A DNA stretch of 64,000 bases from Vibrio mimicus CAIM 602 (GTDB taxonomy: Bacteria; Pseudomonadota; Gammaproteobacteria; Enterobacterales; Vibrionaceae), in NCBI RefSeq assembly GCF_000338875.1, contig NZ_AOMO01000044.1, positions 186,001 through 250,000 on the forward strand, given 5' to 3'. The notes beneath the pieces are model-generated. The model saw only the letters and a list, made by a program, of their open reading frames with translations, was not told the origin of the DNA and did not search any database. Shown one piece after another: positions 1 through 64,000 of this stretch. Numbering within the stretch: position 1 is the stretch's first letter; each line of letters starts with the position of its first letter. Position numbers and translations under genes: made by a program.

Positions 1-56
1 TTGCTACCAAAGCGTTTGCAGATGTTTTTGAGTACAACAAAGTTTTGTTTTTCCAC
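1..56 (-). CDS. afuC: ABC transporter ATP-binding subunit, N-terminus only (AfuC/FbpC-like)
   Basis: Only the first 18 codons lie in the window. They read as a GTG start followed by EKQNFVVLKNICKRFG, the typical first strand of an ABC ATPase (LKNxxKRFG) upstream of the Walker A loop. A ribosome binding site (TTAGGAGA) overlaps the stop of the permease gene, which ends 11 bases upstream, so this is the last gene of the binding protein-permease-ATPase operon. The remainder lies beyond the left edge. The subunit would energise uptake by the permease. Afu versus Fbp naming depends on the linked genes. Confidence 0.75.
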   Translation of the reverse strand, partial: MEKQNFVVLKNICKRFGS

Positions 57-67
57 GGTGATGTCTC

Positions 68-2163
68 CTAAGAATCTTGATTGGTGGCTTTGGAACGAGA
101 AACGCGAGCTTCACCGACCAGTAAATCGAACAACAAAATGATGGCTAACATCACGACAATCAGCACGGAACCGTAGGCGATAGCGATGCCGTACTCGCCA
201 TCTTCTACTCGGTTCAGAATGTAGGACGTTGCAACGCGGGTTTCTGGAGTAACCAGAAAGATGATCGCACTGACCGTGGTCATCGCCCGCACAAAGCTGT
301 ACACCAGCGTGGAGAGAATCGCGGGGCGTAACAGTGGCAAAATAATGTAGCGAATGGTTTGTAATGAGCTGGCACGTAAGCTGAGTGAAGCTTCATCCAG
401 AGATTTATCGAGCTGTCCGAGTCCTGCAATACCTGAGCGGATCCCCACGGGCACATTACGCATCACCATCGAGATCACCACAATTGCGGCGGTGCCGGTT
501 AAATAAATCGGCGCATCGTTAAACGCCAAGATGTAGGAAACGCCTGCCACTGTACCGGGTACAGCGAAGCAGAGCATGGTGGAAAACTCGATCACTTTTT
601 TGCCGTAGAACTGCTGTCTCACCACCACATAAGCAATCAATAAGCCGAACAGGGCAGTAATCGGAGCCGCCACACCCGCATAAATCATGGTGGTGATCAG
701 TGAAGGCCAAGCGCCATCAGACATGCCATTCCCAAACAGATTGAGGTAGTTTTTGAAGGTCAGGGTGTAATCGACGCCCCAGTTCACCGTAAAGCTGCCG
801 AAGAAGATGCTGCCGTAGAGCAGAACGTTAAAGATCATCCACGCATACAAAGTTACAGTGACGCCCAATTTCAGAGAGGCTGGCATCTCTTGCACATCGC
901 CGCGGTAAGCTTTACCAGAAATGGTGACGTAGGAGCGCTGGCCAATCCACAGATACTGCACCACAAAAATGGCGAGTGAGAACAGTAGCAGAACCGAGCC
1001 GAGCGTACTGGCTGAAGCGTAATCCAGTTGCGCCCCTGCAATATAGAAATAGATTTGCGTCGCGAGCACATCAAAGCTGCCGCCTAGTACCAAGGGGTTA
1101 CTGAAGTCTGCCAATGATTGCACGAATATGATCAAAAATGAGTTGGCTAACGCAGGTTTAAGCAGCGGCATGATAATGCCAAAGAAGGTTTGATAACGGT
1201 TGGCTTTGAGGGTGTAGGAAGCCTCTTCCAACGAAGGATGCAGTGACTTGAGTGCGCCATCCAAAATCATGAATGACATAGGCGCAAACGCCAGCACCTG
1301 TGCGAGCCAAATGCCCGTGAAGCCATACAACCAGTTGGTTTTCTGTAAACCAAACCCATCGACCATCAACTCAGTGATATAACCCGAACGACCCAACATT
1401 AAAGTCACGCCTAACCCGACAATAAAGGGCGGTGTCACGATCGGTAAAATAGAAAACACGCGCGCGATAAAGGCGGAGCGTTTGGCAATACGTGTGGTGT
1501 AAATGGCAAAAATCAGCCCGAAGAAGGTTGCGCCAACGCCTACCGCAATGCCGAGTGCAATCGAGTTGTAAATGACGGTGAGCGTATGAGACTGGGACAG
1601 GATCGTCATGAACTGCCATGCCGTCCAGTTGCCCATGTCATCTTTAAACATCGGCAGGAAAATGGCGATGCTCGGATAAACAATAAAAATCACAATCAGC
1701 AGAATGATGCTGATCAGCGAGCCAATGACAAAGTGGTCGCCACCGAGGTATTCCAAGCGGGCGAAGGCGAGCGTCATAATAGCGCCAAGGGCAGTGAACA
1801 GAATGATGCTGGAATAACCCAACCCTTTACCGCTTAGCCATGCACTGAGCAAAATGGCCAACATGCAGAAGCCAGAATACGCAATATCGACATAGTGGCG
1901 AGTTGTGTGCTGACGCCCCTGAGCTTGCCGAGGCCGAAAGACAAGCAATAAAGGCAAACTAAACCAGAACCAGGAAATGTTTGGCTCACTCCAACCCATA
2001 GCGGCGTAGAATTCATCTGGAGTGGATTCAAACAGCCATAATCCAGAGCAAACGATGGCAGAAGAATAAAGCTAAACAGCACCGCAGCCAGCCAGTAAAA
2101 AACCGGATCGGTTTTGACTGGCTGGTGGAGTGTCAGTTTCAGCGCTTGAGAAGGCTCATGCAT
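68..2163 (-). pseudogene. afuB: ABC transporter permease, two-domain, interrupted by a frameshift (AfuB-like)
   Basis: Inner-membrane permease of the binding-protein-dependent importer, about 698 residues if intact, with two fused permease modules as in FbpB/AfuB. The true start is the ATG at 2163 (MHEPSQALKLTLHQPVK), preceded by AAGG. The reading frame runs through a first membrane segment to ALDYG and then breaks at the CC pair 2036-2037. One extra base there (GGG instead of GG on the coding strand) would continue as LFESTPDEFYAAMGWSEPN into the long frame ending at 68. Downstream, the EAA-type loops of both permease halves are visible (EASYTLKANR and EASLSLRASS). An internal ATG at 1999 could give a 643-residue product lacking the first segment. 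The break is either a sequencing error or a real loss. Confidence 0.8.
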
Positions 2164-2235
2164 GGTAAGACCTTAATATTGAGTCGCACTTAACCTGCCC
2201 GCAAGCAGTGAGCAGGCTAAGTGTCAGGGGAGAAA

Positions 2236-2256
2236 TACCGCCACCGAGTGGCGGTA
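2236..2256. promoter_or_regulatory. Intercistronic hairpin between afuA and afuB
   Basis: A perfect inverted repeat TACCGCCAC-CGA-GTGGCGGTA (nine-base-pair stem, three-base loop) lies between the stop of the binding-protein gene and the start of the permease gene. It has no long T tract. This suggests partial termination or 3'-end protection that lets the binding protein outnumber the membrane subunits, as is common in such operons. That role is inferred. Confidence 0.6.
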
Positions 2257-2272
2257 CGACTACGATTTCGGG

Positions 2273-3307
2273 TTAGTTACCCATTTTGATCTCGTTAACC
2301 CACTTGGTGATCAAACGCTTACGCTCATCAGAAGAGCCGTAGGTTTCCATATCGTAGTTGATCAGTTTGAGTGCTTTCGGGTCAAGCGCATTGGGTGATT
2401 GTTCCGCTTGAGTATTAGTCAAGATTTGGTAGGACTCACCTTGTTTCCATGCCACTTCTTGGCCTTCTTTCGACAATACCCAGTCAACGAACAGTTTGGC
2501 GTTATCAAGGTTACGTGCACCTTTGATAATGCTGACTCCACCGATTTCGTACCCAGTACCTTCACAAGGAGAGATGAGTTCGAGTGGCGCACCTTTGGCT
2601 TGCTCCAGCGAGTAGTCGTGCAGGAATCCAATACCAATCGCCACTTCACCACGTGCAGAGTTGCGTGACGGTGTCACTCCAGACTTGGTGTACTGAGAAA
2701 CGTTCTTGTCGAGCTTTTTGAAGTACTCAAATGCGGTGGGTTCATCCCACAACTGAATGAAGGTTGCGAGAGCTGTATAAGCCGTGCCAGAGCTTTGTGG
2801 GTCGGAGATTTGAATTTCGCCTTTGTATTCCGGCTTGGTCAAATCCGCCCAGCAACGAGGAATAGGAATACCTTTCTGTGCCAAGCGTTCGGTGTTCACA
2901 CCAAAGCCCAAAATGCCCATGTAAACCGCAGAAGAGTAGTTACCTTTGCGTTTGGCTGGATCACGGAACGCTTCCATGATGTTGGCCAGTTCTGGGGATT
3001 GGTAAGCTTGGAGTAAGTCCATTTCACCCGCTTGTGATTGTGGGTCAAGCGTGCCGCCGTACCAAACATCTGCGCGTGGGTTGTTTTTCTCTGCATCAAT
3101 TTTTGCGAGTGTACTGCCTGAACCGTTGCGTACAAAGGAGGTGTTCACATTGTATTTTTCAGCGAACGCTTTGGTACCTGCTTCACACATAGCATTGGTT
3201 GCACTGCAGTAAACCACTAAACGGCCTTCAGCATGAACCAGTGGTGCTGTCATCATCGAACCAAGAACACTGAGTGCCAGCAGCGTGCGTTTTGCATTAA
3301 CAATCAT
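2273..3307 (-). CDS. afuA: Periplasmic substrate-binding protein of ABC importer, probable sugar-phosphate binder (AfuA/FbpA family)
   Basis: 344 residues. A signal peptide ends at about residue 26 (APLVHA|EGRLVVYC) and a class 2 binding-protein fold follows (GRLVVYCSATNAMCEAG at the start, WVLSKEGQE near the end). The family is usually annotated as Fe(III)-binding. The tandem tyrosines that ligate iron in FbpA are not evident in the corresponding region, which reads IGIGFLHDYSLEQ. Established knowledge: AfuA of Actinobacillus pleuropneumoniae binds hexose and heptose phosphates, and afu genes are linked to uhp genes in several enteric pathogens. Here the gene follows uhpC on the same strand after 112 bases, so glucose-6-phosphate-type uptake is the better guess. 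Iron is not excluded. Confidence 0.85.
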   Translation of the reverse strand: MIVNAKRTLLALSVLGSMMTAPLVHAEGRLVVYCSATNAMCEAGTKAFAEKYNVNTSFVRNGSGSTLAKIDAEKNNPRADVWYGGTLDPQSQAGEMDLLQAYQSPELANIMEAFRDPAKRKGNYSSAVYMGILGFGVNTERLAQKGIPIPRCWADLTKPEYKGEIQISDPQSSGTAYTALATFIQLWDEPTAFEYFKKLDKNVSQYTKSGVTPSRNSARGEVAIGIGFLHDYSLEQAKGAPLELISPCEGTGYEIGGVSIIKGARNLDNAKLFVDWVLSKEGQEVAWKQGESYQILTNTQAEQSPNALDPKALKLINYDMETYGSSDERKRLITKWVNEIKMGN

Positions 3308-3419
3308 TGGGTTTTCCCTCTTGTTGATGCTCCCTTGTGTCCTTGTCAGATCTGTACTGCGTCAGGTCATAAAGTGGAGCACAGTTACGATATTGGATGG
3401 TAAAGATTGGTTATGTTTA

Positions 3420-4730
3420 TCACTCATCTTCCGTCACCGGTTGCTGAGCTTTTATAAAGGGCAGCAGTTGTAAACTGATCACGGCTGCTGCCGCAGTAAT
3501 TAGGCAGAAGAAGCCTTCCCAGCCCCATGCTTCAATAGCCAGTGACATGGGGTAGCTGGCTAAAGCTGCACCGAGATAGCTAAATAGCCCAACAAATCCG
3601 GTCGCGGTGCCTGCCAAATCTTTCCTTGCGCATTCTGCGGCTGCCATACCAATCATCATTTGCGGGCCGAATACAAAAAATCCGATACAGAAGAAGCAGC
3701 CAGCCAAAAACCATAAATGATCGATAGGTGTTAGCCATAAGGCCGCAACGGAGGCAAAAATGCCTAACGCAAAAATCAAATTCATCGGGGCGCGGTTGCC
3801 GCGAAAGTAGTAGTCGGAACCCCAGCCACCAAGCAACGAGCCCAAAAATCCGCCGACTTCAAACATGGCTACAGCGCTATTGGCACTGAGAATGTTGTAC
3901 GCATGCCGCTCAATCAGATAGAGCGATCCCCAGTCGTTAATGCCAATTCTGACCACGTACACCAGCAAGTAAGCTCCACACAACAGCCAAATGTAGCGAT
4001 TAGTTAGTACGTAGCGATAAACCGCAACGCGGAAGGCGAGTCCTTGGCCTTCTTTTTCGTGTTCCAGTTCAAGTGCATCACCGCGCCATTCACCGACAGA
4101 AGGCAGCCCCATTTCGGTCGGTTTCTCTTGAATGCGATAACAGAGCCAAAGCCCAACAAAAATCGCAATCCCGCCTGCAAACAAGAATCCGTAACGCCAG
4201 CCAAAGGTTAAGCTGATAAAACCAATCACGATGGGGATCAATGCGCCACTTAAGTTGTGGCAAGTATTCCAAATTGACCACCAAAAGCCCCGTTCGCTAC
4301 GCGAATACCAGTGTGTGAGCACCTTGGCACAGGCTGGCCAGCCCCAGCCTTGAAAAAAGGCATTCGCCGTCCATAACAAAGTAAAAGCCAACAAGGACGA
4401 ACTTAAACCAAAAACCATGTTGATGATGCCCGTGGCTATCAACCCCAATCCCATGAAATAGGGAGAGCGGGAGCGGTCAATCATCAAACCCGAAACAAAT
4501 TTTGACACTCCGTAAGTGAGGTAGAACAGCGTACCGAAAAAGCCTAAATCTGAGTAATCGAGCCCTAACTCACTGAGCATTTGCGGCATCGCAAAATTGA
4601 AGCTTTTACGTGTGAGATAGAACACGCCATAACCCACATACATGGAAATCATCAAATGAATGCGCCAGTGGCGGTAAGCCTGATCGATTTCCATCGTTCC
4701 TACGGGTTGTACCTTGGGTACAATCTTCAT
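3420..4730 (-). CDS. uhpC: UhpC-like sugar-phosphate sensor/transporter homologue
   Basis: 436-residue MFS protein of the organophosphate:phosphate antiporter family, with about twelve hydrophobic segments and family motifs such as GWGWPACAKVL and FGPQMMIGMAAAECARKDLAGTATGF in part. Its length fits UhpC (about 440) better than UhpT (about 463). It lies directly behind the UhpB kinase gene. In E. coli, UhpC binds external glucose-6-phosphate and activates UhpB. No uhpT follows; the ABC importer genes do. It could still carry some transport activity. Ends 112 bases before afuA. Confidence 0.85.
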   Translation of the reverse strand: MKIVPKVQPVGTMEIDQAYRHWRIHLMISMYVGYGVFYLTRKSFNFAMPQMLSELGLDYSDLGFFGTLFYLTYGVSKFVSGLMIDRSRSPYFMGLGLIATGIINMVFGLSSSLLAFTLLWTANAFFQGWGWPACAKVLTHWYSRSERGFWWSIWNTCHNLSGALIPIVIGFISLTFGWRYGFLFAGGIAIFVGLWLCYRIQEKPTEMGLPSVGEWRGDALELEHEKEGQGLAFRVAVYRYVLTNRYIWLLCGAYLLVYVVRIGINDWGSLYLIERHAYNILSANSAVAMFEVGGFLGSLLGGWGSDYYFRGNRAPMNLIFALGIFASVAALWLTPIDHLWFLAGCFFCIGFFVFGPQMMIGMAAAECARKDLAGTATGFVGLFSYLGAALASYPMSLAIEAWGWEGFFCLITAAAAVISLQLLPFIKAQQPVTEDE

Positions 4731-4821
4731 ACTGCATGTCCTTATTGAGTTTTATCCTAATCAAGCAAGGTCGGAAAAACATGGGAAGGAGTTGTATTCA
4801 TCTAGGAAATTTTCCTAGTTT

Positions 4822-6381
4822 TTAGGCATTTGTTAACGGTTTTGTGGGTAAGTTAACAATTATTCGCGTGCCAGTTTGGAAACTGGGCGACGTCATCATT
4901 AATTGGCCGCCCAGCGCCGAGACTCGCTCACTCAGCCCCTTTAAGCCTTGTCCGCGCACACGCCAGTCAGGAGGTAAACCAATGCCATCATCTTTGACTT
5001 CCAAAACCATTTCACTACCCGGAAACAGGCTAATGTGTACGTGGCTCGCCTTGGCATGCTTGGAGATATTGTTCAGCAATTCCTGCACAATCCGATACAG
5101 AGTTACTCGTGTGGTATCGTCCAGCTTTTGGGGATTCACCCCCATATTGAGGCGAACCGTAATGCCTTGTTCGGCAAACCGCATTTCTTGCACGAGCTGA
5201 CGAATCGCATGTTCTAAACCGAGTTCATCCAGAATGTGCGGGCGCAACTGCTTTAAAAGTTGTCGAGTGGATTGATGAATACGCATGGCGAGCGACTGAA
5301 CGCTGGAAGCCGCTTGTTTGGCTTGATCATTACTGGCTAAACGTTCAGCGAGCATGGATTGAATTTGAATCGCGGTAATATTTTGACCGATCTCATCATG
5401 CAGTTCACGGGCCACCGATTTACGGATTTGTTCTTCCACTGAGACGAGCTGGCGCGCGAGATCTTGCTTCTCACGTAACTCTTTGGCTAAACGGGTGTTC
5501 ATTTTGTGCAGCAATAAAGAAAGCTGGTGCTGGCGGCTAATGGCGATGCCCAGCCCAAGCCCCACAAACGCTTGGCTCGACATAAAAATCAGCAGCTCTT
5601 GATCCGAAGAGAATGAACCACTGAACTGGCGTGCAGTAGCAAGCAGAATGCAGTTTAAGCTGCTCGCTAACACGCCACCTTGCCAACCATAGCGATAGGC
5701 AAGAAAAATCGTCGGTAGCAAGATGATCAATAGGGCAAAGGGTTTCATCTGTTCAAGCAACGTCAGCTCAGCCAGCAGCCCTAAGCTGAAAAACACTAAG
5801 CTCCACACCAGCATTTTCGGCTTAAGTTTCACATCGTGGTGAATCAGTTGCGGAGAGAGGGGATTCCACGTTTGGTGACGAAGATAGTCGGCCACCAGAT
5901 ACAAAAATGGCGTCAGCACAATGCCTCCCGTGAGCGAAGCGATGCTCACGGCAATTAACGTATCCGCCCCCATTTGTAGCGGTTTCGCCAACAAGGTAAA
6001 AGTCAGGCCAACCAAAATGGTGTGCAGCAGCACCAGTGCAACGATCAGCAGCAGCTTTTGCCAATACAGGTTCAATTTCTGCCAATGCTGGCGGGCAATA
6101 GCCGCAGCCAGCCAAACCACCCAAGGCATGAGCAGCATCAAAGGGCTGGACTGTTCTGGGAGCAACACCAAGATCGCGCCAGCCAAGAGCATGTCACTGA
6201 GTAACCAAACCCAAGTATGAGTTGGGCGCGCTAATAAATAGACCGCCAAGCGTAAGCCGGTGGGAAAAAGCAGATAGGCTTGTAGTGGATTGTGGCTCAA
6301 ATATTGGCTGATGTTCCACAGGCTAAATTGACTAATACTGTAGAGAACAAAAGCAAAAATCAGTGGAAACAGCTTCGCCAT
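4822..6381 (-). CDS. uhpB: UhpB-like membrane histidine kinase
   Basis: 519 residues. The first 285 or so residues form a polytopic MASE1-like membrane region. A helical linker (about 290-320) and a HisKA_3 domain follow, with the phosphoacceptor at about His328 in VARELHDEIGQN. The HATPase domain has an N box (ELLNNISKHAKA), a G1 box (VKDDGIGLP) and a G2 box (GQGLKGLSERV). Established role: responds to UhpC and phosphorylates UhpA. Starts two bases after the uhpA stop, so the two genes are translationally coupled. Confidence 0.92.
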   Translation of the reverse strand: MAKLFPLIFAFVLYSISQFSLWNISQYLSHNPLQAYLLFPTGLRLAVYLLARPTHTWVWLLSDMLLAGAILVLLPEQSSPLMLLMPWVVWLAAAIARQHWQKLNLYWQKLLLIVALVLLHTILVGLTFTLLAKPLQMGADTLIAVSIASLTGGIVLTPFLYLVADYLRHQTWNPLSPQLIHHDVKLKPKMLVWSLVFFSLGLLAELTLLEQMKPFALLIILLPTIFLAYRYGWQGGVLASSLNCILLATARQFSGSFSSDQELLIFMSSQAFVGLGLGIAISRQHQLSLLLHKMNTRLAKELREKQDLARQLVSVEEQIRKSVARELHDEIGQNITAIQIQSMLAERLASNDQAKQAASSVQSLAMRIHQSTRQLLKQLRPHILDELGLEHAIRQLVQEMRFAEQGITVRLNMGVNPQKLDDTTRVTLYRIVQELLNNISKHAKASHVHISLFPGSEMVLEVKDDGIGLPPDWRVRGQGLKGLSERVSALGGQLMMTSPSFQTGTRIIVNLPTKPLTNA

Positions 6382-6383
6382 AG

Positions 6384-7010
6384 TTAACCTTCCACGAGCA
6401 GATGGTGCTGCAGAGCAAAGCGGATCAAATCAACGTTATTGGTTAGGTTTAACTTGCTAAGAATGTTGGCTCGATGAACGTGAACGGTTTTGTGGCTAAG
6501 AAACAGCGCTTGCGCTATGTCTTTAACATCTTGGCCTTGCACTAACAAATCAAACACTTCCACTTCACGCTTGGTGAGATCCACGAGCACATTATTGATA
6601 TCGGGATTACTCAAGTTGACCAAAGCATCGGCGCACAAATAACGTCTGCCAGAGGCAACGGTACGAATGGCACTCACTAGCTCACTTGGGCCGCAACGTT
6701 TTGAAAGGTAACCTTGTGCCCCAGCGTCTAAGGCTTTTTTCACAAATGAAGCCGAATCATAAATGCTGAGGATGATCGCTTTGAAATTGGGATTATGCTG
6801 ACGCAACCGCTCTAGCAGGCTCAGCCCATTTTCATCCGGCATCGAAATATCAATGATGGCCACATCGACTGGAGAGTGGGTTAGGGCATGAAAGGCCTCT
6901 TTTGCACTCTCGTATTCACCGTGCACGGCCATGTCTTGTTCAAGATTGAGTAACTGAGCGAAGCCCGAACGAACAATGGTATGGTCATCAATAAGTGCAA
7001 TCGTAATCAT
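6384..7010 (-). CDS. uhpA: UhpA-like NarL/FixJ response regulator
   Basis: 208 residues. The receiver domain has acidic pocket residues Asp8 and Asp9, phosphoacceptor Asp54 (IIDISMPDENG) and Lys104. A LuxR-type helix-turn-helix lies near residues 145-200 (LTKREVEVFDLLVQGQDVKDIA, then SHKTVHVHRANILSKL). It is the first gene of uhpABC and is expected to activate transcription of the sugar-phosphate uptake genes. The promoter lies in the 300-base gap shared with the divergent HD-GYP gene. Confidence 0.92.
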   Translation of the reverse strand: MITIALIDDHTIVRSGFAQLLNLEQDMAVHGEYESAKEAFHALTHSPVDVAIIDISMPDENGLSLLERLRQHNPNFKAIILSIYDSASFVKKALDAGAQGYLSKRCGPSELVSAIRTVASGRRYLCADALVNLSNPDINNVLVDLTKREVEVFDLLVQGQDVKDIAQALFLSHKTVHVHRANILSKLNLTNNVDLIRFALQHHLLVEG

Positions 7011-7310
7011 GGTGGCAGTCGCTGAGTAAATTAAAATTCACAAAAGTGTAATGTTTTTGCTGAGCGATGGCTGAGACTTACCGCACGAAGAGTTATTTGT
7101 TGATAGAGAAAACAACACCTCTTTGCCTTTCATTTTTCTCTCTCACACATAAGTATGAAGTTCATTTTGTATTGTCTGTTACATCAACGTGTTTGGTGTA
7201 TCACGGTAGATAAAAGTGGCTAAAACTTTTGTTTAGCAAATGGGGTAACGGTCTACTACATTTTTATTGAGGTTGTTGAAATCAACCAAATGGTTAGAAA
7301 TGAGTGGCAT

Positions 7311-8591
7311 ATGATGAAATCTGTAAAAATCGAATGGCAAGTGAATTTAAGGCAAGCATTTTTCTGCATAGCGAGAGCGTTAGATTCGATCGGGATTGAC
7401 GATATCAATCATGGTCATAGAGTTGGATACATGGCGTATTCCTGTGCCAAAGCGATGGAGTGGAATGAAGAGGAGTGCCAGTTAGTTTTCTCCCTTGGGC
7501 TTATCCATGATTGTGGTGTTGCCCAAAAGCGTGATTTCTACCATTTGCTCGAAAACATGCAGCCCGAAAACGTTCAACAACACTGCCTACGTGGTTATGA
7601 ACTTCTCTCTCATTGTCCACCACTGGCACTTTTTGCCACTCCCATTTTGTACCACCATACCCCGTGGCAAGAGCTGAAAAATATTCCGCTTGCGGACAGA
7701 GATAAACGATTTGCTGCCCTGATCTTTCTGGCTGACCGGGTTGATTACCTTAAAGAGCTCTATTCAAGAGATGAATACGGCAACGTGACTCAGGAAGCAC
7801 GTAACCAAGTCTGTTTAGAAATTGGCCGATTAAGTGGAAGCTTGTTTGAACGCGATTTGGTTCGTGAAATGCAGAACTTACTGAGTAAAGAGTTCATCTG
7901 GTTTTCCATGGAAGCTCACCATATTGAAGCACTGGGTCATAACTTGCCGCCCACACCATTCTTTGAGCAAAAACTGAGTGTGGATGATGTGATGTCAATG
8001 GCGATGCTGATGGCCAATGTAGTTGACGCGAAAAGCCAATTCACTTTTTACCATTCGCAAAAAGTGGCGGAGATTTGCCAACGCTTAGCCAAAGAATTGG
8101 GATTAGATGCTGAAATGCAAAAAGCGCTCTATCTCACGGGCTTAGTGCACGATATTGGTAAGCTGCACACGCCAGAAAAGATTTTGCATAAACCCGATAA
8201 ATTGAATGAGAGCGAGTATCTCTGCGTTCAGCGCCACTCCACGGATTCGAGATACACGCTACAAATGGTATTCGGTAAGTCGATATTGGGTGAATGGGCA
8301 GGGAATCACCATGAGCGGTTAGATGGTTCTGGCTATCCCCGAGGATTGCAAGGTTCGGAAATTGATTTGCCATCACGCATCATTGCTGTTGCCGATGTTT
8401 TTCAGGCGTTAACTCAAGCCCGGCCTTATCGCGGCAGAATGTCCTTGCCTGAGGTGATGAACATCATGACGCATGAAGTTAGTTGCGGGCGACTAGATAG
8501 CAGGGTGTTTGAACTGATCGCAAGAAATGCTGAAGAGTATTATGAGCTCTCAATTGAGAAGAGTGCGAATACTTGGGTGGCTGAGAATTGA
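7311..8591 (+). CDS. HD-GYP domain phosphodiesterase, V-cGAP1-like (3',3'-cGAMP hydrolase)
   Basis: About 426 residues from the ATGATG at 7311; an upstream in-frame ATG at 7290 would add seven. The N-terminal half is a degenerate HD domain (GLIHDCGVAQ, then YHHTPW). The C-terminal half is a canonical HD-GYP domain with GLVHDIGKLHTPEKIL, GNHHERLDGSGYPRGL and ADVFQALTQARPYRGR. This tandem layout, position beside uhpA and sequence match my recollection of VCA0681 of V. cholerae, reported as V-cGAP1. That enzyme linearises 3',3'-cGAMP, the second messenger made by DncV, and has a further 5'-nucleotidase step. A broader cyclic dinucleotide activity is the alternative. A strong bidirectional terminator follows. 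Confidence 0.88.
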   Translation: MMKSVKIEWQVNLRQAFFCIARALDSIGIDDINHGHRVGYMAYSCAKAMEWNEEECQLVFSLGLIHDCGVAQKRDFYHLLENMQPENVQQHCLRGYELLSHCPPLALFATPILYHHTPWQELKNIPLADRDKRFAALIFLADRVDYLKELYSRDEYGNVTQEARNQVCLEIGRLSGSLFERDLVREMQNLLSKEFIWFSMEAHHIEALGHNLPPTPFFEQKLSVDDVMSMAMLMANVVDAKSQFTFYHSQKVAEICQRLAKELGLDAEMQKALYLTGLVHDIGKLHTPEKILHKPDKLNESEYLCVQRHSTDSRYTLQMVFGKSILGEWAGNHHERLDGSGYPRGLQGSEIDLPSRIIAVADVFQALTQARPYRGRMSLPEVMNIMTHEVSCGRLDSRVFELIARNAEEYYELSIEKSANTWVAEN

Positions 8592-8670
8592 TGATTTAGG
8601 TGGTAGCCACCTTCTAAGTGAGCCTTTGATATGGAAGATTAGTTAGAAGGGAAGGGACTTAACGTCAATG

Positions 8671-8705
8671 AATAAATCCGGTGCAAAGCACCGGATTTAT
8701 TTTTC
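8671..8705. terminator. Bidirectional rho-independent terminator
   Basis: Hairpin AAATCCGGTGC-AAA-GCACCGGATTT flanked by A-rich and T-rich tracts. It lies between the convergent ends of the HD-GYP gene and the nap operon and can serve both. Confidence 0.85.
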
Positions 8706-8717
8706 TCTTTGTCTTTT

Positions 8718-8846
8718 CTACTTGTCTTTGGTCATGGCCAGTAAGCCAATCGAGACGACGGCAACACCAAGGAAACCGGCCAGAATGATTACCGGCATTG
8801 CGCTGTAGCCCAGCACGTGCCAAAAAATCGATTCAAGAGTACTCAT
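8718..8846 (-). CDS. Small single-pass membrane protein at the end of the nap operon (TIGR02808-like)
   Basis: 42 residues: MSTLESIFWHVLGYSAMPVI at the start, then a hydrophobic segment of about 20 residues (IILAGFLGVAVVSIGLLAM) and a charged tail TKDK. A clear ribosome binding site (AAGGAG) overlaps the stop of napC, and the gene starts 12 bases after it, so it is the last cistron of napFDABC. Small membrane proteins of this length are found at this position in other vibrios (family TIGR02808, from memory). Function is unknown; NapE-like stabilisation of NapC in the membrane is a guess. Confidence 0.8.
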   Translation of the reverse strand: MSTLESIFWHVLGYSAMPVIILAGFLGVAVVSIGLLAMTKDK

Positions 8847-8857
8847 AGTGGCTCTCC

Positions 8858-9433
8858 TTATTGCCAGCCTTCAACACCATGCATGTCGGGTAGGTTATGC
8901 GCGATACCTTTATGGCAGTCAACACAGGTTTTCTCGCCAGAAGCCAGTGCCGTAGAGTGCTGTTGTACCGCACGGCTACTTTGCTCTGAAAAATCCATAT
9001 AGTTGAACTGGTGACAGTTTCGACATTCCAACGAATCGTTCTTTTTCAACCGATCCCACTCACGTTCCGCTAAGTGTGCGCGGCGTGCTTGGAACTTCTC
9101 TGGAGTATCGATAGTACCGATAAAGTGTGCCACCAATTCTTTGGAAGCTTGCACTTTACGCACAATTTTATCCGTCCATTCGTGAGGTACATGGCAGTCT
9201 GAACAGATGGCGCGAACCCCAGAACGGTTTGAATAGTGAATCGTCTCTTGGATTTCGGCCACAATCGGCGCGTGACAGCCTGAGCAAAACTCTTCGCTGT
9301 TTGTCGCTTCCATTCCGGTGTTGAAGGCGCCCCAAAATAGCAGGCCGCCCACAAAGCCCATCAGCAAAACCACACCAACGGCGGCTTTACTTGGACGAGA
9401 CAAACGAAGCCAAAACGCTTTCAGAAATTTCAT
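8858..9433 (-). CDS. napC: NapC, membrane-anchored tetraheme c-type cytochrome
   Basis: 191 residues. One N-terminal membrane anchor ([21 protein letters not shown]) is followed by a periplasmic domain with four CxxCH haem sites: CSGCH, CSDCH, CRNCH and CVDCH. NapC/NirT family. It passes electrons from menaquinol to the NapAB nitrate reductase. It lies 17 bases after napB in the operon. Confidence 0.96.
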
Positions 9434-9450
9434 AAATGGCCTCTTCTCGG

Positions 9451-9906
9451 TTAACGAAGTGAATCAACGCGTTCGAAATCGTTCTCGACAAGCGGTTTTG
9501 CATCCGCTTGAGGTACGTGACACTGCAAACAGAAGTAGCGGCGTGGAGAAACATCCGAAAGTACCGCATCTTCACGGTTCACAAAGTGAGTCACACTGAT
9601 CTTGGTTGCACCCATTTCTTTTGCGTTTTTCCAACTGTGGCAAGCAAGGCACTTGTTGGCGTTCAACGACACTTCATAGTTGCGAATGTTGTGCGGGATC
9701 AGTGGCGGTTGGTACACGAAGTCACTTTCCAGCGCTTGTTCACGTGGGTATTTTTTCATTGGGTCAGCGGCGCGAGTCGCTTCAATTTCAGTTGCTCCGC
9801 GCAGTGATTCTAGGCCACCGATACCGCCTGGGTTGTCTAACTCAGCATGAGCGACACCGACCAGCACAGTAAACACTGAAAGTAAGGCAATGAGTTGTTT
9901 TTTCAT
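9451..9906 (-). CDS. napB: NapB, periplasmic diheme cytochrome subunit of nitrate reductase
   Basis: 151 residues from the ATG at 9906, chosen because GGCGGAG precedes it and because a Sec signal peptide begins there ([25 protein letters not shown], cleaved at about residue 21). Two haem-binding motifs, CLACH and CLQCH. Partner of NapA in the periplasm, taking electrons from NapC. Confidence 0.95.
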
Positions 9907-9972
9907 CGTAAATTCTCCGCCTTGCGGCTTAATACTTAGTCTGGGCTGACGGGCAGCCCAGTTCAATCAGGG

Positions 9973-12462
9973 TTACGCGACTTTGGTGATCTTAACCGGA
10001 CACTTCTTGAAGTCAGTTTGCTTCGAGAGTGGGTCGGTCGCATCGAGGATCAACTTGTTGATCAGAATGCGAGCATCAAAGAAAGGCACGAACACCAAGC
10101 CTTTTGGCGGCTTATTACGACCGCGAGTTTCCACACGAACTCGAACTTCACCACGCGAGTTGGAGATCAGCACTTCATCGCCACGGCGTAAACCGCGTGC
10201 TTGCGCATCTTCATGGTGCATAAAGCACAGTGCATCTGGCACCGCTTTATACAGCTCAGGGACACGACGCGTCATGGTGCCGGTATGCCAGTGTTCCAGC
10301 ACACGACCTGTACAGAGCCACAAGTCATATTCAGCATTCGGTACTTCTGGTGGTGCTTCGTAAGGAGAGGAGATGATCCACGCTTTACCATCTGGTTTGC
10401 CGTAAAAGTCCCAACCTGAACCTGCTTTCGCATAAGGGTCAGAGCCTTCTTTAAAGCGCCACTTAGTCTCTTTACCATCGACAACTGGCCAACGCAGGCC
10501 GCGAACTTGGTGGTAAACATCGTAAGGCGCTAAATCGTGACCATGGCCGCGACCGAACTCGGCATACTCTTCAAACAGACCTTTCTGGATGTAGAAACCA
10601 AAGTGGTGTGCATCATCGTTGAGTTCACGAGCTTCGCTAACTGGGAACTTGTCCACCTGACCATTTTTGAACAACACGTCATACAGTGTTTTGCCACGGT
10701 ATTGCGGTGCTTTCGCCAGTAACTCTTCCGGCCACACTTCTTCGACTTTGAAGCGTTTTGAAAACTCAATGACTTGCCATGAATCTGAGTGAGATTCACC
10801 CACGGTCTTCACTTGTTGGTACCACACTTGGGTACGACGCTCAGCGTTACCGTAAGCACCTTCTTTTTCTACCCACATTGCGGTTGGCAGAACAAGGTCA
10901 GCCGCTTGCGCGGTTACGGTTGGGTAAGCATCAGACACTACGATGAAGTTTTCAGGGTTACGGTAGCCCGGTAGACGCTCAGTATTGATGTTTGGACCCG
11001 CTTGCATGTTGTTATTACATTGCACCCAGTAACAGTTCAGTACACCATCTTTGAGCATGCGGTCTTGCTGTACCGCGTGGAAGCCCGGTTTAGGTGGGAT
11101 AGTGCCTTCAGGCAGTTTCCACACTTTTTCTGCAATCGCACGATGTTTAGGGTTAGCAACCACCATGTCTGCTGGCAGACGGTGTGCAAAGGTACCTACT
11201 TCACGAGCAGTACCACACGCTGATGGTTGACCCGTCAGTGAGAATGGGCTGTTACCTGGGGTGGCGATTTTGCCAGTAAGCAGGTGCAGGTTGTACACCA
11301 AACTTTGCATCCATACACCGCGAGTATGCTGGTTCATACCCATGGTCCATAGCGACATCACTTTGGTGTTTGGATCAGCATACTGCTTCGCCAGTGTGAT
11401 CAGTTTATCCGGTGCCACACCTGAAATTTCAGAGGCTTTCTCAACCGTGTATGGCGCAACCGATTTTTTGTACTCTTCAAACGAAATATCGCTGACATCA
11501 CCAGAGTTGGGATTTTTCGCCTTTTTCTGCAGTGGGTCATCGTCACGCAGACCGTAACCGATATCCGTTACCGCTTGCTTGAAGTGGGTGTGTTTGTTCA
11601 CAAAGTCCCAGTTCACCGCATCGTTTTGAATGATGTAGTTGGCGATGAAGTTGGCAATCGCTAAGTCAGACTGTGGATGGAAAATGTAGCCGTGATCTGC
11701 CAATTCAAAAGAACGGTGGTAGTAAGTGGAGAGTACATTCACTTTAACGTGAGGATGACTTAGGCGACGGTCAGTGATGCGAGTCCAGAGTACTGGGTGC
11801 ATTTCCGCCATGTTTGAACCCCAAAGCACAAAAGCATCGGCGTGTTCAAAGTCGTCATAACAGCCCATAGGTTCATCGATACCGAAGGTACGCATGAAGC
11901 CCACTACCGCAGAAGCCATACAGTGGCGCGCGTTCGGGTCAATGTTGTTTGAACGGAAACCGGCTTTCATCAGTTTCACAGCGGCGTAACCTTCCATTAC
12001 TGTCCACTGACCAGAACCGAACATACCCACGCTGGTTGGGCCTTTGGCTTTAAGCGAGGCTTTCCATTTTTCAGCCATCACATCAAATGCGGTATCCCAA
12101 GAGACAGGGGTGAATTCACCGTCTTTGTGGTATTGACCATCTTTCATGCGCAGCAGAGGCGTTTTTAAGCGATCTTGGCCGTACATGATTTTTGAGAGGA
12201 AGTAGCCCTTAATACAGTTAAGGCCTTTGTTCACTGGTGCTTCAGGGTCACCTTGAGTTGCGACAACGCGACCATCTTGGGTACCGACCAGCACAGAGCA
12301 ACCTGTACCACAAAAACGACAAGGCGCTTTGTCCCAATGAATAGCGGTTTGATCGGAGCTAGCGATCAAGTTGGTGGCAGAAGCGGGGAGGGTGATCCCT
12401 GCAACCGCCGCAGCTGAGGCGGCTGCGTTTGCTTTCACAAACGCACGTCTGGTCATTTTCAT
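9973..12462 (-). CDS. napA: NapA, catalytic molybdenum subunit of periplasmic nitrate reductase
   Basis: 829 residues, normal for NapA. The Tat signal carries the twin-arginine motif (MTRRAFVKA) and ends near residue 30. The [4Fe-4S] site begins at Cys48 (CRFCGTGC) with the fourth cysteine in GLNCIKGY. The molybdenum-ligating cysteine lies in [13 protein letters not shown]. The C-terminal domain closes with molybdopterin-binding segments ([20 protein letters not shown]). Reduces nitrate to nitrite in the periplasm. The start at 12462 is preceded by GAGGG; a second in-frame ATG two codons later is possible. Confidence 0.97.
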
Positions 12463-12562
12463 ACATTACCCTCGAGTTCAGAAAAGGTATTTCCAGTGTG
12501 TAATATTTCCTTCCTACAGGATGCCGTCACGATATAGGCGACAGGCAATCTCAGCAGTTTGG

Positions 12563-12841
12563 CTATAGTTCTTCTTCCGTTGCAGTCTCTACCTGATGGA
12601 AAACCAAAAAAGCGTTAAGCACATTGGGAAGATTATTTATGTGTTCAATCGTTTCGGTGATGAAGCCTTGACGATCGGTTTCAATCACCACGACGAGTTT
12701 GCCTTGCGGATCTTCGCCGTAAATTTCCACGTCACGCAGTTCGCTCACTTGCTGTTTTACGGTGAGTAGATGCTCTGGCAAGGTGTGAACCACCAAGCTG
12801 GAGATGTGTACTTCATGCAGTGAAGCTAAAGGTTGTGACAT
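12563..12841 (-). CDS. napD: NapD, NapA-specific chaperone
   Basis: 92 residues from the ATG at 12841, selected because TTGGAGAG lies just upstream; a start seven codons earlier is less likely. Ferredoxin-like NapD fold with the opening HEVHISSLVVHTLPEHL. Established role: binds the Tat signal of NapA and delays export until the cofactor is inserted. It lies between napF (26 bases upstream) and napA. Confidence 0.93.
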   Translation of the reverse strand: MSQPLASLHEVHISSLVVHTLPEHLLTVKQQVSELRDVEIYGEDPQGKLVVVIETDRQGFITETIEHINNLPNVLNAFLVFHQVETATEEEL

Positions 12842-12867
12842 ATTGCTCTCCAATTTATCCACGCCGT

Positions 12868-13362
12868 CTAAGCGATGTTATGAGTATAGTGAACAGTCAT
12901 TGCATTGCTTGGACAAACTGAAACACAGGCACCGCAACCAGAACAGTTTTGCGAGTTCACTTGCGGGCTCGCGGTACGGCCAATTTGCAAAGCAAAATGG
13001 ATGGCCTCTTCTGGGCAAGCATCCTGACAAGACCGGCACTCAACTTGGTTATGTGCCAAGCACTGGCTGGCAATTTCAACTGACGCTTGCCAAGGCTCTT
13101 CACTTTGCGGCAGAAAAATCGGTTCCGGACAGCTCTGCGCGCACTGGTAACAAAACGTGCACTCATCAATCGAAAAGTTGACGGTGGGGAAACCACCATC
13201 ACCCTTTTCGATGATGTGGGTTTCACACGCTTCAACGCATTTTCCGCAACGTGTGCACTCATCAATAAATGCTTGTGGACGTGCAATCCAAGGCAGTCGA
13301 ACTTGGCTTTGGTTTTGCTGACGGCCAAGGGCAAACCAACGTCGTTTGGTTAAATCAACCAT
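12868..13362 (-). CDS. napF: NapF, ferredoxin-type iron-sulfur protein
   Basis: 164 residues. Four cysteine clusters are visible: CTRCGKCVEAC, CTFCYQCAQSC, CRSCQDACP and CSGCGACVSVC. First gene of the nap operon. NapF acts in the cytoplasm, probably in maturation of the NapA iron-sulfur/molybdenum centre. The upstream gap holds FNR-like and NarP-like boxes. Confidence 0.95.
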   Translation of the reverse strand: MVDLTKRRWFALGRQQNQSQVRLPWIARPQAFIDECTRCGKCVEACETHIIEKGDGGFPTVNFSIDECTFCYQCAQSCPEPIFLPQSEEPWQASVEIASQCLAHNQVECRSCQDACPEEAIHFALQIGRTASPQVNSQNCSGCGACVSVCPSNAMTVHYTHNIA

Positions 13363-13436
13363 ATTTTTCTCCGCGTCTGTTCACAACCTGCCACATTTCC
13401 ATACACAAATTGTAGTTTTTGACATATTTGTATAAA

Positions 13437-13452
13437 TACCTCTTAGGGGGTA
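13437..13452. promoter_or_regulatory. NarP/NarL 7-2-7 binding site upstream of napF
   Basis: TACCTCT-TA-GGGGGTA fits the inverted heptamer consensus TACYYMT-N2-AKRRGTA with one mismatch. It is about 80 bases from the napF start codon, where NarP activates nap in E. coli. The regulator gene itself lies nearby on the other strand. Confidence 0.7.
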
Positions 13453-13466
13453 ATTGGGGTGGTGGA

Positions 13467-13480
13467 TTGTTTTGGATCAA
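13467..13480. promoter_or_regulatory. FNR-like site between napF and narQ
   Basis: TTGTT-TTGG-ATCAA matches the FNR consensus TTGAT-N4-ATCAA with one mismatch in the left half. It lies upstream of the NarP-like box relative to napF, the same order as in E. coli napF, suggesting anaerobic activation. Confidence 0.6.
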
Positions 13481-13603
13481 TAAATTAACCTGCTCGTTTC
13501 GGATAGTGTAGCCCTAAAGAGGTGGAACCTTGGTTACCAATGAGAGAGAAACCGCGTTGTCTAGTCCGGTACGCAAGTCATTAACTCGCACGATGGCGAA
13601 AGC

Positions 13604-15280
13604 ATGTTGCTGATTTTATTTTTATCCGCGCTGACGACAGGGGTTGCGATTGTGACGCTGGCTTCTTCACTTAATGACGCGGAGGCAGTTAACGTTTCTG
13701 GCTCAATGCGTATGCAAAGCTATCGACTGGCGTATGACATTCAGGCTCAATCGAAAGATTACAAAGCGCACATTTATCTGTTCGAAAATTCGCTCTATTC
13801 ACCTTCCATGTTGGCGCTGCTGGATTGGACAGTGCCGGGTGACATCCAACACGATTACTACCAGTTGATCGAACGTTGGCATCAATTAAAAAAGGTGCTC
13901 AATAGCGACCAAAATGCTGATTATCTCCACGAAGTTGCGCCATTTGTCGGCTTAGTGGATAGTTTTGTGCTCAAGCTGCAGCGATTCTCTGAGCGTAAAT
14001 TAATTGCTCTGGCGGCGGTCGGCAGCTTCGGTTTGGGCGGCATTTTTGCCGTCTCGCTGTTTGTGGTTTATTACATCCGTGAGGAAGTGGTGCGGCCTTT
14101 AAATGCGATGGTGGCCGCCAGTGAGAAGATTAAAAACCGTATTTTTGAAGTCTCGCTGGATGAAACCAGCAGCACAGAAATGGGTATTTTGACCCGCACC
14201 TTTAACAGCATGGCGGGGGATCTTGGCAAGTTGTATCGCGGACTAGAACATGCGGTAAATGAGAAAACGCATAAGCTGCAAACAGCCAACCAATCATTGC
14301 AAGTTCTGTATAACTCTTCGCAAGAATTGACGGCGTCTCGGATCACGGCGAGTAACTTTCAAACCATATTACGTCATTGGGTTGCGGTAGAAGGGATCAA
14401 CGCCCTGCGTTTAGAAATTGAAGAAGAAGCAGGAAAATCGCTGATTTTACAAGAAGGCAATCCGAGCGGTGAGACTATGCTACAAACCCCGTTGACGCTT
14501 GATGGTCGCCATCTTGGCTATCTCTACTGGGATGCCACTACGCCGGGGCCAGATCGCGCTTTGATTGATAACTTTGCGATGATTTTATCGCGTGCCATTT
14601 ACTACAATCAGTCGCAGCGCCAAGCCGAACAACTGCTTTTAATGGAGGAGCGGGCAACCATAGCGCGCGAGTTGCATGATTCGTTGGCGCAGTCGCTCTC
14701 TTATTTGAAAATTCAATTAACCCTGCTGAAACGCTCAGTTATTCCGTTAAAACCTTGTGGTGATTTGAGTAAGACGGAAAACATCATCAGTGAGATCGAT
14801 AAAGGTTTATCGGATGCTTACACTCAGTTGCGTGAGCTGCTGACCACATTTCGCCTCACGTTGAGTGAGGGCAGTTTTGGCCAGTCATTACTGGGAATGT
14901 TGACTCAACTCTCAAGTCAAACTGAAGCTAAAATTGAGCTCAATAACGCACTTTCATCGATTGTGCTTGATGCTCATCAACAAGTGCATTTGGTGCAGTT
15001 GATTCGTGAGGCAACGATCAACGCGATCAAGCATGCTCAGGCTACTAAGATAATGGTCAATTGCCTTGAGCAGCAGGGAACCGTTAGAGTAACGATTGAA
15101 GATGACGGGGTCGGTTTCGACCCACAAGATCACAAGCTCAACCATTATGGTATGAGCATTATGCAAGAACGTGCCGCCCGCTTGCGCGGCGAATTAAAGG
15201 TTGAATCCGCACCGGGTAAAGGCTGCAAAGTTGTGCTCACTTACCAACAGGGCGAGGAGAAAAATAAGAATGAGTTGTAG
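13604..15280 (+). CDS. narQ: NarQ, nitrate/nitrite sensor histidine kinase (leader out of frame)
   Basis: 558 residues from the ATG at 13604. Two membrane segments flank a periplasmic domain carrying the nitrate-binding P box (SLNDAEAVNVSGSMRMQSYR). HAMP, a signalling helix, a GAF-like linker, a HisKA_3 H box (ATIARELHDSLAQSLSYLK) and an HATPase domain (GVGFDP, then YGMSIMQERAARLRG) follow. The cytoplasmic leader seen in other NarQ proteins is present upstream in another frame: from a TTG at 13530, after AGAGGTGG, the sequence reads VTNERETALSSPVRKSLTRT and then MAKA. One missing base near 13602-13603 separates it from the main frame, so the full protein should be about 583 residues. Overlaps narP by 11 bases. 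Confidence 0.9.
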   Translation: MLLILFLSALTTGVAIVTLASSLNDAEAVNVSGSMRMQSYRLAYDIQAQSKDYKAHIYLFENSLYSPSMLALLDWTVPGDIQHDYYQLIERWHQLKKVLNSDQNADYLHEVAPFVGLVDSFVLKLQRFSERKLIALAAVGSFGLGGIFAVSLFVVYYIREEVVRPLNAMVAASEKIKNRIFEVSLDETSSTEMGILTRTFNSMAGDLGKLYRGLEHAVNEKTHKLQTANQSLQVLYNSSQELTASRITASNFQTILRHWVAVEGINALRLEIEEEAGKSLILQEGNPSGETMLQTPLTLDGRHLGYLYWDATTPGPDRALIDNFAMILSRAIYYNQSQRQAEQLLLMEERATIARELHDSLAQSLSYLKIQLTLLKRSVIPLKPCGDLSKTENIISEIDKGLSDAYTQLRELLTTFRLTLSEGSFGQSLLGMLTQLSSQTEAKIELNNALSSIVLDAHQQVHLVQLIREATINAIKHAQATKIMVNCLEQQGTVRVTIEDDGVGFDPQDHKLNHYGMSIMQERAARLRGELKVESAPGKGCKVVLTYQQGEEKNKNEL

Positions 15281-15893
15281 AGTCCTTCTGGTGGATGATC
15301 ACCCGCTGATGCGCCGTGGTATTAATCAACTGTTGAGTTTTGAAGAGGAATTTGAAGTCGTTGCCGAAGCTGGCAATGGGGCAGAGGCCATAGCTCTGGC
15401 ACATGATCTGCAACCGGACTTGATTCTGCTCGATCTCAATATGAAAGGTATGTCGGGATTGGATACGCTGACGGCGCTACGCACCGATGAGTGTGATGCT
15501 TATGTGGTGATCCTGACGGTTTCGGATAGCGCGGCGGATATTGAAGCGTTAGTGAAAGCGGGGGCTGATGGTTATCTGCTTAAAGATACCGAGCCGGATC
15601 AATTGGTTACGCTTTTGAAACAAGCGATGCAAGGTGAGAAGGCCTTCAGCGAATCGGTGGAACGCTATCTTTTAAACCGTGACGAGGAAAGTAACCCGTT
15701 TGAAGCACTGACTGAACGTGAAATGCAGATTATGTCGGAAGTGGCGAAAGGGTATCGCAATCGACAAATCGCTGATCGTCTGTTTATTTCGGAATCTACC
15801 GTGAAAGTGCATATGAAAAGCTTACTGAAAAAGCTTGATGTGCCTTCGCGCACCGCCGCAACGATTCTTTATTTAGAGCGTTACGCTAATTAA
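15270..15893 (+). CDS. narP: NarP, nitrate/nitrite response regulator
   Basis: 207 residues from the ATG at 15270, which follows AGGAG and overlaps the end of narQ. Receiver domain with Asp9, Asp10, phosphoacceptor Asp55 (LILLDLNMKG) and Lys in LLKDTEP. LuxR-type helix-turn-helix near the C-terminus (LTEREMQIMSEVAKGYRNRQIA). Partner of NarQ; controls nap and other anaerobic genes through 7-2-7 sites such as the one at 13437. Confidence 0.93.
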   Translation: MSCRVLLVDDHPLMRRGINQLLSFEEEFEVVAEAGNGAEAIALAHDLQPDLILLDLNMKGMSGLDTLTALRTDECDAYVVILTVSDSAADIEALVKAGADGYLLKDTEPDQLVTLLKQAMQGEKAFSESVERYLLNRDEESNPFEALTEREMQIMSEVAKGYRNRQIADRLFISESTVKVHMKSLLKKLDVPSRTAATILYLERYAN

Positions 15894-15931
15894 TCAACGG
15901 CTTTTTGCCACTCTCTATTCAGGTTAGAGGG

Positions 15932-16011
15932 TATATACGCCTTCCTCACTTGAAGTTGCAGCGCTGCTGGTTGTGTTTCTTCACCTGCAACTTCAAGTGG
16001 TTTGAGTATAC
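15932..16011. repeat. Shortened ERIC-like palindromic repeat
   Basis: About 80 bases with inverted ends: TATACGCCTTCCTCACTTGA at the left and CAACTTCAAGTGGTTTGAGT at the right, with a central GTTGCAG/CTGCAAC pair. The termini resemble those of the longer element at 63421, with the middle deleted. It sits between narP and sdaA. Confidence 0.65.
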
Positions 16012-16056
16012 TGATTGTAAAGATGACTCGAACTCTTGATTCAACAGGGGAAAGTT

Positions 16057-17427
16057 ATGCTCTCAATCTTTGATATCTTCAAAATTGGCGTTGGTCCATC
16101 CAGCTCTCATACCAATGGGCCGATGATCGCGGGCTATCGCTTTGTTCAACAGCTATTGCCGCAGTTAAACAAGGTCGCCCGAATACAAGTGGATCTTTAC
16201 GGCTCATTATCTCTGACGGGTAAAGGGCACCATACTGACCGAGCGACCTTGCTTGGTTTGATGGGGAACCAGCCCGCAACCATCAATATCAGTGAAGCTA
16301 ATCAAGTACTACGTGAGGCGTTACAAACCGGAAAGCTTTGCCTGAATGGTGAGCATGACATCCCGTTTGATGAAAGTAACGATCTGCTCTTCCATCAAGA
16401 TAATCTTCCACTGCATGAAAATGGCATGATCCTGAGCGCTTTTGATGCACAGGGCGATCAGATTGATTTTGAGACTTACTATTCGGTCGGCGGAGGTTTT
16501 GTTGCCACGGCGGAGCAGTTACAGCAAGGCACCTCCACGGCAAATGTTGCTGTGACTTACCCCTTTACCAGCGCCGATCAAATGCTGCGCCAAGCAGAAA
16601 AACATGGCCTGAGCATAGGGGGGATGATCCTGCGTAATGAACTTGCTTTTCAAGATATGGCGACCATTGATGCCAAAGCTGACCAAATCTGGCAAGTGAT
16701 GAGCCAATGTATGGAACGCGGTTTTGCGACCGAAGGGATTTTAGAAGGTGGGCTGAATGTGACTCGCCGTGCGCCCAGTTTGCTCAAAAAACTGGAAGCC
16801 AATGCAGCGATTGAAAACGATCCGATGGAAGTGATGGATTGGATAAACCTGTTTGCCTTTGCCGTCAGTGAAGAAAATGCAGCCGGTGGGCAAGTGGTGA
16901 CATCGCCAACCAACGGCGCTGCTGGTGTAATTCCCGCTGTTTTGATGTACTACCATCGTTTCATTAAGGCGTTAGATACCAAACAACTCAAGGATTTCCT
17001 TGCGGTGTCTGGTGCAATAGGCATTTTGTACAAAACCAATGCGTCGATTTCGGGCGCTGAAGTGGGGTGTCAGGGGGAAGTGGGTGTCTCTTCGTCCATG
17101 GCGGCGGCGGGCTTGACCGCTTTGCGTGGCGGCAGTAATGAGCAAATCTGCATGGCGGCGGAAATTGCCATGGAACACTCATTGGGTATGACGTGCGATC
17201 CCATTGGCGGGTTAGTGCAAGTTCCTTGCATTGAGCGTAATGCGATGGGTGCGGTGAAAGCGATTAATGCATCGCGTATGGCGTTAAAGCGTACCAGCAA
17301 ATGTCTGATTTCACTCGATAAGGTGATTGAAACCATGTACCAAACCGGAAAAGACATGAATAAGAAATACCGCGAAACGTCATTAGGTGGGCTGGCGCTT
17401 ATTCATCTTGCGCCACCTTGTGAATAA
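16057..17427 (+). CDS. sdaA: L-serine dehydratase (iron-sulfur type)
   Basis: 456 residues from the ATG at 16057, preceded by AGGGGAAAG. The opening MLSIFDIFKIGVGPSSSHTNGPM is diagnostic of the SdaA/SdaB family, with the beta domain at the N-terminus and the alpha domain from about residue 185. The conserved alpha-domain segments TSPTNGAAGVIPAV, GAEVGCQGEVG and TCDPIGGLVQVPCIERNAMG supply the [4Fe-4S] cysteines. Converts L-serine to pyruvate and ammonia in the cytoplasm. A terminator follows. SdaA and SdaB cannot be told apart here. Confidence 0.93.
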   Translation: MLSIFDIFKIGVGPSSSHTNGPMIAGYRFVQQLLPQLNKVARIQVDLYGSLSLTGKGHHTDRATLLGLMGNQPATINISEANQVLREALQTGKLCLNGEHDIPFDESNDLLFHQDNLPLHENGMILSAFDAQGDQIDFETYYSVGGGFVATAEQLQQGTSTANVAVTYPFTSADQMLRQAEKHGLSIGGMILRNELAFQDMATIDAKADQIWQVMSQCMERGFATEGILEGGLNVTRRAPSLLKKLEANAAIENDPMEVMDWINLFAFAVSEENAAGGQVVTSPTNGAAGVIPAVLMYYHRFIKALDTKQLKDFLAVSGAIGILYKTNASISGAEVGCQGEVGVSSSMAAAGLTALRGGSNEQICMAAEIAMEHSLGMTCDPIGGLVQVPCIERNAMGAVKAINASRMALKRTSKCLISLDKVIETMYQTGKDMNKKYRETSLGGLALIHLAPPCE

Positions 17428-17476
17428 TCCAGAATCGGATATGTTTTTTACGAGTTGCTTATGTGACTCAAAAAGA

Positions 17477-17501
17477 AAAGGGCGTGATTTCACGCCCTTT
17501 T
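17477..17501. terminator. Bidirectional terminator between sdaA and dcuC
   Basis: Hairpin AAAAGGGCGTG-ATTT-CACGCCCTTTT, A-rich before and T-rich after. It lies between the convergent ends of sdaA and dcuC. Confidence 0.85.
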
Positions 17502-17525
17502 GAATTTTGGTCATGACACGGGTAA

Positions 17526-18893
17526 TTAAGCGTGCATAGGTACCAGAACCATAGTGCCGATGATAACGGTCACAAGACCCAGTAAAACTGGAACAGAAGT
17601 ACGTTTTACTACTTCGAATGGGCTGATTTTACCCATACCTGCCGTTGCAACCACCACGCCTGAAACCGGAGAAATGGTACGGCCAAGGTTAGATGCTTGC
17701 AGCATTGGGATGATCAAGAACGCTGGGCTCAGACCCATTTTCGCAGCCAATGCTGGCGCGAGCTCTACAAATGCATAGAAAGGCGCGTTACCAGAACCGG
17801 TAGCAATAGCGGCTGCTACGGTTAAACCAGTGAGGATCAGCATCAGCGCAATACCACCAGCGCCCGCCACTTCTGCTAAGTGCAGTAGGTTGTCAATCGC
17901 GCCGATAGACATCAAACCTTGTGCAAAAACACCCGCCGCGACTAACAGCATCACCACGCCTTTAAAGGCATCGGCCATACCAGCGTAACAGGCTTCCAGA
18001 TCTTCCAGTGTTTCTTTGCCTTTAAAGCGCTTAGTAATGTAGTCCACTACCACGCCGATAAAGATAGACAGAACAACGATGGTGTAGATGTCTAGAGTAA
18101 TACCAGGCAGAGTTTCACCGTTGAAAACGAACACACCGATAATAGGTAAGAAAGGCAGAATTGCGTAATACGCCGGTGCTTTCACTTCCATCTCAGAAAG
18201 ATCCACTTTCTCCATTGGCGTATTGTCTTTCTGGTCTAGGTATTTGTTCCAGAAGTATGCCGCTGCTGCCATCACAATGATGGCGCAGATAGAAACCGGC
18301 AATACCGTTTCAACCGCGAATACGTGCAGTGGTAAGCCCGATTTTTCAGCTGCAATGACAACGTCACCTGAGGTTGGAGACAAAATGATCGCAGCTGGAG
18401 AAGCACACACAGCTACTGCCGCAGGGCGAGAAATACCCATTGCGGTCATCATTGGGAACAGGGTCGCCATTAACAGAACGCCAAGACCGGTTGCTGAGCT
18501 CACCGCGAGAGACATTAAACAGGCAACAATGTATGCCGCGACCAACAAGATGTAAGGTGATTTGATAAACGAAAGCGGTTTAGAAAACTGTTTTACCACC
18601 ACGTTATTGGCACCGATGTGGGTCATGTAAGAAGCAAAACCGCACAGCAACATAATTTGCATACCTAAGCCGCCGCCACGGTTTTGCAGCATGTATTTCA
18701 CATACTCCATCGCATCGGTTAAAAGGTTGCCCGTTGTAACCATCTTTCCGGGCAGTACCTTGTGACCCAAGATACCCGTCAAAATCAATAGCAAAATCCC
18801 TGCGGTGAGTAGGATACCCGCAGGCTTATAGCCTTTAACGATGAAATAGCCGACCGCAAAGGTCACGACTAAGCCAATCAGAAGCTCAAGCAT
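17526..18893 (-). CDS. dcuC: DcuC-type anaerobic C4-dicarboxylate transporter
   Basis: 455 residues from the ATG at 18893, chosen because TTTTTGGAGA precedes it. Polytopic membrane protein with about 12 segments. Segments such as MLCGFASYMTHIGANNVVVK, CLMSLAVSSATGLGVLLMAT, ASPAAIILSPTSGDVV and PMLQASNLGRTISPVSGVVV are as in E. coli DcuC. DcuC exports succinate during fermentation and can exchange fumarate, fitting the anaerobic genes nearby. No FNR or NarP site could be read with confidence upstream. Confidence 0.9.
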   Translation of the reverse strand: MLELLIGLVVTFAVGYFIVKGYKPAGILLTAGILLLILTGILGHKVLPGKMVTTGNLLTDAMEYVKYMLQNRGGGLGMQIMLLCGFASYMTHIGANNVVVKQFSKPLSFIKSPYILLVAAYIVACLMSLAVSSATGLGVLLMATLFPMMTAMGISRPAAVAVCASPAAIILSPTSGDVVIAAEKSGLPLHVFAVETVLPVSICAIIVMAAAAYFWNKYLDQKDNTPMEKVDLSEMEVKAPAYYAILPFLPIIGVFVFNGETLPGITLDIYTIVVLSIFIGVVVDYITKRFKGKETLEDLEACYAGMADAFKGVVMLLVAAGVFAQGLMSIGAIDNLLHLAEVAGAGGIALMLILTGLTVAAAIATGSGNAPFYAFVELAPALAAKMGLSPAFLIIPMLQASNLGRTISPVSGVVVATAGMGKISPFEVVKRTSVPVLLGLVTVIIGTMVLVPMHA

Positions 18894-19180
18894 AGCAATC
18901 TCCAAAAATGTCCGTTTATTTCAAACTGTAAAATGTATGTCAGGAATTTACTGAAAATTAATTTGTAGCACGAGTTCAACTTGCACTTTGCATGATCTAA
19001 AGCAATAAAATTATCAATTATTATTGGTGAATAATTCTTAATAACGGCTAATTATTGACGTCTAAATCATGCGATAAGTGTATTTGTTGGATTTTTATTC
19101 TGCTAATGGGTGGTTTTGCGGTGACGCGAGATATTGGGTGGTGAAACTTAATCAAATCGTAGTAGAGAATTCTAAAATAT
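18894..19180. other. Non-coding stretch upstream of dcuC
   Basis: AT-rich 290 bases containing the dcuC promoter region. No ORF with a ribosome binding site was seen and no clear regulator site was recognised. Partial palindromes of A/T runs around 19010-19060 are not distinctive. Confidence 0.5.
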
Positions 19181-19204
19181 ATAAGGCCCCGGTTGGGGCC
19201 TTAT
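19181..19204 (-). terminator. Terminator of the chemoreceptor gene
   Basis: ATAAGGCCCC-GGTT-GGGGCCTTAT, 24 bases beyond the stop of the minus-strand chemoreceptor gene, followed in that direction by an AT-rich run. Confidence 0.8.
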
Positions 19205-19227
19205 CATAAATCGGAAGCGGGATCGCG

Positions 19228-20994
19228 TTAGCGGCTTCGAGTTGTACGGAATTCCGCTACCGCTTCATCCATCGCATGCGCTTGGCTAGAAACGGTGTCA
19301 ACTTCGATGAGACATTGCTGAGCTGAACGCATATTGTTTTCAGAGATAGTATTGAGTTCTGAAATCGACTCACTCACGTGATTCATCACGCTGCCTTGCT
19401 CTTCAATGGCTGCAGCGATGCGCTGTGAGTTATCTTGGATCGTGTTCATATCGCGCAGGATTTGCTGCAAGCTTTCATCCAGTTGGCGCGAGGCGTGAAG
19501 TGTTTCTTGGCCTTGATCGTTACAGAGATCAATATCGTCAACCACTTGGCTCATTTGCGACTGAATGTTTGTCACCACGCGAGTAATCTCTTCGGTGGAC
19601 TGATGAGTGCGTGTGGCGAGTGAACGAACTTCATCGGCAACTACCGCAAACCCACGCCCTTGCTCACCGGCGCGAGCTGCTTCAATCGCCGCGTTGAGTG
19701 CCAGCAAGTTAGTTTGTTCCGCAATGCCTTGGATAATACTGACTGCACCACCAATTTTTTCGACAAAAGCGTTAAGCGACGCAATCGAATGCTGGCTCTT
19801 TTGCAAGGTAGAAGAGAGTAGATCGATGTTCTTTACAGTCGTCACCACAACGCCACGACCATGTTCTGCATTGCGCGCCGCTTGGTTAACCCCTTCTACC
19901 GCCACATTGGTACTTTCAGAGATTTCACTGATGGTAGACACCATTTGCTGTACGGAAGTGGCCATTAGCCCCATGTGATCCGATTGCACGTTGAACTGTT
20001 CAATCACTTGCTCCAACTCGTTATGCATGCTCGAAGTGCTGGTGTATAGCTGATGAGATTTGGTTTGCGAACCGCTGATCAATTGCTCAAATTTATCCAA
20101 CAATCCGTTGAAGTAACGTGCCACTGACGTGATTTCATCTTGGCCTTTGAGTTCGGCACGTAGAGAAACGTCGTTAGATTCTGCAATTTTCTGAATTACC
20201 AACAGCAATTGAGTCACTCGCATGTTGATCGAGCGGCTGATTTGGAAAATACCCAGCAAGATCACAAGTACCACACTCACCGTAACGGTTAACTTGATTG
20301 TGCCCATGGTTTGCTGTTTTTCATCGACGGCTTGAGTGAGTGTTTTTGAGAAGGATTTAAACATCTCTTCCACATCATGCGATTGTGCGCGTGTATTGCC
20401 TTGTAGCCCTTCGTTATATTTTAGGCCAATCACTTTTTCCTGAACCACAACGGCTTGAGCTGCTTTGATCAGATCTGAATATTGGCTAAGCGCTGCTGCG
20501 TTCACTGAACCTGTTAAAACCTGCTGATGAAAATCGGCCAGAGCTAATAATTCTTCAGCAGAAGCTTGATGTTTCGCTTGGTCCATCGCTTGGTAATAGT
20601 TTTTCCAAAGGCCACTTTCTGGATCCAATCCAAGGGTCTGATAAGCCTTGACCAACTGCTCAAACCCTTGCTTGTATTCAAGTAAGTCTGTACGTAATGC
20701 ACTTGAGTCACCGAGTTCATATTTGTGCATGATGGCATCAAGTTCAGTTTGCAGGCTTAGGAATAGGTCGCTATTTTTTTGAAAAGTATCGAGATATTTC
20801 GCATCGCTACGCAGTAAAAAGTCTTTTTCGTTACGTCGTAAGTTGAGTAATCTTACTTCCAGTTTGTCGACTTGATTGATGGCTCGGTTGAGTTCATCGT
20901 TGGTGTGGGCAAATTGCGAGGTAGTAAAGAAGATAGCGATGGCCCCTAAAACGGCTATGATGCCCAAAGTATAAAGTTTATTGCGAATATTCAT
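19228..20994 (-). CDS. Methyl-accepting chemotaxis protein, HBM-type sensor
   Basis: 588 residues. The first membrane segment lies at about residues 8-27. The long helical periplasmic domain begins [20 protein letters not shown], typical of the helical bimodular (HBM) sensor family. A second membrane segment ([17 protein letters not shown], around 232-250), HAMP and the cytoplasmic signalling hairpin follow, with [20 protein letters not shown] and [21 protein letters not shown] domains in other bacteria bind organic acids or polyamines; the ligand here is unknown. Monocistronic, with its own terminator. Confidence 0.93.
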
Positions 20995-21142
20995 GGCGTT
21001 ACCTATTTATTATTATTACTTCAGCAGACAATCTATAAATATAAATAGGTGTCTGAGTGCAAACTGTGCAGCAGTGTACTGAGAATAATTAAACTATCAA
21101 TACTAGTGTTGTTCATCAGTCTCTGCTTTATATGAAATATTA

Positions 21143-21781
21143 ATGACAATTTTATTACAAATGATTGGTGAAAATGTGTTCGGAGTCAATTTAAGCTTTT
21201 ATGATGGATTCATATTTGATATGGATGGAACCTTGCTCGATACCATGCCTGCACATTTAGCAGCTTGGAAAGCGACAGCAGAACATTTCGATTTTCCTTT
21301 TGATCCTCAATGGCTTTACGGTTTAGGTGGTATGCCTAGTGCCAAAATTGCAATGCGTATCAATGAAAAACTGGGTTTATCGCTCGACCCAGAACAAGTG
21401 GCTGGATACAAAATGGATGTATTTGCCAGCATGGGCTTACAAGCCGAGTTGATTCCGCCAACCTATGAATTACTTTGTCAGTGGCATGGTAAGAAAAAAA
21501 TGGCGATAGGGACGGGGAGCCAGCGAGACAGTGCGCTACGCTTGTTAAGCTCAGCACAAGTGCTGGATAAGTTTGATGCGATAGTCACTGCCACGGATGT
21601 TACGGAACATAAACCGCACCCAGAAACCTTTTTAATAGCTTGTGAGCTGATGAGTTTGCAACCTAAGCAGTGTCTAGTTTTTGAAGATACACAATTAGGG
21701 TTGCAGGCGGCTCATGCGGGCGGAATGGATTGTATGTTGGTGACGGAACAAGGTTTGGTGTTTTATCCACTACCGGCGTAA
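21143..21781 (+). CDS. HAD-family sugar phosphatase, YqaB/beta-phosphoglucomutase-like
   Basis: About 212 residues from the ATG at 21143; starts a few codons later, including the GTG before FGVNLSFYDG, are equally possible because no strong ribosome binding site is evident. HAD motif I is FDMDGTLLDT, motif II is IGTGSQ, and motif III/IV is EHKPHPETFLIA with VFEDTQLGLQAAHAGG. It resembles E. coli YqaB, a fructose-1-phosphatase. A phosphosugar phosphatase or mutase role is likely; the substrate is unknown. Confidence 0.85.
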   Translation: MTILLQMIGENVFGVNLSFYDGFIFDMDGTLLDTMPAHLAAWKATAEHFDFPFDPQWLYGLGGMPSAKIAMRINEKLGLSLDPEQVAGYKMDVFASMGLQAELIPPTYELLCQWHGKKKMAIGTGSQRDSALRLLSSAQVLDKFDAIVTATDVTEHKPHPETFLIACELMSLQPKQCLVFEDTQLGLQAAHAGGMDCMLVTEQGLVFYPLPA

Positions 21782-21807
21782 AAAAAAACTGCCTAGGCAG
21801 CTTTTTT
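21782..21807. terminator. Bidirectional terminator
   Basis: The perfect palindrome CTGCCTAGGCAG sits between an A run and a T run. It separates the HAD gene from the convergent FKBP gene. Confidence 0.8.
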
Positions 21808-21860
21808 GTGGAATGGTTTAGCGAAGAGTTTGTTTGGTAACTCTTCGCCTATACGTGACG

Positions 21861-22334
21861 TTATTCGATCGCCAGTAGCTCTACGTCAAAAATCAGTACG
21901 GCTGACGGTGGAATTGGGCCAGCGCCATTTTTTCCATAACCTAGATTACTTGGGACATAGAAGCGAGTCTTCTCACCAACCACCATCAGTTGAACACCTT
22001 CCTGCCAACCTTTGATCACTTGATTCAGCCCGAAACTGATAGGCTCACCACGCTCAACCGAGCTATCAAAGACGGTACCATCCAGAAGCTCACCATGGTA
22101 ATGCACTTTCACACGGCTTTTTGGCCCTGGGTGTTCAGTACCTGTACCCGCTTGCAGCACTTCGTATTGCAAGCCGCTGTCTGTGGTGATGATGTTTTCG
22201 CGTTGCCCATTCTCGGCCAAAAACTGCTGTCCAGCAGAAAAGTTTGCATCGGCAGCTTTATGATTTGTCCAAGTGCGATAAATCATGAAGCCAGCGAGCA
22301 TAAATACAACTAAGGGAATAATAATTTTAGACAT
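21861..22334 (-). CDS. FKBP-type peptidyl-prolyl isomerase, membrane-anchored
   Basis: 157 residues from the ATG at 22334 (AAAGGA upstream); an alternative GTG start would add ten. N-terminal hydrophobic anchor (IIIPLVVFMLAGFMIYRTW) and a short linker. The C-terminal FKBP domain has VKVHYHGELLDGTVFDSS, GWQEGVQLMVVGEKTRFYVP and LIFDVELLAI. The active-site tyrosine, phenylalanine and aspartate positions are kept. Probably a periplasmic folding catalyst tethered to the inner membrane, FklB-like. Confidence 0.9.
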   Translation of the reverse strand: MSKIIIPLVVFMLAGFMIYRTWTNHKAADANFSAGQQFLAENGQRENIITTDSGLQYEVLQAGTGTEHPGPKSRVKVHYHGELLDGTVFDSSVERGEPISFGLNQVIKGWQEGVQLMVVGEKTRFYVPSNLGYGKNGAGPIPPSAVLIFDVELLAIE

Positions 22335-22557
22335 AGAGCGTTTAACGTCCTTTAACAACGACACCTTTCTCGCTTGAAGAACACCTACAACCTTACGTTG
22401 TTAGGGCATACAGCCACGAGAGGAAAAAGAATGGGTGACATTCTAACTATGGATTATGTGATGGCAAGCAACACATTTGTAAATTGTTGTTGATGACAGA
22501 TAAAGTTTTTGAAAATGTGCCGATAAAATAAAGGAGTTCAACGGCTGAGTGTTTGAA

Positions 22558-23172
22558 ATGAAATTCTGGGTTTTGTGTGTTGCATTTTTGCTGACAGGCT
22601 GTGGTTCACTGGCCACTGATCGCATGTTTAATGACAATCTACTTGATGTCGCTCCGAAGGGGGATTTCGATGTGCGCTATCCGGAATGGGGTATGGCTCC
22701 ACAGCTCAACACGGCTGGAGTGCAGGGGCCTTTAAAACAAGTTCGCACGTCAAGCTATGAAGCATTACGCCAGTTTCTTCTCAGTAACGGTATTGATCAT
22801 GAAATCATGCCCGGTGATTACCCGATGATTAAGCTGAAAAACACCATTAAGTTTGATACTGGATCCGCCAAAGTTTCATCGCCATCCAAACAGTGGTTAG
22901 ACCGAGTCGCGCAGTTCTTGGCTAGCGAATCTGGTATTGATATTGTGCTTGAAGGCCACACAGATAATACCGGTACTCAAAAGTTTAATGACACTTTATC
23001 TGAAAAACGCGCATCCTCAGTAAAGACCGCTTTAGTACAACGTCAAGTCGCTCAGAATGTCATTTACACTCGTGGCTATGGTGAGCATGTTCCAGCTTGC
23101 ACCAACAAAACTAAAAGTGGACGGGCTTGTAACCGTCGAGTGGAAGTTCGCCTCATTCTTTCCTCAAACTGA
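22558..23172 (+). CDS. OmpA-family lipoprotein
   Basis: 204 residues from the ATG at 22558. Lipoprotein signal with lipobox LTGC (FWVLCVAFLLTGCGS). An unassigned region follows, then a C-terminal OmpA/MotB-like peptidoglycan-binding domain (TIKFDTGSAKVS, IVLEGHTDNTGTQKFNDTLSEKRA, then YTRGYGEHVP and NRRVEVRL). Likely anchors the outer membrane to peptidoglycan. Two cysteines near the end (CTNKTKSGRAC) could pair. A GTG three codons earlier is an alternative start. Confidence 0.88.
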   Translation: MKFWVLCVAFLLTGCGSLATDRMFNDNLLDVAPKGDFDVRYPEWGMAPQLNTAGVQGPLKQVRTSSYEALRQFLLSNGIDHEIMPGDYPMIKLKNTIKFDTGSAKVSSPSKQWLDRVAQFLASESGIDIVLEGHTDNTGTQKFNDTLSEKRASSVKTALVQRQVAQNVIYTRGYGEHVPACTNKTKSGRACNRRVEVRLILSSN

Positions 23173-23412
23173 TCGGACATTGATTTCATTTTAAGCTTAA
23201 AAATGAGACGTCACTCATAACAAGCAGAAGCACTAAAAGGGCAGGTGTATGCAGTGCGTTTCCCTGTCTTTTTTGCATTCTTCAAACATTAACCCTATAA
23301 ATTTTGATGTAATTCACGTTTGCGTATTCCATATGGTTTATCGGTTGAGTTTTAATTAACAAGTGTGTATACATTTTCGTTCATAAACTATAACTCAGAA
23401 CAATAAGCAAAA

Positions 23413-24975
23413 ATGTCAGCTCATTCAGCCTCAGCTCAACAAGAAGTCCTCGTTGGTGATCATGAACAATTGGTGTCAACCACCGACTTAAAAGGGGTCA
23501 TCACCTACTGTAACGATACGTTTTGCCGTATTGCAGGGTTCAAATCCGATGAACTTTTAGGACAAAACCACAATATTGTTCGACATTCCTCCATGCCTAA
23601 AGCGGCTTTCGCCGATATGTGGCATCACCTAAAACAGGGACACGCGTGGCGTGGTATTGTAAAAAATCGCACGAAAACCGGAAGCTATTACTGGGTCGAT
23701 GCGTATGTCACACCTATTTATGAACAAGGCAAAATTGCGGGTTATCAATCTGTTCGGGTGAAAGCACAAAGGCAATGGGTCGATATTGCGAATAAAGCTT
23801 ATCAAGCTTTGCTTGCGGCGGAGAAAGCAGGCAAGCAGTTTCAACTCAAGCTCAATACTTCTGTTCGTTATGCGCTTCTGCTGGGGGCATTAATGTCTCC
23901 TGCATTGGCGCACGGATTTAGCGCCAGTGAAGGGTGGCAATGGCTGGCGAATTTAATGCCCGTTGGTGCTTTAGCTTTATTGTTCCGCCAAGAGTTACTG
24001 CATACACCACGTCAGTTGAAGCAGTTACAAAACGAATATGACAGTGTCAGCCGCCTTATCTATTCCGGTGCGCACCCGTTTTCTGTCGCGGATTACCACT
24101 TGAAAATGGCTTCAGCACGTATTCGTACGATTTTAGGCAGAATGATGGATTCAGCACGCCCGTTAGGCGATCTCGCCAATCAATTGAATTCGACCACTCA
24201 GGAAGTACATCAAGCACTTGCACTGCAAGATGGCAATATTCGCGCCGTGACTCAAGCAACGGATGAAGTTGAAAATGCGGCGGAACGAGTGTCTAGTCAT
24301 ACACAATCTGCACACCAGTTGATCAATCAAGTACAGACTCATTGTGATGACACTAAACAGAGCATTGAAACGACTCATCAGAACTTAGAGCGATTGGTAC
24401 AACAGGCTGAGCATGCAACGTTGACAACCGTTAAGCTGAGTGAACAAGCGCAGCAAGTTGGGCAATTGATGAGTGAAATCGGTGGTATTGCTGAACAAAC
24501 CAACTTGTTAGCACTCAACGCGGCTATTGAGGCTGCTCGAGCAGGTGAGCAAGGCCGCGGTTTTGCTGTGGTGGCGGATGAAGTTCGTGCGCTGTCTGGG
24601 CGCACGCAACGTGCAACGCAGCAGATACAAACCAGCATTGATGCCATGTTGGGCACCATTGATGCGTGGCGAAGTGACATTACCGCAAGCCGCGATCAAA
24701 CCGAGCAATGTGCGAAAGATGCCAACACGACGTTGCAACAACTGCGTGACGTTGAGAGTGTGATGGGAGAAATGCAACGCGTGGTTGGTGAAGTGGCGAG
24801 TGCCGCCAAACATCAACGTGAATTAACTGCTGATGTGAATCAGCATATTCATTCTATCGCGAGTGCCGCGACTCAGAACTTGGCTGCCACACATACCGTT
24901 GAAGAATTAGCGGTAGCGATGAGCGGAAAAGTGACGGAATTTAGCGCGCTTTCAAGGCAGTTTGCAGAGAAATAA
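23413..24975 (+). CDS. Aer-like PAS-domain chemoreceptor
   Basis: 520 residues. PAS domain at about residues 18-105 ([21 protein letters not shown] and [20 protein letters not shown]), two short hydrophobic segments near 155-195, then a signalling domain with [20 protein letters not shown] and [19 protein letters not shown]. Architecture of Aer, a redox or energy-taxis sensor that binds FAD in the PAS fold; flavin binding is inferred. No periplasmic sensor domain. Followed by a terminator. Confidence 0.92.
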
Positions 24976-25004
24976 ACTGAGTTTGATGACGTTGTTCTGA
25001 CAGT

Positions 25005-25037
25005 AAAATGGCCACATGATGTGGCCATTTCTCTTTT
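25005..25037. terminator. Terminator after the Aer-like gene
   Basis: AAAATGGCCACAT-GATG-TGGCCATTT stem followed by CTCTTTT. It lies between the convergent Aer-like and glpD genes. Confidence 0.85.
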
Positions 25038-25080
25038 CTATCCTTAATTCACCTGCGATGGATACAGGTGGATTGTTGCT

Positions 25081-26619
25081 TTAAACCGCAGCTTGCAACG
25101 GCTGGGTAGCGTGCATTTTTTGCTGTAGATAGGCTTCAACTTCTTCTATCACACTCGTGTCATGGCTCAAACCAAGCTTGGTTCTACGCCAGAAAATATC
25201 TTGTGCATGACGAGCAAACTCTTTATCCCACAGATAATCGATCTCTTTTTGGTAAAGATCGCCACTGAAGGCGATACCTAAATCTTCAATTCCAGTGACA
25301 CCGGCAAGCAGTTGTTGAGTGCGGCTGCCATAACTGCGTAGCCACCGTTCAATCAAAGATTCGGCAATGAAAGGGAAAGCCGTGATCAACTGGTTTTTCA
25401 GCGCCGCGTGATCGAAACTTTCTCCGCCGGGTAGTGGAGCATTCGCTGTCCATGGCGCTTTCATATGCGGGAAGAAAGGCGCGAGGTGCTTCATGGCAGC
25501 TTCGCCCAGCTTGCGGTAAGTCGTCAGCTTGCCACCGAAAATGGACAGTAGCGGTGCTTCATCAGCCTGCTGATCCATTGATAAGGTGTAATCACGAGTG
25601 ATGGCCTGCGGCGAGTTGGATTCATCATCACATAATGGGCGTACACCACTGAACTCGGCAACAATGTCTGAACGAGCAATTTCGCGCATAAAATGTTTAT
25701 TAACGACAGAGATCAGGTAATCGCGCTCGGTATCGGTGATCATCACCTTTCTCGGATCGCCTTTGTATTCCACATCCGTTGTGCCGATCATCGAATACTT
25801 ATCGAGGTAAGGGATGACAAACACAATCCGTTTATCTTCATTCTGCAGGATATAGGCTTGTGGCTCATCATGAATGCGCGGCACGATAATGTGTGAGCCT
25901 TGAATAAGGCGAATGCCATAAGGTGAGCTCACCTGTGCGTTGTCATTCAAAAATTGTTTCACCCAAGGGCCTGCCGCATTCACTAACGCATGGCTGCGAC
26001 GCTCAAAACGCTGCTGAGAGTGTTCATCCAGCAGGGTGACATGCCACAAATCGCCCACACGTTGCGCTTTTTCGACAGTGCAATAGTTCAACACTTCCGC
26101 ACCTTGTTCTTGAGCTTGCATTGCGTTGAGGATCACCAAACGCGCATCATCCACCCAGCAGTCAGAATATTCAAAGCCAATTTGCATTTCAGGCTTGGTC
26201 ACTGCGCCTGCTTTCAAAGTGACTTTATGGCTCGCAGGAAGGGAAGTGCGCTTACCCAGATTGTCGTAAAGAAATAGACCGGCACGGATCATCCATGCAG
26301 GACGCAAGAAAGGACGATGTGGCAAACGAAAGCGCATTGGGGTGACAATGTGTGGTGCTTTTTTCAGTAGCACTTCACGTTCGGCAAGTGCTTCACTCAC
26401 CAAACGAAATTCGTAATGTTCTAAATAACGTAAACCACCATGCACGAGCTTGGAGCTGGCAGAGGAAGTAGCACTAGCAAAGTCTTTGGCATCGTACAGG
26501 CCAACTTTTAGGCCACGGCCAGAAGCGTCAGCCGCAATACCTGCACCGTTGATACCGCCACCAACAATAATCAAATCGAGCACTTCATCTTGGGTAAAAT
26601 GTGTTGAGCGAGCGTTCAT
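25081..26619 (-). CDS. glpD: Aerobic glycerol-3-phosphate dehydrogenase
   Basis: 512 residues; E. coli GlpD has 501. FAD-binding N-terminus LDLIIVGGGINGAGIAADAS, then SSASSKLVHGGLRYLE, the segment MIGTTDVEYKGDP and the C-terminal dehydrogenase cap with FGGKLTTYRKLGEAA. Membrane-associated flavoenzyme that oxidises glycerol-3-phosphate to dihydroxyacetone phosphate and feeds the quinone pool. A GlpR-like palindrome lies 40 bases upstream of the start. Confidence 0.95.
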   Translation of the reverse strand: MNARSTHFTQDEVLDLIIVGGGINGAGIAADASGRGLKVGLYDAKDFASATSSASSKLVHGGLRYLEHYEFRLVSEALAEREVLLKKAPHIVTPMRFRLPHRPFLRPAWMIRAGLFLYDNLGKRTSLPASHKVTLKAGAVTKPEMQIGFEYSDCWVDDARLVILNAMQAQEQGAEVLNYCTVEKAQRVGDLWHVTLLDEHSQQRFERRSHALVNAAGPWVKQFLNDNAQVSSPYGIRLIQGSHIIVPRIHDEPQAYILQNEDKRIVFVIPYLDKYSMIGTTDVEYKGDPRKVMITDTERDYLISVVNKHFMREIARSDIVAEFSGVRPLCDDESNSPQAITRDYTLSMDQQADEAPLLSIFGGKLTTYRKLGEAAMKHLAPFFPHMKAPWTANAPLPGGESFDHAALKNQLITAFPFIAESLIERWLRSYGSRTQQLLAGVTGIEDLGIAFSGDLYQKEIDYLWDKEFARHAQDIFWRRTKLGLSHDTSVIEEVEAYLQQKMHATQPLQAAV

Positions 26620-26658
26620 TTTCTATCTCCGCGCTTAATTGTTTTTCGTTTTTGTTCT

Positions 26659-26682
26659 TTAATGTTCGTATGAAACCATTAA
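26659..26682. promoter_or_regulatory. Possible GlpR operator upstream of glpD
   Basis: Imperfect palindrome with outer arms TTAATG and CATTAA, containing AATGTTCGTATGAAACCATT. The left half matches the E. coli GlpR half-site AATGTTCG. Located 40-63 bases before the glpD start codon. The assignment is by resemblance only. Confidence 0.45.
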
Positions 26683-26814
26683 AGCGGTCAATAGAGCAAT
26701 ACTTACTGTGTAAAATTTGATCTCAATCATAAATGAAAGCGGATTTTTCCTTTTGAGACAGAAGTTCTAAAGGAAAAGTGTGATAGGCGAATTATAGGTA
26801 ATGAAATTGCAGGT

Positions 26815-26845
26815 AATAAAAAGCCCACCATTGAAAGGCGGGCTT
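26815..26845 (-). terminator. Terminator of the 145-residue hypothetical gene
   Basis: In the minus direction the sequence reads AAGCCCGCC-TTTCAAT-GGTGGGCTTTTTATT, a G+C stem with one G-U pair followed by T residues, about 25 bases past the stop codon. Confidence 0.8.
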
Positions 26846-26869
26846 GGAGATAAAGTGCGAAGCCGTGGT

Positions 26870-27307
26870 TTATTTCGCAAACACGTCTTTGAAGTCACGC
26901 TTCAAGATTGGGTCGCGGCGTGCTTTTTTGATCTGCTTAACCATGTCTTTGACACAGTTGCTCAGTACTTGGTCGAGAAGTTGAGCGCGGTACGCGTCTT
27001 TATCTTCTTCGCTCATGTCTTTAGGAAGGTTCAGCGTTGGGAACTCTTCCATCACATTCAGGCCAGCAAAAGCTTGGCTTACGGAGATCAGCGCATGGAA
27101 CTGTTCAAAGTTATCCAAGATGTTTTGCGCACTGGCTGGCAGTGCATCCCATGCCTCACGAACCACTTCTTCAGAGACTTCATGGATCGAAGTCACCATA
27201 TGGAACATCGCTTCAGGCACCTGATCAAACTCTAGAACTTGACGCAGTTCAGGAGAGATGGATTCTAGGTCCACTTTTGGTGTTTCGGTTTGGTTTGTCT
27301 CAGACAT
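26870..27307 (-). CDS. Conserved Vibrio hypothetical protein, possibly DUF3069
   Basis: 145 residues, acidic at the N-terminus and basic at the C-terminus (KQIKKARRDPILKRDFKDVF). No signal peptide or membrane segment; predicted mostly helical. I associate it with DUF3069 from vibrios, at low certainty. It is monocistronic, starts after a short promoter region and ends in a good terminator. No function can be inferred from the sequence or the neighbours (glpD and dedA). Confidence 0.75.
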   Translation of the reverse strand: MSETNQTETPKVDLESISPELRQVLEFDQVPEAMFHMVTSIHEVSEEVVREAWDALPASAQNILDNFEQFHALISVSQAFAGLNVMEEFPTLNLPKDMSEEDKDAYRAQLLDQVLSNCVKDMVKQIKKARRDPILKRDFKDVFAK

Positions 27308-27558
27308 GGAAAATTCTCATTAGAGTGAAAAACGCCATGCTAAAAACTTATCCCAAAATGTCAATACAACAGCGATAAATTGCTGTTCTGTGCACGTTTA
27401 ACGCTTCTTTTACCACCAATTCCTCACCATTTTTCCTTTGTCTATTTCTTATTTTTTACAGATTTTTTTACGTCGAATTTTCTTACCGTGCGAAATTTTA
27501 AATAGGCCGATACGGTCTAGAGTAATAAGTATGGTGAATATCAATCACGGATTAATTA

Positions 27559-28140
27559 ATGGATTTGGCGTTAAGCGAATGGATTATGGCACACAGCAGC
27601 TCATCACTATGGGTGTTTATCGGCATCGTCTTACTTTCTTATCTGCTAGAAGACGTGGCGATAGTGACGGCCGCTGGGTTAGCCAGTCAACACATTACTT
27701 CTCTGCCACTTGCTTTATTCGCGGTGTTTGTCGGCATTGCGACTGGGGATATCGCACTCTATTACCTTGGGCGTTACTGCCGCTACTTTCGTGGTGTGCG
27801 CTACCGGTTACTTACCAATTCGTATTTTCGAATGGTTCGCCTTCGTTTATTAGAAAGACCGTTTCTCAATCTCTTTATTATTCGTTTTATCCCAGGACTG
27901 CGCACGGTGGGCTTTACGTTAAGTGGTTATGTGGCTTTGCCGCTTCGGCTGTTTATGAGCACTGTGTTGATTGCTACAGCGCTGTGGACGGTGCTGGTTT
28001 TCTTCGCCATCTATCAATTAGGCAGTCAGGCTTGGTTTCAAGCCAGTGAATATCGTTGGTGGTGGTTGAGTCTGTTGGTTGTGTTTTTACTCGGTTTTAA
28101 TCGTTTGTTCAGTGCCAAAGTTATTAAGGAAATAGCATGA
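27559..28140 (+). CDS. DedA/SNARE-associated (VTT) family membrane protein
   Basis: 193 residues with several hydrophobic segments. DedA hallmarks: LLSYLLEDVAIVTAAGLAS near the start (E-x8-P-like region changed), GDIALYYLGRYCRYFRG, and the arginine-containing segment FIIRFIPGLRTVGFTLSGY. DedA proteins act in polyprenyl-phosphate or lipid translocation. Overlaps the next gene by four bases (ATGA), so the two products are made together. An overlapping ORF in another frame from 27438 is a shadow. Confidence 0.88.
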   Translation: MDLALSEWIMAHSSSSLWVFIGIVLLSYLLEDVAIVTAAGLASQHITSLPLALFAVFVGIATGDIALYYLGRYCRYFRGVRYRLLTNSYFRMVRLRLLERPFLNLFIIRFIPGLRTVGFTLSGYVALPLRLFMSTVLIATALWTVLVFFAIYQLGSQAWFQASEYRWWWLSLLVVFLLGFNRLFSAKVIKEIA

Positions 28141-29270
28141 CGGTTCTCTCTTCTGTCGCTTATATCGCAGACAATAAAGTCAATGCAGGAATGCCTTTGC
28201 TGGAGGTGGATACTCACCGCGCCATTTCACCTTTCGAGTTTTTGCCGAGTTGGTTTTTTTATACCCCCGTCGTACTGCAAAGTTTGGCACTTGGTCTTTA
28301 TTACCGTGATTGGCGTTTACCTTTAGTTGCTAACCCAACCATTCGTTTGAGCGGCATGGTAGGGGAGTCGAAACACGACATTCTCAGCCTTGCAGGAGAA
28401 CATGCTCGCCACTGGATTTCTCCTTTCATTACTTGGACAGTCACTAGCCATGATCTTGATGTACAAGTTGAGATGGTTCTACAACGCTTATCACAAGCCG
28501 ATTTGACTTTCCCCTTGGTGGCGAAACCAGATTTAGGTTGCCGAGGTGTCGGGGTCAAACTCATCCATAACCGTGAACAGCTGAGCGATTATCTGCATCG
28601 CTTTCCGCCGCAAGCCCGCTTTCTTCTGCAGAAAAAAGCACCTTATCGAGCGGAAGCAGGGATTTTTTATGTGCGTTTCCCCGGTGAAGCCCATGGTCGC
28701 ATCATCTCTATGACCCTGAAATACGCACCGAGTGTCGTCGGTGATGGGGTACGTACATTGCGTGAATTAATCCACGCTTGTCCGCGTGCGGGGCAACTTG
28801 CCCACCTTTACCTGCCAAGACATCCCGACAAATTAGATTGGGTAGTGCCAGCGGGGGAGGAATTCCAATTGGCGTTTGCAGGTAGTCATAGCCGAGGTTC
28901 CATTTTCCGAAATGGCAATCGCTACATCACACAAGCTTTAGTCCACCGACTTGATGCGATCTTTGATGATTTTCCCGGTTTTCACTACGGACGACTGGAT
29001 GTGAAGTTCAGCAATATTGATGCGCTGATGCGTGGTGAAGAATTCACTATCTTGGAAGTGAATGGCGCGAGCAGTGAAGCTGCGCATATTTGGGATCGTG
29101 ATACTCCGCTTGGTGAGATTTTCTCCATGCTGCTTAAGCAATACCGCATTTTGTATGCAATTGGTGCAGAGCAGAAAAAAAGAGGCCACAAACCGCCAAG
29201 CTTGCGCTCACTTTTGCGAGCTTGGAAAGAGGAAAAACAATTGATTGGTCACTACCCAGAAACTGACTAG
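28137..29270 (+). CDS. ATP-grasp enzyme, D-Ala-D-Ala ligase-like
   Basis: 377 residues, soluble. The ATP-grasp core is visible: FPLVAKPDLGCRGVGVKLI (nucleotide-binding loop), ARFLLQKKAPYRAEAGIFYVR, and the metal-binding end RLDVKFSNI with FTILEVNGASSEAAHIWD. These enzymes join a carboxylate to an amine or similar nucleophile through an acyl phosphate. The substrate is unknown. Coupling by an ATGA overlap to a DedA-family membrane protein suggests a joint role in the envelope or in a lipid-linked product. Confidence 0.82.
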   Translation: MTVLSSVAYIADNKVNAGMPLLEVDTHRAISPFEFLPSWFFYTPVVLQSLALGLYYRDWRLPLVANPTIRLSGMVGESKHDILSLAGEHARHWISPFITWTVTSHDLDVQVEMVLQRLSQADLTFPLVAKPDLGCRGVGVKLIHNREQLSDYLHRFPPQARFLLQKKAPYRAEAGIFYVRFPGEAHGRIISMTLKYAPSVVGDGVRTLRELIHACPRAGQLAHLYLPRHPDKLDWVVPAGEEFQLAFAGSHSRGSIFRNGNRYITQALVHRLDAIFDDFPGFHYGRLDVKFSNIDALMRGEEFTILEVNGASSEAAHIWDRDTPLGEIFSMLLKQYRILYAIGAEQKKRGHKPPSLRSLLRAWKEEKQLIGHYPETD

Positions 29271-29337
29271 ACCCGCAGAGGATTCAGTCAGGAGTCGATT
29301 AAGCCCAGACGAACTGAACTTTATTTGAGGACATTTT

Positions 29338-29877
29338 ATGCTTGCTGTTACCCCTTTATCACGTCCATACCAATACTCAGCAGCCATACATGGTTGTTTA
29401 GAAACATTAGAGCAAGGCCGCGAGTTTTTAAGCGGCATTGAAGATGAACACTACACTTACATTGCTGAACCTTATGTCAGTAGCAGCATTGGCCAGCATT
29501 TCCGCCATTGGCTGGATATTTTTCATGCGCTGCGCGCGGCACCACAAACGGTGGATTATAACCAGCGCCGCCGCGGTCATCCGGTCGAATCATCTCGCCA
29601 AGTCGCACTCAATGAAATCGAGAGTTTGATCGAATGGTTAGAGGCCGATGACCTAGCTCCTAAAGACGAGATTGAAGTGGTGACGGAGGTTTCTCTATCG
29701 CAAGCCGAAATTTGCACATTTAACTCAACCCTAGAACGTGAATTGGCGTTTGCCGCGCTGCACGCTAATCACCATTTTGCGATGGCGAAAGTTGTCACCA
29801 GTTTGCTAGACGTAGAAACGTCGAGTGCATTTGGTATTGCTCCCGCAACAGCTACCTTCTTACGAGGAAATGCTTAA
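29338..29877 (+). CDS. DinB-like four-helix metalloprotein
   Basis: 179 residues, helical, with histidines in DinB-type positions: SSIGQHFRHWLDIFHAL near the first third and ALHANHHFAMAKVV near the end. DinB folds bind a metal and often act in thiol or maturation chemistry (bacillithiol or maleylpyruvate-type transfer). Its last base is the first base of the next start (TAATG), opening a five-gene unit through 33282. The start at 29338 is preceded by GAGGAC. Confidence 0.75.
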   Translation: MLAVTPLSRPYQYSAAIHGCLETLEQGREFLSGIEDEHYTYIAEPYVSSSIGQHFRHWLDIFHALRAAPQTVDYNQRRRGHPVESSRQVALNEIESLIEWLEADDLAPKDEIEVVTEVSLSQAEICTFNSTLERELAFAALHANHHFAMAKVVTSLLDVETSSAFGIAPATATFLRGNA

Positions 29878-30623
29878 TGTGTTCAGTCACTTGGTATTTG
29901 AATGACACGGGTTATCAAGTGTTTTTCAATCGAGATGAACAAAAAAGCCGAGCTTTGGCATTACCGCCAAAGCTTATTGAGCTGCAAGGTACATCGGTAT
30001 TAATGCCGATTGATCCCCAAGGGCAGGGCAGTTGGATCAGCATGAATGAGCAAGGGTTGTCACTGTGTTTGCTCAATAACTATCAGGGCAAAGTGCCTGC
30101 TGGTCACTTGATCAGTCGCGGTTTATTGCTGAAATCCTTGGCGGGATTGACGGATGTTGAGCAAGTGACCTTAGCTTTCGAGCAACTAAACTTAGCTCGC
30201 TTTGCACCTTTCACTCTGCTGGCTTTTGATCCTCGGTTAACACAACACCACGGAGATGTACTGGCTTATGCATGGGACGGTGAAACGTTCAACTGTGCGC
30301 CCACCTCATCACCACTTTTTTCTTCTGGGGTTGAGTTGGCACAAGTACAGCGCTACCGCACAGAGATTTATCACCAGATAACGGCCGATGGGGTGACACC
30401 TGAAAAGCTCTTGGCTTTCCATTGTCATCAACATCCGCAGTTTTCGCATCTTTCCGTCGCTATGCAGCGCGAAGATGCACATACCGTGAGTTTTACTCAT
30501 ATCAACGTCAGTGGAGATCAGCAGGTAATGAGTTACCTCCCCGGCAGACCGACTCAACTGACAGAACAGATGTTGCAGCATCCGCAATATCAATTCCCTC
30601 AACTTATTTCACTTGTATCGTAA
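29877..30623 (+). CDS. NRDE/TANGO2 family protein
   Basis: 248 residues. Begins MCSVTWYLNDTGYQVFFNRDEQKSR, with the N-terminal cysteine and the Asn-Arg-Asp-Glu motif that define the family. An N-terminal nucleophile-hydrolase-like fold is predicted for relatives. Eukaryotic TANGO2 and bacterial homologues have been linked to haem trafficking and lipid metabolism. Translationally coupled to the DinB-like gene. Confidence 0.85.
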   Translation: MCSVTWYLNDTGYQVFFNRDEQKSRALALPPKLIELQGTSVLMPIDPQGQGSWISMNEQGLSLCLLNNYQGKVPAGHLISRGLLLKSLAGLTDVEQVTLAFEQLNLARFAPFTLLAFDPRLTQHHGDVLAYAWDGETFNCAPTSSPLFSSGVELAQVQRYRTEIYHQITADGVTPEKLLAFHCHQHPQFSHLSVAMQREDAHTVSFTHINVSGDQQVMSYLPGRPTQLTEQMLQHPQYQFPQLISLVS

Positions 30624-30633
30624 GGAGTTCGTA

Positions 30634-31077
30634 ATGAAATATTGGTTTGGCTTAATCATGTTGTTTTTCAGTGCTTTGAGTGTCGCTCAAGATCAGATTT
30701 ATACAGGGATCTTTAGTAATAAAGCGCTCGATGGTTACGATACTGTGGCTTATTTCACCGAAAACAAACCAGTAAAAGGTTTGCCACTGTTTAAAACGGA
30801 ATACAAAGGCGCAGAGTGGTTTTTTGCTTCTCAGCAAAACCTCGATACGTTTGTGGCTGACCCTGAAAAATACGCACCACAATACGGTGGCTACTGTGCC
30901 TGGGCTATCTCTGAGAAGAATGATTTTGCGCCCGGAGATCCACAATATTGGGCAATCGAAGACGGTAAGCTCTACCTGAACTACGATAAGAAAGTCAAAG
31001 GTTTGTGGGATAAAGAGCGAGTTCATCATATCGAACAAGCTGACAAAAATTGGCCGACGTTGATCGGTAAGGAATAA
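30634..31077 (+). CDS. Secreted YHS-domain protein
   Basis: 147 residues from the ATG at 30634, preceded by TAAGGAG. Signal peptide (MKYWFGLIMLFFSALSVAQD), then a YHS fold: ALDGYDTVAYFTENKPVKG, WFFASQQNLDTFVADPEKYA and YGGYCAWAISEKN. YHS domains are small metal-associated modules. Likely periplasmic. Ends three bases before the DoxX-like gene. Confidence 0.85.
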   Translation: MKYWFGLIMLFFSALSVAQDQIYTGIFSNKALDGYDTVAYFTENKPVKGLPLFKTEYKGAEWFFASQQNLDTFVADPEKYAPQYGGYCAWAISEKNDFAPGDPQYWAIEDGKLYLNYDKKVKGLWDKERVHHIEQADKNWPTLIGKE

Positions 31078-31080
31078 GCG

Positions 31081-31536
31081 ATGAAATTCCAACTCAGCAA
31101 AACGTTACCAGCGGCATTTATTGCCTTTGTGTTTGTACAATCGTTGTTTTACAAATTTTCCGGATCCTACGAAACCCAGTTTATTTTTAAAACGCTAGGT
31201 GGATGGTCTGGTTTCACTTGGTTTGGCGATTGGGGAGCATACTGGATTGGCAGTGCTGAGTTGGTTGCTTCGATTCTTCTGTTTACGCGTTGGCATGGTT
31301 TAGGTGCGCTGATGGCGGTAGGCATTATGAGTGGTGCAATCTTTTTCCACCTCTTTACTCCGTTGGGCGTAGTTATGCCGGAATTTAACGAAGTCGGCGA
31401 AATGGTGGGTAATGATGGTGGATTGTTATTCGTCATGGCTTGTTTGGTTTGGCTCAGCGGGGCGTTTTTAACTATCCGTGATTGGCGCTCAATGGACAGC
31501 AGCTTACACAAAATGCTCGGCGCAAAAGGAGTTTGA
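31081..31536 (+). CDS. DoxX-like membrane protein
   Basis: 151 residues, four hydrophobic segments (AAFIAFVFVQSLFYKFSG, WIGSAELVASILLF, LGALMAVGIMSGAIFFHLF, LLFVMACLVWLSGAFL). DoxX/SURF4-like architecture. Function unknown; in some bacteria such proteins associate with thiol or redox homeostasis. Ends with TGATG overlapping the next start, and AAAAGGAG within its end serves that gene. Confidence 0.8.
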   Translation: MKFQLSKTLPAAFIAFVFVQSLFYKFSGSYETQFIFKTLGGWSGFTWFGDWGAYWIGSAELVASILLFTRWHGLGALMAVGIMSGAIFFHLFTPLGVVMPEFNEVGEMVGNDGGLLFVMACLVWLSGAFLTIRDWRSMDSSLHKMLGAKGV

Positions 31537-33282
31537 TGATGCAAACACACCCATTTCGTTTACCGCGCTATACCCCGTTTGGAGTGATAGAAAAAGGAGT
31601 GGAGCTAGCCACTGGGCTAAGCAAACTTGAGCGTTACTATCAGCAACGACCTGCTACACACGATGGTTTTGAATTTATGCGTTACACCCTTGATGCGCTG
31701 AATGTGCATTACCAAGTGGATAGGGGCAACATTGAACAGATCCCAGCACAAGGGCCAGTGGTGATTGTTGCTAATCATCCACTTGGTGCCATCGAAGGGG
31801 GTGATTTTGGCGGATCTGGTTGGGCAAGTTCGCAAAGATGTAAAAGTGCTCGCCAATCAACTGCTCAAACGCTTACCTGAAATCGAACCGCTGTTTATTG
31901 GTGTAGATGTGTTTAATAGCGCACAAGCGAGTAAAACCAATGCTCGAGGGATCCGTGAAGCACATCGTCACCTTTCTGAAGGTGGTGTATTGATCGTGTT
32001 TCCTGCCGGAGAAGTATCAACACCGCAGAAAGAAACCGGACAGCTGAGCGATATCGACTGGAGCCAGTCAGTCGCCAAGTTTATTCAGCGTAGTCAGGCG
32101 ACCTGTGTGCCGATTTATATTAACGGTCGCAACAGCTCTTGGTTTTATCGCGCGGGGCGAATTCATCCACTTCTGCGTACTGCCATGTTAGGCAGAGAGC
32201 TGCTGAATAAGAGTGCGAGCACTATTTCACTCTGTATTGGTCAGCCTATCCCTTATGCAGAATTAAAAGAATTCGCTCAAGATGAAGATGTGGTGAATTA
32301 TTTGCGGCTCAACACCTATTTGATGAGTCCTAATGGGCAAGTAGAACCTGCGAAAATTTCTTTTGCCACTCCGGTGATTGACCCATTATCCAAAGCAGAG
32401 TTAATCGCGGAGCTTGCGCAGTTGGATAAGCAAGCGACTTTGCTCGAGCAAGGCGAGTTCACAGTGTATTGCGTACCTTCAACCCAAATCCCGCTCATGA
32501 TGCAGGAGATTGGACGCGTGCGTGAAATCAGTTTCCGTGCGGTCGGCGAAGGCAGTGGTCATGCTTGTGATGTGGATGCGTATGATCAGCATTATTGGCA
32601 ACTGTTCGTTTGGAATCGAGAAAAGAGCGAGCTGGTTGGCGCTTATCGCATGGGCTTAGTAGATAAGATTGTGGCGGAAAAGGGGCTGCAAGGTCTCTAT
32701 TCCCGTAGCCTGTTTCATTACGATCAAGCTTTCTTGGCAACCTTGGATAATGCGATTGAGCTTGGGCGCTCGGTGGTGGCTGAGCAGTATCAACGTAATC
32801 TCAACTCGTTGCTTTTGCTCTGGAAAGGCATTGCTCGTTTCGTGGAATTGAACCCACGTTATACCCATTTGTTTGGCCCGGTCAGTATCAGTAATGATTA
32901 CAGTCCGGCCGCTCGACAGCTGATGGCGGCGACTTTATCCATCCATCACTATGACAGAAATAAAGCGGCGTTGGTCAGTCCATCAACCCCTTTGCGAGCC
33001 GGAGCAGAAGTGTTCTGGCAAAAAAGCCTTTTATCCGCACTTGCCAGTGTCTCTTTGCTCTCTAAAGTGGTTGCACGTATGGAGCAGGGCAATGGGCTGC
33101 CTGTGTTATTGCGCCAGTATCTCGGCATGAATGGCAAGTTAGTCTGTTTTAATGTTGATCCTGCTTTTAACGATGCGTTAGATGGCTTGATTGTGGTGAA
33201 TTTGAAGCAAGTACCACTGAAAACGTTGGCTAAATACATGGGTAAAGAAGCGGCGCAAAATTACCTTGGCGAGGCTAAGTAG
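31536..33282 (+). pseudogene. OlsF-like bifunctional acyltransferase, interrupted by a frameshift
   Basis: If intact, about 581 residues. The N-terminal half is a PlsC-like acyltransferase (VVIVANHPLGAIEG, then GVLIVFPAGEVSTPQ and SQATCVPIYINGRNSSWFYRAG). The C-terminal half is a GNAT-like acyl-ACP N-acyltransferase of the OlsB/putative-hemolysin type (REISFRAVGEGSGHACDVD, YRMGLVDKI, ELGRSVVAEQYQRN). This pairing matches OlsF, which makes ornithine lipids. The frame breaks in a run of five G at 31797-31801; four G would join IEG to VILADLVGQVRKD. With the indel, only an N-terminal fragment or a re-initiated product from 31765 could form. Confidence 0.82.
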
Positions 33283-33341
33283 CAAACATAAGACAGCACA
33301 ACCGACAGGGATTGACTATGGTGATTGAGGATGTAATTCAA

Positions 33342-33384
33342 GCCCCATAGATTCACCTGTGACAGATTTCTGGTGGTATGGGGC
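33342..33384. promoter_or_regulatory. Stem-loop upstream of the glyoxalase-fold gene
   Basis: GCCCCATA (33342-33349) pairs with TATGGGGC (33377-33384). An inner CACC (33354-33357) can pair with GGTG (33372-33375). It ends 21 bases before the downstream start codon. It could be a terminator remnant of the preceding operon or a leader structure; there is no T tract. Confidence 0.5.
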
Positions 33385-33405
33385 ATAACAAACAGAGGTG
33401 ACACC

Positions 33406-33786
33406 ATGCAAAATAACCCAGTCGGTTGGTTTGAAATTTATGTCAATGATATGGAACGCGCAAAGAAATTTTATGAAACCGTCTTGAAGGTTTCCCTAGA
33501 AGAACTGCCTAATCCAACATCGATGCCTATACAAATGTTCAGTTTCCCTGCCAATATGGAAAAATATGGCGCATCTGGCGCGTTGGTCAAAATGGAAGGC
33601 ATTTGCGCTGGTGGAGGCGGAACACTGATTTATTTCTCATGTGATGATTGTGCTGTTGAACAAGAGCGAATTGTCGCCGCAGGAGGACAAGTCCACACGC
33701 CGAAAATGTCGATCGGCCAATTTGGCTTCATTACTTTAGCGGTGGATACCGAAGGCAATATGTTTGGTCTGCATTCGATGATGTAG
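33406..33786 (+). CDS. Glyoxalase/VOC-fold protein
   Basis: 126 residues from the ATG at 33406, selected because GAGGTGA precedes it. Two beta-alpha-beta modules of the vicinal oxygen chelate superfamily: VGWFEIYVNDMERAKKFYETV and, near the end, FGFITLAVDTEGNMFGLHS. Such proteins are predicted lactoylglutathione-lyase-like enzymes or resistance proteins. The metal-ligand pattern is weak (Glu in the first module, none certain in the second). Function unknown. Confidence 0.85.
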   Translation: MQNNPVGWFEIYVNDMERAKKFYETVLKVSLEELPNPTSMPIQMFSFPANMEKYGASGALVKMEGICAGGGGTLIYFSCDDCAVEQERIVAAGGQVHTPKMSIGQFGFITLAVDTEGNMFGLHSMM

Positions 33787-33952
33787 TTTTGTGCACTCTT
33801 GTATATTAATTCCTTAAATCATGGCGAGCTTATAAACTCGCCATTCATCACTGTTTGCAATGACTAATGCTAAATTTAGATAGACGATGAAAATATAGAG
33901 CGGCACGTATAACGTTGATAAGATGTGTCAAATTATTGTTCGGTGAGCAAAT

Positions 33953-35017
33953 ATGTCTGAAGCAGAAAAAACGTCTAGGAAACTGAGTGTGTATATTCTT
34001 GCTACCATATTGGCCGTATGGATTTATAGCCTATGGTCTGATCGGGTTACACCGATTACCAGTAACGCAAAAGTACATAGCTATTTAGTAAGAGTTGCAC
34101 CAGAAGTCTCCGGAAATATTGTTGAAGTCGGTGTGATAGATAATCAAATTGTTGATGCGGGTGAGCCTCTTTTTAAGATTGATCCGAGAAATTATAAGAT
34201 TGCAGTTGATGTTGCTCAGGCAAATCTTGCTATTGCGGGACAAAGCATTGGTGCGAATACTGCAGCAGTTGAGGTGGCTCAGGCGCGTGTGGTTGATGCT
34301 CTTGCAGCTCGTGATAATGCTAGAGAGCAAGCCAATCGAACGGCGACTTTGGTTGCTCGTGGAGTTTCAAGCAAAGCAGATCTAGACAATGCAATCGAGT
34401 TGAAGGACAGAACTCAAGCCGGATTAGAAGTGGCACAAGCCTCTCTAGTTCAGGCAAAACAAAATCTGGGACCAACGGGAGCAAATAATCCACAAATATT
34501 GGCTGCCATGGCTAATTTAGAGAAAGCTCAACTCGATCTAAAGAAGACAGAGGTTTTATCCCCATCTCGTGGAATTGTTACTAACATGCAGTTAACTGTT
34601 GGGCAATTAGCCACTGTTGGTACACCAGTAATGACATTTATTGACCCTCGTAATGTGTGGATTTCTGCATTGGCGAGAGAAAACTCAATAGAGTTTATCC
34701 GACCGGGTCAGAAGGTGAAAATTGTATTAGATGCGCTGCCAGGCCGAGTATTGACAGGAACCGTTGAGAGCATTGGTTGGGGAACCGGTGGCAGTAATGA
34801 TGTTGATCCTACTACCGGATTTATTAACGCAGGTTCAACAGGCTTCACGCCACAACGCTATCCAATAAACATTGTTTTTGATAATACAGATGAACTCACG
34901 AATATCCGCTATGGTTCACAAGCTACAGTCGCATTTTTTACTGAACAAAGTTCGGTAGGTGAATGGTTAGCGAGTCTTTGGATGAGAATCTTGAGTATTT
35001 GGACTTATGTTTCATAG
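33953..35017 (+). CDS. HlyD/EmrA-family periplasmic adaptor
   Basis: 354 residues. One N-terminal membrane segment (LSVYILATILAVWIYSLW), a lipoyl half-motif (VRVAPEVSGNIVEVGVIDNQ), a long alpha-helical hairpin and a second lipoyl half (KKTEVLSPSRGIVTNMQLTVGQ). Overlaps the next membrane gene by 11 bases. Together they look like an AaeAB-type exporter of aromatic acids or similar compounds. Codon use here is more AT-rich than in the neighbours. Confidence 0.88.
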   Translation: MSEAEKTSRKLSVYILATILAVWIYSLWSDRVTPITSNAKVHSYLVRVAPEVSGNIVEVGVIDNQIVDAGEPLFKIDPRNYKIAVDVAQANLAIAGQSIGANTAAVEVAQARVVDALAARDNAREQANRTATLVARGVSSKADLDNAIELKDRTQAGLEVAQASLVQAKQNLGPTGANNPQILAAMANLEKAQLDLKKTEVLSPSRGIVTNMQLTVGQLATVGTPVMTFIDPRNVWISALARENSIEFIRPGQKVKIVLDALPGRVLTGTVESIGWGTGGSNDVDPTTGFINAGSTGFTPQRYPINIVFDNTDELTNIRYGSQATVAFFTEQSSVGEWLASLWMRILSIWTYVS

Positions 35018-36008
35018 CGCTGCTAACCCCATAATTCGCTTGGTTTTTGCTCCGACTTTACTGCTATTTTATTTAACAGTTCAGGGAGCTTTTATGCCAG
35101 TGCTTGCTCCGATGTTTGTGGTGATTTTTCTTACGATCATGTCATCAAGGCCACCTTTGTCCATGATGCTAAAATTGCTGGTCGTCTTGCTGTTGGTCGG
35201 TGTTGGTATTATCGCTGTCGGTGAAGTACTAATTGATTCACCGACAGGTTTTGGATTGTTTTGTTGGGTTGCCCTGTTTTGGAGCTTTTATCGAAGCCAT
35301 AAAGATCCCAAAGATATTTTTGCTACTTTTTTGTTACTGTTTGTGGTTATCACAAGTGTGATCAATCTACAGTTTGGGGTATCCATCTCGAGTCTCCCTT
35401 TGGTGTTGTTGGAGACTTTTGTTACAGCTTTGGCCGTTACCTACATCAGTTTCTTGTTGTTTCCTGGAGATGAGAAAGATATTTTGCCGGATGAGCAAGA
35501 TATGCAAGGGGCAGAACTTCATTTTGGGTTGATCGCATTCAAAACCACGATTTTATTTGTAAGCTTGATGGCGCTTATTGGGACGGGCAGTTCACAAACA
35601 CTCCTTATTGTAATCACGATCGGCAGTATGATTAAAATTCCTATCTCTCGAGATCAGCGAATTTTCCGAAATAATCGGTTAATTTCTACAACGGTCGGTA
35701 TTTTGAGCACCATACCTATCATGTTGGTTCACACTGGCGGGTTCCCGATGTGGGCAACGTTGGGCATTACCTGCTTTTTGGGGCTTCAATTGGCGTGTTA
35801 TGCGATTCGTAAGCAGTGTCGGCGGAGTATTTATCAACTACTGTTTATCAATTTTATTGTTTTGGTTAGCCAAATTATCTCATATCTAGGTAGTGAAGCT
35901 TTGATGGCTGAGCTAACACGATTAGCTTCGATTTTGGTGGCAATAATTATTGCGACGGTGATCCTCAATCTTGTTCCTATCAGTCCAGTGGTTACGAAAT
36001 CTTCCTAG
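35007..36008 (+). CDS. DUF2955/FUSC-like exporter membrane subunit
   Basis: 333 residues with about ten hydrophobic segments in two blocks and a central acidic loop (PGDEKDILPDEQDMQGAE). Resembles DUF2955, a half-size relative of the AaeB/FUSC efflux family. Works with the overlapping adaptor gene. The substrate is unknown. Followed by a strong terminator. Confidence 0.82.
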   Translation: MFHSAANPIIRLVFAPTLLLFYLTVQGAFMPVLAPMFVVIFLTIMSSRPPLSMMLKLLVVLLLVGVGIIAVGEVLIDSPTGFGLFCWVALFWSFYRSHKDPKDIFATFLLLFVVITSVINLQFGVSISSLPLVLLETFVTALAVTYISFLLFPGDEKDILPDEQDMQGAELHFGLIAFKTTILFVSLMALIGTGSSQTLLIVITIGSMIKIPISRDQRIFRNNRLISTTVGILSTIPIMLVHTGGFPMWATLGITCFLGLQLACYAIRKQCRRSIYQLLFINFIVLVSQIISYLGSEALMAELTRLASILVAIIIATVILNLVPISPVVTKSS

Positions 36009-36012
36009 CGAT

Positions 36013-36040
36013 CACCCCGCCAGTAGTGGGCGGGGTTTCT
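36013..36040 (+). terminator. Terminator of the HlyD/DUF2955 unit
   Basis: CACCCCGCC-AGTAGT-GGGCGGGGTTTCT, starting a few bases past the stop codon at 36008. Confidence 0.8.
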
Positions 36041-36092
36041 CACCTTAACTCTTCAATTTTATTGCTGAAGAGCTCACTACTACCAACAGCAG

Positions 36093-37796
36093 TTATGCCT
36101 TAGCAAACTTATAAGTGCGATAACCGCCAATCAGATTGCGCGCTTTAAAGCCGTTATTGACCAGCTGACGATATGCTACGTTACCGCGTAACCCAACTTG
36201 ACAATAAATTACGATCTCTTTGCCTTTCGGCAGCTCATTCATACGCTGACGCAACTGGTCAACAGGAATGTTGATTGCGCCGGGCAGGTAGCCTACGTTT
36301 TGTAGCTCCATTGGGTTACGTACATCGAGTAACACTTGATCCGCAGTGAGGTTATCGATCTCATCAAAGTGAATCGCTTTCGCATCGCCTTTGATTAGGT
36401 TGGTGGCCACGAATGCCGCTTGGTTAATCACATCTTTCGCGCTACCAAACGGTGGAGCGTAGGTCAGTTCAAGGTGCTGTAACTGCTCAACCGTCATGCC
36501 TGCACGTTGTGCAACCGCCATCACGTCGATACGTTTATCGATGCCATCTTTACCCACGGCTTGTGCGCCGAAGATTTTACCCGTCTGCGGATCAAACAGC
36601 ATCTTGAAGGAAACCACTTCAGCGCCCGGGTAATAGCTCGCATGGCTTGCGGTGTGCACATAAACTTTTTCGTAAGCAATGCCTTCACGTTTTAGCTGCT
36701 TCTCGTTTTTACCGGTCGAAGCTACAGCCAAATCGAAGATCTTACAAATCGCGGTACCTTGTGTGCCTTGGTAGCTTTCGTTGCGACCAAGCATGTTATC
36801 CGCAGCCATACGACCTTGACGGTTGGCAGGACCTGCCAGTGGAACCAGCGTTTGTTTACCTGTGATAAAGTCTTTCTCTTCAACCGCATCACCGACCGCG
36901 TAAATCGATGGATCGCTGGTTTGCATCTGCTCGTTGACCCAAATGCCGCCGAGTTCACCAAGCTGCAAACCCGCTTCAGCGGCCAGTTTGGTTTCTGGGC
37001 GTACACCAATCGCCATGATCAGAATGTCAGTAGTCAGTGTTTCACCATTACTGAGCACCAAATCCAGTTCGCCTTCCACATGCTTATGTTCAAGGTATTC
37101 ACCAGATTCTGTGCTTGGCAGAGTTGCAGCCGGTTTAAACTCAACCGATTTCAGAGCCACGCCTAAACGTAGATCGATGCCTTTAGCGCGAATTTCAGCA
37201 TGAGCAAAGCCCGCCATTTCACGATCGACTGGTGTCATCACCTGATCGGCCATTTCAATCAGCGTGGTTTTGATACCGAGTTGATGAAAGGCTTCCATCA
37301 TTTCCAGACCGATAAAACCACCACCCACAACAGTGGCATGCTCTGGCTTATTCATTTGCAGAGTCTGGATGATCTTATCCATGTCTGGAATGTTACGCAG
37401 TGAATGCGTCAGTGGGTTTTGAATACCCGGAATCGGTGGAACGACAGGGCCTGCACCGGGAGAGAGCAGCAGAAAATCATAGCTTTCATCATACTCAGAT
37501 TGGTCGAGCAGATTACGTACCGTAATGGTTTTTGCCGCACGATTAATACGCAACACTTCATTCATAGTGCGGACATCCACATTAAAACGCGCTAAAAAAC
37601 TCTCTGGCGTTTGCAGCAGCAAATTGCTGCGCTCTTTGATGTCACCACCGATGTGATATGGCAAGCCACAGTTGGCAAAAGAGACATAAGGGCCGCGTTC
37701 AAACATGATGATTTCAGCATCTTCGCTGAGTCGACGAGCACGAGCCGCTGCGGAAGCACCACCTGCAACACCACCAATAATCACTATTTTCGTCAT
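36093..37796 (-). CDS. CoA-disulfide reductase with C-terminal rhodanese domain
   Basis: 567 residues. FAD/NAD(P)H pyridine nucleotide-disulfide oxidoreductase with the single active-site Cys43 of the CoADR type (YVSFANCGLPYHIGG). FAD motif at the start (VIIGGVAGGASAAARARR), NAD motif ATVVGGGFIGLEMMEAFHQL, and a second FAD segment IYAVGDAVEEKDFITG. From about residue 465 a rhodanese domain follows, with catalytic Cys in VIYCQVGLRGNVAYRQL. Established family role: reduces CoA persulfide/polysulfide and handles reactive sulfur. Its position next to the BigR-like operator supports that. Confidence 0.92.
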   Translation of the reverse strand: MTKIVIIGGVAGGASAAARARRLSEDAEIIMFERGPYVSFANCGLPYHIGGDIKERSNLLLQTPESFLARFNVDVRTMNEVLRINRAAKTITVRNLLDQSEYDESYDFLLLSPGAGPVVPPIPGIQNPLTHSLRNIPDMDKIIQTLQMNKPEHATVVGGGFIGLEMMEAFHQLGIKTTLIEMADQVMTPVDREMAGFAHAEIRAKGIDLRLGVALKSVEFKPAATLPSTESGEYLEHKHVEGELDLVLSNGETLTTDILIMAIGVRPETKLAAEAGLQLGELGGIWVNEQMQTSDPSIYAVGDAVEEKDFITGKQTLVPLAGPANRQGRMAADNMLGRNESYQGTQGTAICKIFDLAVASTGKNEKQLKREGIAYEKVYVHTASHASYYPGAEVVSFKMLFDPQTGKIFGAQAVGKDGIDKRIDVMAVAQRAGMTVEQLQHLELTYAPPFGSAKDVINQAAFVATNLIKGDAKAIHFDEIDNLTADQVLLDVRNPMELQNVGYLPGAINIPVDQLRQRMNELPKGKEIVIYCQVGLRGNVAYRQLVNNGFKARNLIGGYRTYKFAKA

Positions 37797-37863
37797 GAGT
37801 TACTCCAAGTCAGTTGCTAGATCCCAACACACCATCTCGATAAGACAGAGTGTTGGGTTGTCA

Positions 37864-38049
37864 TTAACGTAATCCTAGTTTCTTGAGAAAGAATGCGGCA
37901 GGACAAAAGCCCGTGAATGCGCTTTGGATCAGGTTTACGCCCACAAATACTGTTAGCCACAGAAAATTAGGGTGAACAAACCAAGTGAGAATGACTGAAA
38001 GCAGAACCATACTGCCAGCTAATACTCTTACACCGTTTTCAATCGTCAT
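37864..38049 (-). CDS. DUF2892 inner-membrane protein
   Basis: 61 residues, two hydrophobic segments, ending with the family signature FTGFCPAAFFLKKLG. DUF2892 proteins (YgaP membrane part) commonly accompany rhodaneses. Preceded by GGAGGTTACCAAC (minus strand), a strong ribosome binding site. First gene of the minus-strand unit, followed by the CoA-disulfide reductase after 67 bases. Confidence 0.9.
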   Translation of the reverse strand: MTIENGVRVLAGSMVLLSVILTWFVHPNFLWLTVFVGVNLIQSAFTGFCPAAFFLKKLGLR

Positions 38050-38092
38050 GTTGGTAACCTCCGTTGTTGTTTGTTCAAAACTATACGCCCAT

Positions 38093-38112
38093 AAATTAGA
38101 TGTGTCTAATTT
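38093..38112. promoter_or_regulatory. Palindromic operator for the BigR-like repressor
   Basis: Perfect inverted repeat AAATTAGA-TGTG-TCTAATTT in the gap between the divergent DUF2892 and arsR-family genes. ArsR-family sulfur sensors bind such AT-rich palindromes. A second, weaker copy lies near 38135 (TCTAAATAAGAATTGACTAA). Probably represses both transcription units until persulfide appears. Confidence 0.7.
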
Positions 38113-38203
38113 AAAATAAACTAAATTGATTTTGTCTAAATAAGAATTGACTAATATAAATATATTTGTATGATCTCGTTAAATTTTAGTTAGAGGATAA
38201 GCC

Positions 38204-38521
38204 ATGACTGAACAAGCCAACGTCAACATTGAAATTGATGAAATGAAGAAAAATGCCGTTGAAGTTGCAGAGTTATTACGCGTGATGGCTCATCCAGAAC
38301 GGCTAATGGTGCTGTGCCAATTAACTCATCATGAGATGGGGGTGGGGCAGCTACAGCAAGGTTCAACGTTAAGTCAATCAGCGTTTTCTCAGCATCTCAC
38401 AGTGCTGCGTAAGCACGGCATTATTCAAGCGCGTAAAGAATCGCAACAGGTTTTTTACCGCTTGGCAGACAGCCGGATCACGGCATTGATCGAAAGTTTA
38501 CAGAATGTGTTTTGTCGATAA
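38204..38521 (+). CDS. BigR/PmpR-like ArsR-family persulfide-sensing regulator
   Basis: 105 residues with a winged helix (LSQSAFSQHLTVLRKHGIIQ). Two cysteines, Cys38 (RLMVLCQL) and Cys104 (NVFCR), lie 66 residues apart, as in BigR and SqrR, where they form a polysulfide bridge. It stands between the CoA-disulfide reductase unit and the YeeE genes, both expected targets. V. cholerae HlyU shares the cysteine pair but has a different sequence and locus, so this is a paralogue. Confidence 0.9.
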   Translation: MTEQANVNIEIDEMKKNAVEVAELLRVMAHPERLMVLCQLTHHEMGVGQLQQGSTLSQSAFSQHLTVLRKHGIIQARKESQQVFYRLADSRITALIESLQNVFCR

Positions 38522-38537
38522 TTAAGTAGAGGAAAGT

Positions 38538-38957
38538 ATGACGTTTTCTATTCCTTGGGATTCGTTAATTGGAGGAATGTTTTTAGGGATTTCAGCGACA
38601 TTGATGTTGCTAATGAACGGAAAAATTGCCGGGATCAGTGGAATTTTGGCTGGCTTGTTGACCCCAAAATCGCGGGACTTTGCATGGCGACTGCTGTTTG
38701 TGGTTGGCATGGTTGCCGGCGGTGTAATGGGGGCAACGGTGTTTGGCCATCATGTACCTACCGATTTTGGTGTGAGTAGTGTTGTGCTTGCAGCTGCGGG
38801 TTTATTGGTTGGCGTGGGTACACGATTGGCCAATGGCTGCACCAGTGGACACGGGATCTGCGGTATTGGCCGCTTATCTAAGCGCTCCATGGTGGCAACA
38901 GGCGTGTTTATGACGGTTGCTGCAATCACGGTTTTCGTTCGTCTTCATCTGATGTAA
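38538..38957 (+). CDS. YeeE/YedE-type sulfur transporter subunit (PmpA-like)
   Basis: 139 residues, four membrane segments, with the family signature [19 protein letters not shown]. YeeE proteins import thiosulfate or related sulfur species through relayed cysteines. Starts 17 bases after the regulator. In Serratia, pmpR-pmpA-pmpB has the same order. Its partner subunit is the next gene. Confidence 0.88.
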
Positions 38958-38967
38958 GTGGCTTGGT

Positions 38968-39426
38968 ATGAATAACGTTTTGTTTCGTGCGACTTCGCTG
39001 GTCGCTGGCCTCTTATTTGGCTTAGGTATGGTGGTATCAGGCATGGCTGATCCGGCCAAAGTGATTGGGTTTCTGGATGTCGCAGGCGCTTGGGATCCAA
39101 GCTTGATGTTTGTTATGGGTGGTGCTTTAGCAGTGTTCATGCCTGCTTATTTTTTACTGATCAAATCACAAGCCAAACCCGTGAATGCCAAAGTGTTCTG
39201 CTTGGCAAATAACACCAAGATTGATCGTCGGTTGATCTCTGGCTCTGTGATCTTTGGTTTGGGTTGGGGTTAGGTGGGGATTTGCCCGGGGCCGATTGTC
39301 TCTAGCCTTGCTTTAGGCAACATAGGCGCGTGGGTGTTTTTTCCTGCCATGATGGTTGGCTTAGGACTCACTAATTTGTTGATCCGTATTAGAAATCGTA
39401 AAGAAACTCAGACACAAATCGCCTAA
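38968..39426 (+). pseudogene. Second YeeE-type subunit (PmpB-like) with an in-frame stop
   Basis: Would be 152 residues. Reading stops at a TAG (39271-39273) in the conserved segment GLGWG-stop-VGICPGP. The family sequence has leucine there (GWGLxGxCPGP), so a TTG to TAG change is the simplest explanation. The frame stays open after the stop through SSLALGNIGAWVFFPAMMVG to a TAA at 39424. The second half, with the conserved CPGP motif, would be lost unless the stop is read through. The preceding subunit looks intact. Confidence 0.85.
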
Positions 39427-39532
39427 TGCAACTAGTGTATTAGGCGAACATTCAGGAAATCGCTACCCAACCCGTTTGGCATGCTCACGATGCAGTGTTC
39501 TTAAGTGGGAAGGGTAGAATCTGCGAGGGAAG

Positions 39533-40540
39533 ATGATGAAAGCATTAACTTGGAGTATCGCACTGATCTTGGCTTCTTCGGCTTACGCTCAAAATCAAGA
39601 CAGTAGCGAGCTGTTTACCGTGAAAAAAGAGTCGATCTCGCAGGTGGTCGAACTGGATGGTGTTGTGCAACCTGTCAACCAAGGTTCTTTGGCGGCACAA
39701 ACCTCGGGGCGAGTGGTGGGGCTGTATGTGGATGTTAATGACTACGTCAAAAAGGGCCAAGTTCTGCTAGAAATTAGCGCTGTTCAACAATCCGCCTCGC
39801 TAGATGCTGCTAAAGCCCAATTGGCGAGTGCCAATGCCCAAAACCGAGAAGCGCAAGCGCAGTTAAACCGCTATCGCCAACTTTTCCCTAAAGGGGCGAT
39901 TTCCAAAGATCAAATGGACTCTGCTGAAGCTCGGGCACGCAGTGCGGATGCTGCAGTGAAATCGGCACAAGCTGCGGTGGAACAAGCCAAAGAGTCTTTG
40001 GGTTATACCAATATCACCGCTCCTTATGATGGAATTGTTACCAAGCGCATGGTGGAGCTGGGTGAAACCGTTGCCCCGGGAACACCACTGCTCAGTGGTT
40101 TTTCGCTCGATGAACTGCGAGTGGAAACTGAAATTCCGCAACGCTATCAACCATTCGTTTCTCAAGTGGATCAATTTACTGTGCGTACAGCGCAGGGTAC
40201 TTTGCTCAAACCGACCGAATTCAGCTTGTTTAGCTATGCCGATCCACAATCACATACCTTCAAAACTCGCCTTGAGCTGCCTGAAAAAACGGCTGCACTT
40301 GTCCCCGGCATGTGGGTAAAAACCGAATTCAATTACGGTCAACGTGAAGTATTAGTAGTGCCCAACAGCGCCGTGTTACGCCGTGCGGAACTGAGCGCCG
40401 TATACCGAGTCGATAACGGTCAACGCGCACTCAACCCCGTACGTTTGGGGCAAGTTTATGGTGACTATGTCGAAGTCCTTTCTGGTCTTGAACAAGGTGA
40501 CGTGGTCGTAACGCCGGCAGTAACAGCAAAAGGTGAATGA
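39533..40540 (+). CDS. RND efflux periplasmic adaptor (VexL-like)
   Basis: 335 residues. Signal peptide (ALTWSIALILASSAYAQ), lipoyl halves (VVELDGVVQPVNQGSLAAQT with GQVLLEIS; TAPYDGIVTKRMVELGETV), a helical hairpin and beta-barrel/membrane-proximal domains. Overlaps the pump gene. Gene order and position match my recollection of vexLM (VCA0638-0639) of V. cholerae. It links the pump to an outer-membrane channel such as TolC, which is not in the window. Confidence 0.9.
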   Translation: MMKALTWSIALILASSAYAQNQDSSELFTVKKESISQVVELDGVVQPVNQGSLAAQTSGRVVGLYVDVNDYVKKGQVLLEISAVQQSASLDAAKAQLASANAQNREAQAQLNRYRQLFPKGAISKDQMDSAEARARSADAAVKSAQAAVEQAKESLGYTNITAPYDGIVTKRMVELGETVAPGTPLLSGFSLDELRVETEIPQRYQPFVSQVDQFTVRTAQGTLLKPTEFSLFSYADPQSHTFKTRLELPEKTAALVPGMWVKTEFNYGQREVLVVPNSAVLRRAELSAVYRVDNGQRALNPVRLGQVYGDYVEVLSGLEQGDVVVTPAVTAKGE

Positions 40541-40541
40541 T

Positions 40542-43500
40542 ATGGACAGTCGACTCGGTATTTCGGGTCGCATCGCTGCGGCCTTTCAAAATTCAGCCAT
40601 GACGCCACTGCTCGCCTTAGTCGGTTTGTTGATGGGGTTATTTGCGGTCATGGTGACTCCGAAAGAAGAAGAACCGCAGATTGATGTGACCTTTGCTGAT
40701 GTCTATATTCCGTTTCCCGGCGCTTCCCCTCGGGAGGTGGAAAGTTTGGTCACCTCACCGGCAGAGCAAGTGATTTCCGAAATTGAAGGGATCGATAAGA
40801 TCTACTCTTTCTCTCAGCCGGATGGCGCAATGATTGTTGCCATTTTCAAAGTTGGCGTACCGCGTAATGATGCGGTAGTACGTATCTACAACAAGCTCTA
40901 TTCCAACAAAGATTGGATGCCACAAGGCGTTGGTGTGGGTGAACCCATCATCAAACCGAAAGGGATTGAAGATGTGCCGATTGTCACCATTACTTTGGCG
41001 GATAAGAGTGATCGCTTCGATCAACAGCAACTGACGCAAGTCGCCCACGGTTTAGAAACCGAGCTCAAACGCATTCCGGGCACGCGCGATATCTACACGG
41101 TGGGCGGACAAAATACCATTGTCGATGTGCGTCTTGACCCCGCTAAAATGAACAGCTTTGGCATTACGTTAGATCAGTTGAATCAACATTTGCCTGCCGC
41201 CAATCAAAGTTCACCTATGTTGCGTTTAACCCACGATAACCAAGAGTTTCCGGTGCAAGTCGGTCAGTTTTTAACTCGTGTGGAAGAGGTGAAACAGTTG
41301 GTGGTTGGGCTGCATAATGGCACGCCCGTTTATCTGGAAGATATTGCGACCGTTTCCTTTGGTGTCAACACGCCCACTCAAAATGTATGGACGGGGGATC
41401 GCGAAGGCATTCATCCTGCGGTCACTATTGCGGTGGCCAAAAAAGGTGGTGAAAACGCGGTCGATGTGGCTAAAGCGGTGGAAGCCCGTTTAGTCAGCCT
41501 TGAAAACCAACTGATCCCGCAAGGGATTGATGTAGATATTACTCGCGATTACGGACAAACTGCCGCCGATAAAAGCAATACCTTGATTGGTAAACTCGCC
41601 TTCGCCACCACGGCGGTGGTGATTTTGGTGCTGCTGACCATGGGCTGGCGTGAAGCGATTGTGGTTGGTATGGCAATCATCGTTACCCTGATGATTACTC
41701 TATTTGCATCTTGGGCGTGGGGTTTTACTCTCAACCGTGTGTCGCTGTTCGCGCTGATTTTCTCCATTGGTATCTTGGTCGATGATGCCATTGTGGTGGT
41801 GGAGAACATTCATCGGCATATGGCGATGGGCAAACGCAAGTTATCGGAACTGATCCCTCCTGCGGTAGATGAAGTCGGTGGGCCAACCATTCTTGCCACC
41901 CTAACCGTTATTGCGGCCTTGCTGCCGATGGCATTCGTGTCAGGTTTGATGGGGCCGTACATGAGCCCAATTCCAATTAACGCTTCAATGGGGATGCTCA
42001 TCTCCCTTGCGGTGGCCTTTGTGCTTTCCCCTTGGCTGGCGGGTAAATTCCTTAAAGCGGGACATCATCAGGAAGAAGGCAAAGCGGCGAATGGCATCTT
42101 CCACAAAATTATGTCGCCTTTTGTCACTGCACCAAAACAGGGGCGTAACCGACTGTTTTTGCTACTGATCATTCTGGCTTTGATTGCGGGATCGGTGTTG
42201 TTGCCAGTGTTCCAAGCGGTCGTGCTGAAAATGCTGCCGTTTGATAACAAATCGGAATTCCAGATTGTGCTGGATATGCCCGAAGGCAGTTCGCTAGAAA
42301 AAACGCAACGGGTGCTGTTTGAGATGGGCGCGGCGCTGAATGACGTTCCTGAGGTTCGTGATTACCAAATCTATGCCGGAACGGCCGCACCAATTAACTT
42401 CAACGGCTTAGTGCGCCATTACTTTATGCGTAACCAAGCCAACCAAGGCGATATTCAAGTGAACTTACTGGGACGCAAAGAGCGCGACAGAGATAGTCAT
42501 ACGATTGCCAGCCAACTACGCCCGCAACTGAATGAAATTGCGCAGCGCTTTGGTGGCAAAGTGAAAGTGGTGGAAGTGCCGCCGGGGCCGCCAGTTTGGT
42601 CGCCGATTCTGGCGGAAGTGTATGGTCCAACCCAAGAAATCCGTAACGAAGCGGCACGCCAAGTGCGTGAGATTTTCCGTGAAACGAAAGATATTGTTGA
42701 TGTGGACATGTACCTGCCGGAAATGCATGAAAAATGGCAAGTGGTGATTGATCGCAGTAAAGCTGCGCATTTCCAAGTGCCTTATGCCTCGATTGTCGAT
42801 GCGCTGGCGACCGCGGTGGGCGGTAAACCCATCACGTATCTGCACAGTGAGCACAGCAAATACCCGATTCCGATCCAGATTCAAGCTGCAGAAACCGCCA
42901 AAGTGCGTTTAGAGCAGGTGCTGAATATGAAAGTGGGTAGCAGTAATGGTTATGCTTATCCGCTTTCCGATCTGGTTGAAGTACGCCAAACCCGTATGGA
43001 TGATTACATTGTGCACAAAAACCTCGTGCCTATGGTGATGGTGGTCGGTGATATGTCCGGCAATTTGGATAGCCCACTGTATGGCATGTTTGAGATTGGT
43101 TTCGCGCTTGATGAGCAAATGGGGTTGGATCAGTACTACATCCATCAACCGGACGGCCTAAGCGGTGTTGCTGTGGCATGGGATGGCGAATGGACGGTGA
43201 CTTACGAAACCTTCCGCGATATGGGCATTGCCTACGCTGTGGGGATGGTGCTGATTTATCTGTTGGTAGTTGCGCAGTTCAAATCTTACCTTGTACCGCT
43301 GATTATCATGGCTCCGATCCCGCTGACCATTATTGGTGTCATGCCCGGCCATGCGTTGTTGGGGGCGCAATTTACTGCCACCTCCATGATTGGGATGATA
43401 GCGTTGGCGGGGATCATTGTGCGTAACTCAATCTTGCTGGTGGACTTTATTAACCAACAGGTAGAGCAGGGCATTGAGTTCTCAGAAGCGGTCATTCAAT

Positions 43501-43700
43501 CTGCGGCAGTGCGGGCAAAACCGATTATGCTGACGGCGTTGGCGGCCATGATTGGCGCGGTATTCATCCTTGATGATCCTATCTTTAATGGTTTGGCGAT
43601 CAGCTTGATCTTCGGGATTTTCGTCTCCACCGTACTGACCTTGTTGGTGATCCCTGTACTCTATTATGTGGTGATGCGTAAACGCTTCGCGGCACATTAA
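40542..43700 (+). CDS. RND-family inner-membrane efflux pump (VexM-like)
   Basis: 1052 residues from the ATG at 40542, preceded by AGGTGA that overlaps the adaptor stop. Full RND layout with two large periplasmic loops and twelve membrane segments. The segment FSIGILVDDAIVVVENIHRH in TM4 carries the proton-relay aspartates. The sequence resembles the AcrB/MdtBC-type multidrug subfamily rather than heavy-metal pumps. Substrate specificity cannot be read from sequence. Followed by a terminator. Confidence 0.93.
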   Translation: MDSRLGISGRIAAAFQNSAMTPLLALVGLLMGLFAVMVTPKEEEPQIDVTFADVYIPFPGASPREVESLVTSPAEQVISEIEGIDKIYSFSQPDGAMIVAIFKVGVPRNDAVVRIYNKLYSNKDWMPQGVGVGEPIIKPKGIEDVPIVTITLADKSDRFDQQQLTQVAHGLETELKRIPGTRDIYTVGGQNTIVDVRLDPAKMNSFGITLDQLNQHLPAANQSSPMLRLTHDNQEFPVQVGQFLTRVEEVKQLVVGLHNGTPVYLEDIATVSFGVNTPTQNVWTGDREGIHPAVTIAVAKKGGENAVDVAKAVEARLVSLENQLIPQGIDVDITRDYGQTAADKSNTLIGKLAFATTAVVILVLLTMGWREAIVVGMAIIVTLMITLFASWAWGFTLNRVSLFALIFSIGILVDDAIVVVENIHRHMAMGKRKLSELIPPAVDEVGGPTILATLTVIAALLPMAFVSGLMGPYMSPIPINASMGMLISLAVAFVLSPWLAGKFLKAGHHQEEGKAANGIFHKIMSPFVTAPKQGRNRLFLLLIILALIAGSVLLPVFQAVVLKMLPFDNKSEFQIVLDMPEGSSLEKTQRVLFEMGAALNDVPEVRDYQIYAGTAAPINFNGLVRHYFMRNQANQGDIQVNLLGRKERDRDSHTIASQLRPQLNEIAQRFGGKVKVVEVPPGPPVWSPILAEVYGPTQEIRNEAARQVREIFRETKDIVDVDMYLPEMHEKWQVVIDRSKAAHFQVPYASIVDALATAVGGKPITYLHSEHSKYPIPIQIQAAETAKVRLEQVLNMKVGSSNGYAYPLSDLVEVRQTRMDDYIVHKNLVPMVMVVGDMSGNLDSPLYGMFEIGFALDEQMGLDQYYIHQPDGLSGVAVAWDGEWTVTYETFRDMGIAYAVGMVLIYLLVVAQFKSYLVPLIIMAPIPLTIIGVMPGHALLGAQFTATSMIGMIALAGIIVRNSILLVDFINQQVEQGIEFSEAVIQSAAVRAKPIMLTALAAMIGAVFILDDPIFNGLAISLIFGIFVSTVLTLLVIPVLYYVVMRKRFAAH

Positions 43701-43727
43701 CTCAGAGTTACGAGAAAATTTATGGAT

Positions 43728-43760
43728 AGGGGCTGGCCATTAGGGTCAGCCTCTTTTTTT
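43728..43760 (+). terminator. Terminator of the RND operon
   Basis: AGGGGCTGGCC-ATTA-GGGTCAGCCTCTTTTTTT, 28 bases past the pump stop codon; long T tract. Confidence 0.85.
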
Positions 43761-43935
43761 GATTAATGAGCCAGAAACGGCAATTGAAAAGTGCTAAAGG
43801 GTTTTCAAACCTCATTTTCAAGGCTGCATTATCAAATAATTTTTGAAAATGAATTAAGCAGAGGGTGGTTTCTTGTTTCGAGTCAGTCAGATATCTTAGC
43901 GTCATCTCGAAAGTCATCATCCTTAGGAGTGAAAA

Positions 43936-44589
43936 ATGAATATTGTTCAAGCGTCTCAGTCTCGCTATTCCACCAAAGCGTTTGACGCAAGCCGCAAGCT
44001 GTCTGAACAGCAAGTTGCGGATATTAAAGAGCTAGTACGCATGAGTGCCTCTAGCGTGAACTCTCAGCCTTGGCATTTTATTCTGGCTGGCAGTGATGAA
44101 GGCAAAGCGCGTATTGCGAAAGCCGCGCAAGGCCAGTTCTCATTCAACGAGCGTAAAATTCTGGATGCGTCACACGTAATGGTGTTCTGCGCGAGAACCG
44201 ATATGGATGAAGCTTATTTGCTGTCTCTGCTAGAAAGTGAAGATAAAGATGGCCGTTTCGCGAACGAAGAAGCCAAAACCGGCATGCATGGTGCGCGTAG
44301 CTACTTCGTAGGTCTACACCGTGAAGCGCTGAATGACGTACAACATTGGATTCAAAAACAAGTTTACCTGAACGTAGGCACACTGCTTCTCGGCGCTTCG
44401 GCAATGGGCATTGATGCAGTGCCGATTGAAGGTTTTGATGCACAGGTTCTGAACGAAGAGTTCGGCTTGACTGAAAAAGGCTTCAACAGTGTCGTGATCG
44501 TTCCACTGGGCTATCACAGTGAAGACGACTTCAATGCCAAACTGCCAAAATCACGTTGGCCAGCGGAAGCGGTCTTTACCGAGCTGTAA
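43936..44589 (+). CDS. nfsB: Oxygen-insensitive NAD(P)H nitroreductase, NfsB-like
   Basis: 217 residues, family length. FMN-binding start (SRYSTKAFDASRKLS) and SSVNSQPWHFILAG, then the middle GTLLLGASAMGIDAVPIEGFD and the end VPLGYHSEDDFNAKLPKSRW. Reduces nitroaromatics and quinones in the cytoplasm. A good ribosome binding site (TTAGGAG) precedes the ATG. The next gene starts three bases after the stop. Confidence 0.92.
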   Translation: MNIVQASQSRYSTKAFDASRKLSEQQVADIKELVRMSASSVNSQPWHFILAGSDEGKARIAKAAQGQFSFNERKILDASHVMVFCARTDMDEAYLLSLLESEDKDGRFANEEAKTGMHGARSYFVGLHREALNDVQHWIQKQVYLNVGTLLLGASAMGIDAVPIEGFDAQVLNEEFGLTEKGFNSVVIVPLGYHSEDDFNAKLPKSRWPAEAVFTEL

Positions 44590-44592
44590 GCC

Positions 44593-44883
44593 ATGATTCA
44601 TCTGTTAGCGGAAATCAAAGCTTTCCCCGATTCGGTAGAGCAAGTACAAGCGCTGCTTGAGGCTCTACTCGAACCGAGCAGAAACGAAACGGGTTGTTGC
44701 CAATACGAGCTGTATCGCGACAACTCGATCGAAGGGCTGTTTTTAATGCAGGAAATCTGGTGCTCGGAAGAGAGCTTGCAAAAGCATCAGCAGAGTGAAC
44801 ATTTTCAGCATTTTCAGCAACAAATCAGTGAACGTGAAGTGCTGGAATACCTTCAACTACGCCCACTGAGTTTTGTTGGCTAA
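44593..44883 (+). CDS. Antibiotic biosynthesis monooxygenase (ABM)/YgiN-like protein
   Basis: 96 residues with the ABM ferredoxin-like fold: MIHLLAEIKAFPDSVEQVQALLEALLEPSRNETGC, then EIWCSEESLQKHQQSEHFQHF. Often quinol-oxidising or acting with a quinone reductase, as E. coli YgiN does. Its coupling to the nitroreductase gene (three-base gap) fits quinone or nitro detoxification. Confidence 0.85.
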   Translation: MIHLLAEIKAFPDSVEQVQALLEALLEPSRNETGCCQYELYRDNSIEGLFLMQEIWCSEESLQKHQQSEHFQHFQQQISEREVLEYLQLRPLSFVG

Positions 44884-44890
44884 TACGGCC

Positions 44891-45822
44891 TTAATGCTCT
44901 CGTGCTTCTATGGCTGTCAGTACCGTTTGACGTTGCTGGCAGCCTTTGCCACGTATGTATTCCTGAAATGCACGAATGGTCGGGGTGATCAAACGTCGAT
45001 CTGCGCACACCATGTAAATTGGCACTGGGCCACTTTCCCACTCTGGTAAAATGCGTACTAATCTTCCGTCAATAATGTCCTGACTAATATCCATCAAGGA
45101 TTTATTGGCGATTCCTTTGCCTTTTACTGCTAATCGGTGTACCACATCGCTATCATTACAAGTCGGGTTGCCTTGTACAACGACGCTGTGTGTTTCTCCA
45201 TCACGGCTTAAAATCCACTTGTTGTGCAGCGTATCAGCAATCATGAAGCACAAGCAATTGTGATGTTGCAAATCGTCGGGATGAAGAATGGGAGGGTGAG
45301 TCGCTAAGTAATCTGGCGATGCACACAACACACGCTCATTCGAATCACACAACAGCATTGCCACCAAATTCGAATCTGCAGGTTTACCATAACGAATCGC
45401 GATATCGACCGGATTGGTGTACATGTCGGTCAAACTGTCGGAAAGCTCCAATTTCACCGTGACGTTTGGGTGCAGGGCAATAAACTCCTCAATCCAATCA
45501 AGCAGCAAATTGCGCCCTAAATCAGAAGGTGCACTAATGTGCAACTGACCCGCTAATTGGCCACGAGCACAGGCGATTTGATCTAAACCTTCTTGTAGAG
45601 TGGCAATCGCGCTTTGGGTTTTGGCGAGGAAAATTTCCCCCTCGTGTGTTAAACGGATATTGCGCGTTGAACGCACAAACAGAGGAAACTGCACTTGCTC
45701 TTCCAAACGGCGAATGGCGGCGCTCACGGCGGCAGTTGTGAGGGATAAGCTGTTGGCGGCTTTAGAAAAACTGCCTTGCGCGCCGTTTCGACAAACAAAT
45801 TCAAATCATTGAGTGCTTTCAT
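44891..45822 (-). pseudogene. LysR-type regulator, interrupted by a frameshift
   Basis: Intact it would be about 310 residues. It starts at the ATG at 45822 (MKALNDLNLFVETAR). The helix-turn-helix then leaves frame: one base is missing near 45777-45778, where CGCAAGGC should be CGCCAAGGC, giving RQGSFSKAANSLSLTTAAVS and joining the long frame at AAIRRLEEQ. The effector-binding domain (LHISAPSDLGRNLLLDWIEEF, later GKGIANKSLMDISQDI) is intact. It is convergent with nfsB-ABM; in many genomes such LysR regulators control a neighbouring oxidoreductase, so loss could leave the pair unregulated. Confidence 0.82.
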
Positions 45823-45831
45823 CTTTTTAGC

Positions 45832-46554
45832 CTATTGAGCTATTTCTAGAGCGGGATCCATGTGCTGAATGATCTCCACTGTTTGATACGCTTGCCAACG
45901 CTGCTGTGCGCAAGCATCACCGCCTTGTGCTTTGCGCTGATAGTGCTGCTGTAACTGCTGTAGATAGCGCTGCGCGATCTTCTGTTGATCTTCATTTGTC
46001 ACATGCCAAAGTGCTTCACCAACACAAGAAAGACCATGTACTGCAGGCGAGTTTGGATTGATCTGCACATGCAGCAGCTCATAAATGCGTTGGTTTTCTT
46101 CCACTAGAAGTTCGCATTTCAGCTCAGCATTAAGCGCGATTAACTGCTCACGCAACGTATAAGTGTGGTGAACAGGGCAGAGCAGCAGGTCAAGGGGCGT
46201 TGCCGGATGGCGCTTGGCGAGCTCAGCAATAAATTCCGTCATCAAATCACCGCCAACACCTGCGATGATCACCAAATGCGATCCTGCGTTTGCTTCGAGT
46301 GGCAAATCGCGCACATCTAGGCAGTAAGTGCGCCAGCGCGGTGAGTTGGTCGTTGCAGGAAAATAGCGTGTTAAATCGAGAGTGACCTTCTCAATCAAAG
46401 AGGGAACGATATCGACAAAATGCACTGTGGTGCTAGGGTGCTGTTTGAGTAACGCCGCACCGAGTAAGCCGTGGTCGCAGCAGCAATCCCAAATATGGTC
46501 GTAGTCGCGCTTTACGTGTTGGACTAACTGAGTCAGCCGTTTTCCTAATTTCAT
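45832..46554 (-). CDS. TrmK-like tRNA (adenine-N1) methyltransferase
   Basis: 240 residues. Rossmann-fold SAM-binding domain with IWDCCCDHGLLGAALL (motif I), HFVDIVPSLIEKV and AGVGGDLMTEFIAEL. Matches COG2384 (TrmK), which in Bacillus methylates A22 of tRNA at N1. The C-terminal part is helical and glutamine-rich. Whether the Vibrio enzyme modifies the same position is inferred. Confidence 0.82.
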   Translation of the reverse strand: MKLGKRLTQLVQHVKRDYDHIWDCCCDHGLLGAALLKQHPSTTVHFVDIVPSLIEKVTLDLTRYFPATTNSPRWRTYCLDVRDLPLEANAGSHLVIIAGVGGDLMTEFIAELAKRHPATPLDLLLCPVHHTYTLREQLIALNAELKCELLVEENQRIYELLHVQINPNSPAVHGLSCVGEALWHVTNEDQQKIAQRYLQQLQQHYQRKAQGGDACAQQRWQAYQTVEIIQHMDPALEIAQ

Positions 46555-46745
46555 GCAGTACCTACATGCCGTAACTAAAAGAAGCCGCCGCTATCGGCCG
46601 CCGAATCAAAACTGAGGCGGTCATTTTACTCAGGTTCGGAAAAATGTTGCAGAGAAAATAACAAACCAGTCAATGAGTTGTTCTTCTTAACGGGAGAGTG
46701 ATTTATAGTGATTGCCTGTAACCTGTTCTGACAAAAGGAAATGTC

Positions 46746-47096
46746 ATGGCGGCTCTGTTTTTCAAGTGCTTACTCGGAGCACTTGCGGTCTTGATCATTG
46801 CCCTGTTATCCAAAACCAAAAGCTTTTTCATTTCTGGCCTTGTGCCGCTGTTTCCCACTTTTGCCTTAATCGCCCATTACATTGTTGGCACCGAACGCAC
46901 GATGGAAGATTTGCGTACCACCGCGCTTTTTGGGCTGTATTCGCTGATCCCGTATGCGGCGTATCTGCTGGCGGTGTACTACTTTAGCTACCGATTTAGC
47001 CTGACTTGGACTCTGGTTTCCGCCACTTTGGTCTGGCTGGTGTTTGCGGCACTCTTGCTGATAGGTTGGACGCGTTTACACCCGAGTATGGCCTAA
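46746..47096 (+). CDS. GlpM-family membrane protein
   Basis: 116 residues, four hydrophobic segments; FFKCLLGALAVLIIALLSKT and GLVPLFPTFALIAHYIVG are typical of GlpM. Preceded by AAAGGAAATGTC, a usable ribosome binding site. Family function is poorly known; originally linked to alginate production in Pseudomonas. Confidence 0.85.
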   Translation: MAALFFKCLLGALAVLIIALLSKTKSFFISGLVPLFPTFALIAHYIVGTERTMEDLRTTALFGLYSLIPYAAYLLAVYYFSYRFSLTWTLVSATLVWLVFAALLLIGWTRLHPSMA

Positions 47097-47125
47097 TTGT
47101 TGGAAATGGATTTAAGGAGAAAATT

Positions 47126-47563
47126 ATGTCTGTAGAAAACAGGCTAACCTCAAAGCTGCCGATTGCCGAATGTGTCTCTTTCTTACTGATCAAAGAGGGT
47201 GCTTGCCTGCTCGAACGTCGCTCGGTAATGAAAGCGAGCGATCCGAATATCATCGCGATCCCCGGTGGTCATATCGAAATGGGCGAAAGCCAAGCGCAAG
47301 CATTGCAGCGTGAAGTGCAAGAAGAGTTAGGTGTGGAAGCGACAAGTAGCGTTTATCTCTGCTCGCTTTACCATCCGACAGAGATAGAGTTGCAATTGCT
47401 GCATTATTACGTGGTGGATGAATGGCAAGGTGAGATCGTCTGCCATGAAGCTGACGAAGTTTTTTGGACGCCAATGACACCAAGCGCAGTGGAAACTGTC
47501 GCGGATAAAATCGCGATTCAAGAGTTCCAACGTCTTTATCAAAGCGGTGCACTTAAAGCGTAA
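47126..47563 (+). CDS. Nudix hydrolase
   Basis: 145 residues from the ATG at 47126, preceded by AAGGAG. Nudix box GGHIEMGESQAQALQREVQE followed by ELGV matches Gx5Ex7REUxEExGU. Hydrolyses a nucleoside diphosphate linked to another moiety; the substrate is not predictable here. First gene in a loose same-strand run of small enzymes to 50500. Confidence 0.88.
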   Translation: MSVENRLTSKLPIAECVSFLLIKEGACLLERRSVMKASDPNIIAIPGGHIEMGESQAQALQREVQEELGVEATSSVYLCSLYHPTEIELQLLHYYVVDEWQGEIVCHEADEVFWTPMTPSAVETVADKIAIQEFQRLYQSGALKA

Positions 47564-47705
47564 AATGAATCTTTCGGCGGGGGATCACTATTTTGGCAAG
47601 TCAGCCGCCCAAATTGTCTGGCACATTGTTATGGTAAGTACAGGCTGTGAGCTGTTATGCACCATCAGCTGTTTACAGCCAATCAGTATTTTCAAGGAAG
47701 AAAAC

Positions 47706-48251
47706 ATGAAGAAAACCGCACTCTTAGTGATTGATGTGCAACATGGTTTGTTTGCTCCAAAACCTAGACCGTACGCTGCCGATGAGGTGGTCAATAATAT
47801 CAATCTGCTGACTCATTGGGCGCGTCAACACTCGCTTCCCGTGGTGTTTATTCAGCATCAAGAACCTGGATTGGAAGCCGATAGCGCCGATTGGCAACTC
47901 GAGCATCAACTTAACGTCGCAGCGAGTGATCATTTCATTCGCAAAACCACCCCCGATTCTTTTTTGCGTACCGAACTGGCTGCGTTGCTAGAAGAAAATG
48001 CCATCGAACATTTAATCGTGACCGGTTACGCCTCTGACTTTTGTGTGGATACCACCATTCGCAGCGCGGCGGGTAAAGGCTTTTCCATTCAGATCGTGAG
48101 CGATGGGCACACCACGCACGATACTCCTTATGCAAGCGGAGAGCTGATCCGACACCATCACACTTATGCGCTCAGCCATACGTCGAGCTTTGGTGTACCG
48201 ATTACTGCAATTACTACCCAATCCTTGTTGGCTGAACAGCCAAAACGTTAA
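47706..48251 (+). CDS. Isochorismatase-family cysteine hydrolase
   Basis: 181 residues from the ATG at 47706 (GGAAGAAAAC upstream). N-terminal KKTALLVIDVQHGLF with catalytic Asp10, a lysine in FIRKTTPDSF, and the nucleophile in VTGYASDFCVDTTIRSA. Acts on small amides or related compounds such as nicotinamidase-like substrates; the substrate is unknown. A 140-base gap precedes it. Confidence 0.88.
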   Translation: MKKTALLVIDVQHGLFAPKPRPYAADEVVNNINLLTHWARQHSLPVVFIQHQEPGLEADSADWQLEHQLNVAASDHFIRKTTPDSFLRTELAALLEENAIEHLIVTGYASDFCVDTTIRSAAGKGFSIQIVSDGHTTHDTPYASGELIRHHHTYALSHTSSFGVPITAITTQSLLAEQPKR

Positions 48252-48260
48252 GGAGAGACT

Positions 48261-48782
48261 ATGCCGTTAACCCGATTAACTCTGCAGGATGAAACGGCCT
48301 TTGCCGAGTTCTTCCAAGATTTTCAGCGCAACGATCCGATCAACTGTGATTTTTATCGCCAAGGCGATGAAAACTTTGCCGACTATGTGCAACTACTGGA
48401 TGACACCGCCCATGGTCAGAATCTGCCTTGTGGCTATGTGCCATGCAGCCATCTTTGGTATCACGATGAGCAAGGGAAAATTCTAGGTGCGCTTCGCTTA
48501 CGCCACCACATTGATACGCCATTTCTCACCCAAGAAGCGGGACACATTGGTTACGATGTCACGCCGAGTGCACGTAAAAAAGGGATTGGTACAGAGATGC
48601 TGCGCTTAGGGCTGATTGAAGCCAAGCGCTTGGGATTAAAACGTGTGCTGCTGGTGGCTGATGAAGATAACCGCGGTTCACGCCTTGTTATTGAGCGCAA
48701 TGGCGGAGTGTTGGAAAGCATCATCTCTGGGGATTTTTACCCTAATTTACTGGCGCGTTACTGGATTGATTTAAAAGAATGA
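48261..48782 (+). CDS. GNAT-family N-acetyltransferase
   Basis: 173 residues. Acetyl-CoA-binding segment AGHIGYDVTPSARKKGIGTEMLR (Q/RxxGxG/A variant, RKKGIGT) and the C-terminal VADEDNRGSRLVIERNGG. Starts nine bases after the isochorismatase-like gene with AGGAGA upstream; probably co-transcribed. The substrate is unknown. Confidence 0.88.
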   Translation: MPLTRLTLQDETAFAEFFQDFQRNDPINCDFYRQGDENFADYVQLLDDTAHGQNLPCGYVPCSHLWYHDEQGKILGALRLRHHIDTPFLTQEAGHIGYDVTPSARKKGIGTEMLRLGLIEAKRLGLKRVLLVADEDNRGSRLVIERNGGVLESIISGDFYPNLLARYWIDLKE

Positions 48783-48816
48783 ACGAAGCATTCACAACTC
48801 AATAAGGAGAGACAGG

Positions 48817-49566
48817 ATGCAATTGATCGGCGAGCGAATTTGGATTTTTGATGGTGAGGCAGTGCCATTTTTCAATATGCCGTACACCACACGAATGACC
48901 ATTATTAAGCTGCATGATGGGCGGTTATGGGTACACAGCCCGATTCGACTGACGGAAACTTTAAAAGCGGAAGTCGATTCCTTGGGAGACATCGCTTATC
49001 TGATCGCTCCAAATCATTTGCATCATCTGTTTATCAAAGATTGGCAAGATGCCTTTCCGCAAGCTCAAGCCTTTGGCACACAAGAAGTGGCAAACAAACG
49101 GCCAGATCTTCATTTTGATGGCTTGTTAACTTCGGATTTTGCAGTCCCTTGGGGAGATGAAATCGCTTATCTACTCTTTACGGGTTCGAAAGTCATGCAA
49201 GAGAGCGTTTTCTTTCACCCCCTATCGCACACCTTGATCCTGACCGATCTGATTGAAAACTTTTCACCCTCGGCGATTACGGGTTGGCGACAAAGAATTG
49301 CCCGTTGGGCCGGTGTTATGGCTCCAAACGGACAAACTCCGCTCGATTGGCGACTCACTTTCTATTTCAACAAGGCCGAAGCCAGTCGACATATGTCGAC
49401 CATTCTGAGTTGGGAACCAAAGCAAATTGTTCTAGCGCATGGTGAATGGATAAAAGAGCAAGCCGTAGAGTTTCTGCGCCATTCATTCCGTTGGTTGAAG
49501 TTTGAAAAGCACACTGAACTACAGCAAAACAAGAGAGCAAACAATGAAAATCGCTGTTCTGGATGA
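48817..49566 (+). CDS. DUF4336 protein (metallo-hydrolase-like)
   Basis: 249 residues. Matches DUF4336 in its opening MQLIGERIWIFDGEAVPFFN and in TRMTIIKLHDGRLWVHSPI. Histidines in APNHLHHLFIKDW and a late AHGEWIKE are reminiscent of metallo-beta-lactamase-fold ligands, though the canonical HxHxDH motif is absent. Overlaps the start of the next gene by 23 bases, indicating coupling. Confidence 0.75.
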   Translation: MQLIGERIWIFDGEAVPFFNMPYTTRMTIIKLHDGRLWVHSPIRLTETLKAEVDSLGDIAYLIAPNHLHHLFIKDWQDAFPQAQAFGTQEVANKRPDLHFDGLLTSDFAVPWGDEIAYLLFTGSKVMQESVFFHPLSHTLILTDLIENFSPSAITGWRQRIARWAGVMAPNGQTPLDWRLTFYFNKAEASRHMSTILSWEPKQIVLAHGEWIKEQAVEFLRHSFRWLKFEKHTELQQNKRANNENRCSG

Positions 49567-50500
49567 TTACCAAAATGTGGTTATTGGTCTAAACGCCTTC
49601 CAATACTTACAAGAGCATGACGTTAAGGTATTCAATGACAGCGTGAGCGATGAGGCTGTATTGATTGAGCGACTGAAACCTTTTGAGGCTTTGGTGCTGA
49701 TCCGCGAGCGTACCCAAATCACCGAAAATCTTTTGGCTAATCTGCCGAACCTGAAACTCATCAGTCAGACCGGAAAAGTCAGTAACCATATTGATGTGCC
49801 TCTGTGCGAGCGTTATGGCGTGACTGTGTTAGAAGGCATTGGCTCTCCCGTCGCCCCGGCGGAGCTTTGTTGGGGATTAATCCTTGCGGCTTCTCGCCAT
49901 CTGCCAAGCTATGTACAACAACTGCAAGCGGGTGAGTGGCAACAAAACGGTGGATTAGGATTGGGCAGAACACTTTCTGGCCGTACGCTGGGTATTTGGG
50001 GGCTGGGTAAAATTGGCCAGCGCATTGCTCAATTTGGTCAAGTATTTGGTATGCAAATCTTGGTGTGGGGTAGTGAAGCCTCACGGCAGAAAGCGCTTGA
50101 GTTGGGTTATCAAGCAGCCGCCGATAAAGCTGAGTTTTTTGCTAAAGTCGACGTACTGTCACTGCATTTACGTTTGAATGACTCCACCCGTGGCATTGTG
50201 ACCAAGCAAGATCTGCTCTCCATGAAAACCGACTCGCTGTTTGTGAATACCAGCCGGGCTGAACTGGTGGAGTCGGGCGCGTTGTATCAAGTAATGCAAG
50301 CTAACCCAACGCGCCAAGCCGCGGTCGATGTGTACGAAAGAGAGCCCGCGTTACCTAGCAATGAGCCATTACTCAGCTTGCCAAATGTGCTATGTGCTCC
50401 GCATCTCGGTTATGTCGAGAAAAACAGCTATGAGATCTACTTTCAAGCTGCATTTGAGAATGTTATTGGTTATGCGCAACAAATTGAGTTGCTTAAGTAA
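49544..50500 (+). CDS. D-isomer specific 2-hydroxyacid dehydrogenase
   Basis: 318 residues from the ATG at 49544, preceded by AAGAGAG. NAD-binding motif LGIWGLGKIGQRIAQFGQVF and catalytic residues in FVNTSRAELVESGALYQ and HLGYVEKNSYEIYF. Reduces a 2-oxoacid or oxidises the D-2-hydroxyacid in the cytoplasm. Starts inside the DUF4336 gene. Confidence 0.9.
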   Translation: MKIAVLDDYQNVVIGLNAFQYLQEHDVKVFNDSVSDEAVLIERLKPFEALVLIRERTQITENLLANLPNLKLISQTGKVSNHIDVPLCERYGVTVLEGIGSPVAPAELCWGLILAASRHLPSYVQQLQAGEWQQNGGLGLGRTLSGRTLGIWGLGKIGQRIAQFGQVFGMQILVWGSEASRQKALELGYQAAADKAEFFAKVDVLSLHLRLNDSTRGIVTKQDLLSMKTDSLFVNTSRAELVESGALYQVMQANPTRQAAVDVYEREPALPSNEPLLSLPNVLCAPHLGYVEKNSYEIYFQAAFENVIGYAQQIELLK

Positions 50501-50686
50501 CAATAAGATGCAAGCTCGACTCATATTTGAGTTGTGAATGGTATGTTTGTAATTGATGTCTAATTTGTGCTCATTGATTATGGATATTTCTGATTAGTTC
50601 GATATAAATGACACCCTTAATGTTTTGTTACTTATGGTTTCCGCAGTGGAACGGAAAATTCATTGATAAATGATAAGGGAAAAACA

Positions 50687-51211
50687 ATGAAAAAAATCGT
50701 CTTGGCTATCGCCTCTTCTTTAGCTATTGCAGGTTGTGCAAGTAATGATATTGGCGATGCGGTAAATAATGGTGTTAATGGTGCCATTAGTGGTGTACTC
50801 GGCTCGGTAGGCGTTGGTGATGTGGTAAAAAATGACAAGAGCTTCAAAGTAGAACGTGAAGTTATGTACACCAGTTCGGCTAAAAAAATGAGCCGAGATT
50901 ACGGGACCATCACTATTACTAAGACAGAGAAAAATCCTAAATCGCAAACGGAGCTTGTCCTGCAAAGTTGTACTCATCCACTGATTGGTGCAGTGGAGTG
51001 TAGAGGTTCATTGTTTGAAGTGACCAGTGAAGGATGGTTAGTCGATAAAGCGATTTTCTTCGATGATGGTTCATGGAAGGATATTTCACTCGCAGCGGGT
51101 AAGTATTACTTCAAGATGGAAACCGAAAAAACAGGCCGTGATTATTATGTTGCTGGCGAAGCGGTTATCACTCCATTCGTGACGAACTACGTTAGTTTGA
51201 TCGTTGAATAA
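50687..51211 (+). CDS. Hypothetical lipoprotein
   Basis: 174 residues from the ATG at 50687 (TAAGGG upstream). Lipobox AIAGC at residues 12-16 (KKIVLAIASSLAIAGCASND). A glycine-rich linker is followed by a beta-strand-rich domain with a likely cysteine pair (LQSCTHPLIGAVECRGSLFE). No family recognised. Monocistronic, with its own terminator. Confidence 0.82.
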   Translation: MKKIVLAIASSLAIAGCASNDIGDAVNNGVNGAISGVLGSVGVGDVVKNDKSFKVEREVMYTSSAKKMSRDYGTITITKTEKNPKSQTELVLQSCTHPLIGAVECRGSLFEVTSEGWLVDKAIFFDDGSWKDISLAAGKYYFKMETEKTGRDYYVAGEAVITPFVTNYVSLIVE

Positions 51212-51253
51212 TTCGCCTAGCGAGATTTTCGATACGCTCGTAGTATTCGACTC

Positions 51254-51277
51254 AGCGGTGCCTTAGGTACCGCTTTT
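51254..51277 (+). terminator. Terminator after the lipoprotein gene
   Basis: AGCGGTGCC-TTA-GGTACCGCTTTTT, 40 bases past the stop; the next gene starts 17 bases later. Confidence 0.8.
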
Positions 51278-51293
51278 TGCCAGAAAGGAAGGC

Positions 51294-52337
51294 ATGATGT
51301 TCGAAAGAGCTTCTTTTACACTCTTTATTCAAATCTTGATTATCGCCGCAGTGGCTGCGGGGGCGGGGACGCTACTCTCCATTCCACTTTCTGAAATGTT
51401 TATTGCCGCGGGTTTGATTATTGTGCTGCACAAAAAACGTTTTCTGACCATTCATACACCCAAGTGGCTGCTGCTGTTTGTGCAAATCGTGCTCGGTATT
51501 AGTGTCGGTGCAACCATCAGTTTGACCGAATTAGGCACAACATTAACCGTGCCAGTGATTATTGGCTTGGTGTGCTGTTTAACGCTGCAGATCATCAGCA
51601 GCTATCTATGGCTGACCAAAAGAGAAGGGTGGACGCCGTTTGAATCTCTACTCGGTGCAGTACCGGGCGCGATGGCTGCGATTCTAGTGATTAGCGAATC
51701 GAGCCAGAAACCTTCCACCAAAGTGGTTTATTCCCATTCTGTGCGCTTGATGATCCTCACTTTACTGGCACTGTTGATCTCCAACAGCGCGCCGGATAGC
51801 GCATCCGTAGACGGCAGCTTGACCGTTTATGCTTGGCTTATTTTCTTCACTCTAGCGCTGGTTAGCTTATTACTTGGTAAAGCATCCACTTTACTCGGCA
51901 TTCCCGCACCTTATATGTTGGCGGCGCTACTGGTTACCGCCAGCTTTAACAGCTTCTCCACTGGCATTGAAATGCAATTGCCTAAATGGATGGTGCTATT
52001 CGCCACCGCTTTGCTAGGTATTTTGATTGGTTCACGGATTGCCGATACCACATTGCGTGAAGCCATGGCGTATTCACGCGCTGGTTTCATGGTGACTATG
52101 ATTGGCCTCTTGGTTGCAGTTGGCGTATCTGGCGTCTTTTCCATTCTGCTCGATAAATCATGGGTAGTTCTACTGCTCGCTTGGGTTCCTGGCAGTGTAG
52201 AGGCCATGACCGCCGTGGCCTTACTGCTCGGAATGGAGCCCGCGTTTGTGATGATCAACCACGCTCTGCGTCTATTGTTGCTCTATTCACTTCCCGCCAT
52301 GCTGAAAAAGCAGTTAGAGGAGTTGAGGCGGAGGTGA
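51294..52337 (+). CDS. AbrB-family (COG3180) membrane protein
   Basis: 347 residues, about ten hydrophobic segments in two similar halves: GAGTLLSIPLSEMFIAAGL and IPAPYMLAALLVTASFN, with the loops VPGAMAAILVISE and VPGSVEAMTAVALLL repeating a VPGxxxA motif. Belongs to the AbrB/ammonia monooxygenase-like membrane family, of unproven transport function. Last host gene before the foreign island. Confidence 0.85.
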   Translation: MMFERASFTLFIQILIIAAVAAGAGTLLSIPLSEMFIAAGLIIVLHKKRFLTIHTPKWLLLFVQIVLGISVGATISLTELGTTLTVPVIIGLVCCLTLQIISSYLWLTKREGWTPFESLLGAVPGAMAAILVISESSQKPSTKVVYSHSVRLMILTLLALLISNSAPDSASVDGSLTVYAWLIFFTLALVSLLLGKASTLLGIPAPYMLAALLVTASFNSFSTGIEMQLPKWMVLFATALLGILIGSRIADTTLREAMAYSRAGFMVTMIGLLVAVGVSGVFSILLDKSWVVLLLAWVPGSVEAMTAVALLLGMEPAFVMINHALRLLLLYSLPAMLKKQLEELRRR

Positions 52338-52754
52338 TGGGGGCTTTTGTGGGATAGGAGCTGTTTTACCAAGATGACAAAGGGTAGGTTTGGTCAGCGT
52401 AGAGATTGATACAAGTCCAACCTGACTCATTTCTGCCCCTTTCTTTGTTAACTCATTTACTCAGTGGCGGATCGTGCCACTGAAATCGCAGTACTTTTCC
52501 TTATAGCTGACAGTTGAGGGGCGGTACTCAGAAAATCCCCAAAGTGGCCATAGACGGCGTTCTTAATTGGCAGTTTTCGTCTGAATTGTTATGCAATTTC
52601 GCTGGTTACTAAATCTAGCGACTGGACAATTAACGTCTCAGAAGTCGCCTCTAAAACGTCGATGTCGGATAAGGTGAGACAAGCAAGAATAGATCTTGTC
52701 ACAGTACAAATTGAGATAATTACTTACTTTAGTCATTTAACAAGACAATTTTTC
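52338..52754. other. Non-coding left flank of the island
   Basis: 417 bases between the AbrB-family gene and the phosphoribosyltransferase gene. It becomes AT-rich toward the right. No gene with a ribosome binding site, no tRNA and no insertion-sequence end was seen. A small open frame from 52662 mostly runs antisense to the phosphoribosyltransferase gene and is likely chance. No attL/attR-like repeat shared with the right flank was found by eye. Confidence 0.5.
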
Positions 52755-53318
52755 TTATTTGTATGTACTAAACAATCTGTCGCCAGTATCGGGGCCCTTA
52801 CCATCAGAAATGACCTGAACCTTAGCTCCCTCATACTTGTTGTTTGATATTCGTACAGTATACAAATCGTAGCTTTTAAGTAATTCTGTCGAAGAACTTG
52901 GAATAACCGTTGTAACAAGTTTTACAGGGTTAGTATCTGGGAGTTGTTTCATCAGACCAAAAACGCTTTTCCCTGAATTTATTACTGCATCAACAATGAT
53001 AATTTCTTTGCCTTGAACAAGTTCTAGATCTTCTCTAGAAACCTTATCATCATTAACGAAAATTATTGATACATTGCAGCCAAGCTGTTCAAGCTTGTCT
53101 GCAATGCCGTTACCAAAACACAAACCTGCTCGCATAAGAATCAATACAGCATAGTTCTGCTGTTGATTTGAAGATTTTGCTATTGGCTCTGCAATGATCT
53201 CTCCTAATTGATAATGTGCATTTCTGAGTTTGTAGCCCGTCGACATTGAACTGCTTTTACAAATCTTAATCAGTTGTTCAACACTATGCGTTTGGCAGCT
53301 TTCATTTAATATATACAT
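52755..53318 (-). CDS. Uracil-phosphoribosyltransferase-like PRTase of the island operon
   Basis: 187 residues. Type I PRTase fold resembling Upp. MRAGLCFGNGIADKLEQLG (62-80) matches the Upp MRAGL segment. The PRPP loop IIIVDAVINSGKS (106-118) keeps Asp110 and Gly116 but replaces the usual TGGS tail by NSGKS. The C-terminal GKGPDTGDRLFSTYK (173-187) parallels the uracil-binding GLGDAGDR end of Upp. It would join a base to PRPP, giving a nucleotide, or act in reverse. The changed PRPP loop and short N-terminus (Upp is about 208) mean the base need not be uracil. Starts 13 bases after the kinase-HAD stop; last gene of the operon. AT-rich. Confidence 0.85.
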   Translation of the reverse strand: MYILNESCQTHSVEQLIKICKSSSMSTGYKLRNAHYQLGEIIAEPIAKSSNQQQNYAVLILMRAGLCFGNGIADKLEQLGCNVSIIFVNDDKVSREDLELVQGKEIIIVDAVINSGKSVFGLMKQLPDTNPVKLVTTVIPSSSTELLKSYDLYTVRISNNKYEGAKVQVISDGKGPDTGDRLFSTYK

Positions 53319-53331
53319 GATTATACTTCTT

Positions 53332-54581
53332 CTAGTTCACCGCATTTTCAAGGTTATAAGACACCCCAATGTCAAATATTTGTTTAATATTTGTACACTC
53401 CACTCCAGTTAAATAAGATTCTACAGCTTTGTTTAGTTTTTCGTGAGCAATCAAATACCCTTGATCTGCTGCTTCTAACATTGGAATGTCAATCATAGAA
53501 TCACCAATCGCTACTACGTGTTTACCTTTTTCTCTTAGTAAACTCGCTATTTCTTTCTTGAATAATGGAGTAACAAGGTATTCAAATTCTGATTTACAAG
53601 TGTTACCTAACAACACATCAAAAATTTTATACTTTTCATTAATTAAATTCCAAATATCGAATACACCTGATGTAACACCGATAACAATAGAGTCTTTCTG
53701 ATTCATTAAATAGTCGAATACACTCTGGCTAAGGTTTATATTTTGTACAGTTTGAGTAACTGATTCTCCTATTTTTATAGGATTTTTACTTTTGTATAGA
53801 TTCCAAACTTTAAAAATTGATATGAAGTATACCTATCATTTCTAAATATAGACTTTAACTCTTCTTTCTTTATTTCTAAATACCTACAAAAGTCATAAGT
53901 CCCATCATTAATTGAAACGGTCTTATCACAGTCAACAAGGATAATCTGAGTTGATTTATTTAGCAGCTCTTTATTTTCTTTATAAAAACTAAGAGCGGAG
54001 GTTTGATTACAAAATTTTGATAAATATGAGTCCAACCAAAAAGAAATAAATTTAACACTAGATTCAGTTTCTTCATCTAAGATAACTAGCTCTTTGTTGT
54101 GATTATTGCAGATTTTATCTAACTCGAATTTCTCAAACTTTTTCCAATTTCGTACTTGTTCTACAGTAATATCTAAGTTTCTCTTTTCTCCTGTGCTTTT
54201 TCTTGAAAATTCTACAATCAATTCTGATGGCGTGTCCAAATAGAAAAAGTGGTCGTAAACATTTTCATCCTGTTCAGTAAATACTACCTTATAATAATCA
54301 CCATCTATAAAAGAATAATGGCCATCTACTAACACGAGATCGTATTCTGAATTTTTTTTATTCACAATCTCAGTGAATTTTTCTCGTAAAGTATTTTTGT
54401 TTGATTCATCGAGACTTTTAAAGGTTTTTTGGAACATTTCTTGAGCAAGAGCATTCAATGTCTTTGAACCTTCAATATGAATCGCAGTCAACAGAGTAGT
54501 TTCATGTAAATGGGCTATTACGTTCTTGATTAAATAGTCTTTACCAGCCCTAGATACACCATAGATAGCTAACTTCATCAT
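53332..54581 (-). pseudogene. P-loop kinase-HAD phosphatase fusion, interrupted by a frameshift
   Basis: About 416 residues if joined. The N-terminal half is a small P-loop kinase: Walker A GVSRAGKD (8-15), a strand ending VLVDGHYSF (about 84-91) and a likely lid LVEFSRKSTGEKRNLD, as in nucleotide kinases with GKD loops. The C-terminal half is a HAD phosphatase: motif I VDCDKTVS (Asp217, Asp219), motif II GVTSGVFD, a lysine before motif IV and GDSMIDIPMLEAADQG. The halves are split because the coding strand has five T at 53812-53816; six would read QFFKVWNLYKSKNPIKIGES and join the frames. Start ATGATG overlaps the radical SAM stop (ATGA). Kinase plus phosphatase in one chain recalls polynucleotide kinase-phosphatase, but the HAD part looks SerB-like. 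Confidence 0.8.
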
Positions 54582-55486
54582 TTAACCTCAACATACTTAT
54601 CGTAGTAACATTCACCGTCCTCTAGAGGCTTCATCTTACCCATTTGAAACTCTAAATTTTCCAGAGCCATATCAAATGCACCATAATTATAATCTTCATT
54701 CCCATAGAACCTGCCACACGGATAGATACCACGTTTAGTGACGAAGATATTGGTTCGACCTACTCCACATAGTGTGCCATACATTGTACAGTCATATTTC
54801 TTTTTGTTATTTTCATCGAGTTGGCGCACCTCGAACTGACTACCTTTAAATTCTTCAAGTAATGATTGATATTCGTCTTTTGATACCGTCATAGTTTCAT
54901 CGTGAGAGTCAAAAAGGCGTGAGAACGTTACATCTTTAAAGTTATTTTCTTCAAGATAACGTTTAAGTTTAGTTTTATTTGAGATTGTTCTATTATGTAC
55001 AGTACAGTTTATAGGCGGCTTATGACCAAATTTAGACTCATACCTTTTGATACCTTTAATAACAACGTTATATTTTTCTCGACCTAGGTTATGAAGCTCT
55101 TCATAACCATCTAATGAAAAGCACATCTTTATCGAATCCTTGTGCTCAAAGAAAAAACTCATCATCTTATCAGTTAATATTGTTCCATTTGTTATGGTAT
55201 AAAACGCTAACCGATCAAGATTGTTATTTTTTACATATTCGATAAGACCAACAATCTTTCTATATTGTAATATTGGCTCACCTGAACCGACTATCCCAAC
55301 TTTGAACGTGTTCAGATTGTTAATTACTGCATAGTCATTTAGGTTTTTAGCTATTTTTATTAACTCATCAGTAGTAAATTCCTGTGGAACTCCACTTAAC
55401 TTTCCGTTATCTTCATTATGAAAATGACAGTAAGCACACTTCAAGTTACATTTCTCTCCTAGTGAAATACAAGCTCGATCAATCAC
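54578..55486 (-). CDS. Radical SAM protein with a half-SPASM (twitch-like) C-terminus
   Basis: 302 residues from a GTG start overlapping the upstream stop by four bases (GTGA). The [4Fe-4S]-SAM motif CxxxCxxC is at Cys13, Cys17 and Cys20 (EKCNLKCAYC), the SAM-binding GSGEP at 67-71. The C-terminus has C-x12-G-x3-C spacing (Cys240, Gly253, Cys257: LCGVG through YPCGRF), plus Cys233 and Cys293, and then ends where a full SPASM domain would continue. Such one-cluster twitch domains occur in BtrN-type enzymes on small molecules; SPASM relatives modify peptides. No precursor peptide is obvious. Not viperin: its characteristic flanking residues are not recognisable. Function unknown. Confidence 0.88.
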   Translation of the reverse strand: MIDRACISLGEKCNLKCAYCHFHNEDNGKLSGVPQEFTTDELIKIAKNLNDYAVINNLNTFKVGIVGSGEPILQYRKIVGLIEYVKNNNLDRLAFYTITNGTILTDKMMSFFFEHKDSIKMCFSLDGYEELHNLGREKYNVVIKGIKRYESKFGHKPPINCTVHNRTISNKTKLKRYLEENNFKDVTFSRLFDSHDETMTVSKDEYQSLLEEFKGSQFEVRQLDENNKKKYDCTMYGTLCGVGRTNIFVTKRGIYPCGRFYGNEDYNYGAFDMALENLEFQMGKMKPLEDGECYYDKYVEVK

Positions 55487-56712
55487 TTTAACTTTTCCTT
55501 GAATAATTCAAATATCGCACTACTTTTTGGATTGTTAGCGTCTAAATAGTCAATTGCAGTTTTGTTATCTCTACATCTAATCATTAAGTCGGTTCTGTTA
55601 ATTAGCTTTTCCACCATTTTAAAATCGTGCTTAATGCAAGCCTTCATTAAAGGAGTGTAACCGTTATTATCTTGTTGGTTCGTACAAGAGTCGTGAGATA
55701 AAAAGTAATCTGCTGCTTGTAGAAAGCCGCTCCATGCAGCAATCATTAATGGTGTATTACCTGCATTTTTCCCTCCACTCCCGTAGTCAAAATCCGCTCC
55801 GTTTTCAACCAATAGCTTTATCACTTCAATTTTTTTTATCTGTGTGGCGTGGTGGATAGCTGAGAATCGGTACTTGTGCTTGTCCCTAACATCAAGATTA
55901 ATTTCTTTTAGTGTAAGAAGGTATTTAATCATTGGGAGATCACGATTTCGTACAGCAGAAATTAGTGGTGTTAAGCCACTATCAGGACTATGAAAATTAA
56001 CATCAACTCCTTGCATATCGAAATCCATAATTTGTTGAAGTTTCTTTCCTTTCACTAAAGAGCCGAACTCAATAGAGCGTACAACATCATAATCGTTGTC
56101 TCTGGTGTGGAACTTCTCTATGTACATATTGGGGGTAATTGCTGCTAGATTTCTTGGTTCTCTAGTCAAGAACTGAAAATAGATATCATCACTTAACAAA
56201 TACACATCATCGTAAGGGCAGGCTTTAGATCTCTTGATTGCTACATCTGCGATCTTCTCATCATTGTTTCCATCGGTTTTGATGGTTTTTTCAATACGAA
56301 AATTGGCTTTCTTCTCAGTAATAGATTTCATTACCAACCAAGCTTTTTGTTTTGTAGAAGGGTTGCCCCTATCTTTCAAATTGTTCAATTCTGAGATGAC
56401 TACTTCTGGTATCACTACTTCCTCGAAGAACTCTTCAAGTTCGTCAATGATCGAGGGTCTTTTGATCAATGCAGAAGTATCTACAACGATAACCTTCTTC
56501 TTGATTGAAGTGTTGCCGACTAACTCATCAGTTGAAGTTTTGAATATTTTCGATAGTTTGAGCAACTGGGACGAAGATGGCTCATTTTTCCCGTTTTCCC
56601 AATTTGATATCACAGGTCTAGCAACGTTAAGTTGTTCTGCAAGTTCTTTTTGAGACAGCTTTTGTTCATCTCTAAATGTTTTGATGTTCTTTCCTATTAG
56701 TTCTGTCAGCAT
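55483..56712 (-). CDS. XRE helix-turn-helix/PIN nuclease/ankyrin-repeat protein
   Basis: 409 residues, first gene of the island operon. Residues 6-65 form an XRE-type helix-turn-helix (KTFRDEQKLSQKELAEQLNV, ARPVISNWENGKNEPSSS). Residues 72-200 form a PIN domain with all four acidic positions: Asp78 (VIVVDTSALI), Glu108 (VVISELNNL), Asp156 (KIADVAIKRS) and Asp175/176 (LLSDDIYF). From about 240 to 395 there are four or five ankyrin repeats (GLTPLISAVRNRDLPMIKYL, GNTPLMIAAWSGFLQAADYF, GYTPLMKACIKHDFKMVEKL). PIN domains cleave RNA; ankyrin repeats bind protein. It may be both autoregulator and effector. The ATG at 56712 has AGGATGAG upstream. Confidence 0.9.
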   Translation of the reverse strand: MLTELIGKNIKTFRDEQKLSQKELAEQLNVARPVISNWENGKNEPSSSQLLKLSKIFKTSTDELVGNTSIKKKVIVVDTSALIKRPSIIDELEEFFEEVVIPEVVISELNNLKDRGNPSTKQKAWLVMKSITEKKANFRIEKTIKTDGNNDEKIADVAIKRSKACPYDDVYLLSDDIYFQFLTREPRNLAAITPNMYIEKFHTRDNDYDVVRSIEFGSLVKGKKLQQIMDFDMQGVDVNFHSPDSGLTPLISAVRNRDLPMIKYLLTLKEINLDVRDKHKYRFSAIHHATQIKKIEVIKLLVENGADFDYGSGGKNAGNTPLMIAAWSGFLQAADYFLSHDSCTNQQDNNGYTPLMKACIKHDFKMVEKLINRTDLMIRCRDNKTAIDYLDANNPKSSAIFELFKEKLK

Positions 56713-56774
56713 AATTTACATTCTCATCCTTTTACTATGCAATCAGCGCCTTATGTGTATTGAAACATAACGGA

Positions 56775-56845
56775 GTGTTCGCATAGACACAAGAAACAAG
56801 TTGCGGATGTATAAATACTTTACAGCGTGTAACTATGCGTGACAC
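56775..56845. promoter_or_regulatory. Promoter with two operator-like palindromes for the island operon
   Basis: Two related sites: GTGTTCGCATAGACAC (56775-56790) and GTGTAACTATGCGTGACAC (56827-56845). Each has GTGT and ACAC ends around a core CGCATAG or CTATGCG, so the cores are inverted copies of each other, 46 bases apart. Between them, on the minus strand, a TATACA-type -10 is visible at about 56808-56813. The layout fits repression by the operon's own XRE protein. Confidence 0.6.
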
Positions 56846-57353
56846 GTTTTGGGGCTGGGATATCTAAAATTTCTCAAACAGATTCTGCGGAACTTTTATA
56901 AGAGCAGTAGAGGCTTCCATGTATTGCACTTCACAATCCAAAGTTAAGATATTTAATCCCGAATGAATCACATCAGTAAAATTGGGAAGAATAAAATTCA
57001 GTTACGGCAGGGGGATATTCCTACTGGAAACTAACTTTAGGGCGTAAGCGCTTCAGGGAGAGTGTTTTGAATGCTCTACCGAAAATTCTGCATCAAATTA
57101 ACCTGATACCACGGAGCGAATATGCTTAGAATTGTTCAAAACTGTGCATCTAAGCCACCACAAAAAGCGGTGGCTGATTACGTTTTGAGATACCAAAAGT
57201 TATCCTTGAATAGCTAATTTAGCAAAGTCACTGACTCAGAATTGTCCATAAGTGATTCAGTGTGAATATGAATCACAACTCATATTTGGCTGTTAATGCA
57301 AGTAAAATTCTATTTCCTCCTCTTAAAAGAGAGTAATAAGGCGTTCCTTAAAA
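56846..57353. other. Mostly non-coding right flank of the island
   Basis: About 500 bases, AT-rich, between the island promoter and the tkt terminator. It holds the short ORF at 57122 and stem-loops: AGCCACC/GGTGGCT around 57152-57174 and TGATTCA/TGAATCA at 57253-57275. No tRNA, integrase or terminal repeat was recognised. It could include an unannotated RNA. Confidence 0.45.
57122..57217 (+). CDS. Possible 31-residue small protein
   Basis: ATG with a good ribosome binding site (GGAG at 57113-57116, five-base spacing). The product starts MLRIVQNCASKPPQKAVADY and ends with VLRYQKLSLNS. Divergent from the island operon. No membrane segment, one cysteine. It could be an antitoxin, a peptide substrate for the radical SAM enzyme, or chance. 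Low confidence. Confidence 0.25.
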   Translation: MLRIVQNCASKPPQKAVADYVLRYQKLSLNS

Positions 57354-57384
57354 CAAAAAAATCCCGCCGCAGCGGGATTTTTTA
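57354..57384. terminator. Terminator of tkt
   Basis: AAAAAAATCCCGC-CGCA-GCGGGATTTTTTA, symmetrical, so functional in both directions. It lies 40 bases past the tkt stop and marks the right end of the variable block. Confidence 0.85.
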
Positions 57385-57423
57385 TCGTCTATTTTTCTTT
57401 GCTGCACAAAGAATGCCTTTCAA

Positions 57424-59418
57424 TTACGCCAGCAGTTCTTTGGCTTGTTTCACTACGTTCTCGGTAGTGAAGCCAAACAGTTTGAACAGCTCACCCGCTG
57501 GCGCTGATTCACCAAAGCTGGTCATACCGATGATGCGACCACCAAAGCCGACATACTTGTACCAGAAGTCGGCAATGCCCGCTTCAATCGCGATACGCTT
57601 AGTCACTGCCGCTGGCAGAACTGCTTCACGGTAAGCGGCATCTTGCTTATCAAATGCATCGGTGGATGGCATAGACACCACGCGAACCGCTTTACCTTCA
57701 GCGCTCAGTTGCTCGTAAGCGGCAACCGCGAGTTCCACTTCAGAGCCTGTCGCAATCAGGATAAGCTCAGGTTGACCTGCGCAATCTTTCAGGATGTAAC
57801 CGCCTTTGGCGATGTTCGCGACTTGCTCAGCACTGCGTGGTTGCTGCGCGAGGTTTTGACGCGAGAAAATCAGCGCTGATGGCGCGTCTTTACGCTCAAT
57901 CGCCAGTTTCCAAGCCACTGCCGATTCTACTTGGTCACATGGACGCCATGTGCTCATGTTTGGCGTCATACGCAGGGAAGCGATTTGCTCAACTGGTTGG
58001 TGGGTTGGACCATCTTCACCCAGACCAATCGAGTCATGGGTGTACACTTGGATGTTTTGCACTTTCATCAGTGCCGCCATACGCATGGCGTTACGCGCGT
58101 ATTCCATGAACATCAGGAAGGTCGCACCGTAAGGCACAAAACCACCGTGCAGCGCGATACCGTTGATGATGGCGGTCATACCAAACTCACGCACACCGTA
58201 GTGGATGTAGTTACCAGAGAAGTCGCTTGCTTCTAACGACTTAGAACCCGACCACATGGTGAGGTTAGAAGGCGCTAGGTCGGCTGAACCGCCCATAAAT
58301 TCTGGTAGCAATTTGCCGAACGCTTCCAACGCATTTTGTGATGCTTTACGTGATGCGATGTTGGCTGGGTTGGCTTGCAGTTCAGCGATGATTGCGCTGG
58401 TGGCTGCTTCCCAGTTGGCTGGCAGTTCACCGGCTACACGGCGCTTGTATTCCGCAGCTTCGGCTGGGTAAGCTTTCGCGTAAGCCGCGAATTTCTCATC
58501 CCAAGCCGCTTCTTTGCTTGCACCTGCTGTTTTGGCATCCCACTCGGCGTAGATGTCAGCCGGGATTTCAAACGGAGCGTATTCCCAACCCAAGAATTCA
58601 CGGGCGGCTTTGATTTCATCGTTGCCCAGAGGCGCACCGTGACAATCGTGCGAGCCCGCTTTGTTTGGAGAGCCGAAACCGATGATGGTTTTGGTACAAA
58701 TCAGCGTTGGGCGAGACGTTTCTGCTTTCGCCGCTTCAATCGCAGCGTTAATTGCATCTGCATCGTGGCCGTCAACCGCAGGGATCACATGCCAACCGTA
58801 GGCTTCAAAACGTTTTGGCGTGTCGTCTGAGAACCAGCCTTCCACGTGACCGTCGATAGAGATACCGTTGTCATCCCAGAACGCAATCAGTTTGCCCAGA
58901 CCCAGCGTACCCGCCAGTGAACAGGCTTCATGCGAAATGCCTTCCATCAAACAGCCGTCACCCATGAATACATAAGTGAAGTGGTCAACGATGTCGTGAC
59001 CCGGTTTGTTGAACTGCGCTGCCAGTGCTTTCTCTGCAATCGCCATACCTACGGCATTGGTGATGCCTTGACCCAGTGGGCCAGTAGTAGTCTCGATGCC
59101 TGGTGCATAACCGTATTCTGGGTGACCCGGCGTTTTTGAGTGCAGTTGACGGAAGTTTTTCAAATCGTCAATCGACAGCTCGTAGCCGCTCAGGTGCAGC
59201 AGCGAGTAAATCAGCATTGAGCCGTGGCCGTTAGACAGTACGAAACGGTCGCGGTCAGCCCAATTTGGGTTTTGTGGGTTGTGGTTTAAGTGTGAACGCC
59301 ACAGCACTTCGGCGATATCCGCCATGCCCATTGGGGCTCCCGGGTGGCCAGAGTTAGCTTTTTGAACGCCGTCCATGCTCAGGGCACGGATAGCATTGGC
59401 AAGTTGTTTGCGATTCAT
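57424..59418 (-). CDS. tkt: Transketolase
   Basis: 664 residues from the ATG at 59418 ([20 protein letters not shown]), which aligns with the usual transketolase start; upstream in-frame ATGs are less likely. Thiamine diphosphate-binding segments: [52 protein letters not shown] and the C-terminal [20 protein letters not shown]. Transfers two-carbon units in the pentose phosphate pathway. Downstream of talB, with a hairpin between. Confidence 0.95.
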
Positions 59419-59482
59419 AGTGTTACTCATTTCAATAAAGGAGGTTGAACAGAGTGCGTTCAACAAAAATAAAAAGCAGAAA

Positions 59483-59504
59483 GAAGCGAGCCGGAGCTCG
59501 CTTC
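59483..59504 (-). terminator. Hairpin/attenuator between talB and tkt
   Basis: A perfect nine-base-pair stem GAAGCGAGC-CGGA-GCTCGCTTC is followed on the minus strand by a T-rich run. Located just after the talB stop. Probably a partial terminator that sets the talB:tkt ratio, or a full terminator with a separate tkt promoter. Confidence 0.75.
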
Positions 59505-59514
59505 AAAATCAGGA

Positions 59515-60465
59515 TTACAGCTTAGCAGCGATCATCGCTTCCAGTTTGCCTTGGTCAACCGCGAAGTTACGGATGCCTTCAGCCAGCTTCTCAACGGCCA
59601 TAGCGTCTAGGTTGTGTTCCCACAGGAATTCGCTGTGCGTCATTGGCGCAGGGCGAGCTTTCGTGCCTTGTGAATCAACCAGTTTCTCAACTACTTCACC
59701 TTCAGCGGCTTCAAGTTCAGCCAGTAGAGAAGGCGCGATAGTCAGGCGGTCACAACCAGCCAGTTCTAGGATCTCGCCGATGTTACGGAAGCTTGCACCC
59801 ATTACGACAGTTTTGTAGCCATGCTCTTTGTAGTAGTTGTAGATCTTGGTTACTGACAGCACACCTGGGTCTTCATTTGCTGCGAAATCACGGCCTTCTT
59901 TGGCTTTGTACCAGTCCATGATGCGGCCAACGAAAGGAGAGATCAGGAACACGCCTGCTTCAGCACACGCACGCGCTTGTGCGAAAGAGAACAGCAGAGT
60001 CAGGTTACAGTTGATGCCTTCTTTCTCAAGAATTTCCGCAGCGCGGATGCCTTCCCAAGTTGAAGCCAGTTTGATCAGGATACGATCGTTGGTGATGCCA
60101 GCATCGTTGTACATTTTTACTAGCTGACGTGCTTTAGCAACGCTGCGTTCCATATCGTAAGAAAGACGTGCGTCAACTTCAGTAGAGATACGGCCCGGAA
60201 TGGTTTTTAGGATTTCTTTACCGATGTTAACCGCCAGCATGTCACAAGTGTCTTGTACTTGTTGTGCTTTGTCGTTGCTTTGAGTTTTTGCGTAGGCGAT
60301 AGCTTGATCAATCAGAGGTGCGTATTCAGCAATCTGCGCAGCTTTAAGAATCAGAGAAGGGTTAGTTGTTGCGTCTTCTGGCTGGTATTTTTTGATTGCA
60401 TCAATTTCACCAGTGTCAGCCACTACTGTGGTCAGTTTACGAAGTTGCGCTAATTTATTGCTCAT
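59515..60465 (-). CDS. talB: Transaldolase
   Basis: 316 residues, same length class as E. coli TalB (317). Catalytic Schiff-base lysine in [20 protein letters not shown], plus the start [20 protein letters not shown] and [20 protein letters not shown]. Transfers a dihydroxyacetone unit between sugar phosphates, notably sedoheptulose-7-phosphate. Divergent from the SorC regulator. Confidence 0.95.
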
Positions 60466-60956
60466 TTCGATTGTCCTATTTCGTTGGGCTTATCTGCCGA
60501 TGAAGGTCAGATAGGGCAAGCAGTTGAATGACTCAATATCTCTATTGAAGAAGAGTGCGAGTCAGTAAATGCAAAATTTTCAGCGCCCGAACTTTTGCTC
60601 TGAACATTTGCTCGTTCGCTGAGTAAATGATGGAGCCATATTTATCTTATCTGTGGGGAAAGTCAATTCAACAACCCAGTTTATGACGCGTTGAACGGAG
60701 TTTTTTTCGCCCTGCGAAGCCCTTATTGTCATTAAATCGTTTGCTCAAATTTGAGGTGAACGGAAGTACCTCGATCTTGGTTGCTTATCTTGAGTGAGAA
60801 AATGTTATGACTAAGATCATTTGCTCACTTCTGAAAGATGAGTAACATAGCGCGCATTCTTGTTTTGAACACGAACTGTGTTTAGAACGCAACGCTGGTT
60901 TATAAACCATGTTTGTGGGACGGATAAAAAGTCGCTGCTACAGAAAGGATAGCACC
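60466..60956. promoter_or_regulatory. talB/SorC divergent control region with repeated TTTGCTC motifs
   Basis: Four copies of TTTGCTC at 60594-60600, 60607-60613, 60740-60746 and 60820-60826. The second is half of an inverted repeat, ATTTGCTC-(7)-GAGTAAAT, at 60606-60628. The third overlaps the palindrome TCAAATTTGA. These are candidate operators for the adjacent SorC-family regulator. No ORF lies in the region. Confidence 0.55.
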
Positions 60957-61949
60957 ATGAGTCAAATTCCAGAGATTTCGGTTGAAAGTACCGATCTGCT
61001 GACTGAAATCGCCGTCTCTTACTATCAAGATGGCGCAACACAGGAAGAGATTTCCAAAAAGTACGCGATCTCGCGGGCCAAAGTGGGTCGTTTACTCAAA
61101 CAAGCCCGTGATGAAGGGATAGTCGAAATTACCGTGAAGTACCATCCGGTGTTTAGCGCCAAAATCGAGCAACGTTTGATTGAGCGTTTTGGTGTGCGCC
61201 GCGCCCTGATTGCGCTTGATCAGCCAAATGATGAAGCGCAGCGCCAACAAGTAGCGGGTTTGGTGTCCAACTATCTCACCAGTACGCTAAAAAACGGCAT
61301 GGTGGTGACCGTTGGGCAGGGGCGTAATGTGTCGGCCGTAGCACACCATGTTGGGGTGATCACTCCACGAGATTGCAAATTTGTGTGCAGCATCGGGGGG
61401 ATTCACCCACGCGGCGGCATGTTTAACGCCGACCATATTTGCCGCCAGCTAGCCAAAAAATACGGCGGCAGTTCGGAAACCTTGTACGCGCCGGCCTACG
61501 CAGAAAACCCGGAGCAGAAACGGGTGTTCATGCAAAATAGCACGGTGAAGCAAACGCTCGATCTTGCTCGTAAAGCGGACATTGCATTGGTCGGGATTGG
61601 GGATATGAGTGAAAACAGCTACATGGTTGACCTTGGCTGGTTTACGCCGGAAGAAGTGGTGCAATCACGCTTAAGTCAAGGTGTGGTCGGTGATTTCGCA
61701 GGGCATGACTTTTTTGATGTGCACGGACGCATCGCGAATACCGTGATGAATGACCGTGTGATTGGTTTGGGGATTGATGAGTTCCGCCCAATTGCCGAAG
61801 TGATCGCGATTGCGGCGGAAAACAGTAAACCGCTTGCTCTTTTGGGCGCACTGCGCACCGGTGCGATTGATGTGATCGCGACCAGTGTGAGTAACGCTTT
61901 GACCGTGCTCAACTTAGATGAGCAGATGCAAACGGCATTAAGTTCATAA
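60957..61949 (+). CDS. SorC/DeoR-type sugar-phosphate-responsive regulator
   Basis: 330 residues from the ATG at 60957 (AAAGGATAGCACC upstream). N-terminal helix-turn-helix (DGATQEEISKKYAISRAKVG, then RLLKQARDEGIV). C-terminal SorC sugar-binding domain with FVCSIGGIHPRGGMFNADHI, VGIGDMSENSYMVDLGWF, VVGDFAGHDFFDVHG and LGALRTGAIDVIATS. Family members sense phosphosugars. Divergence from talB-tkt suggests it controls the pentose phosphate genes. Confidence 0.9.
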   Translation: MSQIPEISVESTDLLTEIAVSYYQDGATQEEISKKYAISRAKVGRLLKQARDEGIVEITVKYHPVFSAKIEQRLIERFGVRRALIALDQPNDEAQRQQVAGLVSNYLTSTLKNGMVVTVGQGRNVSAVAHHVGVITPRDCKFVCSIGGIHPRGGMFNADHICRQLAKKYGGSSETLYAPAYAENPEQKRVFMQNSTVKQTLDLARKADIALVGIGDMSENSYMVDLGWFTPEEVVQSRLSQGVVGDFAGHDFFDVHGRIANTVMNDRVIGLGIDEFRPIAEVIAIAAENSKPLALLGALRTGAIDVIATSVSNALTVLNLDEQMQTALSS

Positions 61950-62072
61950 GGTTGAATGAAATCGATGAAAAAGCGAGTCAGTTTTTAACACTGGCTCGCA
62001 TGTTCTGCATGTTTTTTAGTCAAGTCTACGTAAATTTGCTGTATTGGAGGCAGTGAAACGGAGGCTCTAAAT

Positions 62073-63368
62073 ATGAAAAAAACAGTCATTGCTACCGCGT
62101 TATTTACTGCATTGTGCAGCCATGCGGTGCTCGCTAATCAACCTGTGGTCGCGGGGTATTTTGCCGATTGGCAATACGCCAATTCAGCCAATCCCTACGT
62201 TGTAAAAGATATTCCTGCCGAGAACCTGACTCATGTGATCTACGCGTTTTTGAGCATGTGTGGCCCGCACAAAGGCGCGAATGAAACGGTACAAAAACTG
62301 GTCGCTGAGCAGTGTAAAGGCAAGCCAGATTTCACCGCCATTGTGGTGGATACAGAAGCGGCGTTGGAGAAAGACTTTGGCGCAGTCAAAGTGAATGTTC
62401 CTTACAAAGGCCACTTTGCTCAGTTAGCACAGTTGAAAGCGGATCATCCACAACTGAAAATTTTGCCTTCCTTTGGTGGCTGGACCATGTCAGAGCCATT
62501 CCACGCAATGGCGAAAGATCCTAAATCGATCGAGCAGTTTGCCAAAACGGCAGCTCAGTTAATCGCGCAGTACGATTTCTTTGATGGTGTGGATCTCGAT
62601 TGGGAATACCCCGGTGGCGGCGGCTTAACCACCTCACCTTGGAACCCTGAAACCAAGCTTAGCGATGAGCAAATGGCCACAGAAAAAGCCGCATTCACCC
62701 ACTTAGTGAAAACTCTGCGTGCGGAATTGGATGCGTTAGGCAAAACTAAACAGCGTGAATATGAGCTTTCCACTGCGGTCGGTGTTGGCGCAAAAGCGGC
62801 GCAAATTGATTGGCCAGCCGCAGCGCCTTATTTAACCAACATGTTTGCCATGACTTACGATTACCTTGGCGGATGGGGGCCACAAACGGGTCACGTTACT
62901 AATTTGCACGCCACCGAACGTAGTTGGTGGGGAATGGGCTCGGATGTGTTTATTAATCAGATGATCGAGCTGGGCATCCCACGTGAAAAATTGGTGATTG
63001 GTGCGGCTTATTACGGTCGTGGCTGGCAAGGTACCAAAGAGTATGACGGTGGTTTGCCCACTGCGGAGCTAAGCTCCGAGCAGGGTGCGCAGTTTGGCAC
63101 GACCGAAAATGGTTACTTCATGTATTGGGATTTGATGAATAACTACACGGCGCAGCAAGGCTATCAATATCATTATGACGAAGCCTCACACGCACCGTAC
63201 TTGTGGAACCCTGAGAAGAAAGTCTTCATCAGTTTTGAAGATGAACGCTCGGTAGCCGCGAAAGCCAAATGGGCGAAAGAGCAAAAGCTCGGTGGTATTT
63301 TCACTTGGGAACTCTCTGGCGATCCATCTGGCAAGCTGACTCAAACCATGTTTGAATCGATCAAATAA
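62073..63368 (+). CDS. GH18 chitinase, secreted
   Basis: 431 residues. Signal peptide cleaved near Ala21 (SHAVLA|NQPVVAGYF). A family 18 TIM barrel with SFGGWTMS (motif SxGG) and the catalytic DxxDxDxE at Asp171, Asp174, Asp176 and Glu178 (DGVDLDWEYP), then MTYDYLGGWG and the late Trp in GIFTWELSGDPSGKL. No chitin-binding module is visible, so it is a compact catalytic domain. Hydrolyses chitin or chito-oligosaccharides outside the cell or in the periplasm. Followed by a terminator. Confidence 0.93.
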   Translation: MKKTVIATALFTALCSHAVLANQPVVAGYFADWQYANSANPYVVKDIPAENLTHVIYAFLSMCGPHKGANETVQKLVAEQCKGKPDFTAIVVDTEAALEKDFGAVKVNVPYKGHFAQLAQLKADHPQLKILPSFGGWTMSEPFHAMAKDPKSIEQFAKTAAQLIAQYDFFDGVDLDWEYPGGGGLTTSPWNPETKLSDEQMATEKAAFTHLVKTLRAELDALGKTKQREYELSTAVGVGAKAAQIDWPAAAPYLTNMFAMTYDYLGGWGPQTGHVTNLHATERSWWGMGSDVFINQMIELGIPREKLVIGAAYYGRGWQGTKEYDGGLPTAELSSEQGAQFGTTENGYFMYWDLMNNYTAQQGYQYHYDEASHAPYLWNPEKKVFISFEDERSVAAKAKWAKEQKLGGIFTWELSGDPSGKLTQTMFESIK

Positions 63369-63388
63369 TATTGTTGGGTACACAAAAC

Positions 63389-63414
63389 AAAGGCCACTTC
63401 AGTGGCCTTTATCT
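63389..63414 (+). terminator. Terminator of the chitinase gene
   Basis: AAAGGCCACT-TC-AGTGGCCTTTATCT, 20 bases past the stop; perfect stem. Confidence 0.85.
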
Positions 63415-63420
63415 CCTTCC

Positions 63421-63538
63421 TACTTAAAGCTGCAGCGGTGTTGGCTGCGTTCACTCACCCCAATCACATAGTTTGTCTATGCTCATGGGGAGTCACTCAC
63501 TTGCCGCCTACCTGCAACTCCAAGTAGTTTGGGTATAT
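63421..63538. repeat. ERIC element (enterobacterial repetitive intergenic consensus)
   Basis: About 118 bases with the ERIC pattern: AGCTGCAGC near the left, TTGGCTGCGTTCACTCACCC, a central CAATCACATAG / CTATGCTCATGGGGA inversion, TCACTCACTTGCCGCC, CCTGCAACT and a right end GTAGTTTGGGTATAT. ERIC repeats (about 127 bases) are known in Vibrio as well as enterobacteria; they are non-autonomous and transcribed. Confidence 0.85.
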
Positions 63539-63565
63539 TATTTCTAATGTTTGTATGTTTAGACA

Positions 63566-64000
63566 TTACTCAATCGGCAGATCTTGCCGTTGTCCCCATT
63601 CTGTCCACGAACCATCGTAAACCGAGAGGTTTTGATAGCCGCACACATACGCCGCGAGCAGCACAATACATGCGGTCACGCCTGAGCCACAGCTAAACAG
63701 ATATTCTTGGGCGGTGTCGGGCAACATATGAGTCAGTAGCGGGCGTAGCTCGGCTTGCTCTTTTAGCTTGTGACCAGTGATGAGTTCTGCAAAAGGCAAG
63801 CAGGATGAGCCGGGAATATGCCCACTGCGCACGCCGGGGCGAGGTTCTGGCACTTCACCGAAAAAGCGCGCTAATCCGCGAGCATCAATGGTTTGGCTAT
63901 GTGGATTATCGATCTGTTTGAGAACATAACTCGCATCAACAAAGGCTTGTGGGTTGAGTTTGCCGTCAAAGTTCCCTTTTGTTGTGGGTTCACGATAGTT
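63566..64000 (-). CDS. sseA: Thiosulfate/3-mercaptopyruvate sulfurtransferase, 3' part
   Basis: About 145 residues visible, running off the right edge. The C-terminal rhodanese domain has IDARGLARFFGEVPEPRPGV, RSGHIPGSSCLPF and the active-site loop FSCGSGVTACIVLLA, whose CGSGVTA is characteristic of SseA-type 3-mercaptopyruvate sulfurtransferases. The first rhodanese domain is outside the window. Confidence 0.9.
   Translation of the reverse strand, partial: NYREPTTKGNFDGKLNPQAFVDASYVLKQIDNPHSQTIDARGLARFFGEVPEPRPGVRSGHIPGSSCLPFAELITGHKLKEQAELRPLLTHMLPDTAQEYLFSCGSGVTACIVLLAAYVCGYQNLSVYDGSWTEWGQRQDLPIE

What the first reader, a model, noticed from the sequence alone, without database searches (positions are those of the whole stretch)
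1..7010. uhpABC linked to an Afu-type importer and no uhpT
The transporter genes following uhpC are a binding protein, double permease and ATPase usually labelled as iron uptake. The iron-ligating tandem tyrosines are not evident in the binding protein. AfuABC of Actinobacillus is a known sugar-phosphate importer, so UhpA may control ABC-type import of glucose-6-phosphate or related sugars here.
Basis: partly seen in the sequence, partly recalled or inferred. Interest (0 to 1): 0.5.

Follow-up and report, generated by a model that had tools for sequence, protein, structure and literature searches.

The report
Vibrio UhpA-controlled sugar-phosphate ABC importer
The genes annotated as an iron importer next to a sugar-phosphate sensor are almost certainly a sugar-phosphate importer of a kind already described in a close relative; what is new is where its control switch probably sits, and that the same sensor set is called a fucose sensor in pathogenic E. 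coli.

Summary
uhpA, uhpB, uhpC, afuA and afuB lie on the minus strand at 68-7010; only the first 56 bases of afuC are in the window. No protein in the genome reaches the UhpT cut-off. AfuA keeps all five glucose-6-phosphate contacts of Actinobacillus AfuA, has no tandem tyrosines, and is about 98% identical to PDB 8x1a ('periplasmic G6P binding protein VcA0625'). The same arrangement in V. cholerae is published (Moisi 2013; abstract recalled, paper not held), so the hypothesis is right but not new.

Three additions. (1) The likely UhpA operator is not in 3308-3419 but at 4802-4818, before uhpC: a perfect palindrome, the only site with at most 1 mismatch in the genome, with the uhpT-promoter layout. 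UhpA should therefore drive uhpC-afuABC. (2) UhpA, UhpB and UhpC each split into an Afu-linked and a UhpT-linked branch; the E. coli O157 genes at the 'fucose-sensing' FusKR/Z0461 position fall in the Afu-linked one. (3) Vibrionaceae carry a position-conserved, sequence-divergent hairpin between uhpC and afuA.

As assembled, afuB has a frame break near its start; this strain's importer may be inactive, or the assembly wrong.

The parts
6384..7010 (-). uhpA, NarL-type response regulator, 208 aa; recognition helix SHKTVHVHRAN as in E. coli UhpA (SPKTVHVHRAN)
4822..6381 (-). uhpB, MASE1 histidine kinase, 519 aa
4843..4858 (-). CRP-like sequence (2 mismatches to TGTGAN6TCACA) at the position of the CRP site of uhpT promoters; lies inside the uhpB coding region, so its conservation may be due to the protein
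   Evidence: inference
4802..4818 (-). predicted UhpA operator CTAGGAAAATTTCCTAG, perfect palindrome in the uhpB-uhpC gap
4754..4759 (-). predicted -10 box (TAGGAT) 42 bases after the operator
   Evidence: spacing conserved
3420..4730 (-). uhpC, membrane sensor of the OPA carrier type, 436 aa; keeps R46, R149 and R266 of E. coli UhpC
3327..3382 (-). intercistronic hairpin between uhpC and afuA, arms 3376-3382 and 3327-3334
2273..3307 (-). afuA, periplasmic binding protein, 344 aa, with G6P contacts S63, T175, H230, D231, E254
68..2163 (-). afuB, double permease; two overlapping frames (68-1999 and the N-terminal part of 1834-2163), broken as assembled
1..56 (-). start of afuC, ATPase, 352 aa; the rest lies outside the window (L009 12998-14056)

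Best explanation
The locus is an ATP-driven importer of hexose (and probably heptose) phosphates under control of its own UhpABC sensor set. Periplasmic glucose-6-phosphate is sensed by UhpC, which switches on the kinase UhpB; phosphorylated UhpA binds the palindrome at 4802-4818 and fires a promoter in front of uhpC, making one transcript uhpC-afuA-afuB-afuC. AfuA captures the sugar phosphate, AfuB and AfuC pump it in. UhpC is thus inside the operon it helps to induce, while uhpAB stay outside it; a hairpin between uhpC and afuA may set the high afuA to low uhpC ratio. Shown here: the genes, the conserved binding residues, the operator and its spacing, the absence of a UhpT-grade protein, the separate Afu-linked regulator branch. 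Inferred: ligand, phosphorelay, the direction and extent of transcription, the role of the hairpin. In this assembly afuB is frame-broken, so in this very strain import may not work.
For: AfuA contact residues conserved; near-identical solved protein titled periplasmic G6P binding protein VcA0625; AfuABC of A. pleuropneumoniae carries G6P and F6P into an E. coli uhpT mutant (PMC4546632, passages and sections). uhpABC stands beside afuABC in 76 of 80 fetched loci, UhpT in none of the 80 stretches of at most about 21 kb. Operator: 0 mismatches, the only site with at most 1 mismatch in the 4.32 Mb genome; in 18 of 18 named Vibrionaceae loci the site with at most 2 mismatches is in the uhpB-uhpC gap, and in 20 of 20 unnamed Vibrio loci a site is present, 17 before uhpC, 2 between uhpC and afuA, 1 between uhpB and afuA where uhpC was not found (the two sets overlap in genomes). 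The -10 sits 42 bases on in 24 of 28 distinct Vibrionaceae sequences and 42-43 on in 51 of 55 others, against 43 in 9 of 14 uhpT promoters. E. coli UhpA binds a strong upstream and a weak downstream site with CRP upstream (PMC4790336, passages).
Against: No ligand, footprint or transcript was measured. afuB is frame-broken as assembled. AfuC passes the NCBIfam model named ferric ABC transporter ATP-binding protein (657.5 bits, cut-off 496), and AfuA passes no curated NCBIfam cut-off (best PhnS2, 219.5 against 392.75). The fold alone does not decide: FbpA (1mrp) also matches the model at Z 19.2 against 21.9 for AfuA and 8x1a, and the model is poor (mean pLDDT 58.1). VCA0686 and VCA0687 are listed with values 1.82 and 1.76 in a table of an iron-uptake regulator study in V. 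cholerae (PMC7600106, passages). The enteric operator is weaker (at most 2 mismatches in 12 of 62 loci; 4 mismatches in 36 of 55 distinct sequences).
Confidence: 0.85

Rival explanations
1. A ferric iron importer (FbpABC type) that merely lies beside uhpABC.
For: Annotation habit; AfuC passes the 'ferric' NCBIfam model; FbpA shares the fold.
Against: No tandem tyrosines; FbpA chains match AfuA at about 22-26 bits against 530.6 and 719.7 for AfuA and 8x1a; all G6P contacts kept; linkage with uhpABC in 76 of 80 loci.
Confidence: 0.03
2. An importer of another phosphorylated compound, such as pyridoxal-5-phosphate (as P5PA, PDB 6wce) or 2-aminoethylphosphonate.
For: P5PA is the third-best solved relative (372.2 bits); PhnS2 is AfuA's best NCBIfam model, below cut-off.
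Against: AfuA and 8x1a are far closer (530.6 and 719.7 bits) and the sugar-binding H, D and E are kept. The P5PA pocket was not compared residue by residue.
Confidence: 0.05
3. UhpA acts at a promoter directly in front of afuA (3308-3419), and afuABC is transcribed on its own.
For: The gap is 112 bases, long enough; two Vibrio leaders (L157, L202) do carry a perfect operator before afuA; by recall Moisi 2013 speaks of a VCA0685-0687 operon.
Against: The window's best match in the 150 bases before afuA has 8 mismatches; the perfect operator with promoter spacing lies before uhpC.
Confidence: 0.12
4. The Afu-linked UhpABC set senses fucose, as reported for FusKR of E. coli O157, and not a sugar phosphate.
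For: The O157 set at this position is described as FusKR/Z0461 (PMC6199705 passages; PMC4546632 section 12) and falls in the same branch.
Against: UhpC and its O157 counterpart keep the arginines R46 and R266, which by recall bind the phosphate in this carrier family; by recall V. cholerae VCA0682 responds to hexose-6-phosphates; the operon next door binds sugar phosphates.
Confidence: 0.12

Closest known systems
V. cholerae hexose-6-phosphate ABC importer VCA0685-0687 with VCA0682-0684 (Moisi 2013)
   Same: By recall, same genes, same order and UhpA homologue as activator; 8x1a, titled as VcA0625, is about 98% identical to this AfuA.
   Different: Another species; afuB frame-broken in this assembly. 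The operator position was derived here and could not be compared, as the paper is not held. The PDB title's gene number differs from the recalled VCA0685.
AfuABC of Actinobacillus pleuropneumoniae (PDB 4r72-4r75; PMC4546632)
   Same: Binding protein with the five contact residues, double permease, ATPase.
   Different: The three Pasteurellaceae (Gallibacterium) loci in my set, L075, L083 and L085, show no uhpABC; the A. pleuropneumoniae locus itself was not examined.
UhpABCT of E. coli K-12
   Same: UhpA, UhpB, UhpC homologues (52.0, 38.5 and 57.4% identical), same recognition helix, same promoter layout.
   Different: Importer is an ABC system, not the UhpT antiporter; the UhpA promoter precedes uhpC instead of uhpT; the regulators form a separate branch.
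FusKR/Z0461-AfuABC of E. coli O157 (OI-20)
   Same: Same gene order; its UhpA-, UhpB- and UhpC-like proteins group with the window's.
   Different: Reported as a fucose-sensing system.

Membership tests
AfuABC sugar-phosphate importer | AfuA residues equivalent to H205, D206, E229 (and S37, T150) | tested here: met
AfuABC sugar-phosphate importer | One double permease and one ATPase gene after afuA | tested here: met
   the permease frame is broken as assembled
AfuABC sugar-phosphate importer | Binding and transport of G6P, F6P, S7P | not testable with these tools
   PDB title of a near-identical protein only
AfuABC sugar-phosphate importer | Intact permease frame | tested here: not met
   two overlapping frames; single frame in 24 of 26 genus genomes with AfuB. 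Lowers the claim that this strain's copy works, not the family assignment
FbpABC ferric importer | Tandem iron-binding tyrosines in the binding protein (recalled) | tested here: not met
   no YY in AfuA
UhpABC sensor set | NCBIfam cut-offs for UhpB and UhpC | tested here: met
UhpABC sensor set | NCBIfam equivalog cut-off for UhpA | tested here: not met
   212 against 258 bits; the Afu-linked UhpA is a separate branch
UhpABC sensor set | UhpA operator and promoter layout | tested here: met
UhpT antiporter | A protein over the UhpT cut-off in the genome | tested here: not met
   best 292.9 of 497, a GlpT

The most novel reading that the evidence does not exclude
The Afu-linked UhpABC set is one ancient regulator branch, distinct from the UhpT-linked one, that drives uhpC-afuABC from a promoter placed in front of its own sensor gene, with a structured RNA leader before afuA in Vibrionaceae; and FusKR/Z0461 of enterohaemorrhagic E. 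coli is the same system, a hexose-phosphate sensor whose effects of fucose are indirect.
Probability: 0.5. Interest if true: 0.65.

Novelty: already known. Interest (0 to 1): 0.4.

Why it matters
The iron label on these genes misleads annotation in many enteric and marine bacteria. The shared branch of FusKR and the Vibrio sugar-phosphate regulators sets two published accounts of one orthologous sensor (fucose; hexose-6-phosphate) against each other and makes the question testable. The placement of the UhpA promoter before uhpC gives a concrete prediction (4754-4818) and would make the sensor part of its own inducible operon, unlike in E. coli K-12.

Tried and rejected
Iron import: rejected on residues and similarity. 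UhpA site before afuA: first looked for by eye as CCTGA/CCAGG motifs, which gave no common pattern; the uhpT-type palindrome then turned up before uhpC. Hairpin as RNA or DNA: a count of G-U against A-C mismatches in stems found without bias towards either gave 11 G-U and 20 A-C in 37 distinct stems, which does not favour RNA; z-scores favour the sense strand (mean -2.68 against -1.76; lower in 31 of 42), but raw energy is lower on the sense strand in only 19 of 42. So RNA is likelier but not shown. Rfam: no RNA family in that gap in 7 loci at gathering thresholds (one tRNA elsewhere) nor in window 1-9000 up to E 1. AfuA structure prediction: poor (mean pLDDT 58.1); used only to read the titles of solved relatives. 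Literature: 8 searches; no listed paper described the promoter before uhpC, the hairpin or the joint branch with FusKR, but I read only passages or sections of nine papers, and Moisi 2013 is not held, so these may be in print.

Rows dropped: tree rows with stops or too short were left out before counting, and identical ones merged (uhpA 108 to 101, uhpB 104 to 99, uhpC 106 to 100); L144 was taken out of the UhpC tree because its hit is UhpT itself (branch length 10; with it the label needs 2 changes, without it 1). The FusKR trees used a chosen part of the rows: 34, 33 and 33. The control of hairpin z-scores used 28 chosen of 38 Vibrionaceae loci.
Full report
WHAT IS THERE. The window is G000:C44:186001-250000 of a 4.32 Mb genome. 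Over 7.1 and 3.3 kb this locus is 92.1 and 90.1% identical in DNA to Vibrio metoecus OP3H, and G089 (2 contigs; probably V. cholerae, not verified) has an AfuA 99% identical (for AfuB 99%, for AfuA 99%). So the host is a member of the cholerae-metoecus group of Vibrio; I did not name the species. On the minus strand run uhpA, uhpB, uhpC, afuA, afuB and the start of afuC.

THE IMPORTER. AfuA's best solved relatives are 8x1a (719.7 bits), A. pleuropneumoniae AfuA 4r72 (530.6) and P5PA 6wce (372.2); FbpA chains score about 22-26 bits. By my count of the printed alignment 8x1a differs at 5 of 320 positions. Its title is 'Crystal structure of periplasmic G6P binding protein VcA0625'. Sit et al. (PMC4546632; I saw sections 6, 8, 9, 12 and passages) showed that AfuA binds G6P, F6P and S7P at nanomolar affinity, that H205A, D206A and E229A abolish binding, and that AfuABC lets an E. 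coli uhpT mutant grow on G6P or F6P. The equivalents here are H230, D231, E254, with T175 and S63. AfuABC in V. cholerae is named in that paper. Moisi et al. 2013 appears there and in three other papers as a reference; a review says that loss of hexose-6-phosphate uptake in V. cholerae lowers fitness on leaving the host (PMC4723616, passage). From memory, its abstract reports that VCA0685-0687 is an ABC system for hexose-6-phosphates controlled by VCA0682. I could not read it.

NO UHPT. No UhpT over the cut-off in this genome. In 148 genomes of the genus, AfuB is in 26 and UhpT over the cut-off in 44; 10 have both (G003, G023, G037, G042, G049, G060, G073, G079, G093, G118), so 16 of 26 AfuB genomes lack UhpT. 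In the family, 46 of 329 genomes have AfuA.

TWO REGULATOR BRANCHES. In 8 of the 10 genomes with both importers, a complete uhpABC stands beside each importer (G073 shows only repeated uhpC pieces beside afuA in the fetched stretch, and in G049 no uhpABC was found beside uhpT and no uhpC beside afuA). Trees separate Afu-linked from UhpT-linked proteins with one change of label: UhpA 89 and 12 rows, SH-aLRT 100; UhpB 87 and 12, 100; UhpC 87 and 12, 91 after taking out L144. These are quick trees, with warnings about long branches (K-12 and L143 among them). The O157 Sakai genes ECs_0416-0418, in the order uhpA, uhpB, uhpC, afuA, afuB, afuC, fall in the Afu-linked branch in all three (support 100, 100, 94). 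Identity O157 to window and O157 to K-12: UhpA 60.6 and 51.3, UhpB 43.9 and 37.3, UhpC 50.9 and 51.9%, so UhpC alone does not show it by identity. That these genes are FusR, FusK and Z0461 rests on position: OI-20 holds afuABC and the fucose-sensing system, and Z0461, Z0462 fusK and Z0463 fusR are so named in PMC6199705 (passages); the Sakai record does not use the names. Sit et al. noted the proximity of AfuABC and FusKR. The arginines at UhpT 46 and 275 and UhpC 46, 149 and 266 are kept in all 11 aligned proteins, O157 included. Of 5,426 complete E. coli genomes, 954 hold DNA like this locus and 499 hold at least 80% of it in one place.

THE SWITCH. The operator was derived from uhpT promoters: 14 upstream regions (13 Vibrio, 1 K-12) share CTAGGAAWTTTTCCTAG with 0-6 mismatches (K-12: 3). 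In the window it occurs without mismatch at 4802-4818; with up to 3 mismatches one other place matches (35992-36008), against 0.17 expected. In the genome no other site has at most 1 mismatch; one has 2; the reversed control pattern had 5 matches at up to 2 mismatches. Seven other genomes: 6 have one site each with at most 1 mismatch, all at a uhpC-afu or uhpT promoter; the seventh, G134, has neither AfuB nor UhpT over cut-off and no site. The site lies in the uhpB-uhpC gap in 18 of 18 named Vibrionaceae loci; among 20 further Vibrio stretches all have a site, 17 there, 2 between uhpC and afuA (L157, L160), 1 between uhpB and afuA (L161); of 62 other loci (mostly Enterobacterales; 4 have no uhpABC) 12 have it there with at most 2 mismatches and 1 elsewhere. 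With the best site taken in each gap, the -10 box falls at a fixed distance (42 in 24 of 28 Vibrionaceae; 42-43 in 51 of 55 others; 43 in 9 of 14 uhpT promoters), and CTCAT follows the operator in 17 of 28, 51 of 55 and 6 of 14. In E. coli UhpA binds a strong upstream and a weak downstream site, with one CRP site upstream (PMC4790336 and PMC5352689, passages). The CRP-like sequence at 4843-4858 has the right place but encodes the end of UhpB, so its conservation proves little. The recognition helix of UhpA is shared by window, K-12 and O157. Reading: one operator type serves both branches; in Afu loci it has moved in front of uhpC, so uhpC-afuABC is the inducible unit. In genomes with both sets cross-talk is to be expected.

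THE LEADER HAIRPIN. In the 66 bases ending 14 before afuA, 42 distinct Vibrionaceae leaders have a mean folding z of -2.44 (26 of 42 below -2; window -2.93). The same position before other genes of the same loci gives about 0: uhpA 0.09, uhpB 0.01, uhpC 0.20, afuB 0.41, afuC -0.27 (25-28 distinct each), against -2.51 for afuA (26 distinct); in the other 62 loci afuA gives only -0.65 (58 distinct) and uhpT leaders -0.67 (14). Stems differ widely in sequence between groups of species while keeping their place. Relatedness makes these counts less independent than they look. Since the operator lies before uhpC, the hairpin would be inside the uhpC-afuABC transcript, where it could raise afuA expression over uhpC by protecting or processing the RNA. 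Sense-strand folding is favoured by z but not by raw energy or by the mismatch count, so a DNA role is not excluded.

THE BROKEN PERMEASE. afuB is split over two frames near its start. Other members of the group show damage too: OP3H (G058, L010) has breaks in uhpB, afuB and the HD-GYP gene, which suggests sequencing error there, and G055 has lost the stretch from the middle of uhpC to the last part of afuA (L147). Whether this group is losing the importer or the assemblies are faulty cannot be told here.

VERDICT.

Noticed in passing
window 7290-8591: A gene for a protein with an HD-GYP-type domain (Pfam HD_5, HD) stands divergently beside uhpA; by position (recalled) the counterpart of V. 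cholerae VCA0681/V-cGAP1. Among the loci scanned only those of the metoecus-cholerae group (L010, L146, L148) showed it; its protein is 83-86% identical there, yet its DNA did not align to OP3H by blastn.
   Followed up: partly
window 68-2163: afuB reading frame broken near its start as assembled; one frame in 24 of 26 genus genomes with AfuB.
   Followed up: partly
L147 (G055:C2:309000-322000), 3946-4815: Deletion that joins the first 244 residues' worth of uhpC to the last part of afuA (from residue 280).
   Followed up: no
L157 (G073:C1:1095000-1108000), 5415-11999: Pieces of uhpC repeated four times at about 2,038-base spacing beside afuABC; duplication or assembly artefact.
   Followed up: no
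window 8858-15280: Beyond the HD-GYP gene lies what looks like a periplasmic nitrate reductase cluster (nap-like) and a NarQ-like sensor; names by eye, not scanned.
   Followed up: no
L063, L073, L074, L078, L079: In these Yersinia loci a second UhpA-like regulator gene (34% identical) follows afuC.
   Followed up: no
L139 (G060:C3), 3069: A second operator-like site (2 mismatches) downstream of uhpC in a UhpT-linked locus.
   Followed up: no
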